In this document: positions 1 to 24,802 of the stretch, in pieces
Numbering within the stretch: the stretch's first letter is position 1
Layout of the letters: every line of letters starts with the position of its first letter
From: a virus
Strand: one strand, 5' to 3'
IMG/VR virus record: IMGVR_UViG_3300048586_000164
Span: 1 to 24,802 of that record
DNA length: 24,802 bases
Notes under the pieces: model-generated
Databases searched by the model: none
Told to the model about the DNA's origin: nothing
Seen by the model: only the letters and a program-made list of their open reading frames with translations
Program-made: the position numbers and the translations under genes

Positions 1-6
1 CTCCTC
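1..6 (-). promoter_or_regulatory. Shine-Dalgarno sequence of a gene beyond the left edge
   Basis: Read on the minus strand the first six bases are GAGGAG, a near-perfect ribosome binding site placed directly after the TGA of the DUF6093 gene. The next gene of the head-tail operon therefore probably starts within about ten bases outside the window, in the same direction. Confidence 0.5.
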
Positions 7-432
7 TCAGCCGAGGTCGTCGCTGCAGAACACGTCCCGCTGCCAGACCTCGCTGCCGTGCACGATGTCGGTGACGCGCAGGGTCCGGCCGGGCATGTGC
101 GGGTCGTTCGCGGTGATCACGGTGATGACGTCGTCGATCTCGAGCGCGGCCACGGACAGGGGCAGGGTGACGAGGTAGTCCCGCTGCGTGACCTGCTGCC
201 CGCCGGCGGGGGTGACGCGGTCGGACGCGGCGGCAGCCTGGATCCGCGCGGGGATCTCGGTGGCGAGGACCGTCGGGTCGGGTCGGGTGACGTCACCGGT
301 CGAGTCGTTCAGGACCGCCGGCGCCGTCGAGGGCCGCGTGATGGTGACCGTCGCCGTCATCGTGGCCTCGGCCGTGCCCTGGTGATGCGCGGACCAGTCG
401 GCGGGGATGACTCGGGTGCCCTTGAGCGGCAT
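7..432 (-). CDS. DUF6093-like head-tail junction protein
   Basis: A protein of about 141 residues that resembles the DUF6093 family of actinophage and prophage proteins, which lie just after the head-tail connector. Visible family features are an early DWSAHH segment, a TMTATVTITRP strand, a TQRDYLVTLP stretch, a DDVITVI segment, and a C-terminal half with GRTLRVTD and a WxRD...CSDDL end. The role (neck or tail-completion component) is inferred from position; the family has no proven function that I know of. ATG at 432 is preferred because it comes two bases after the TGA of the upstream gene and fits the usual short N-terminus. A GTG at 441 would add three residues and overlap the upstream gene. 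Neither has a clear Shine-Dalgarno site, so translation is probably coupled to the gene before it. Confidence 0.7.
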   Translation of the reverse strand: MPLKGTRVIPADWSAHHQGTAEATMTATVTITRPSTAPAVLNDSTGDVTRPDPTVLATEIPARIQAAAASDRVTPAGGQQVTQRDYLVTLPLSVAALEIDDVITVITANDPHMPGRTLRVTDIVHGSEVWQRDVFCSDDLG

Positions 433-434
433 GG

Positions 435-1061
435 TCAGCACCAGTCGAACGTGACGATGGAGAAGTCGGCGTCGTCGCTGGTGGAGCCCTGCCCGCTGTC
501 GGACTGGCGGCGCAGCTCGGCCGCGCGGGCGCGGAGCTCCGCGGCGACCGCGGGGCCGTCGGTGGCGAGGTCCTGGGTGCGGATCTTCTTCGACACGAGC
601 GCTTCGGAGGTGGCGATGCTGTCGAGGAGCTGCGCGGCGGCGAGGCGCACGTCAGCGGCCTCGAGCGCGAGGACGGCAGTGATCTGCGCGTCGGACAGAA
701 GCGGGTCGTCCTCGTCGAGGTCCGTGGTGAGGAGCCGCACCATGCCGACCGGGGTGGTGGGGTCGACCTCGATCGGGGCGAGGCCGAGCAGCGCCCGGCG
801 GACGACGACGAGGCCTTCCTCAGCGGAGTCGACGGCGCCGGTCGAGGTGGCGCGCCAGGCGTGGGTGCCGGGGACGGTGGGGTCGAAGGCGAGGCGGAAG
901 TGCCCGTCCTCGGGGTTCGTGACCGTCATCGGCGCGGTGGAGCCGTCGGGCTTGGTGACGGTGCCGGCCACTGTGCCGTTCGTCGGGGTGCCGGCGAGGT
1001 CGGTGAGGTACCAGTCGACGACGAACGTCTTCGACACCCAGATCGTGGTCGAGGTGCTCAT
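435..1061 (-). CDS. Head-tail connector protein, with N-terminal beta domain
   Basis: A protein of 208 residues with two parts. Residues 1-95 form a beta-rich, immunoglobulin-like segment (WVSKTFVVDWYL, then KPDG and a HFRLAFDPTVPGTH stretch). Residues about 105-195 are helical and resemble gp6-like head-tail connectors (TDLDEDDPLLSDAQI, then an Ala-rich helix and an RTQD...ELRARAAELRRQ helix). The acidic LLSDAQI motif followed by amphipathic helices is typical of adaptors that dock under the portal. The ATG start overlaps the stop of the repeat protein gene by four bases (ATGA). The beta domain resembles ligand- or decoration-type folds and may be exposed on the neck. The connector call is fairly secure, the beta-domain reading less so. 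Confidence 0.65.
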   Translation of the reverse strand: MSTSTTIWVSKTFVVDWYLTDLAGTPTNGTVAGTVTKPDGSTAPMTVTNPEDGHFRLAFDPTVPGTHAWRATSTGAVDSAEEGLVVVRRALLGLAPIEVDPTTPVGMVRLLTTDLDEDDPLLSDAQITAVLALEAADVRLAAAQLLDSIATSEALVSKKIRTQDLATDGPAVAAELRARAAELRRQSDSGQGSTSDDADFSIVTFDWC

Positions 1062-2104
1062 GAGCGGGTGACCTCCGATCGGGGTGCGGTGACGGTGACT
1101 CGAGCGGTGCTGGAGTCGACGGTCGGTGAGCTCGACGGGTGGAGCCGGGTTCGGGACCCGGGCTGGAGCACGGTGATCGTGGACAGAGCAGGGGCTGTGG
1201 GCGCCGCGACGATCACCGCGACGAGGACGCCGGCGGTGTCCGTCTCCGTCGCGCTGGTCAGCGATCGCGACTTCAGCCGCGCCAGCGTTGTGGTGGCGTC
1301 CGACTCGTTCGCGGCGATCAGGATGCGGGTCTTGGTCGGGGCCAGGGTGCGCGCAGCCGTGGTCTCGGTGGCCGAGGTCAGGGATCGACGGCGCGCCACG
1401 GAGAGCGCGGTAGCGGTCTCCGTGACGACGCTGAGCAACCGCGTCTTGCGCCGCGACAGGGTGACGACGGACACCGTCTCGGTGACCGGGGTCAGCGTGA
1501 CGGTCAGGGTCGTCCCGAGAGCTGCCGCGATGTCCGTCTCGGTGACGGGGTTGATCAGGCGCGTCTTCCGCCTCGTCAGCGTGACCACGCTGGTGGTCTC
1601 GGTGACGACGGGAAGCGCGCGGGTCTTGCGCCCAGCGAGGGCGAGCGCTGCAGCCGTGTCGGTCACGGCGCTCAGCTGTCGGGTCTTGCGGCGGCCCAAC
1701 GCGGTCGCGGAGGCGGACTCCGTGACCGTCGTGAGGGCGCGTGCCTTGCGGGACGCGACGGGGACGGCTGCGCTGGCCTCGCCGACGACCGTGAGGGACT
1801 TCGTCTTGCGCCGGGTCAGGACCTGCGCGGCGGCTGTATCGGAGACGATTCCGAGGGCGCGAGTCTTGCGCGCCACCACGGCGCCCGGGATGACCGTCTC
1901 GGTGACGGGGGTCAGTGTCTTGGTCTTGCTACGAGTGAGGGCTTGAGCCGTGGCCGCCTCGGTGACGGGCGTCAGCGTCGCTGAGAGACCGCCTCCGCCC
2001 GGCGTGGCGGTCAGGTCGTCGTCGAACCAGCCCTCGACGGTGAGGAGCGGGTCAAACCATCCGGTGGCGGTGAACTCGGGGTCGAACACTTGGGAGAGCG
2101 CCAC
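1058..2104 (-). CDS. Structural protein with thirteen 20-residue tandem repeats
   Basis: A protein of 348 residues. Residues 1-40 contain a repeated GWFD motif (TGWFDP, EGWFDDDL). Residues 44-297 consist of about thirteen tandem units, nearly all 20 residues long, with a core like VTET...AxxLxRRKTRxL. Unit 10 is shortened to 18 residues and the last is partial. The C-terminal 50 residues are Ser/Thr/Val-rich. Arrays of ETDTA-like repeats are common in structural proteins of actinobacterial phages, and the regular unit suggests an extended or beta-solenoid fibre. Start: GTG at 2104 with GGAGGAG eight bases upstream. Its stop overlaps the connector start. Position between capsid and connector genes suggests a virion surface protein. 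No enzymatic motif is visible. Function unknown. Confidence 0.75.
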   Translation of the reverse strand: MALSQVFDPEFTATGWFDPLLTVEGWFDDDLTATPGGGGLSATLTPVTEAATAQALTRSKTKTLTPVTETVIPGAVVARKTRALGIVSDTAAAQVLTRRKTKSLTVVGEASAAVPVASRKARALTTVTESASATALGRRKTRQLSAVTDTAAALALAGRKTRALPVVTETTSVVTLTRRKTRLINPVTETDIAAALGTTLTVTLTPVTETVSVVTLSRRKTRLLSVVTETATALSVARRRSLTSATETTAARTLAPTKTRILIAANESDATTTLARLKSRSLTSATETDTAGVLVAVIVAAPTAPALSTITVLQPGSRTRLHPSSSPTVDSSTARVTVTAPRSEVTRS

Positions 2105-2130
2105 GGCGGGTACTCCTCCGGGTCCGGTGA

Positions 2131-2775
2131 CTATGTGGCTCGGATGGCCTGGCTCACGTAGGACTGCGAGACCCCGTACTGCTCCGCGAGTGCGGCCTGC
2201 GAGGCGCCACCAGCGGCGTACTCCGCGATGAGCGCAGCTCGCTCCTGGTCGGCAAGCTTGCGGCGTGAGCGCTTGGGCGCACTCCGCATCCCAGTGACGG
2301 GTTCGATGCCCGAGTGGCGCCAGTTCTTTCCACTTAGGAGCAGCTGGACGGCGGACTGTGTCACGCCGAACATCTCGCCGAGGTCTCGCTGGCGGAACTT
2401 GCCCGTGCGGTAGAGCTCCACGACCTGACGGGCCTGTTCAGCGGTGAGCTTGGCCTGGGTGTTCAGTTCGCCGCGTGGAGCATTGTTGGGGCGCCCCTTG
2501 GACTGACGGTCCCGGTTGTTATCCAAAGCCGTGCCGAGGAAGAGGTGATCCGGGCGCACGCACCCGGGGTTATCGCAGTGATGGCAGACCAGCATCTTGC
2601 CTGGATCGCTGTGGGCAATGGTCCACGCAATCCGATGAGCCCGGGCCGCCTTCCGGTTGCCGATGCGCATCTTCCCGTAGCCGTCGGCGTCCTTGCTGCC
2701 GAGCCATTCCCAGCATCCGGGTCCACGTTGCGTAAGGCTGACGAACCGTTCGATTGCGTCCTGACTGAGCTGCAC
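2131..2775 (-). CDS. Free-standing HNH homing endonuclease with two helix-turn-helix segments
   Basis: A protein of 214 residues. An HNH_3-type nuclease core covers about residues 20-90: a CWEWLG entry motif, YGKMRIG, AHRIAW, then CHHCDNPGC with conserved His and Cys, PDHLFLGT and DNNRD. Two helix-turn-helix segments follow (about 126-150 and 190-212), probably for site recognition. Such proteins cut phage DNA lacking the gene and spread by repair. The gene sits alone between two structural genes, with GTG at 2775 preceded by AAGGAG at six bases. G+C in the stretch I counted is about 60-65%, lower than the roughly 70% of neighbours, which fits a recent arrival. All nuclease motif residues appear intact. 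It is not split or nested, so it is an intergenic element, not an intron part. Confidence 0.9.
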   Translation of the reverse strand: MQLSQDAIERFVSLTQRGPGCWEWLGSKDADGYGKMRIGNRKAARAHRIAWTIAHSDPGKMLVCHHCDNPGCVRPDHLFLGTALDNNRDRQSKGRPNNAPRGELNTQAKLTAEQARQVVELYRTGKFRQRDLGEMFGVTQSAVQLLLSGKNWRHSGIEPVTGMRSAPKRSRRKLADQERAALIAEYAAGGASQAALAEQYGVSQSYVSQAIRAT

Positions 2776-2816
2776 GGCGCACTCCTTGAGTGGAGACGAC
2801 TAAGCATCATCTATAC

Positions 2817-4157
2817 TCAATAAGTGTACACGATCACATATCCTGCGCCGCCGGCGCCGCCGTTGCCGCCCAGGCCCGGGTTCATGCCCACGCCACCGCC
2901 GCCACCGCCGCCTCCGCCGATGCCGCCGTTTCCGCCGTTTCCGCCGGCGGCGGACGCGAGGGTGGTCGCGCCGCCTCCGCCGCCGCCCTGGCCGCCCTTG
3001 GTGGAGTCGGCGTTGGCGCCGTTGCCGCCGTTGCCGCCCGCAGCGCCGGAACCCCCGTCCGTGCCAGCGGTGCCACCACCACCGGCGGTGTAGGCACCGG
3101 AGGTGCCGCCGGCGCCACCTGCGACGGTGGCCGGGGTGGCTGTGTGCCCGCCACCGGTGCCGCCGCCTCCGCCACCGCGCAGCGACGAACCTCCCCGGGA
3201 CGAGGCCACCGGGGGGTTTGCGGAGCCTGCGCCGGCACCGCCACCGAACTCGGCGTTGCCCGTCGTGGACACTGCGACGGTGCCGGTGACGCCCTGCCCG
3301 CCTGCGCCGTTCGTGGCTGCCGTCGGGAGGCCACCGGTTCCGCCTGATGTCGATCCGGTGCCGCCTGCCCCGCCGGTGCCACCGCCACCCCCGCCGCCGG
3401 TCACTGCGGCGCTGATGGCTCCGCCAGCGCCGCCGCCACCGCCGAACGCGGTCAGCTTCGACCCGAACGAGGAGTTCCCACCGACACCGCCAGCACCACC
3501 GGCAGCGCCGGCCGCGCCGCGCGCGCCAGCGGTGCCACCGGTGCCGATGGTGACGGTCTCAGTCGAGGACAGGTCTGAGGCGGCGAACACGCCACGCACC
3601 CAGGAACCGCCACCGCCGCCGCCGCCGCCCTTGGCGACCACGGCCGTGGCAAGCGATGCCCCCGCGCCGCCGCCACCACCAGCGGCGACGAGCTCGACGA
3701 TCACGACCTTCGGGGTGAACGTGGTCGGCTTCGTCCAGGTGCCGCCTGTGCCGTTGAAGACCTGCACGTCCGCGGCGCCGGTGTTCGCGCCCGCGAGCTC
3801 GACGCCAGCGGAGTTGAAGCGGCGGAAGCCGGTGTCGTCGAACGTGAACGACTCCCCGGCGGCCAGGACGCACGCGAACAGGGTCACTGCGGTGGTTCCG
3901 TCGGTGTGGGACAGGGTCACGGTGTTGGGGTTGGAGACGTGGTCGTTCTTCACCGACAGGAACTTCACCGTCCGCTGAACCCCGGACGCTGGTGATCCGA
4001 CCAGGGTGGTGGTCGTCGCCGAGGTGATGATGGTGTTGGTGTTGTCCGGGTTGATGGCGCCGGCGTTGTTGTCGACCCAGGAGGCGTGAACGTCGATGTC
4101 CGCAGTCGACGACGTCGTCAGGCGGAGCAGGTCCGAGGTCGAGGTCAGCAGCAGCAC
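2817..4157 (-). CDS. Glycine-rich virion surface or fibre protein
   Basis: A protein of 446 residues. The N-terminal 130 residues are beta-rich (VKFLSVKN, TVTLSHTDG, GFRRFNSAG) and look like a structural anchor. About residue 133 begins a domain typical of glycine-rich tail or fibre proteins: GTWTKPTTFTPKVVIVELVA, then long Gly-rich runs to near the end, closing with GAGYVIVYTY. This closing motif is characteristic of the phage Gly-rich fold seen in fibre proteins, where polyglycine helices pack side by side. Start: GTG at 4157 with AGGAG six bases upstream. It lies between LamG-like and HNH genes, downstream of the capsid gene, so a capsid or neck fibre role is inferred. The complementary strand gives long Pro-rich open frames that are compositional artefacts. 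Confidence 0.8.
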   Translation of the reverse strand: MLLLTSTSDLLRLTTSSTADIDVHASWVDNNAGAINPDNTNTIITSATTTTLVGSPASGVQRTVKFLSVKNDHVSNPNTVTLSHTDGTTAVTLFACVLAAGESFTFDDTGFRRFNSAGVELAGANTGAADVQVFNGTGGTWTKPTTFTPKVVIVELVAAGGGGGAGASLATAVVAKGGGGGGGGSWVRGVFAASDLSSTETVTIGTGGTAGARGAAGAAGGAGGVGGNSSFGSKLTAFGGGGGAGGAISAAVTGGGGGGGTGGAGGTGSTSGGTGGLPTAATNGAGGQGVTGTVAVSTTGNAEFGGGAGAGSANPPVASSRGGSSLRGGGGGGTGGGHTATPATVAGGAGGTSGAYTAGGGGTAGTDGGSGAAGGNGGNGANADSTKGGQGGGGGGATTLASAAGGNGGNGGIGGGGGGGGGVGMNPGLGGNGGAGGAGYVIVYTY

Positions 4158-4166
4158 CGGGCACTC

Positions 4167-4892
4167 CTACGGTCGACGACGGTTGAGGGGTACGGCCCCG
4201 GTGAACGGCACAGGGTCGAACGTGGTGACGCGGGGCCCCAGCGGGGCGGTGTCGATGGCGACGGTGTCGATGAGCGCGGTGAAGTCCGGCGACGCCGAGC
4301 GCCCGAAGTTCACCTGCTGCGTCGCGGTGCCGAACGCGGCCGCGGATGTGCCGGCGAGAGAGTCCAGTGGGGTGGTGGTGTCACCGGCGAACAGCTGCAC
4401 CCCGTAGGCGCCGGTGGAGTGGTCGATCTGCCACTCGAGCCGGTACGTCGTGTCGGTCGTGATCGCGGCGCCCGTGGTCGACACCACCGTCGAACCGGCC
4501 GCGTTGACGAGGCGGAAGTTCCCCGTAGGTGACACGTTCACCCGAAAGGCCAGGGCACCGCCGTCGGTCTGCTTCGCCTCCACGATCGGGGAGTACGCAG
4601 ACGGCAGCGCCAGGTATCGCATGTGCATCACGCCGCACGACGGGCCCGTCAGATTCCCGACGACGGCGTTGTCCCAGCGCATCATCCCGAAGCCGCCAGA
4701 ACCGGTCACCAGCGCGGACAGCAGGCCGTGGATGGGGCTGGCGGCGGAGTAGACCACCGAGGAAGACCCTGTGATCTGGACACCGGAGAACGCGGTCCTT
4801 CCTGAGCCGCCACTGTTCCCCGTGGCGACGGTCAGGCTGTGGGTGCCGGTGTCGAAGTCGTTCCAGGCGATGACGCCCGTGTAGGGATCCAT
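4167..4892 (-). CDS. LamG/concanavalin-like lectin-fold structural protein
   Basis: A protein of 241 residues with the pattern of the concanavalin A-like jelly roll (LamG_3-type) found in many phage virion proteins: FDTGTHSLTV near the start, an RYLALPSA strand, FRVNVSPTGNFRLVN, TYRLEWQIDHSTGAYGVQLFAGD around residues 145-170, then a QQVNFGRS strand and an LIDTVAIDT segment. These folds bind sugars or act as decoration modules. The start at ATG 4892 follows the upstream TGA by nine bases and lacks a clear Shine-Dalgarno site, so it is likely translated by coupling. Position directly after a conserved capsid-region protein supports a virion surface role. Ligand and attachment point are unknown. 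Confidence 0.7.
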   Translation of the reverse strand: MDPYTGVIAWNDFDTGTHSLTVATGNSGGSGRTAFSGVQITGSSSVVYSAASPIHGLLSALVTGSGGFGMMRWDNAVVGNLTGPSCGVMHMRYLALPSAYSPIVEAKQTDGGALAFRVNVSPTGNFRLVNAAGSTVVSTTGAAITTDTTYRLEWQIDHSTGAYGVQLFAGDTTTPLDSLAGTSAAAFGTATQQVNFGRSASPDFTALIDTVAIDTAPLGPRVTTFDPVPFTGAVPLNRRRP

Positions 4893-4901
4893 CGGTCCAG
4901 G

Positions 4902-5360
4902 TCAGGTGGCCCGGTAGAAGTCCGTCACGGTCGCCGACACCGCGGACCCGTCCGGCGTGATCGCGAAGGTGTGAATCGACAGGGGCACGAGCTGGCTGTT
5001 CGTCGGGGACGCGACCGCGGCGTAGCAGAACACCACGTCCGTCACCGCCCCTGCCGTCGGTGCTGCCCACGACAGGTCGATGGTGTCGCCGGCCTGCCGG
5101 TCGTTCGTGTCGTCCGGGGTGACCGCAGTGATGTCGGCGGCGGCGAGGGTGATCCGGGACCAGCCGTTCGCGTTCCGCTCGGTCACGCCCGCAGTGATGA
5201 CGGCGGCGAAGTCGTCGCAGTCGATCAGGGTCGCATCGGACACGGCAGCGCGGTCGACGGGGATCGCGTACAGCCGGGCCGCGGACGGGTCGCCGACCTT
5301 GACGCGGTTCACGAGCTCGAGGGCCCGGCCCTTGGCAATGTTGAACGCGGCGTTGCCCAC
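4902..5360 (-). CDS. Conserved actinophage head-region protein, function unknown
   Basis: A protein of 152 residues. I recognise the pattern from actinophage head regions: AAFNIAKGRALELVNRVKVGDP at the start, then SDATLIDCDDFAAVI, the DDTNDRQAGDTIDLSW segment, and VFCYAAV...NSQLVPLSIHTFAITPDG leading to a VTDFYRAT end. No function is known to me. The small beta-rich composition and placement after the capsid gene suggest a structural protein, possibly a base for the LamG-like and glycine-rich proteins encoded next. Start: GTG at 5360 with GAGGAG five bases upstream, a strong site. It is the first gene after the hairpin at 5399-5440, so its expression may depend on transcription passing that structure. 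Confidence 0.65.
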   Translation of the reverse strand: MGNAAFNIAKGRALELVNRVKVGDPSAARLYAIPVDRAAVSDATLIDCDDFAAVITAGVTERNANGWSRITLAAADITAVTPDDTNDRQAGDTIDLSWAAPTAGAVTDVVFCYAAVASPTNSQLVPLSIHTFAITPDGSAVSATVTDFYRAT

Positions 5361-5398
5361 GGGGACTCCTCATTGGGTTGGCTTCGACGGTGCATGGG

Positions 5399-5440
5399 CT
5401 GGTGGTCCGGGACGCCCTCGACGACATCCCGGACCACCAG
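5399..5440 (-). terminator. Terminator-like hairpin after the capsid genes
   Basis: A perfect 14-bp inverted repeat (arms 5399-5412 and 5427-5440, beginning CTGGTGGTCC) with a 14-base loop lies 17 bases after the TAG of the small gene at 5457. No T-run follows on the minus strand, as is common for actinobacterial terminators. It probably works as a partial terminator or an mRNA 3'-end stabiliser that keeps capsid-gene mRNA more abundant than the structural genes downstream. Confidence 0.6.
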
Positions 5441-5456
5441 GGCCCGCGGGGTGCTG

Positions 5457-5645
5457 CTACTTGCTGGGGGTGCGCTTGCGTGCGGCCGGCTTCGGCGCGG
5501 GCTCGGTGAGTTCCACCGGGCCCTTCGTCGACGACACGGCGGGCGAGTCCTCGCCGCCACCGAGGGCGCCGCGGATCGCGACGAGCTCGGAGTGAATGGC
5601 GACGAGGATCTCGTCCGTCGTGGTGACCGGGTTCGGCAGACCCAT
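5457..5645 (-). CDS. Small conserved protein after major capsid gene
   Basis: A protein of 62 residues with a helical N-terminal half (TDEILVAIHSELVAIRGAL) and a Pro/Ala/Lys-rich tail (ELTEPAPKPAARKRTPSK). Similar small proteins with an IHSEL-type helix are frequently found directly after the capsid gene in actinophages. No function is known. The ATG overlaps the TGA of the capsid gene by one base (TGATG), so translation is coupled to the most highly expressed phage gene. It is followed by the terminator-like hairpin, making it the last gene of the capsid transcript. The basic tail could contact DNA or a partner protein, but this is a guess. Confidence 0.6.
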   Translation of the reverse strand: MGLPNPVTTTDEILVAIHSELVAIRGALGGGEDSPAVSSTKGPVELTEPAPKPAARKRTPSK

Positions 5646-6808
5646 CAGGAGCCGGTGCCGTTCGACGCGACGGCCGCCTTCGGGTCGAGCAGGGTGCCGC
5701 CGACGACGTGACGGACCTTGTACTCGACCGAGTCGGTCTCGAAGTCGCCGTCCTCGGCGCCGACGACGCCACCGCCGATGCGCTGTGCGTTCGGCGACTT
5801 GAGGAACACCTCCGGCGTCTCGTGGCCGCGGAGGAAGCCGACCTCCATGGCGGGGCGGCCGAGGGTCGGCTCGCCGAACAGGTACCACGAGGTGTTGCCG
5901 TTCGTGGTGGAGATGATCGGGAGCCACGGGTTGACCACGAGGTCGACCAGGTCCGCCATCCAGTTCGCGGCGACGAGCTGGTCCGTGCTCGACGAGCTCG
6001 AACCGGCCGCCACGCGGATCTGGGTGGCGGCGAGGATGTTCTGCGCCGTGACCTGCAGCGCCGGGGGGACGACGAGCTTGACCCGGCCGTGGAAGATCGG
6101 GTTGCCATCGGCGTCCTTCTGCGCCCGCAGGACCGTGAACGCCGTCTGCAGCGCCGCGACCGAGAGGACGGGGTTGCTGGTGACGATGTTGGTGTTCCCG
6201 GCGGCGAAGAACGTGCCGTCCGGGCCGGTCGTGCCGGCGTAGAGGTCCGTGGCGAACTTCTCCTCCGTCATGCGCGCTGCCTTGCCGAGACGCTCCGGGG
6301 CGGAGCGCAGACCGTCGAGGTCGTCGTTGACGAACGCCTCCCACGAGAACGGCAGCCGGCGCCCGTACTTCTTGACCGAGTACTCGAACTTCGAGTCGGC
6401 CAGGGCAGCGGCGGTGTACTCCTGCTGCTCCTCGACCTGCGAGAGAGCGCCCTCGCCGCCGTCAACAGCGAACCGCTTCACCGTTCGGAAGTCGCGGACG
6501 GTGGCACGGCGAGCGATCTGCGACCAGATCGGATCCCACTCGAGGTAGGAGCCGAGGAGCTGCCGGTCGAGGACGTCACCGAACAGGATCGGGAAGTCAC
6601 TGGTGGTCATGGCCTCCTGGAGGGCGGCCATGGGACGGCGGCCGTCGTGGACATCCGCGACGAACGTCGCGGCCTCCGCGAGGGACGCCATGTAGCGAGG
6701 GTCGTTGCGGCGCATGCCGCGCACGCCCTTGCCGTCGGTGGAGTTGAACAGGCGACGGGTGTCGGCCTCCTCCGCCTTGATGTTGTCGACGAGCTCGAGG
6801 AACTCCAT
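5645..6808 (-). CDS. Major capsid protein (HK97-like fold)
   Basis: A protein of 387 residues that forms the capsid shell. Support: the standard order protease/scaffold, DUF2190 decoration protein, capsid; length in the normal range; a charged helical N-arm (residues 1-45), ATTSDFPILFGDVLDRQLL-like opening of the core at about 67-87, WSQIARRATVRDFR, then SVKKYGRRLPFSWEAFVNDD typical of the capsid E-loop to spine region. A mid section reads KLVVPPALQVTAQNIL and a late one SWYLFGEP, AMEVGFLRGHETPEVFLK and FETDSVEYKVRHVVGG, all typical of Mu gpT/actinophage capsid proteins. Start: ATG at 6808 with AAGGAG seven bases upstream, a strong site. No long N-terminal scaffold domain is present, consistent with a separate scaffold. 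Confidence 0.9.
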   Translation of the reverse strand: MEFLELVDNIKAEEADTRRLFNSTDGKGVRGMRRNDPRYMASLAEAATFVADVHDGRRPMAALQEAMTTSDFPILFGDVLDRQLLGSYLEWDPIWSQIARRATVRDFRTVKRFAVDGGEGALSQVEEQQEYTAAALADSKFEYSVKKYGRRLPFSWEAFVNDDLDGLRSAPERLGKAARMTEEKFATDLYAGTTGPDGTFFAAGNTNIVTSNPVLSVAALQTAFTVLRAQKDADGNPIFHGRVKLVVPPALQVTAQNILAATQIRVAAGSSSSSTDQLVAANWMADLVDLVVNPWLPIISTTNGNTSWYLFGEPTLGRPAMEVGFLRGHETPEVFLKSPNAQRIGGGVVGAEDGDFETDSVEYKVRHVVGGTLLDPKAAVASNGTGS

Positions 6809-6820
6809 CAGATGTCTCCT

Positions 6821-7174
6821 TCAGTACCCGAGCTTGACTCGGATGGTGGCGGTGGACCCGGAGGTGATCGCGTCCAGGGCGTACCCGAAACGGACGCCCG
6901 TAGCCTTCTTCGACAGCTTCGGGGTGTCGGCGGTGACGTAGTAGATGACGTCGCCGACCGCCACGGCGCTGTTGCCACCGCCGTCGATGCCCTTGACCGA
7001 GAGCGTCGCGACGCCGTCGGTCTTGATGGTGGTGGTGCCGTCGGCGCGCTCTGCAGTGAGCGCGACGCCGGGCAGCTGCCCGACGAGGACGGGGTCGCCC
7101 GATGCCGGCGTTGCCGGGTCGGTGGCCGCCAGCGAGAGCTGGTTGCCCGGGTCGAGCACGATGTTCTTGGCCAT
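6821..7174 (-). CDS. DUF2190-type capsid decoration protein
   Basis: A protein of 117 residues, beta-rich, with a DUF2190 pattern: NIVLDPGNQLSLAATDPATP, SGDPVLVGQLPGVALT at 26-41, a GVATLSVKG strand, VAVGDVIYYV near residue 74 and GYALDAITSGSTATIRVKLGY at the end. Members of this family bind the outside of HK97-fold capsids and stabilise them. Placement between scaffold and capsid genes is the usual position. Start: ATG at 7174 with AGGAG within the preceding bases, overlapping the end of the scaffold gene region. High confidence in family; trimer or cement function is known from relatives, not shown here. Confidence 0.8.
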   Translation of the reverse strand: MAKNIVLDPGNQLSLAATDPATPASGDPVLVGQLPGVALTAERADGTTTIKTDGVATLSVKGIDGGGNSAVAVGDVIYYVTADTPKLSKKATGVRFGYALDAITSGSTATIRVKLGY

Positions 7175-7184
7175 GTCGGGCTCC

Positions 7185-7649
7185 TCAGATCCGGCCGCGG
7201 GCGGCGTGCTTGGCGGCCTCGGGGGTGGCACCGAGGCGGGTCAGAGCCTCGGTGAGCTGCTCGGACGGGTCGACCTTGTCGCCGCCGGTGCTGATGCTGG
7301 TGTCGCCCAGGCCGCGGGGGCGGCCGGCGCCGAGGGACTCCGCGATCGCGGCGACCTCGGCGCGCTTGGCGTCGATCGCGGCGGTGGCCGCGGTGGTGAA
7401 CGCGGCCTCGTCGAGGGCGCCGGCGTCGGTCACGGGGACGGTGCGCAGCGCGGCCTCGCGCACGGACGCGTAGGTCGCGGCCGGGAGGTCGCTGGCCGTG
7501 ATGAGGGCGTCGACGATGGGGCCGGCGGTGCTGCGGGCGTTCGCCTCGGCGAGCTGGGCGCGCAGCGTGGTGTTCTCCGCCACGACGGATTCGGCGCGGT
7601 CGGCTGCCTCGCGCAGCTCGCGCACCTCCGCCTCGGTGAGCTCGGGCAT
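7185..7649 (-). CDS. Internal-start capsid scaffold protein nested in protease gene
   Basis: An in-frame internal start inside the protease gene would give a 154-residue scaffold. ATG at 7649 is preceded by AGGAGG with a five-base spacer, as good as any start in the window. The product begins MPELTEAEVRELREAAD and is highly charged and helical for about 45 residues, then continues to GGDKVDPSEQLTEALTRLGATPEAAKHAARGRI, which is the usual look of phage scaffolds. The split point falls exactly after the protease domain and its acidic linker (QESEEDT). In lambda the protease C and scaffold Nu3 share this nested arrangement. The evidence here is the ribosome site plus domain boundary; separate translation is an inference. 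Confidence 0.7.
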   Translation of the reverse strand: MPELTEAEVRELREAADRAESVVAENTTLRAQLAEANARSTAGPIVDALITASDLPAATYASVREAALRTVPVTDAGALDEAAFTTAATAAIDAKRAEVAAIAESLGAGRPRGLGDTSISTGGDKVDPSEQLTEALTRLGATPEAAKHAARGRI

Positions 7650-8480
7650 GGTGTCCTCCTCGGACTCCTGGGTGGTGGTGAGCGCGGGCAGCGGGTCGCC
7701 GACCGGCGCGTAGGTGGTGCGCACGACGACCTCGACCGGGATGCCGGTCAGGGTCACGGTGCCGTCGTCGTTGAGGACGAACGTCTGCTGGAAGGTCCCC
7801 GCCTGGGGGGCCTTGTCACCGCCGATGTCGAAGACGACCCACTCGTCGGTGTTGTCGCGCGCCCAGGCGTAGACGCCGTCGGCGCGGTAGGTGTCGTCGA
7901 GGGCGGCGGACAGAGCGCGGCCCAGGTCGCTGGCGGTGATGCCGGCGGCCTCGACGAGCTCGACGACCTGGGGGTGGGTGGGCGGTGCGGACTCGAGGAT
8001 CTCGAGGATGCGGCCGCCACGGCCGGCGGCGGTGACGAAGTCGACGGACAGGCCCTCGTCGAGGCTGGAGATGATCAGGCCGCGGCGTCCCTCGGCCTCG
8101 CCGACCTGGCCGGTGCCGGTGGCGCGGATGGACACGCCGATGTCGTCCTTCATCTCCGCGAGGACGGTCTGCCACGTGCCGAAGACCTGCACGGGGGCGA
8201 CCAGGCCGCCGGTGGTGGGGTCGACGTGGGCGTCCTCGGTGAGGACGGCCGCGAGGTCGCGCACGGACCGCTCGGGCCGGTCCGCAGCCTCCTGCGCGGT
8301 GGGGTGGTCGATGTACATGTGGGTGCCGGCGGGGAAGACGCGGTTGCTGGCGGCCTCCGCGAGGACGGGCGCGCCGTAGTAGCCGGAGGAGCCCCACCCG
8401 GGCGTGATGAGCTGGACGAGCTGGCGGGCACCCGACGACGTGACGGTGCCGGCTTCGGCCAGGCCCTGGCTTCGGGGCAC
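7185..8480 (-). CDS. Capsid maturation protease with C-terminal scaffold domain
   Basis: A protein of 431 residues. The N-terminal part (1-150) resembles actinophage capsid maturation proteases: GYYGAPVLAEAA, THMYIDHPTA with His59, RSVRDLAAVL, then DDIGVSIRA with Ser117 and GLSVDFVT. His59 and Ser117 are the likely catalytic pair by analogy with the HK97/S78-like proteases; this has not been tested. Residues about 200-262 form a beta segment (YAWARDNTDEWVVFDI, FQQTFVLNDDG). From about 278 the chain is a charged helical scaffold that also has its own start (7649). The enzyme would process scaffold and capsid N-arm within the prohead. Start: GTG at 8480, with AGGAGG four bases upstream. The next gene to the right is oppositely oriented. 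Confidence 0.8.
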   Translation of the reverse strand: MPRSQGLAEAGTVTSSGARQLVQLITPGWGSSGYYGAPVLAEAASNRVFPAGTHMYIDHPTAQEAADRPERSVRDLAAVLTEDAHVDPTTGGLVAPVQVFGTWQTVLAEMKDDIGVSIRATGTGQVGEAEGRRGLIISSLDEGLSVDFVTAAGRGGRILEILESAPPTHPQVVELVEAAGITASDLGRALSAALDDTYRADGVYAWARDNTDEWVVFDIGGDKAPQAGTFQQTFVLNDDGTVTLTGIPVEVVVRTTYAPVGDPLPALTTTQESEEDTMPELTEAEVRELREAADRAESVVAENTTLRAQLAEANARSTAGPIVDALITASDLPAATYASVREAALRTVPVTDAGALDEAAFTTAATAAIDAKRAEVAAIAESLGAGRPRGLGDTSISTGGDKVDPSEQLTEALTRLGATPEAAKHAARGRI

Positions 8481-8503
8481 GGTGCCTCCTACGGTGGTGG
8501 GTT

Positions 8504-8653
8504 GTGGACGTCGAGACGCGCTGCGTGGAGCACCTGTGGCGCCTGCAGTCGGTGACGTTCGGCGTGGGCGGGTCCTGGTCGGAGTACGAGTGCGAGCGGT
8601 GCTCGGCGCTGCTCGCGGTGGGGCCGAAGGACCCGCATCCCGAGACGGCCTAG
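8504..8653 (+). CDS. Small Cys/His zinc-ribbon-like protein on the opposite strand
   Basis: A 49-residue ORF, the only plausible gene on the plus strand. It begins with GTG at 8504 and ends with TAG at 8651-8653. Cys7, His10 and the pair Cys30-x2-Cys33 resemble the C..H.WR...YxCxxC pattern of small zinc-ribbon proteins common in actinobacterial phages. Nearly every codon ends in G or C (all but one), which is the signature of a real gene at this G+C. Its TAG and the TAG of the MuF gene share one CTAG palindrome (8650-8653). No clear promoter or Shine-Dalgarno sequence was found, and only 23 bases separate it from the divergent protease start, so expression is uncertain. It may be an inserted moron gene. 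Function unknown. Confidence 0.6.
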   Translation: MDVETRCVEHLWRLQSVTFGVGGSWSEYECERCSALLAVGPKDPHPETA

Positions 8654-9717
8654 ACGGCGTGCATGGTGGCTCGCGCCATGTGCGACGCGGGCCTGGGCAC
8701 GAACGAGTCCCGCCACCCCTTCGTCGTGCGCTTCTTCGCCATCGCCTTGAACGGGATCCCCGCGTCGAGCGCGGCGAGGCGGGTGGGGCCGACGATCGCG
8801 AGCTGCTCGTCGCGGGACAGCGCACGGAACACGCTCTCCGCGTTCGGGAGCAGCGACGGCGGCTCGGGGATGTTGAACCCGAGCTCGGCCCACGACTTCG
8901 TCAGCGGCAGCCGCGCGCAGCGGCCGTTCTGGTGGTCGTTCGGGCCGGTCTCGGACAGGCGATGCTTCGACCCGTGCATCGCCCAGCACGACGGGCAGGT
9001 GCGCGTGTCGAGCTGTGCCTGCCACGCCCACCCGGTCAGGACGTCCTCGTTCATGAACTGCGACGCGGCCGCGCCCGAACGGTAGGCGTCGAGGGTCTCG
9101 GTGCGGGCGATCGTGAGCGCGCGGGTGAGGCCACCGTTGAACGCGCCCTGGACGCGGGCGAGCATCTGCCGCGCCGACGTGCGGGGGTTGTCGCCGACGA
9201 CGACACCGCGGATCAGGGACCGCTTCATCGCGTCGGTCGCCTCGAGGGACAGGGGCCGCGTCACGGCGGTGACCTGCGTGGAGACGCGCTCGATGATGGC
9301 GTCGATCGCGTCACGGTCGATGCGGTCGAACCGGAGGATCAGGGCGGCGGTATCACCAGCGGACGGGGGCAGTTGCGAGGTGATGATGCGAGGCTGCCAC
9401 TCGATGGTCCGGTACACGGCTTCCTGGCCGGCGTACTCGACGAGGACGCCGGTGTGCTCGGTGAGGCCGTCGAGCTGGATGAGCGCGTGGTTGAGGGCCG
9501 CCTGCGCGCGGGTCGCGCGGGCGATCTGCGCGCGGGTGGGCCAGTGGCCCGGGTCGACGGCGAGGAGATCGTCGATCGCGGCGGCGAACTCGGCTTCGAT
9601 CTCCGTCCACGCCGTCGCCCAGGACCGCACGAGGGACCGGACGGCGTCGTTGACCAGTGAGGAGATGATGAGCCGCAGCTCGCGGGACAGGGTCAGGGTC
9701 TCTCGACGGACAGCCAC
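8650..9717 (-). CDS. MuF-like minor head protein
   Basis: A protein of 355 residues with a helical N-terminal half and a C-terminal MuF domain (about residues 180-272): the NPRTSARQML and LTIARTETLDAYRSGA motifs, followed by LDTRTCPSCWAMHG at 236-249 and an NDHQNGRCARLP segment with Cys and His. MuF proteins are injected or internal head proteins needed for capsid assembly or DNA ejection. Position after the portal is the standard order. Start: GTG at 9717, with only a weak Shine-Dalgarno (GGGG), 11 bases after the portal stop. The C-terminal segment after the domain is an unrelated 80-residue extension with basic residues. No toxin domain is evident. Confidence 0.85.
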   Translation of the reverse strand: MAVRRETLTLSRELRLIISSLVNDAVRSLVRSWATAWTEIEAEFAAAIDDLLAVDPGHWPTRAQIARATRAQAALNHALIQLDGLTEHTGVLVEYAGQEAVYRTIEWQPRIITSQLPPSAGDTAALILRFDRIDRDAIDAIIERVSTQVTAVTRPLSLEATDAMKRSLIRGVVVGDNPRTSARQMLARVQGAFNGGLTRALTIARTETLDAYRSGAAASQFMNEDVLTGWAWQAQLDTRTCPSCWAMHGSKHRLSETGPNDHQNGRCARLPLTKSWAELGFNIPEPPSLLPNAESVFRALSRDEQLAIVGPTRLAALDAGIPFKAMAKKRTTKGWRDSFVPRPASHMARATMHAV

Positions 9718-9728
9718 GGTGACCCCGG

Positions 9729-11339
9729 TCAGGTGGTGTCGCCGACGACGGCGGCCGGGTCGCCGCCCTGGTTGAACGCGTCGACGGCGGCCTGCCCGGT
9801 CATGGACGCCGGCGCGATGAAGTTGCCGTCCTCGTCGGTGAGCTCGTCGAGGATCTCGTCGGGCTCGGCCACGCCGAGGGCCTGCAGCAGCAGCCGTGCG
9901 ACGACGAGCGGGGGCAGCTTCTCGGTCTGGTCGGCCAGCGCGATCGCCTTCACCAGCACGTCCACGGCGATGTCGTCGTCGAGGTCGGGCCAGTCGACGT
10001 CCACGGTGGGGTTGGTGTCACCGGCGAGGGTGACGATGAGGCGGTCGCCGTCGCGGGTGACGACGCCCTTGAGGGGTCCGCGGGGCGCGATGACGGCCTG
10101 GTCGATGACGTAGCCGAGGATCTGCTTCCACACGCCGGTCCAGAGGGCGCGGCGCGTGTCGGCCATGAGCTCGGTGGGGCGGTCGAGAGTCTCGGCGGTG
10201 GCGCGGGCACCGGTGGTGCCGGGGTCGCCGAGGAGCATCGTGACGGGGACGTCGAGGCCGGCGGCGACCATCGCCGCCAGGGGCCGGCCGGACTCGGAGT
10301 CGATGGTGGCGCCGGACTTCGGGATGGCCTCGAGGGTGATGTCGGGGGTCATCACGGCGGCGCCGGTCTGGTTCGCGCCGGTGATGGGGTCGACTGCTGG
10401 GGCGGCGGCGAGGGCCTTGCGGATCTTCGCCTGCTTCGACCCCGGGGCGGTGGCCCGCCACGCGAAGCGGGACAGCGCCTTGATCAGCGTGGCCCAGTCC
10501 TCGAGGAACGTCTTGTACGCGCGCGCCCAGTCGATCGCGGCGTAGGCGTCGGGGATGCCGAACTTCCACCCGAGGGGCTTGTTCTCGGCCCATGCGTGCA
10601 CGACGGGTGCGTCCCAGAGGACCTCGGCGCCGTCGAGGGCCTTCGGTCGCGTGGCCGGCCAGTACCCGACGGCAGGGTGGTAGGTGACGACGTCGCGGGT
10701 GGTGACCTTCCCCGTCGCCGGGTCGACCGTGGTGGTGATGCAGCGGCGCTTGTAGAACCAGTGCTCGTCGCGGTCGTCCGGGTTGGTGATCACGTCGACG
10801 ATCTCCGCGAACGGGATCAGCCGCGGCACGACCTTCCCGGTCAGCGGGGAGGTGAACAGCGCGACGAAGAAGTTCCCGTCGACGCCGAGGCACCGCTCGA
10901 GTGTGGCGTGCGCTCCCGGCCCGGACAGCACCGTCGTCGTGGACTTGTCGTCGAGGAAGTCCTGCACCACGGCGTTGACGTCCTGCTCGGCCGGGTTGTT
11001 CAGGTCCTGGCCGGTGGCGCGGGCGCTGATCTGCAGCCCGTCGCCCCACACGTAGTAGAACCGCAGCGCCAGGCCACGCTTGATCAGCGGGTTCTTGATC
11101 GCCATCAGCTGGCACAGCGCCGTGAGCTTCCGCATGCCGTCGCGGGTGAACTCGAGCTCGCCCTGCGACGCGAGGCGGGTCCAGCCTTGGTCGTCGAGTG
11201 CGAGCTCGAGCTCGGCGAGGGCTTCGGTGAGCAGCTCGTTGGTGGCCCGCTCCCGGGTGAGTTCCTCGCTGAGGTCGACGGGGTCGGTGTCCGGGAGGGC
11301 AGCGACGGTGCCGCCGCGGAGCGCGTCGAGGAGTCCCAC
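9729..11339 (-). CDS. Portal protein
   Basis: A protein of about 536 residues that forms the dodecameric DNA gate at the capsid vertex. Features: N-terminal charged helix, MRKLTALCQLMAIKNPLIKRGLALRFYYVWGDGLQI (the portal wing-to-core motif) in the first 110 residues, VDGNFFVALFTSP, TLEAIPKSGATID in the stem-crown region, and LDVPVTMLLGDPGTTGARATAETLDRP, a typical portal helix, near residue 370. The C-terminal 120 residues are acidic. Start: GTG at 11339 is favoured because GGAGG lies eight bases upstream; the in-frame GTG at 11345 would leave only two bases between. The gene follows the large terminase by 19 bases. High confidence. Confidence 0.9.
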   Translation of the reverse strand: MGLLDALRGGTVAALPDTDPVDLSEELTRERATNELLTEALAELELALDDQGWTRLASQGELEFTRDGMRKLTALCQLMAIKNPLIKRGLALRFYYVWGDGLQISARATGQDLNNPAEQDVNAVVQDFLDDKSTTTVLSGPGAHATLERCLGVDGNFFVALFTSPLTGKVVPRLIPFAEIVDVITNPDDRDEHWFYKRRCITTTVDPATGKVTTRDVVTYHPAVGYWPATRPKALDGAEVLWDAPVVHAWAENKPLGWKFGIPDAYAAIDWARAYKTFLEDWATLIKALSRFAWRATAPGSKQAKIRKALAAAPAVDPITGANQTGAAVMTPDITLEAIPKSGATIDSESGRPLAAMVAAGLDVPVTMLLGDPGTTGARATAETLDRPTELMADTRRALWTGVWKQILGYVIDQAVIAPRGPLKGVVTRDGDRLIVTLAGDTNPTVDVDWPDLDDDIAVDVLVKAIALADQTEKLPPLVVARLLLQALGVAEPDEILDELTDEDGNFIAPASMTGQAAVDAFNQGGDPAAVVGDTT

Positions 11340-11358
11340 GGTCACCGCCTCCGGGGTG

Positions 11359-13842
11359 CTAGTACGGGCTGATGGTCGAGTCGTCGAAGTCGTCGGGCTC
11401 GTAGACGTCGTCGCCGGCGAGCAGCGGCGAGAGGAGCAGCCGGTTCAGGCCCTGCGACATGGCGTCCACGGCGTCGTCATGTGCGCCGTTCGGGAACGCC
11501 GCGGCCTCGTCGACGAGGTCGACCACCCACGCGCACCCGTCGATGAGCGGGTCGGGCAGCCACACCTGGCCGGCCTCGATGAACGGCGCGACCGCGGAGG
11601 CGCGTGCGAGCTTCGACCCGTCCGGCTCCACGGGGATGAGACCGGGCACGGTGCGGCGCAGCATGTTGATCACGGCGGTGCCGTTGGCCTTGTCCTCGAC
11701 GACCTTCGCGATCGCCTGGGGCCACCTGGCGGCGAGGTTCTGCACGGCGGTCTTCGTGGCGACGAAGTCGAGGCGGGCTCGGATCATGTCGACGGCGTAC
11801 ACCTGGGTGCCGCGTCGGGCGAGGACCAGACCGACGACGTAGTCGGAGCCGTCGGTGTCCTTGAACGCCATGTCCCAGGAGTGGATGACCTCGTCGACGT
11901 TGGGGATCCAGCGGGTGCCGTCGTCGCGGACGATCCACTGGGCGCTCGCGTACTGCCGCCACCAGGGGCGCTTCCACACGCCGCCTTCGACCGGTGCTGG
12001 GCGGCCCTGGTAGAGGGCGTTCCAGTCGCGGGTGCCGGCCTGGACCTTGACCTGCTCCCACTCGCGGTCGCCTCGGGGTTGCCCGGTGCGTTCGTTGACG
12101 CGGGCGGAGAGCATGAACTCGCCGGGCTCACGGCCGAGGGGGTCGGTCTCACCCTTGGCGGGGTCGTGGTCGGCCTGCGCGGGGATGTTGATGACCCGCC
12201 ACCGGTGCCCGTCCTCGCGGCCGAGGAGCCACCCGGCGAGGTCATCCTCATGCCATCTCGTGAGCACGAGGACGACGGGTGCGCCGGGTGCGAGACGCGT
12301 GGATCCGGTGGACGTCCAGAACGTCTTCGCGCGCCGGCGGTACGCCTCGGACTCGGCCTGCACGCGGTTGGTGACCGGGTCGTCGATGAACAGCCAGTCC
12401 GCGGGCCGGCCTGTGATGCCACCGGAAAGGCCAATGGAGCGGACACCGCCGCGGTGCCCGGCGATGCGCCACGACGACACGGCCCCATTGTCGGGCGCGA
12501 TGCGCAGCCCGAGGTCGAGGGCGCCCTCGTCGCCCTGGTTGTTCACGATCAGGGAGCGGATGTCGCGGCCGAACTCGTTGGCGAGGTCCGCGCCGTAGGA
12601 CACGACGACGATGCGCCGGTCGGGGTTGCGGGTCAACGCCCACAGGGGCCCGACCTTCGTGACCCTGGTCGAGTTGTGTGTCGGGAGGAGCGAACGGCCC
12701 GCGAGGTAGGTGTGGCTGGGACTGTCGACCTCGATGCAGCGGACGGGGACGGTCGCTGCTGGTTCGGCCCACACGTACCGGGTCAGGGCGACGGAGGAGT
12801 TCTTGCAGCGCTCCCGGTGCCGGGGCAGCCAGGCAGCGTCAGCGCGGTAGAACCGGACCCGGAACCGTGGCCCGATGTCGCGGCCGTTCAGTCGAGCCCG
12901 GTCCTCGGTGATGGTGGCCTTCGCGCCGAGGGTGTACACGAGCTCGCGGACGTCGTCAGCGAGCCGCCGGCTGATCGAGGTGTACTCGACCTGGCCCTTG
13001 AGGGTGACGTGCCCGTCTGTGTCGACGAGGCCTTGGAGGAGCGCGAGGCGCTGCTCGGTAGACGCACGCAAGTACTGGACCGGGATGTGCTTGTTGCCCC
13101 AGACGTTGAGGTTCTGGAGCGCCTGGCGGACCGGTGACGTCGCGCTGCTGCCGCCCTCGGGGGCGAGGCTGTACCGGTACGGCGCGGTCATCTTGCGGCA
13201 CGGGTAACCGGCGGCGCGGATGCGGTCCGCGATCTCAGGGTCGGCGATCGTGATGGTCGCCGACGTCGAGGTGCCGTCGCCGAGCCAGGACCCGAGCAGG
13301 TAGGGGTCAAGTGGCAGGTCCGCGTGGGGTAGGCGCAGCTCGGAGGGTGCGGTTATCTGCGCGTTTTTGCTGCGAGGCTCTGCCAGGACACGGGTCTCGA
13401 CGGTGCGCTCACCTCTGCGCCGGTCGAGGCGGGCGACCCACTCGTGATCGGCGTCCGCGACGATCCGTTCCCCGTCGCCGGTGCGGACCGTGAGGCATGG
13501 TCGGCCGGTCCAGACGGGTGAGGTCCAGGTGACGGTGCACTGGTTGCCGTGACGGTCGAACACCTGATCGCCGACCTCGATGTCACCCATGGTCGTCCAC
13601 CCGGTGGGGGTGGCGATGGGGGTGTCGAGGGCTAGAGCTTTCCCCTCCTGCGGGGGCATCGAGATGATCAGGCGGTCGCATTCGCCGTTCTCGACGTCGA
13701 CGAGGGCTTGGTCGATGAGTTCGAGGGCCGGGGTCTGGCGTGTGGTGGGGTCGACGGCGGCGGCGAGCTCGCCGGGGGTGGCCCAGTGGCGGTGGACACG
13801 CTCGAGGCGCTCGGTGAACAGCTCGAGGGTCGGGCTGCTCAT
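11359..13842 (-). CDS. terL: Large terminase subunit interrupted by an intein
   Basis: An 827-residue precursor. Extein-N (1-68) ends in PPQEGK and extein-C begins at Ser391, together making the Walker A motif PPQEGKS of the packaging ATPase. After splicing the enzyme is 505 residues, normal for terminases. Extein-C carries the Walker B WLFIDDP at about 483-489, the coupling motif LVLTRWHEDD at 525-534, and an RNase H-like nuclease with Asp656 (SWDMAF), VEDKANG at 715-721 and HDDAVDA at 788-794. It cuts concatemeric DNA and pumps it into the prohead through the portal encoded next. Start: ATG at 13842. Its leader contains a hairpin that masks the upstream G-run. No frameshift; the insertion is in frame. 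Confidence 0.92.
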   Translation of the reverse strand: MSSPTLELFTERLERVHRHWATPGELAAAVDPTTRQTPALELIDQALVDVENGECDRLIISMPPQEGKALALDTPIATPTGWTTMGDIEVGDQVFDRHGNQCTVTWTSPVWTGRPCLTVRTGDGERIVADADHEWVARLDRRRGERTVETRVLAEPRSKNAQITAPSELRLPHADLPLDPYLLGSWLGDGTSTSATITIADPEIADRIRAAGYPCRKMTAPYRYSLAPEGGSSATSPVRQALQNLNVWGNKHIPVQYLRASTEQRLALLQGLVDTDGHVTLKGQVEYTSISRRLADDVRELVYTLGAKATITEDRARLNGRDIGPRFRVRFYRADAAWLPRHRERCKNSSVALTRYVWAEPAATVPVRCIEVDSPSHTYLAGRSLLPTHNSTRVTKVGPLWALTRNPDRRIVVVSYGADLANEFGRDIRSLIVNNQGDEGALDLGLRIAPDNGAVSSWRIAGHRGGVRSIGLSGGITGRPADWLFIDDPVTNRVQAESEAYRRRAKTFWTSTGSTRLAPGAPVVLVLTRWHEDDLAGWLLGREDGHRWRVINIPAQADHDPAKGETDPLGREPGEFMLSARVNERTGQPRGDREWEQVKVQAGTRDWNALYQGRPAPVEGGVWKRPWWRQYASAQWIVRDDGTRWIPNVDEVIHSWDMAFKDTDGSDYVVGLVLARRGTQVYAVDMIRARLDFVATKTAVQNLAARWPQAIAKVVEDKANGTAVINMLRRTVPGLIPVEPDGSKLARASAVAPFIEAGQVWLPDPLIDGCAWVVDLVDEAAAFPNGAHDDAVDAMSQGLNRLLLSPLLAGDDVYEPDDFDDSTISPY
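12673..13638 (-). mobile_element. Class 3-type intein with LAGLIDADG endonuclease, in terL Walker A motif
   Basis: The 322-residue insert (precursor residues 69-390) is an intein. It starts with Ala, not Cys or Ser, so the normal first nucleophile is absent. Instead it has the three class 3 markers: Trp135 in DADHEW (block B), Cys369 in VRCIEVDSPS (block F) and Thr388 in PTHN (block G), and then Asn390 with Ser391 as first extein residue. Cys369 would take over as the initiating nucleophile. Two LAGLIDADG helices are visible, LLGSWLGDG at 182-190 and LLQGLVDTDG at 268-277; both key aspartates (Asp189, Asp276) are present, so the homing enzyme may be active. Insertion in the P-loop means unspliced terminase cannot bind ATP. 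Confidence 0.92.
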
Positions 13843-13846
13843 GCGT

Positions 13847-13877
13847 GAGCCCCCATGCGCGTGCGCGTTGGGGGCTC
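13847..13877 (-). other. Hairpin in the leader before terL
   Basis: A perfect 9-bp inverted repeat (13847-13855 and 13869-13877, arm GAGCCCCCA) with a 13-base loop that itself contains a small GCGC palindrome ends four bases before the terL ATG. On the minus-strand mRNA the G-run that might serve as ribosome binding site lies in the stem. It could act as a translational brake, or as a transcript end for the early operon; no U-run supports the second choice. Confidence 0.45.
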
Positions 13878-13902
13878 TGCCAGAACGCCTAGTCCTAGCA
13901 GA

Positions 13903-13930
13903 ACCGTACCGGGGAACTGCGGCTGGTCAA
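13903..13930 (-). promoter_or_regulatory. Candidate sigma70-type promoter of the late operon
   Basis: On the minus strand TTGACC (13925-13930) and TACGGT (13903-13908) are separated by 16 bases, fitting the actinobacterial TTGACN / TANNNT pattern. It lies at the only noncoding gap (84 bp) between the early operon and terL. A start near 13896 would give a leader of about 55 bases containing the hairpin. Found by eye only. Confidence 0.4.
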
Positions 13931-14913
13931 GCACCACGTCGACCGTCGGCGCGTCGGCTGCTCTTGGCCTGCTCCCGCAACTGCGCCTCGATGGCGAGGT
14001 CGCGGACGTCGCCGACGCGGTACAGGCGGCGCCCGCCCTGGTCGCGGCCGTGGGAGGCGAGGCGTCCGGAGCGTTCCCACCAGCGGATCTGGTCTTCGCG
14101 GACGCCGGTGCCGGTGGTGGTGGCGAGGCCGCGGGCGATGTCGGACGCGGTGGCGAGGCGGTCGTCGAGTGCCTCGGCGAGCCAGGCTCGGCGTTGGGCG
14201 ACGTCGTGCTCGGTGCCGCAGGTGTGGCAGCGGGTGGTGCGGCAGCGGTCGCAGAGGTGATCCTTGCCCTGGTCGGTGTGGTCGACGGCGTAGACCTCCT
14301 CGGGGCAGGGGATGCCGGTGTTGAGGGGGTCGGCGAGGCAGGTGCCGAGGTACAGGCGGGGTGCGGGGGTGTCGGCGGCGGTGAGGAGCTGCCGGCTGGT
14401 CCGGTCGATGGCGGCCTTGAACGCGGCCCCGGAGTCGGTGCGGGTCAGGAAGGGGACGTTGTCGAGGAGGATCTCGACGAGGAGCCGGTGGGAGCTGGTG
14501 ACGATCCAGCGGGGTCCGGTGAGGTGGTCGCAGTACTGGCGGAGCCGGTCGCGGCGTGCCTGGCCTGCGTCGTTGAGGCCGCGACGCGGGGGTCGGTCGA
14601 GCTGCTCGAGGGCGGCGAGCTCGCGGTCGATCGCGGGGAGGGTGGACTTGGCCCAGGACACGAGCATGACCATCGCGGCGGTGAGGGTCTTCGACGCGCG
14701 TTCGTCCCACGCGATGACGGGGTCAGCGGAGGAGCGGGCGCCGTTGCGGCTACCGGTCGCGGTCTGGCGCGTGATGGTCAGGTTGAGGTCATCGACGAGG
14801 TCGGGCAGGGCTGCGAGTCCGCGGCGGAGGTCGTTGAGGCAGCCGGGGCACAGGGCGCTGGTGGACGCGGTGGGGATGGGCTTCCCGCAGTCGCAGGTCG
14901 GTGCGGTCGTCAT
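13927..14913 (-). CDS. Zinc-binding and helix-turn-helix protein upstream of terL
   Basis: A protein of 328 residues. An N-terminal zinc-ribbon-like motif uses Cys7, Cys9, Cys22 and Cys25. A second cluster at 221-232 reads C-x2-C-x4-C-x2-C with further Cys at 192 and 203. The C-terminal part (about 254-310) looks like a MerR-like winged helix-turn-helix: ASDIARGLATTTG, EDQIRWWERSGRLASHGRD, then RRLYRVGDVRDLA. Similar proteins occur just upstream of the terminase in actinophages and may act as late regulators or DNA-recognition (small terminase-like) factors; I cannot decide between these. ATG at 14913 is nine bases after the stop of the zinc-ribbon gene, with GGGGG upstream. The candidate late promoter starts at its 3' end. 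Confidence 0.65.
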   Translation of the reverse strand: MTTAPTCDCGKPIPTASTSALCPGCLNDLRRGLAALPDLVDDLNLTITRQTATGSRNGARSSADPVIAWDERASKTLTAAMVMLVSWAKSTLPAIDRELAALEQLDRPPRRGLNDAGQARRDRLRQYCDHLTGPRWIVTSSHRLLVEILLDNVPFLTRTDSGAAFKAAIDRTSRQLLTAADTPAPRLYLGTCLADPLNTGIPCPEEVYAVDHTDQGKDHLCDRCRTTRCHTCGTEHDVAQRRAWLAEALDDRLATASDIARGLATTTGTGVREDQIRWWERSGRLASHGRDQGGRRLYRVGDVRDLAIEAQLREQAKSSRRADGRRGA

Positions 14914-14922
14914 TCGACCCCC

Positions 14923-15153
14923 TCAAGCATGGCGCGGAGGTGTCGCGCGTACTGGACGAGCTGCTCGCTCGTGTGTGAGGACGTCCGTCGGGTCGTCGCA
15001 CAGGGGGCAGGGGCTGGCGGATGTGCCGCGGGGTGGCACGCGGTAGCCGCATTGTTCGCACTCAAGCCACTCGCGGATGTGGTCCGTCGGTTGCAGCAGT
15101 CGCATCATCGGCGTCGTGGTGGCGGGGTGCGGGTCTTCACGCTGCTCGGTCAT
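14923..15153 (-). CDS. Small zinc-ribbon protein
   Basis: A protein of 76 residues with a four-cysteine ribbon: Cys32-x2-Cys35 and Cys49-x2-Cys52, spaced by GYRVPPRGTSASP. It is otherwise a helical N-terminal half (IREWLECEQCG) and a basic, Pro-rich tail. Function unknown; such ribbons bind zinc and often mediate nucleic-acid or protein contacts. The ATG overlaps the upstream stop by four bases (ATGA), no Shine-Dalgarno is needed, and it belongs to the early operon. Confidence 0.6.
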   Translation of the reverse strand: MTEQREDPHPATTTPMMRLLQPTDHIREWLECEQCGYRVPPRGTSASPCPLCDDPTDVLTHERAARPVRATPPRHA

Positions 15154-15734
15154 GACGCTCCTCGGACGAGTCGAAGGTGACGGGCGAAGACCGCCGGCGC
15201 AGCTGACCGCTGCGACGAGGTCAGGGCGAGCTCGGGGTCGCGGATCGTCGCCGACCAGGCCTGCTCGAGGAGGTCGACCTCCCGCTCGGACACTCGGACC
15301 ATGCGGGCGTCGAGGTCGAGGCGGGCCAGGTCGATCAGGAGCCGCCCGACTCGGTCGAGGGACCGCTCGTACACCGACACCTCGGCGCGGAGCTGCTCGG
15401 TGCCGATCTGCGACTGGTACCGCAGCCGGTCGTTGAGGTCGTTCACCCGGGTCCGCAGCGCGTCCTTGAACGCTTCCGCCTCGGACACGAGCCGCAGCAG
15501 CGCCCCCAGCGGGTCGGGGTGGGACTCGAACGACTCGGGGAGCATCTTCCTGACCTCGTCCTCCACGACCCGCTCTGCGGCCTTCGCCAGCGCCTGGGGG
15601 GCCTTCCCGCCGTGCTTCCCACAGACCCGCTGCCCCTTCATCGGCCGCAGCCGGCACGGACGGCCAGATACGTGGCCCTTGCACCGGTCATGGGTCTGAC
15701 CGCACGTCCGGCACTCTCGGGTGACGGGGGTCAT
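15150..15734 (-). CDS. Possible small terminase: Cys/His N-terminus and coiled coil
   Basis: A protein of 194 residues. The N-terminal 45 residues hold Cys8-x2-Cys11, His15, Cys18, His21, Cys27, Cys38 and His41 within RCKGHVSGRPC and the KHGGKAPQ motif. This CK...G.PC...VC.KHGG pattern is very common in proteins encoded upstream of terminases in actinophages, some labelled small terminase. Residues 80-160 are a long amphipathic helix suitable for oligomerisation. A small terminase that recognises DNA for packaging is the best guess from position; the neighbouring zinc/HTH protein is an alternative candidate. Start overlaps the replication gene stop by four bases (ATGA). Note that it is joined to the early operon, not the late one. 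Confidence 0.5.
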   Translation of the reverse strand: MTPVTRECRTCGQTHDRCKGHVSGRPCRLRPMKGQRVCGKHGGKAPQALAKAAERVVEDEVRKMLPESFESHPDPLGALLRLVSEAEAFKDALRTRVNDLNDRLRYQSQIGTEQLRAEVSVYERSLDRVGRLLIDLARLDLDARMVRVSEREVDLLEQAWSATIRDPELALTSSQRSAAPAVFARHLRLVRGAS

Positions 15735-16405
15735 CGGGTGCCTCCGAGGGCTGCGGGGTGGTGGTCGTCTGGGGTGTCGGTGTCGTTGGTGGTGTCGTCG
15801 TCGTTGTCCACAGGGAGTGGTGTCAGGTGTGTCATGTCGGCTGGTAGGGGTTGTGTGGGTCGTCTCTGTGGGTCTCTTGGGTTTCTTGGGTATAGGGGGG
15901 TCACTGAGTGACCCCCAGTCGGGTCGTTGAGTGACCCCCAGTCGGGTCGTTCAGCGACCCCCTTAGGGGGTCGTTCAGTGACCCCCAGCGGGGGTCGTTC
16001 AGTGACCCCCTCAACCTCAGGTCTAGGGGTCGTTGAGTGACCCCCAGTCGGGGTGTTATCCACAGGCCCGTCTGTCGTGTCTGGGGTGTGCTCAGTGACC
16101 CCCTCGGGGAGTCGTCCGATGAGGAGCCGGTACGACTGCCGGACCCCGGTGTGGGCGGTCGAGGTGCGCTCGACGACGCCGGCCGCAACGAGGGCTTGGA
16201 GGGCCTGCTTCACGGCGGTCTGGGCGGCTTTCACGGTCGGGTCGGGGTAGCCGAGGCCGAGGGCGAGCTGGTCGCGTCCGGCGAAGTAGTGGGGGTCGGG
16301 GTCGTCGTCGCGAGGTGCGAGGGCCATCCAGGCGAGGAGTCGCAGGGGGCGGTGGTCGAGGCTCCCGTGGAGCAGGTACGCGGCACGGACCAGGGCGCTA
16401 CCCAC
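15731..16405 (-). CDS. Winged-helix protein, putative replication initiator containing the origin
   Basis: A protein of 224 residues. Residues about 15-96 form a winged helix-turn-helix: LRLLAWMALAP, YFAGRDQLALGLGY, then VKQALQALVAAGVVERTSTAHTGVRQSYRLLIG. From 100 on the chain is low-complexity with GVTERPP, GGHSTTP, GSLNDP and GGHSVTP segments encoded by iteron-like DNA repeats, then a Pro/Asp/Thr-rich acidic tail. This is the arrangement of lambda O: DNA-binding N-terminus, origin repeats inside the gene, a C-terminal tail that could load partner proteins. Start: GTG at 16405, 27 bases after the upstream stop and without a clear Shine-Dalgarno site. No helicase loader is recognisable nearby. 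Family assignment is by domain pattern; the initiator role is inferred. Confidence 0.65.
   Translation of the reverse strand: MGSALVRAAYLLHGSLDHRPLRLLAWMALAPRDDDPDPHYFAGRDQLALGLGYPDPTVKAAQTAVKQALQALVAAGVVERTSTAHTGVRQSYRLLIGRLPEGVTEHTPDTTDGPVDNTPTGGHSTTPRPEVEGVTERPPLGVTERPPKGVAERPDWGSLNDPTGGHSVTPLYPRNPRDPQRRPTQPLPADMTHLTPLPVDNDDDTTNDTDTPDDHHPAALGGTR
15804..15812 (+). promoter_or_regulatory. DnaA box, actinobacterial consensus
   Basis: TTGTCCACA, identical to the consensus DnaA box of Streptomyces, lies about 85 bases left of the first iteron. Its codons are read as part of PVDN in the acidic tail of the winged-helix protein. Same orientation as the second box at 16056. Confidence 0.65.
15896..16103. 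repeat. Seven iteron-like repeats
   Basis: Copies at 15896-15916, 15921-15939, 15944-15962, 15966-15986, 15990-16010, 16026-16045 and 16083-16103. Five are spaced 23-24 bp centre to centre, then 36 and 57 bp. On the minus strand the core is GGGGGTCACT followed by N and AACGACCCC. The first copy is a perfect 21-bp palindrome built from GGGGGTCACT and its complement around one central base; the last is the most degenerate. Because the same DNA is translated as GVTERPP, GSLNDP and GGHSVTP in different frames, the DNA, not the peptide, seems conserved. Confidence 0.85.
16056..16064 (+). promoter_or_regulatory. DnaA box, strong consensus
   Basis: TTATCCACA, the classical strongest DnaA box, sits between the sixth and seventh iterons. 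With the box at 15804 it brackets the dense part of the array. Chance occurrence of such an A+T-rich 9-mer twice within 260 bp of high-G+C DNA is low. Confidence 0.7.
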
Positions 16406-16432
16406 GGCGGGGTTCAGACGTGTCCCGGGGCA

Positions 16433-16597
16433 TCAGTGCTGGGCCTCGCATTCGGTGTCGTGGGTCCGCAGCCAGCCGTAGGCCTCAGCAGATCGGGGGG
16501 TCCAGAAGGCGGGGGCGTCGCAGCGGCGACACCAGGCCCAGAACTTGCGGACCTGGGGGTCGTAGCCGGTGCGGTCGCCCCCGCCTTCGGCGCTCAT
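16433..16597 (-). CDS. Small Cys/His protein, unknown function
   Basis: A protein of 54 residues with Cys23-x2-Cys26 and a distal His46-x3-Cys50 (WLRTHDTECE), the spacing of a small zinc finger. Aromatic residues surround the metal site (FWAWCRRC, FWTP, AYGWL). Very likely a zinc-stabilised mini-domain; whether it binds nucleic acid or protein is unknown. ATG overlaps the DUF2303 stop by four bases. It ends 27 bases before the winged-helix gene, one of the few true gaps in the early operon. Confidence 0.6.
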   Translation of the reverse strand: MSAEGGGDRTGYDPQVRKFWAWCRRCDAPAFWTPRSAEAYGWLRTHDTECEAQH

Positions 16598-17445
16598 GCC
16601 GGCGCCGGACCCTCGTAGATGTGGTCGTGGCCGGCGTCGCTGATGGCGGTGACGACCTCGTCGAACGCGACCTTGAGGACGTCCTCGGGACGCTCGAGGA
16701 CGTAGCCGAGAGTGAGGCGCCCGTCGTACATGCGGTACCGGAACCGGGCCGTCACCTTGTACAGCGGGCCGTTGTGGAACGGCTGCAGGCCGAGGGACAG
16801 GACGTCGGGGATCGCGATTTCGCCGGACTTCCCGGCCGCGGCGGCGGTGTTCTCGACCCAGACGAGGGTGGTCTCCCCGGACGTGAGGCGCTTGCTGGAC
16901 TCGAACTTCCCGGATCGGGCGGCCTGGAACGACTGTGCGAGCTCGAGGACGTCTGCGCCGGTGGGGTCCTGGAAGTCGGGGAGGCGCTGCTCGATGAACT
17001 CGGCGAACGCGACCTGGTCGAGGAGTTTCCCGTCGTTGCCCGCCCACGCGTCCCACGACGCCGTGGTGACGAGCTGCAGGGTGGCGCGGTGGTCACCCCA
17101 CCCGGGAACGCTGTCGGCGCCGCGGTGCGCGTTGATGACCGCCGTCACGGACCGCCGGTCGAGGTCGGCCCACAGCTCGGTCTCCTCGAGGCCGTGCTTG
17201 GCGAGGTAGGCGACCAGCGACGCGGGGGTGCGGACCGTGAACCGGCCTGTCGTGCGCCGCGGGTAGGCGCGGTACTGGTCGAGGTCGCGGTCGAGGATCT
17301 CTACGCGGCCGCCGTCCGGGACGGTGACCGCGTAGACCGCGCCCTCCTCGAGCGGCTGCGGCTCCGACGCGGTCAGCGCGAGGTCGTAGGCGTCGCGGAT
17401 CGTGCTGCTGTTCTCGCCGGCGGCGAACGTGTCGTCGTTGGTCAT
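16594..17445 (-). CDS. DUF2303 family protein
   Basis: A protein of 283 residues that matches the DUF2303 pattern of phage and prophage proteins over its whole length: VYAVTVPDGGRVEILDRD, then RTTGRFTVRTPASLVAYLAKH, SVTAVINAHRG, WGDHRATLQLVTTASWDAW, LDQVAFAEFIEQRLPDF, an AIPDVLSLGLQPF segment, and YKVTARFRYRMYDGRLTLGYVLERPEDV. The biochemical role is not known; members are encoded near recombination and replication genes, as here. Start ATG overlaps the upstream stop (ATGA). No mutations of conserved positions stand out. Confidence 0.85.
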   Translation of the reverse strand: MTNDDTFAAGENSSTIRDAYDLALTASEPQPLEEGAVYAVTVPDGGRVEILDRDLDQYRAYPRRTTGRFTVRTPASLVAYLAKHGLEETELWADLDRRSVTAVINAHRGADSVPGWGDHRATLQLVTTASWDAWAGNDGKLLDQVAFAEFIEQRLPDFQDPTGADVLELAQSFQAARSGKFESSKRLTSGETTLVWVENTAAAAGKSGEIAIPDVLSLGLQPFHNGPLYKVTARFRYRMYDGRLTLGYVLERPEDVLKVAFDEVVTAISDAGHDHIYEGPAPA

Positions 17446-17825
17446 GCCTGTGCCTGCGCCTTCGGGTCGATGACGGTCGTGGGTGCCGGGACCTCACGCA
17501 GCGGCTCGAACGTCAGCTGGTTGGGGTCGTTGCGCGTGAGGTTGCCGTCGGCGTCGGCGAAGAACACCGACACCTTCCGGTCGTGGACGGGGACCTTGGA
17601 CTTCACGTCGTCGGTGACCGTGAGGGTGTTCTCGGTGGCGCCCTTCACTCGGGCGACCGTGACGGTCAGGGTCAGCGACCCCTTCTTCCCGGTGTCGCGG
17701 ACCGCGGCGACGAGCTCGTGGAGCTGCTGGGAGAGCTCGTCGTGGGTGCGGCCGCCGGACATCTCACGCAGGGCGTCTGCGAACGGGCGCACCCGCGGGT
17801 CGGGGGTCGGTCGTCGGGTGCTCAT
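17442..17825 (-). CDS. Conserved phage protein preceding DUF2303
   Basis: A protein of 127 residues. N-terminal half helical (RPFADALREMSGGRTHDELSQQLHELVAAV), middle beta-rich (KKGSLTLTVTVARVKG, NTLTVTDDVKSKVP, KVSVFFADADGNL), and a Pro/Ala tail ending KAQAQA. Proteins of this shape are commonly encoded directly before DUF2303 in actinophages, so the two probably act together. No known function. Starts and stops overlap both neighbours by four bases (ATGA), indicating tightly coupled translation. Confidence 0.65.
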   Translation of the reverse strand: MSTRRPTPDPRVRPFADALREMSGGRTHDELSQQLHELVAAVRDTGKKGSLTLTVTVARVKGATENTLTVTDDVKSKVPVHDRKVSVFFADADGNLTRNDPNQLTFEPLREVPAPTTVIDPKAQAQA

Positions 17826-19153
17826 GCAGTGCTCTCCTCAGGGGTGATAGGGGCGATCAGTGCTGTTTCGAAGTCGCTGGGCTCGTACCCGAGCGCTGTG
17901 GCGACGCGGATCGACGGGATGTGGGAGTCGTCCCACGTCGACCCGCAGCGGATGACGTCGAACGAGAGCGCGAGGAGCGCCTTCCACGCCTGGTGCTCGC
18001 TCAGGTCGCCCGCCCAGTCGCGGCGGGCGTCGACGACGGCCTCGTCCCACGCGTTCGCGTCCTCGGGCACCGGCGGCATACCGAGGTAGGTGGCGACCGA
18101 CTCGTCGTAGTCGCTGTTGTGGATCCAGTCCTCGACCAGCAGGCGCAGCAGCGGCGCACGCTCCTCGTCCTTCACCAGGAGCTTGTCGAGACGGCCGTGC
18201 AGCCACCCGGCCCGGACCGTGCGGGCGGTCTCAAGGTCCGCGTCGCGCTGCTCGCGCTGCGCGATGCGCTCCTCCGCCTCAGCGCGGCGGGCAGCCTCCT
18301 CCGGGGTGTCAGGGGGCAGCTCGTCCTCGTCGTCGTCCTGCTCGAGCACGGACGGTGCGCACAGCATCCAGCCGCCGCCCGCCTCGACGAAGAAGTGCGG
18401 CCCGTCGAGACCGTCGAGGAGAGACTCGACCTCTGCGGTCTTGATACGGGCGGCCTCCCAGGACGACAGGACCGACGCGCCGGCGTCGCGGCGCTCTGCG
18501 GTGGCCCAGCCGCGCTCGGCGCACGCCTTCTCGACGAGCTCCCGGGCGACGCGGATGTTCGCGGTCTCGCGAGCCCGCTCCACGGCCCACGTGAAGTTCG
18601 ACCCACCGACCTGTCGAGCGAGACCGTCGTACTCGGGTGTGCCGACGAACTCGACCAGTGTCTCCGCCTCCGCGAGGGTGACCTGCCCGGTGTGGACCTT
18701 CTCGAGGGTCTTCTCGGGGAGCTTGGCAAGCGCGAGCCTGCTCCGGACGGTCTTCGTCGACCGGCCCGTCGCCTTCGCGGCCTTCGCCTGGGTCATGCCC
18801 GGGAAGGCGACGAGCTGGGCGTAGGCGTGGGCTTCCTCGACGGCGGTGAGGTCGGCGCGCTGGGTGTTCTCGACGAGCATCGCGGCGAGCTGCTTGGCGG
18901 GGGTGTCGAGGTCTTCGCGGAGCATCGCGGGCACGGTGGCGAGACCGGCCCGCTTCGCGGCGGCGAGGCGGCGGTGCCCGGCGATGAGCCGGTACTGCGT
19001 GCCGTTGAGCGGCGCGAGCACGAGGGGCTCGAGGAGGCCGTGCTCGCTGATGGACGCGGTGAGGTCGGCGACGTTCCCGACGCTGCGGCGGGGGTTGGCG
19101 CCGTGGGGCTCGATGAGGGAGAGCCGGACCTCGGGCAGGTAGGTGGTGGTCAT
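17822..19153 (-). CDS. ParB-like protein (no ParA in window)
   Basis: A protein of 443 residues. The N-terminal ParB/Srx-type domain (about 1-100) includes HGLLEPLVLAP, the AGHRR nucleotide-binding motif at 59-63 in RLIAGHRRLAAAKRAG, and ENTQRADLTAVEEAHAY at 95-111. A helix-turn-helix follows (MTQAKAAKATGRSTKTVRSRLALAKLP, 120-146). The remaining 300 residues are not typical of chromosomal ParB: an Ala/Glu-rich stretch with acidic run DDDEDELPPDTPEEA and a helical C-terminal part with several Trp. Chromosomal ParB uses CTP and parS; here the partner ATPase is not seen, so the protein may act as a regulator or DNA-organising factor rather than in partition. ATG start overlaps the upstream gene by four bases. 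Confidence 0.85.
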   Translation of the reverse strand: MTTTYLPEVRLSLIEPHGANPRRSVGNVADLTASISEHGLLEPLVLAPLNGTQYRLIAGHRRLAAAKRAGLATVPAMLREDLDTPAKQLAAMLVENTQRADLTAVEEAHAYAQLVAFPGMTQAKAAKATGRSTKTVRSRLALAKLPEKTLEKVHTGQVTLAEAETLVEFVGTPEYDGLARQVGGSNFTWAVERARETANIRVARELVEKACAERGWATAERRDAGASVLSSWEAARIKTAEVESLLDGLDGPHFFVEAGGGWMLCAPSVLEQDDDEDELPPDTPEEAARRAEAEERIAQREQRDADLETARTVRAGWLHGRLDKLLVKDEERAPLLRLLVEDWIHNSDYDESVATYLGMPPVPEDANAWDEAVVDARRDWAGDLSEHQAWKALLALSFDVIRCGSTWDDSHIPSIRVATALGYEPSDFETALIAPITPEESTA

Positions 19154-19473
19154 GCCGTCACCGCCGGGCGGTGGTTGATCGCGTCTGCCCAGCGCAGCGC
19201 GACCGCGGCGACCTGCAGCAGCTCGGCGCGCAGGGCGGTGGGGTCGTCCTCGGCAGTCGCCTCGTAGAACTCCTCCGTGAGGATGTGGCGCCAGGTGCCG
19301 TCGCCGCGGCCGAACGCCTCCTGGCAGTCCAGCCGGGCCTGGTCGCGGTAGAAGGTCTCCTCCGCATCGCCCGTGCCGTCGGGGACGTCGTACTGCCGCC
19401 CGAACTTGTCCTCGGCGTGGGCAATTGCGGTCAGCAGGTCGTCGAGCAGGGAGTCGTCGAGGTTGGTGGTCAT
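19150..19473 (-). CDS. MazG-like helical protein, putative
   Basis: A protein of 107 residues, predicted all-helical, with a segment WRHILTEEFYEATAEDDPTALRAELLQVAAVALRWADAI. The EExxE motif followed by an EL...VA helix is what MazG-type NTP pyrophosphohydrolases and related actinobacterial proteins show. The closing Asp is present (ADAI), but the motif spacing is not a perfect match to known enzymes, so an inactive or regulatory role is possible. It would be expected to hydrolyse noncanonical or excess NTPs. Overlaps both neighbours by four bases. Confidence 0.5.
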   Translation of the reverse strand: MTTNLDDSLLDDLLTAIAHAEDKFGRQYDVPDGTGDAEETFYRDQARLDCQEAFGRGDGTWRHILTEEFYEATAEDDPTALRAELLQVAAVALRWADAINHRPAVTA

Positions 19474-19658
19474 GGGGTCTCCGGTGGTGTCGAGGGGGGG
19501 TCGTGCTCTTGCTCGTAGTGCCGGGTGCCGGCGAGGTACGCGGCGTGGGCGTTCTGGGCGGCGCCGTGTGCGCCGCAGGTCGGGCATCGCCACCGGTTCG
19601 CGGGGCGGGGCGGGCCGGCGCCTGTGTTCCGCTGCGCGCCGGACAGGGGAGGGCTCAC
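19470..19658 (-). CDS. Small C2H2-like protein
   Basis: A protein of 62 residues with Cys25-x2-Cys28 (WRCPTCGAHG) and His47, His52 (RHYEQEH), close to a C2H2-type zinc finger. Flanking parts are Pro/Arg rich and probably disordered. Start GTG overlaps the previous stop (GTGA). Function unknown; it may be a DNA or protein contact module. Confidence 0.6.
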   Translation of the reverse strand: MSPPLSGAQRNTGAGPPRPANRWRCPTCGAHGAAQNAHAAYLAGTRHYEQEHDPPSTPPETP

Positions 19659-20038
19659 CCGGCGACAGCGGTGGTGGGCTTCCAGCGGGGGCGTCCGGGG
19701 CGGCCCCGGCCGCGCTGGTAGGCGCGCTCACCGATGACGCACTCGGCGCACGGGTCTTCACCGCGGGCCTTGTGGCGGGCGAACGCCGCGTGAGTGCCGC
19801 ACGGCTGCGTCACGCGGGAGGGGCGGCGCACGACGTCGTCACCGTTCGCCACGGCCACCGAGGCCCGCAAGCGCAGCCCACGCCCGTCCTGGACGAGCTG
19901 CCACTGCACCGGGCCGGCCTGGGAGTACTGCTCGGCGTTCACCGCGGCCGCGAGGTCAACGGTCGCGGCACCGATGAGGTCGGCGAGGGTGATCCGGGAG
20001 TCGAGGATCGGCCACGTCATCCGGTACGTCGCCTTCAC
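19655..20038 (-). CDS. Phage protein with CGT...RH...CxxC motif
   Basis: A protein of 127 residues. The C-terminal half shows Cys80-Gly-Thr, His89, and Cys97-x2-Cys100 (GEDPCAEC) followed by a basic tail RGRGRPGRPRWK. This CGT-x-RH-xx-GE-xx-C-xx-C pattern recurs in many short actinophage proteins, sometimes fused to DNA-binding parts. The N-terminal half is beta-rich (WPILDSRITLADLIG, VQWQLVQDGRGLRLRASVAV). Likely zinc-binding and nucleic-acid associated; no experimental function known to me. GTG start overlaps the upstream stop by four bases. Confidence 0.65.
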   Translation of the reverse strand: MKATYRMTWPILDSRITLADLIGAATVDLAAAVNAEQYSQAGPVQWQLVQDGRGLRLRASVAVANGDDVVRRPSRVTQPCGTHAAFARHKARGEDPCAECVIGERAYQRGRGRPGRPRWKPTTAVAG

Positions 20039-20349
20039 CGCGGGTCTCCGACCCACACGTAGGTGCGGTGGATCTTCCCCGCGTTGCCGCCGGCGACGTC
20101 GTCGCTGACCTCGGTGAGCCCGTCGTAGGCGAGCACGCCGCGCAGTCGCAGGGACCGGTACGTCGCGCCGACGATGTGCGGGGGCACGTCCCACTCGGGG
20201 ACGGCGGCGAGGATGGTGCGCACGGCGTTCTGCGTGACGCGCCCGCCGTGCATCTCGGCGGCGGCAGCGATCGCGGACACGACGTGCGCGCGGGCCTCAG
20301 CGTGGGGGTCGGTGGGATCGGCGGGGATGCGGAAGGTCATCTGGCTCAT
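20035..20349 (-). CDS. Small winged-helix-like protein, unknown function
   Basis: A protein of 104 residues. After an N-terminal strand (MTFRIPADP) it has helix AHVVSAIAAAAEMHGG, then VTQNAVRTILAAVP, PHIVGATYRSLRLRGVLAYDGL, and a beta hairpin with HRTYVWVGDP. This alternation of three helices and a wing resembles a winged helix-turn-helix. It could be a DNA-binding regulator of the early operon. It is not a known family to me. Start ATG overlaps the stop of the previous gene by four bases, and its stop overlaps the next GTG. Confidence 0.55.
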   Translation of the reverse strand: MSQMTFRIPADPTDPHAEARAHVVSAIAAAAEMHGGRVTQNAVRTILAAVPEWDVPPHIVGATYRSLRLRGVLAYDGLTEVSDDVAGGNAGKIHRTYVWVGDPR

Positions 20350-20615
20350 GCCTGGTCCTCCGGTTCGGGAAGCCACTGCGCTGCGTGCGCAGGGTTGAGG
20401 GCTCGGTCGTGGTCGAGGTCGAGCACGCGGTAGCGCGCGAGCACGTCCTCCTGTCGCCGGAGCTGCTCCCGTAGCGACCGGTTCTCGGCGCGGAGGGCTG
20501 CGACGGTCTGGCTGAGGTCGTAGCGGGTGGGTGCGTCGGCGGTGCAGATGGCGCGGTCGGTCGGGTAGAGCGCGGGCAGGTCGGCGGCGCGGTAGACGAT
20601 GTGCGGCTCGGTCAT
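20346..20615 (-). CDS. Coiled-coil small protein
   Basis: A protein of 89 residues with a heptad-like segment at about 35-65 (LSQTVAALRAENRSLREQL, then RRQEDVLARYR), preceded by an N-terminal beta/aromatic part (IVYRAADLPALYP). It probably dimerises. No family recognised. The helical EN...LREQL region resembles those used by small regulators or structural adaptors. Overlaps both neighbours by four bases (ATGA). Confidence 0.5.
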   Translation of the reverse strand: MTEPHIVYRAADLPALYPTDRAICTADAPTRYDLSQTVAALRAENRSLREQLRRQEDVLARYRVLDLDHDRALNPAHAAQWLPEPEDQA

Positions 20616-20836
20616 GGCGTCGCCTCGTACTCGGTGAGCAGCTCGACGCGGTCGAAGTCCTTGCAGCCGTAGCGGACATAGTCGAGGCCGCCGTCAAGGA
20701 ACATCGCGCCGCAGGAGCAGCCGACGAAGTCGTGCCGGTGCCTCGACTCGACGACGTCGCCGCAGTCCAGGCAGCGGGCGCGGCTGCGGATGATGCGCGG
20801 CTCGGGCTCGCGCTCGCCCAGCGAGTAGCCCGCCAT
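20612..20836 (-). CDS. Zinc-ribbon protein with CxxC...CxC
   Basis: A protein of 74 residues. Cys22-x2-Cys25 and Cys40-x-Cys42 with His33 and His35 between (RHRHDFVGCSCG) form a probable zinc site. The remainder has a conserved-looking segment FLDGGLDYVRYGCKDFDRVE. I recognise it as similar to small ribbons in other phages without a named function. The ATG at 20836 overlaps the preceding stop by one base (TGATG). The part upstream of this start in the same frame is not coding. Confidence 0.6.
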   Translation of the reverse strand: MAGYSLGEREPEPRIIRSRARCLDCGDVVESRHRHDFVGCSCGAMFLDGGLDYVRYGCKDFDRVELLTEYEATP

Positions 20837-20958
20837 CAGATCCACCAGCGCGACGGCGCGGCCTGCAACGTGCGCGCGATGGCCTTGTCGATCCACTCCG
20901 CTGCGACCCAGCCGGCGAGGACACCGAGGCCGACGAGCCACGCCGCGCGGGTGCTCAC
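20836..20958 (-). CDS. Tiny single-span membrane protein
   Basis: A 40-residue protein. Residues 5-21 (AAWLVGLGVLAGWVAAE) are hydrophobic, enough for one membrane span, followed by an amphipathic tail ending SRWWI. GTG start overlaps the 201-residue protein stop by four bases (GTGA) and its own stop overlaps the next ATG by one. Too small for family assignment. Part of a cluster of tiny membrane proteins in this operon. Confidence 0.55.
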   Translation of the reverse strand: MSTRAAWLVGLGVLAGWVAAEWIDKAIARTLQAAPSRWWI

Positions 20959-21560
20959 TGGTCCGCCAGGTGTGCGGCGACAGCGGCGAGGGCAGCGCGG
21001 GCGATGTGCGCGCGGTAGAGGCTCATCCGGTCCGGGTCACCGTTCGCATCCCAGCCGCACATGCACTGCATGGCGTCGTCGTCGGCGTACTGAACACCGT
21101 GCCGGTCCCACGACGTTGCATCCGCCACCGCCTCGATCAGCGCCGGGTCGGGCTCGCTGATGCGGGCCAGGTCTGCCAGCGCAGCGATGCCGTCGCCGTA
21201 GCAGTCCTGAATCCCGACCTCGACCGCCGCACCGTCCTCGCGGTACTCGCCGGGGAGGTCGCGTGCCATCTCATCGCGCCAGTTGCGGAACGCGGCCACC
21301 TCAACACGGGCAGCGTCGCGCTCGTTGCGCAGCGTGCCGAGCCGCTCGTACACGTACACCTCGACGCGCGCTCGTGCGCGCCAGTCCTCCCGGTCAGCCC
21401 GCAGCCGCTCCACCTCGGCCCGCGCGTCCGCCAGGGCGTCGAGCAGTGCGCGCAGGGTTTCTGTGTCGAGCGCAACGATGCCGATGCCGAGGTCGAGGTC
21501 GTATGCCTCGTCGGCGCTGTCGCAGTCGGCCCTCAGCGCCTCGATGTCGATGTCAGTCAT
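20955..21560 (-). CDS. Coiled-coil protein with C-terminal HxxxCxCGW motif
   Basis: A protein of 201 residues. Residues 30-110 are strongly helical and charged (LRALLDALADARAEVERLRADRED), suggesting a coiled coil. The C-terminal domain holds His154, then Cys166-x-Cys168-Gly-Trp and His185 in MSLYRAHIARAALAAVAAHL. This H...CxCGW...H arrangement recurs in small actinophage proteins and is probably metal-binding. Function unknown. ATG start overlaps the preceding stop, and the stop overlaps the next GTG, each by four bases. Confidence 0.65.
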   Translation of the reverse strand: MTDIDIEALRADCDSADEAYDLDLGIGIVALDTETLRALLDALADARAEVERLRADREDWRARARVEVYVYERLGTLRNERDAARVEVAAFRNWRDEMARDLPGEYREDGAAVEVGIQDCYGDGIAALADLARISEPDPALIEAVADATSWDRHGVQYADDDAMQCMCGWDANGDPDRMSLYRAHIARAALAAVAAHLADQ

Positions 21561-21718
21561 CCGGCCCACCCGCCCCACGGCGCGTCGTCGTCGGACTCGT
21601 CTACGTCGGCGAGCCGGTCGTCCGGCGTCGACATGAACTCCGAGACCAGCCACCACACGACACCGACGAGCACGAACACGAGAACCGCGAGCAGGGCCAG
21701 GTACACGGTGTCGTTCAC
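21557..21718 (-). CDS. Small membrane protein with acidic tail
   Basis: A 53-residue protein. Residues 5-27 (VYLALLAVLVFVLVGVVWW) form a clear transmembrane helix; the tail (TPDDRLADVDESDDDAPWGG) is acidic and Trp-ended, likely cytoplasmic. GTG start overlaps the previous stop by four bases. No family recognised. Confidence 0.6.
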   Translation of the reverse strand: MNDTVYLALLAVLVFVLVGVVWWLVSEFMSTPDDRLADVDESDDDAPWGGWAG

Positions 21719-21837
21719 GCCGCGTCCTCCCCGTTCGCGCCAGGCCCCTGGTGGGAGCGGCGGCCCGCGCCGAGGCCAGCGACGAGCGCGATCAGACCGA
21801 GCACGATGCACGCGAAGAACACGAGGTAGGCGTTCAT
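21715..21837 (-). CDS. Tiny single-span membrane protein
   Basis: A 40-residue protein whose residues 3-24 (AYLVFFACIVLGLIALVAGL) make one transmembrane span, followed by a basic then polar tail. ATG overlaps the stop of the gene before it by four bases, and its own TGA overlaps the next GTG. It sits next to two other membrane proteins, so they may form a small complex. Function unknown. Confidence 0.55.
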   Translation of the reverse strand: MNAYLVFFACIVLGLIALVAGLGAGRRSHQGPGANGEDAA

Positions 21838-22100
21838 CCCTGATCGACCCCCGCCCGGAGCCGCTCCACGATGCGCTTCCGCACGTCCCGCGCAGCGGCT
21901 TCACGCTGGCGGCGCGCCCACACCTGAGCGCGGCGCTGCCGGTCCTCGATCTCGTGGAGTCGCACCAGCGCGCGGACCGCGACCGCGATGAGGAGCAGGC
22001 AGGCGAGGAACCACGGCCAGCCACCACGCTGGCCGGCGCTGATCGCGAGGACGACGGAGACGCCGACGCAGACCCACTCGGTCGCAGTGAGACGCTTCAC
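21834..22100 (-). CDS. Two-span membrane protein with basic helical tail
   Basis: A protein of 88 residues. Hydrophobic segments at about 9-22 and 28-46 (FLACLLLIAVAVRALV) suggest a hairpin of two membrane spans. The second half is a basic helix (EIEDRQRRAQVWARRQREA) that would face the cytoplasm. Start GTG at 22100 overlaps the previous stop. No known family. It could be an exclusion or anchoring protein, but nothing proves this. Confidence 0.55.
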   Translation of the reverse strand: MKRLTATEWVCVGVSVVLAISAGQRGGWPWFLACLLLIAVAVRALVRLHEIEDRQRRAQVWARRQREAAARDVRKRIVERLRAGVDQG

Positions 22101-22420
22101 GACGTCACCGCCGGGACGGGGGAGATCGCGGTCTCGGCGTCGACGAGGCGCAGCAACGCGGCCCAGGTCTCGTCGGTCCAGCAGTGCTCGCACCGCGTCG
22201 ACGTGACGCCGTCGTCGAGCGCCCACGCAATGTTCCAGAACGTGAGCGTGATGCGGACGCCGCCGTGGCCGCAAGCGGTCTCGATGCCGTCGTCCTCGTG
22301 CGCGGTGGGGTGCCACTGGTGGAGCTGCCAGCGGCCGTCGATGTCGAGGGACGCGGGCACCGGGTCGGGGCGCTTGCACCACTGCGGGTCGCACGTCGGG
22401 CTGATCAGGTGGCGCTTCAT
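22097..22420 (-). CDS. Small Cys/His protein, putative metal-binding
   Basis: A protein of 107 residues with Cys10 and Cys15, a CGH motif at 50-52, and a later CEHC at 77-80. The CGH...RCEHCW set resembles a treble-clef or ribbon site. Trp-rich throughout (WQLHQWHP, FWNIAW). No family assigned. ATG overlaps the previous gene by four bases. Confidence 0.6.
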   Translation of the reverse strand: MKRHLISPTCDPQWCKRPDPVPASLDIDGRWQLHQWHPTAHEDDGIETACGHGGVRITLTFWNIAWALDDGVTSTRCEHCWTDETWAALLRLVDAETAISPVPAVTS

Positions 22421-22713
22421 GCCGGCACCGCCATCAGCACCCACCGCGCCGGCGTCACGAGGACAGGGACCCGGTCGATGGAGCCGACCATGAGACCGCC
22501 GGGTTTGCGGTCGGTGCAGTCCTCGTCGAATACGGCAGCGATCGCGTCCTCGACGTCGGCCACGTCCGCAGCGGTGAGGACGTCGTTGTCGATGACGACG
22601 TGCACGGGGAACGGGAGGCGTGCGTTGATGGTGACTTCGACGCTGCGGGCGTCGACGACCGTGTACACGGCGGTGAGGGTGCGGGCCAGGTCGGCGCCTG
22701 TGTACGGCATCAC
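22417..22713 (-). CDS. Conserved small early protein, unknown function
   Basis: A protein of 98 residues (97 from the ATG) with beta-strand patterns (SVEVTINARLPFPVHVVIDN) and a helix ADVADVEDAIAAVFDEDC, ending in a beta hairpin with VPVLVTPARWVLMAV. No known family and no visible catalytic motif. The start is either GTG at 22713, giving the usual four-base overlap with the RecT stop, or the adjacent ATG at 22710. It lies directly after recT and so may be linked to recombination. Confidence 0.55.
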   Translation of the reverse strand: MMPYTGADLARTLTAVYTVVDARSVEVTINARLPFPVHVVIDNDVLTAADVADVEDAIAAVFDEDCTDRKPGGLMVGSIDRVPVLVTPARWVLMAVPA

Positions 22714-23798
22714 AGGTCACCACCGTCGGGGACCTCGCCGAGCTCGAGCGCGGCAGCGTCCAGTGCGCGCTGCACCTCGTCGCGCGTCAGGGTCCGCTTG
22801 TCGTGGACCACTCGACCCACCATGGCGCCGAGCCAGTCAAGGACGTCCTGCTTGTCCGTGATCCCAAGCTGCTCGAGCCGCTGGGACAGGCGGGTGGTCT
22901 GCACCCGGGTCGGCTTGCCGCTGGTGTCGACGACGACAGCGTCGGCGACGTCGTCGAGATGCGGACCGTCCGCGGGTTCGTCGTCGGGCTCGGGGTCGGG
23001 TGTGGTCGCTTCGTCGTCGGCCTTGATGTCGGCGGCCTTCGCGTTCAACGCGTTCTGCCAGTGCGCGTTCATCGCCTTGTCGTCGCGGATCGTCGCCCAG
23101 ATCCCACGGACCTCGTCCAGCGTCGTGGCGGCGTCGATGAGGGGCTGGTAGTCGACCGCCGCGATCGCGGGTGCCGGCGTCACGGTGGGGGCGTCGGCGC
23201 GGGACATCTCATCGGAGGTGTAGATCCCCGACAGGTCGTTGGGGAACGCCTTCCGCAGGGCGAGGGCCTCCGCGCACTTCGCGATCATCAGGGCGCCCTT
23301 CTCCACCCACATGCGCGTCGGGTCGCCCTTCTTGTCCGTGCCCACGTACTCCCGGTACAGGGCGACGGCGTAGAGGGGGGCGACGAATCCGGTGCGCAGG
23401 ACACCGACGCGGGCGGCGGCCGGCGGTGCCGGGTCGAGCCACACGTCGCGCCACACGCCGTCCGGGCCGCACCATTCGGGGCCGACCTGGCCGGCGTAGT
23501 CACCGGAGCGCTGCGCGATGATCCGCAGCCCGTCGATGGACGCCTGGATGGTCCACTTCTTCCGATAGGACCCGTCGAACTGGCGTTCGTTGCGGCCGAT
23601 CATGTAGATCTGGCGGGAGAACGGGTCGAGGCCGGTGCGCTGCGCGTAGTTGAGGAACACGACGAGGTCACCGTTGGAGGCCTCGTCGACGCCGAGCTGC
23701 CGCAGGGCGGCGCGCTGCTCGTCGGTCCACATCGCCTGGCTGGGGTCGATCGTCAGGGCGCTGCCCGTGCGGACAGCGACGTCGGCGTTGGTGCTCAT
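22710..23798 (-). CDS. recT: RecT/Bet-type single-strand annealing protein
   Basis: A protein of 362 residues. The Bet/RecT core covers about residues 25-195: GDLVVFLNYAQRTGLDPFSRQIYMIGR, then KWTIQASIDGLRIIAQRSGDYAGQ, PLYAVALYREYV, and WVEKGALMIAKCAEALALRKAFP...GIYTSDEM. It would anneal single strands made by the exonuclease encoded just upstream, promoting phage recombination. The C-terminal 150 residues are linker-rich and acidic (DIKADDEATTPDPEPDDEPAD), and the tail helix (GITDKQDVLDWLGAMVGRV) could bind a partner such as SSB. ATG at 23798 overlaps the exonuclease stop by four bases; upstream residues in the same frame are not coding. Very secure family. Confidence 0.92.
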   Translation of the reverse strand: MSTNADVAVRTGSALTIDPSQAMWTDEQRAALRQLGVDEASNGDLVVFLNYAQRTGLDPFSRQIYMIGRNERQFDGSYRKKWTIQASIDGLRIIAQRSGDYAGQVGPEWCGPDGVWRDVWLDPAPPAAARVGVLRTGFVAPLYAVALYREYVGTDKKGDPTRMWVEKGALMIAKCAEALALRKAFPNDLSGIYTSDEMSRADAPTVTPAPAIAAVDYQPLIDAATTLDEVRGIWATIRDDKAMNAHWQNALNAKAADIKADDEATTPDPEPDDEPADGPHLDDVADAVVVDTSGKPTRVQTTRLSQRLEQLGITDKQDVLDWLGAMVGRVVHDKRTLTRDEVQRALDAAALELGEVPDGGDL

Positions 23799-24700
23799 GC
23801 GTGGGCCTTCTTCCCGCGGGACTTGGTCAGATACGGGGCGGCGTCGCCGCGCCCAGGGACGCGCATCGCGACCGGGGCGCCGCCGTAGGTGGCGCGGCGC
23901 GCGGACCCCATGGCGTCGATCACGGCTGCGGACGCGGCGGTCTTCGCGGCCTCCGCGGCCTCGATCGCGGCCACGGCCTCGGCGTAGGCGACCGCGACGT
24001 CGGCGGGGAGCTCGACCGCGGTGTCGTCGATGTCGGGGTGCAACGCTCGAACGGCGCGGTACGTCTCGTCGTGACCGTCGAGGTCCGGTGCGGTGCCGGT
24101 GGTGATGGAGTCGAGGAACTCCGTGACCGCGTCCACCAGGAGGCCGGCCTCGAAGTCGTCGTAGCTGATGACGTACTCGCGGAACTCGAGGAACGCGGTC
24201 AGGACCGCGACGTGCGCGGTGCGCAGGCCGAGGACGTGCAGCCCCCACATCACCTGGACCCGGTACGCCGGCGGGATCTCGTCTGTGCCGGCCTTCCCCC
24301 ACTGGGAGTCGTCGGACGCGGTCTTGAACTCGAGGAGGATCGGCGCCGGTGCATCGCCGTGGGCGAGGCCGTCAGGGGTGGCCGCGAACCGCGGGTCGTC
24401 CAGGCTGCGCCAGGTCCCGGTCTCGGTGATCGCGAGGTCGGGGTGCTGGTCGGCGTACCAGGCGCGCACGGCGGGCTCGAGGTAGTGGCCGCGGCGCATC
24501 ACTGTGGACTCGGGGACCGGGGGGAGGTGACCGGCCATGCGCTGCCACAGCGAGTACCGGGACTCGAACGGGGACAGTCCCAGGACCGCGGCGACCTTCG
24601 ACGCGGTCATGAGCTGCAGCCACTCGGGGGTTCCGGGTGTGAGGTCGGGGACACTCACGGCGCGGGTGACGCCGGTAGTGGTGTCGAGGGTGCTGGTCAT
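23795..24700 (-). CDS. YqaJ-type viral exonuclease
   Basis: A protein of 301 residues. YqaJ/lambda-exonuclease-type nuclease motifs in order: LMTASKVAAVLGLSPF at 30-45, RRGHYLEPAVRAWYAD (Glu75), ATPDGLAHG (Asp110), LLEFKTA with Glu124 and Lys126, and YRVQVMWGLHVLG with Gln149. These form the PD-(D/E)xK site that digests 5' strands, giving 3' tails for the RecT protein encoded next. The last 60 residues are Ala-rich and helical. Start ATG at 24700, AAGGAG six bases upstream, so it may be a first gene of the operon or follow closely on another. All catalytic residues look intact. Confidence 0.92.
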   Translation of the reverse strand: MTSTLDTTTGVTRAVSVPDLTPGTPEWLQLMTASKVAAVLGLSPFESRYSLWQRMAGHLPPVPESTVMRRGHYLEPAVRAWYADQHPDLAITETGTWRSLDDPRFAATPDGLAHGDAPAPILLEFKTASDDSQWGKAGTDEIPPAYRVQVMWGLHVLGLRTAHVAVLTAFLEFREYVISYDDFEAGLLVDAVTEFLDSITTGTAPDLDGHDETYRAVRALHPDIDDTAVELPADVAVAYAEAVAAIEAAEAAKTAASAAVIDAMGSARRATYGGAPVAMRVPGRGDAAPYLTKSRGKKAHA

Positions 24701-24802
24701 GCGATGCTCCTTCTGTCTGAACCCCTTGGTCCCGTTGCTTGTCCGGCGGTGGGCCGAGGGGTTCTGGCTGTCCGTGCTGGGTTGCCGTGGGCGCCTGGGG
24801 CT
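24701..24802 (-). other. Leader or end of an upstream gene; inverted repeat
   Basis: All three minus-strand frames are open over these 102 bases, so whether a further gene ends here is undetermined. One frame would end in the TGA overlapping the exonuclease ATG. An 8-bp inverted repeat (GAACCCCT at 24719-24726 and its complement at 24757-24764) spans a 30-base loop. No clear promoter seen. Confidence 0.35.

Follow-up and report, generated by a model that had tools for sequence, protein, structure and literature searches.

An apparently intact class 3 homing intein interrupting Walker A in a phage terminase large subunit

The terminase large subunit (TerL) encoded on virus record fragment IMGVR_UViG_3300048586_000164, the whole 24,802 bases of which constitute the window analysed here, is interrupted in its Walker A motif by an insert that we read, with a probability of about 0.94, as an ordinary, apparently intact homing intein of class 3. 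The 827-codon open reading frame at 11359-13842 on the minus strand runs in one frame, open throughout; the TerL flanks on either side of the insert matched Terminase_6N, Terminase_6C, psiM2_ORF9 and phrog_38, and LAGLIDADG_3 was matched inside the insert. The gene lies between a portal gene (9729-11345, phrog_10963) and an upstream gene (13927-14913) with a MerR-like C-terminal match. Elsewhere on the minus strand of the same fragment, at 22710-24700 and 17822-19153, are a RecE-like exonuclease with a RecT-like annealing protein, and a ParB-like protein. The features of the precursor are as follows, with the evidence for each in parentheses.

11359-13842, minus strand: terL precursor, a TerL of the Terminase_6/psiM2 type with an in-frame intein, 827 amino acids (single open frame and family matches)
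13639-13842, minus strand: N-extein, residues 1-68, with Walker A PPQEGK at its end, 13639-13656 (comparison with intein-less relatives)
12673-13638, minus strand: insert read as a class 3 intein, residues 69-390 (322 amino acids), with a Hint splicing domain and a LAGLIDADG endonuclease (empty sites, motifs, PDB matches and model)
13636-13638, minus strand: Ala69, intein residue 1, a non-nucleophile, block A (sequence)
13495-13497, minus strand: Cys116, intein Cys48, counterpart of the cysteine that acts as redox partner in Msm DnaBi1 (comparison with DnaBi1)
13444-13446, minus strand: His133, intein His65, block B catalytic histidine (alignment to class 3 inteins and relatives)
13438-13440, minus strand: Trp135, intein Trp67, W of the WCT triplet, block B:12 (alignment to class 3 inteins and relatives)
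13273-13299, minus strand: first LAGLIDADG motif, LLGSWLGDG, catalytic Asp189 (sequence and relatives)
13012-13041, minus strand: second LAGLIDADG motif, LLQGLVDTDG, Asp274 and Asp276 (sequence and relatives)
12736-12738, minus strand: Cys369, intein Cys301, predicted initiating nucleophile, block F:4 (alignment to 6rix and relatives)
12673-12681, minus strand: Thr388-His389-Asn390, block G, comprising the T of WCT (G:5) and the C-terminal Asn (alignment and relatives)
12670-12672, minus strand: Ser391, both +1 nucleophile and serine of the Walker A GK-S (sequence, empty sites and relatives)
11362-12672, minus strand: C-extein, the remaining ATPase domain and an RNase H-like nuclease domain (family matches and intein-less relatives)

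The insertion point lies within the Walker A motif, with Lys68 on one side and Ser391 on the other. This junction is exact because roughly 75 intein-less relatives from viral contigs, reading PPQEGK-S/T or a close variant (the last hyphen marks the junction here and below), run through it uninterrupted; the closest of them, L003, reads PPQEGK-STRVTK without a gap and is 66-68% identical along the extein. An earlier note on this DNA had placed a 322-residue insert at 12673-13638, which coincides exactly with residues 69-390, and its claim that the ATP-binding loop is interrupted is upheld by the separation of the Walker A Lys from its Ser and by the empty sites of these relatives. The site is of the P-loop type known from TerL1-a inteins, a Walker A Lys followed by Ser or Thr, and here reads PPQEGK-S; the extein is not that of the TerL1-a hosts, which belong to Terminase_1, and consists of Terminase_6N/6C with psiM2_ORF9.

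The residues expected of class 3 splicing are present in the insert. Position 1 is occupied by Ala69 in place of Cys or Ser, as had been noted earlier and as the junction fixed by the intein-less relatives bears out; block B reads D130-x-x-H133-x-W135 (H133-E-W135); W135, C369 and T388 make up the WCT triplet; and the terminal N390 is followed by the nucleophilic S391. In intein numbering, the window residues are D62, H65, W67, C301, T320, H321 and N322, and those of the class 3 intein Msm DnaBi1 are D62, H65, W67, C118, T137, H138 and N139 (PMC6195587); in the MchDnaB1 intein, a protease-like triad is built from the Cys, His and Thr (PMC7664689). The top PDB sequence matches of the insert were the class 3 DnaB inteins 6rix, 6riy and 6bs8 (E 1e-25 to 3e-27), and class 1 inteins in the PDB matched weakly, through the endonuclease only. 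When aligned with 6rix, Cys369 falls opposite the block F Cys of that solved class 3 intein. An AlphaFold model of the intein (pLDDT 97.0, pTM 0.93, alignment of 55 rows) has a Hint fold near those of solved class 3 inteins, superposing on 6bs8 with Z 23.0 and 1.3 Å over 124 residues of the splicing domain at 45% identity; over the whole length, the model matched PI-SceI with Z 27.8 and 3.0 Å over 313 residues.

Viral contigs were scanned with two sub-alignments, and in both scans the matches listed included upwards of 500 related stretches. The set of relatives was drawn from 80 loci per scan together with loci found earlier, and 151 copies, complete over the catalytic columns, fell into 106 clusters at 70% identity. 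The equivalents of His65, Trp67, Cys301, Thr320 and Asn322 were invariant in all 106; His65, Trp67 and Thr320 were part of no pattern in the two scans, whereas in one scan the pattern for block F included Cys, so that the invariance of this residue is partly a result of selection. The Trp-Cys-Thr triad proposed in the earlier note thus stands, its three members being kept in 106/106 clusters, and the proposal that Cys369 is the likely block F initiator gains support from its pairing with the 6rix Cys and its retention in every cluster. Class 3 inteins in P-loops are common in viruses, since 100 of the 104 copies with a placeable first residue come after GK, AK or SK; all 104 come before Ser or Thr, and several less exactly placed copies start one residue late, again after GK. 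Divergent class 3 inteins occupy PPQEGK-S/T in related TerLs (L106, L177, L187, L188 and L189), and L002, whose 5' end is cut off, has a downstream intein junction identical to this site. Class 3 inteins had been described in the earlier note as much rarer than class 1, a view now less supported: more than 100 divergent examples were met in viral contigs, most of them right after a Walker A lysine, and the survey points to P-loops as the place where viral class 3 inteins chiefly reside, which tempers the idea of rarity.

Other inteins were noticed as well. L096, L099, L101 and L104 are mini-inteins of class 3, 136-147 residues long and lacking an endonuclease, right after a Walker A GK; L104 lies in a gene of Nocardia asiatica with a P-loop of DnaB-like appearance. 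In the TerLs of CcrColossus (L085) and Bambus (L087), the inteins at the P-loop Lys open with Pro; a block F Cys is present (KCLTV and RCLTV, respectively), but the Trp and Thr of WCT are absent. L010 (4869-7643) is a related TerL with a different intein, which its Cys1 and Cys+1 mark as class 1, located in the nuclease domain just ahead of an FPNGxHDD motif; unlike this intein, the seven TerL intein sites of PMC5050341 all lie within the ATPase domain.

By analogy with other class 3 inteins, Cys369, helped by His133 and Thr388 and near Trp135, would attack the Lys68-Ala69 bond, leaving the N-extein held as a thioester. The acyl group would pass from Cys369 to Ser391, cyclisation of Asn390 would release the intein, and an acyl shift would establish the native bond of a continuous PPQEGKS loop. 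Because the unspliced P-loop is not expected to bind ATP, packaging should wait for splicing, and its dependence on splicing in the window TerL is a sound inference. The further claim in the earlier note, that the insertion provides a direct on-switch for packaging, is less supported: five tested TerL inteins, none of them from the site of the window, splice quickly (PMC5050341), and relatives carry the intein only sporadically, so that packaging in this TerL family does not hinge on intein control.

A conditional form of such a switch, in which an oxidised link between Cys116 (intein Cys48) and Cys369 would block splicing and the packaging ATPase would become active only in a reduced cell, appears unlikely, although there is a precedent for it: Msm DnaBi1, likewise a P-loop intein of class 3 and structurally close to the window intein, is switched in this way via Cys48-Cys118 (PMC6195587), and a Cys is found at position 48 in the window intein and in 72 of the 106 clusters. 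However, this Cys is missing in the other 34 clusters, most relatives of the window TerL are intein-less, and the quick splicing of the five tested TerL inteins (PMC5050341) also argues against such control; moreover, Cys48 is itself required for the splicing of DnaBi1 (PMC6195587), which offers an alternative reason for its conservation.

Much less probable is a mere resemblance to class 3, the insert being in truth an intein of class 1 or 2 or an inactivated remnant. The lack of Cys or Ser at position 1 is shared with class 2 inteins and inactivated copies, but the full WCT triplet is accompanied by DxxH and a C-terminal THN-S, the nearest solved sequences belong to class 3, and the open frame keeps every catalytic and endonuclease residue intact. 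That the insert is a never-removed domain of the working terminase can practically be dismissed, for although the frame is open and unbroken, such a domain would hold the Walker A Lys and Ser apart, homologues without it show the exact junction, and all of the splicing residues are present.

The endonuclease part of this class 3 homing intein contains two LAGLIDADG motifs with their catalytic aspartates, D189 in LLGSWLGDG and D274/D276 in LLQGLVDTDG, and matches LAGLIDADG_3; both aspartates had been called intact in the earlier note, and they are. Among the relatives, the equivalents of D206 and D208 (intein numbering) were conserved in 106/106 clusters and that of D121 in 101/106. Judging from these sequence features, the endonuclease likely drives homing into intein-less terL: it would cut intein-less genes at conserved codons of the P-loop, after which repair would copy the intein in. 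Two mycobacteriophage TerL inteins have been shown to cut intein-less alleles (PMC5050341). The relatives found included no near-identical phage pair with and without the intein, and the case for homing into the TerL Lys-Ser site is therefore drawn from distant relatives. The third-position GC content is 0.88 in the intein versus 0.91-0.94 in the exteins, weak base-composition evidence for recent acquisition.

The class 3 intein has moved between phages, because the intein and extein trees conflict strongly. Identity to the window in the intein versus the C-extein was 52% versus 74% for L002, 70% versus 57% for L106, and about 60% versus 38% for Gordonia phage YungMoney. The intein tree placed the window with L106 and YungMoney (100/99), whereas the extein tree placed it with L002 and the intein-less L003 (100/99). 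In AU tests, a forced grouping of window and L002 was rejected for the inteins (p 1e-72), and for the exteins the groupings of window with L106 (p 9e-6) and of window with L106 and YungMoney (p 4e-51) were rejected; the groups were chosen after the identities were known, so the p-values are nominal, and the likelihood differences are large. These results lend statistical support to the movement of such elements between the TerL genes of distant phages.

The same junction is marked in a second way in some intein-less TerLs. Two of the 80 nearest TerLs (L015, 5133; L069, 2129) have a frame broken exactly at the Walker A lysine, and pattern scans brought together nine distinct intein-less TerLs (L015, L069, L274, L292, L309, L312, L315/L319, L326 and L379) in which TerL continues after GAG GGA AAA in the -1 frame, from the Walker A serine onwards. 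As a heptamer, G_GGA_AAA belongs to the classic -1 slippery sites. An in-frame version with five A residues was met in one distinct case (L017), so that sequencing loss of one A is unlikely as a general cause, although single records may be affected. In most of the frameshifted TerLs, hairpins start within about 6 bases downstream, with -21 to -31 kcal/mol over 55 bases, against a mean of -17 kcal/mol for the downstream hairpin region of the in-frame relatives (n = 73). Covariation in the downstream hairpin was no better than in shuffles and gave no support for a shared helix; the case for frameshifting rests, therefore, on the slippery site and the frame. The frameshifted state is scattered, occurring in at least 6 places in a quick TerL tree. 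From its sequence context, the GGGAAAA frameshift at the TerL Lys-Ser junction is probably programmed -1 ribosomal frameshifting; a putative -1 frameshift at a different sequence has been proposed for another phage terL (PMC9030533). A broader idea, itself unlikely, is that the Walker A Lys-Ser junction of TerL is a real control point: in phages of a single TerL family, a class 3 intein or else a -1 ribosomal frameshift, placed exactly there, would impose an extra, possibly regulated post-transcription step on the production of full-length packaging ATPase, and in the window phage this step would be a redox-sensitive splice.

The closest solved systems are the class 3 DnaB inteins (Msm DnaBi1, 6bs8; MchDnaB1, 6rix/6riy), which share with the window intein Ala1, Cys48, DxxH-x-W, the block F Cys and THN-S, at 45% identity and 1.3-2.0 Å over the splicing domain; Msm DnaBi1 likewise sits in a P-loop. 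In contrast to the window intein, which has a full LAGLIDADG endonuclease and resides in a phage TerL, these are mini-inteins without an endonuclease in a bacterial helicase. Within TerL, the TerL1-a group of mycobacteriophage inteins, published in 2016, occupies the P-loop site between the Walker A Lys and Thr (PMC5050341). The intein of Mycobacterium phage Eureka fits this site, and we infer from its insertion site that it belongs to the published group; as read here, it has Ala1 and the W, C and T of class 3, and it is 41.5% identical to the window intein. TerL1-a hosts are of the Terminase_1 family with Thr at +1, whereas the window TerL is Terminase_6-type with Ser at +1. Bethlehem TerL1-c, grouped with class 3 inteins in PMC5050341, is among the mycobacteriophage TerL inteins that splice quickly in laboratory tests. 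The intein-containing TerL precursors of Eureka (L090) and Gordonia phage Verity (L083) are labelled 'exonuclease' in RefSeq.

Nearer to the window, Gordonia phage YungMoney (MZ150791, L082) has a class 3 intein of approximately 59-60% identity at the same GK-S junction, although its exteins are only 38% identical, its penultimate residue is Arg where the window has His, and it is annotated merely as 'terminase'. The closest intein among the matches listed, at 70% identity, is that of L106 (IMGVR_UViG_3300009095_001348), an uncultivated virus with the same site and the same TerL family, and exteins 57% identical to the window. Class 3 inteins are handy for protein engineering because they do not require a first-residue nucleophile. 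The window intein adds to an already known kind, the P-loop class 3 inteins of TerL, here in one of Terminase_6 type, and contributes, at a recurrent site, a class 3 intein that is full-length, apparently intact and equipped with its endonuclease.

Follow-up and report, generated by a model that had tools for sequence, protein, structure and literature searches.

Placement of an origin of replication within the gene for its own initiator is a classical design, represented by the phages lambda, SPP1 and TP901-1/Tuc2009 (PMC7466680, PMC6316719, PMC8965321). Lambda O binds its sites as a dimer (PMC7466680). SPP1 gp38 at oriL and the TP901-1/Tuc2009 replisome organizers bind direct repeats inside their own genes, and SPP1 has an AT-rich unwinding element (PMC6316719, PMC8965321). 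In PICI/SaPI elements the order runs from the int/xis side to the initiator and then the ori, whose iterons directly follow the 3' end of the initiator gene and which has an AT-rich melting site (PMC6092414). The RepA proteins of the mycobacteriophages Miko and Rachaly are HTH initiators whose origin is suspected to lie in or next to repA (PMC7157519).

Here we describe a locus of this general layout in a 24.8-kb IMG/VR phage fragment of about 71% G+C (the window; 24,802 nucleotides analysed over its full length). A gene on the minus strand contains an array of palindromic repeats in its 3' half. Judged from the sequence and its relatives, the gene very probably encodes a winged-helix replication initiator, with the array serving as its own origin. 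The best explanation of the locus is a self-contained replicon in which initiator, iterons and unwinding region would lie together, as in the lambda O, SPP1 and PICI designs.

A palindromic repeat array in the window

The array consists of seven 21-bp palindrome-like copies (Table 1) with start-to-start distances of 23, 23, 24, 24, 35 and 58 bp. Its unit on the coding (minus) strand, GGGGGTCACTSARYGACCCCC, is a near-palindrome. Recomputed positions agree to the base with an earlier sequence-only reading that placed seven copies, five of them spaced by 23-24 bp, at 15896-16103. The same reading described the first copy as a perfect palindrome, and its two 10-bp arms are indeed free of mismatches. 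It had also noted that the array is read in three frames: four copies fall in frame 2 of the coding strand (EGVTERPP, LGVTERPP, KGVAERPD and EGVTEHTP), two in frame 0 (GGHSVTPL and GGHSTTPR) and one in frame 1 (WGSLNDPT). Allowing up to three mismatches, the motif GGTCRYTSAGYGACCCCC occurs 15 times in the window, where 0.98 matches would be expected, a count that 100 dinucleotide shuffles never reached. Of 133 other 350-bp stretches tested across the window, none holds a 13-mer seven times when up to two mismatches are tolerated. The GC skew of the window shows no switch at the array.

Table 1 Coordinates of the candidate origin, its gene and related features (window positions unless a locus is named)
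Feature	Position	Strand	Remarks
Putative replication initiator gene	15731-16405	-	224 aa, GTG start; assigned by profile and homologues
Predicted winged-helix domain	16112-16405	-	residues 1-98; family profile
Iteron 1	15896-15916	-	GGGGGTCACTGAGTGACCCCC; perfect 10-bp arms flanking one central base; adjoins A/C-rich stretch
Iteron 2	15919-15939	-	motif copy
Iteron 3	15942-15962	-	motif copy
Iteron 4	15966-15986	-	motif copy
Iteron 5	15990-16010	-	motif copy
Iteron 6	16025-16045	-	motif copy
Iteron 7	16083-16103	-	degenerate, one arm
Exact DnaA box	16056-16064	+	TTATCCACA; between iterons 6 and 7
Exact DnaA box	15804-15812	+	TTGTCCACA; far side of A/C-rich stretch; position matches L062/L063
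A/C-rich candidate unwinding region	15813-15895	-	after last iteron; coding strand CCTATACCCAAGAAACCCAAGAGACCC...
HGG-type gene, possible small terminase	15150-15734	-	before TerL; overlaps initiator stop by 4 bp (ATGA)
REP-like GGTCGCTGAGCGACC arrays	L036 3762-3848; L037 3865-3993		Gordonia sputi copy beside rpsO-like gene

The array and the DNA beyond it encode a disordered tail of the protein. The preceding domain is recognized by our family profile A1, built from nine sequences including that of the window itself, which matches 16115-16402 with an E-value of 2.3e-34. HTH profile matches of the protein are weak. A single-sequence AlphaFold model of the full-length protein gives the order H-H-H-H-E-E at low confidence (mean pLDDT 50), and a domain-only model (mean pLDDT 55) does not reproduce the wing; both are of too low quality for a fold comparison. 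The protein falls under no Pfam or NCBIfam model. Run against PDB sequences, the family profile gave nothing below E 0.1, and Rfam and tRNA searches of the window were empty. At the protein level, links to replication initiators are weak. The profile phrog_270, annotated as a replication initiation protein, matches the window protein at E 0.0032 and its best-scoring relative, L065, at 1.8e-6. The same profile has matches in 12 of 14 control genomes and therefore behaves as a generic winged-helix profile, so that we discount its label as support for the identity of the initiator.

Relatives of the gene and their arrays

Exact peptide seeds and tblastn found no close relatives of the window protein in viral contigs, phages, plasmids or GTDB contigs. 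A tblastn search of 396 genomes from the order of Janibacter (Micrococcales) returned relatives, the best at E 1e-11 with 44% protein identity; the homologues are otherwise at 27-41% identity. Profile A1 matches 13 of the 396 Micrococcales genomes and 21 of 300 genomes of one family, and gives a single weak match in a 396-genome draw from the phylum, which indicates that the family occurs mainly in Micrococcales. Among the invariant residues are M1, G2, M27, A28, D33, L72 and G76. We found no description of it in the open-access literature.

More than 20 related genes in actinobacterial mobile elements share the layout of the window, with differing site sequences. For quantification we used 28 non-redundant loci, leaving out near-duplicates and the doubtful homologues L105 and L106, together with 676 control windows from the same loci; a repeat was scored where at least 13 of 16 positions match at a given shift within 250 bp past the winged-helix domain. 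Repeats at a 23-bp shift occur in 10 of the 28 loci (36%) against 0.4% of control windows, and at a 24-bp shift in 17 (61%) against 2.5%. A further peak, at 47-48 bp, fits the multiple expected of this spacing. Iteron origins are marked by several repeats at regular intervals close to the initiator gene, and such repeats are found in the window and in the 28-locus family alike.

The sites of the closest relatives, L062 (GGGGGCCACTGATCGGCCCCC) and L063 (GGGGGTCAATATGTGGACCCC), resemble that of the window (GGGGGTCACTGAACGACCCCC) and have the form GGGGGCC/GGGGGTC...GGCCCCC/GACCCCC. Elsewhere the sequences are different: GTCCCGGAAAGCGGGAC every 24-25 bp in L065, GGACCTCTACAGGTCC every 24-26 bp in L071, AGGGTCGCCCACGACCCT every 24-25 bp in L068, and, every 23-24 bp, GTACGCCTGACGTAC in L100 and CGGAATCCGTACC in L101. 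The position of the stop codon varies as well. The array is wholly coding in the window, L065, L067, L080 and L081; in L062 and L063 it contains the stop codon, which leaves the later copies non-coding, and in L068, L069 and L071 all copies lie past the stop. In L081 (about 1800-1975) the spacing is nested, running 33, 22, 23, 33, 22, 23, which looks like the duplication of a 78-bp block holding three sites, a possible route of array growth. One family member, L064 (8318-9139), has no visible array; it may be a decayed replicon or have its origin elsewhere.

The sequence-only reading had proposed that the DNA rather than the peptide is conserved, and that relatives should keep the repeats while the frame changes. 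This check, which we ran, came out more strongly than expected: palindromes at 23-24 bp are kept right after the domain, the encoded peptides differ in both frame and sequence, and the arrays lie partly or wholly past the stop. That an array can sit inside the gene, across its stop or after it indicates that the DNA is kept and not the peptide. The persistence of the repeats at changing frame likewise supports the proposal of an origin array within an initiator-like gene.

These observations bear on the idea that the array reflects low-complexity peptide repeats, or a chromosomal REP-like palindrome that landed in the gene. Tandem GGTCGCTGAGCGACC palindromes unlinked to a winged-helix gene do occur in the chromosomes of Gordonia sputi and Janibacter hoylei (Table 1). 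Against this stand the use of all three frames in the window and the relatives' arrays, which occupy the same position with another sequence and lie in part or entirely outside the coding region, so that neither selection on a peptide nor a single mobile repeat explains them. No relative with a conserved peptide and scrambled DNA sites was seen among the family loci, and we give this explanation a negligible probability.

We also searched by DNA pattern. A strict two-copy pattern had no match in viral contigs and a looser one had a single match, L029. In genomes, a three-copy pattern retrieved only the chromosomal REP-like palindromes and a Clostridiales repeat, which we judge unrelated. One other IMG/VR contig, from an unrelated phage (L034), was retrieved by DNA pattern alone, independently of the protein search. 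Four GGTCASTCACTGACC sites (10173-10256), 23 bp apart and with a near-identical iteron core, stand there at the end of a predicted winged-helix gene that heads a set of replication genes; a DnaB-type helicase and a primase lie a few genes downstream and a family-A polymerase farther on. The L034 protein has no detectable homology to the initiator family (hhalign, 69 columns, probability 2%), and the likeness may thus reflect convergence or deep divergence.

DnaA boxes, A-rich flank and gene neighbourhood

Two exact DnaA boxes (TTRTCCACA) lie at the array, and they are the only ones in the window, where 0.06 are expected. The sequence-only reading overlooked both of them and the nearby G+C minimum. 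Across the family, array regions contain nine exact boxes in 11,480 bp against none in 191,929 bp of flanking DNA, and 8 of the 28 loci have one. DnaA boxes in or near the origin are a common, though not universal, feature of iteron origins, and their presence here suggests that host DnaA may take part in initiation.

The 40-bp G+C minimum near the gene (53%, 15873-15912) overlaps the start of the A/C-rich region and belongs to the lowest 0.3% of 40-bp windows, although its A-richness is local and reaches 53% G+C at best. On the coding strand, an A-rich stretch after the array (at least 40% A in 50 bp) is present in 19 of the 28 loci against 3.7% of control regions. A candidate for the adjacent A+T-rich unwinding region typical of iteron origins is seen family-wide and in modest form in the window. 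An AGGAA-like motif at a broad spacing of 9-13 bp is also enriched, with at least three in 60 bp in 15 of the 28 loci against 3.6% of controls; this enrichment is only suggestive because the motif set was chosen after inspection of the sequences. The window has CCAAGAAACCCAAGAGACCC in its place and a motif score of 0.

Modelled on lambda O and SPP1 gp38 (PMC7466680, PMC6316719), initiation would begin with dimers of the winged-helix domain binding the seven palindromic sites, about two helical turns apart. The bound dimers would wrap the DNA into a compact nucleoprotein complex, which would open the adjacent A/C-rich stretch, with host DnaA, bound at its two flanking boxes, assisting in the loading of the host's DnaB helicase. 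We assign this last role to the host since no helicase or helicase loader gene is seen in the 24.8-kb fragment. By analogy with these systems we infer that the window protein binds the sites and occupies them as dimers, that unwinding and helicase loading take place there, and that the segment acts as an origin.

Palindromic dimer sites and a winged-helix fold would also suit an early regulator acting on its own operon through sites inside its gene, and some family members match regulator profiles as well. The sequence-only reading had suggested that the perfect palindrome, iteron 1, might be the strongest binding site or an autoregulatory operator; this copy adjoins the A/C-rich stretch and does not have the promoter-side location that an operator would be expected to have. 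The sites, however, lie in the 3' half of the gene or past it, no promoter-side position is seen, and operators alone would account poorly for the regular 23-24 bp phasing, the DnaA boxes exclusive to array regions and the A-rich flank. We consider operators as the sole function very improbable.

Gene order bears on two further explanations of the array. In the window the genes for YqaJ, RecT, a ParB-like protein, DUF2303, the initiator-like protein, the HGG-type protein, an intein-bearing TerL and the portal are all on the minus strand, and the initiator-like gene is followed by the HGG-type gene, a MerR-like/phrog_908 gene and TerL. The TerL gene (11359-13842, minus strand) has an in-frame LAGLIDADG intein, with Hom_end/LAGLIDADG_3 matches between the two terminase halves. 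Farther along the same strand, an HNH-endonuclease-like gene (2131-2775; identified by eye from the translation) stands among structural genes. A protein encoded at 1058-2104 (minus strand) carries repeats of about 20 aa (LTPVTETA...RRKTRAL), visible as 60-bp periodic DNA repeats, and is probably a tail/adhesin-type surface protein.

The array could on this arrangement be a pac or cos site recognized by terminase: it is situated 160-370 bp ahead of the HGG-type gene, which comes before TerL in the window as well as in relatives; in L069 the next predicted gene is TerL, and portal or terminase genes are found close by in L069, L125 and L128. The arrays nevertheless follow the winged-helix gene and not terminase, which contradicts a packaging site. 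An SSB gene comes after the array in L062 and L063 and a ParA-type gene in others, L067 and L071 have no match to terminase or portal queries, and phages with the HGG-type gene, TerL and portal but lacking the winged-helix gene showed no array. The usual neighbours of the family are replication and mobility genes, not packaging genes; a packaging site has a very small chance of being correct, and the HGG-type gene is context, outside the replicon proper.

The most serious rival is a partition site, since a ParA-like gene follows in one clade: the winged-helix protein would bind a centromere and the array would be a parS-like locus. Winged-helix centromere binders with iterated sites exist, TubR and AspA among them. 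By motif reading, a ParA-type gene stands directly after the array in L120, L121, L122, L133 and L135, and the window has a ParB-like gene. The last four of these loci share the order int - XRE - xis - initiator - array - ParA-like (phmmer; ParA by motif reading), which looks like a satellite or plasmid-like family, a recurrent small integrated element of Micrococcales. A centromere, however, needs neither DnaA boxes nor an A-rich flank. Members with SSB or with a prim-pol gene before the initiator (L067) lack ParA, and L034 has helicase and primase as neighbours. In the window no ParA or TubZ is found near the gene, and the ParB-like gene is 1.4 kb off, two genes upstream. We therefore regard partition as unlikely and retain the initiator with its own origin as the preferred explanation.

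A broader proposal, possible but on balance rather doubtful, is that these loci form a family of small winged-helix initiators, so far undescribed, in Micrococcales phages, satellites and plasmid-like elements. Each lineage would have its own orthogonal iterons, in an array that keeps a constant distance from the DNA-binding domain but can slide across the stop; about half of the members would carry an AGGAA-type element phased at about 11-12 bp, possibly an initiator-specific single-strand loading signal. If the preferred explanation, an initiator with its own origin, is right, the locus would offer a gene-length portable replicon for high-G+C actinobacteria, where vectors are few, and the family many initiator/iteron pairs expected to be mutually orthogonal. 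It would also be a natural experiment on coding and origin functions sharing DNA, with all, half or none of the sites coding depending on the member.

Comparison with described origins

Lambda O is one of the closest models in layout. Its N-terminal DNA-binding part is likewise followed by iterons inside the gene, with annotated starts 20, 24 and 23 bp apart; these are imperfect palindromes, and an A-rich stretch lies on the same side. The sequence-only reading had seen a copy of the lambda O design. This stands for the placement of the origin in the initiator gene and of the iterons past the N-terminal part, but homology to O is not detectable (hhalign with the family alignment A2, probability 0.1%, E 0.56). 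Its further remark that the repeat sequence appears unrelated to that of lambda agrees with our finding no detectable iteron similarity. Unlike lambda, the window has DnaA boxes inside the region and no P-like loader gene is seen downstream, and the arrays of relatives shift beyond the stop codon.

SPP1, TP901-1 and Tuc2009 share with the window the location of the initiator's repeats within the initiator gene. TP901-1 Rep has no detectable similarity to the window protein, and the hosts of these phages are low-G+C Firmicutes. The PICI/SaPI order is close to the int-XRE-xis-gene-array order of the integrated Micrococcales elements. The PICI ori has iterons on both sides of its AT-rich region, in two sets, together with a module of primase and rep, whereas the family described here has a single iteron set, confined to the gene side, and its protein is a small winged-helix one. 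The Miko and Rachaly RepA proteins resemble the window protein as actinophage HTH initiators with a suspected origin nearby; no repeats were found there (PMC7157519), in contrast to the explicit repeats of the window.

The origin-in-initiator design itself is classical; the protein family has no Pfam or NCBIfam model and, in the open-access literature searched, no description.
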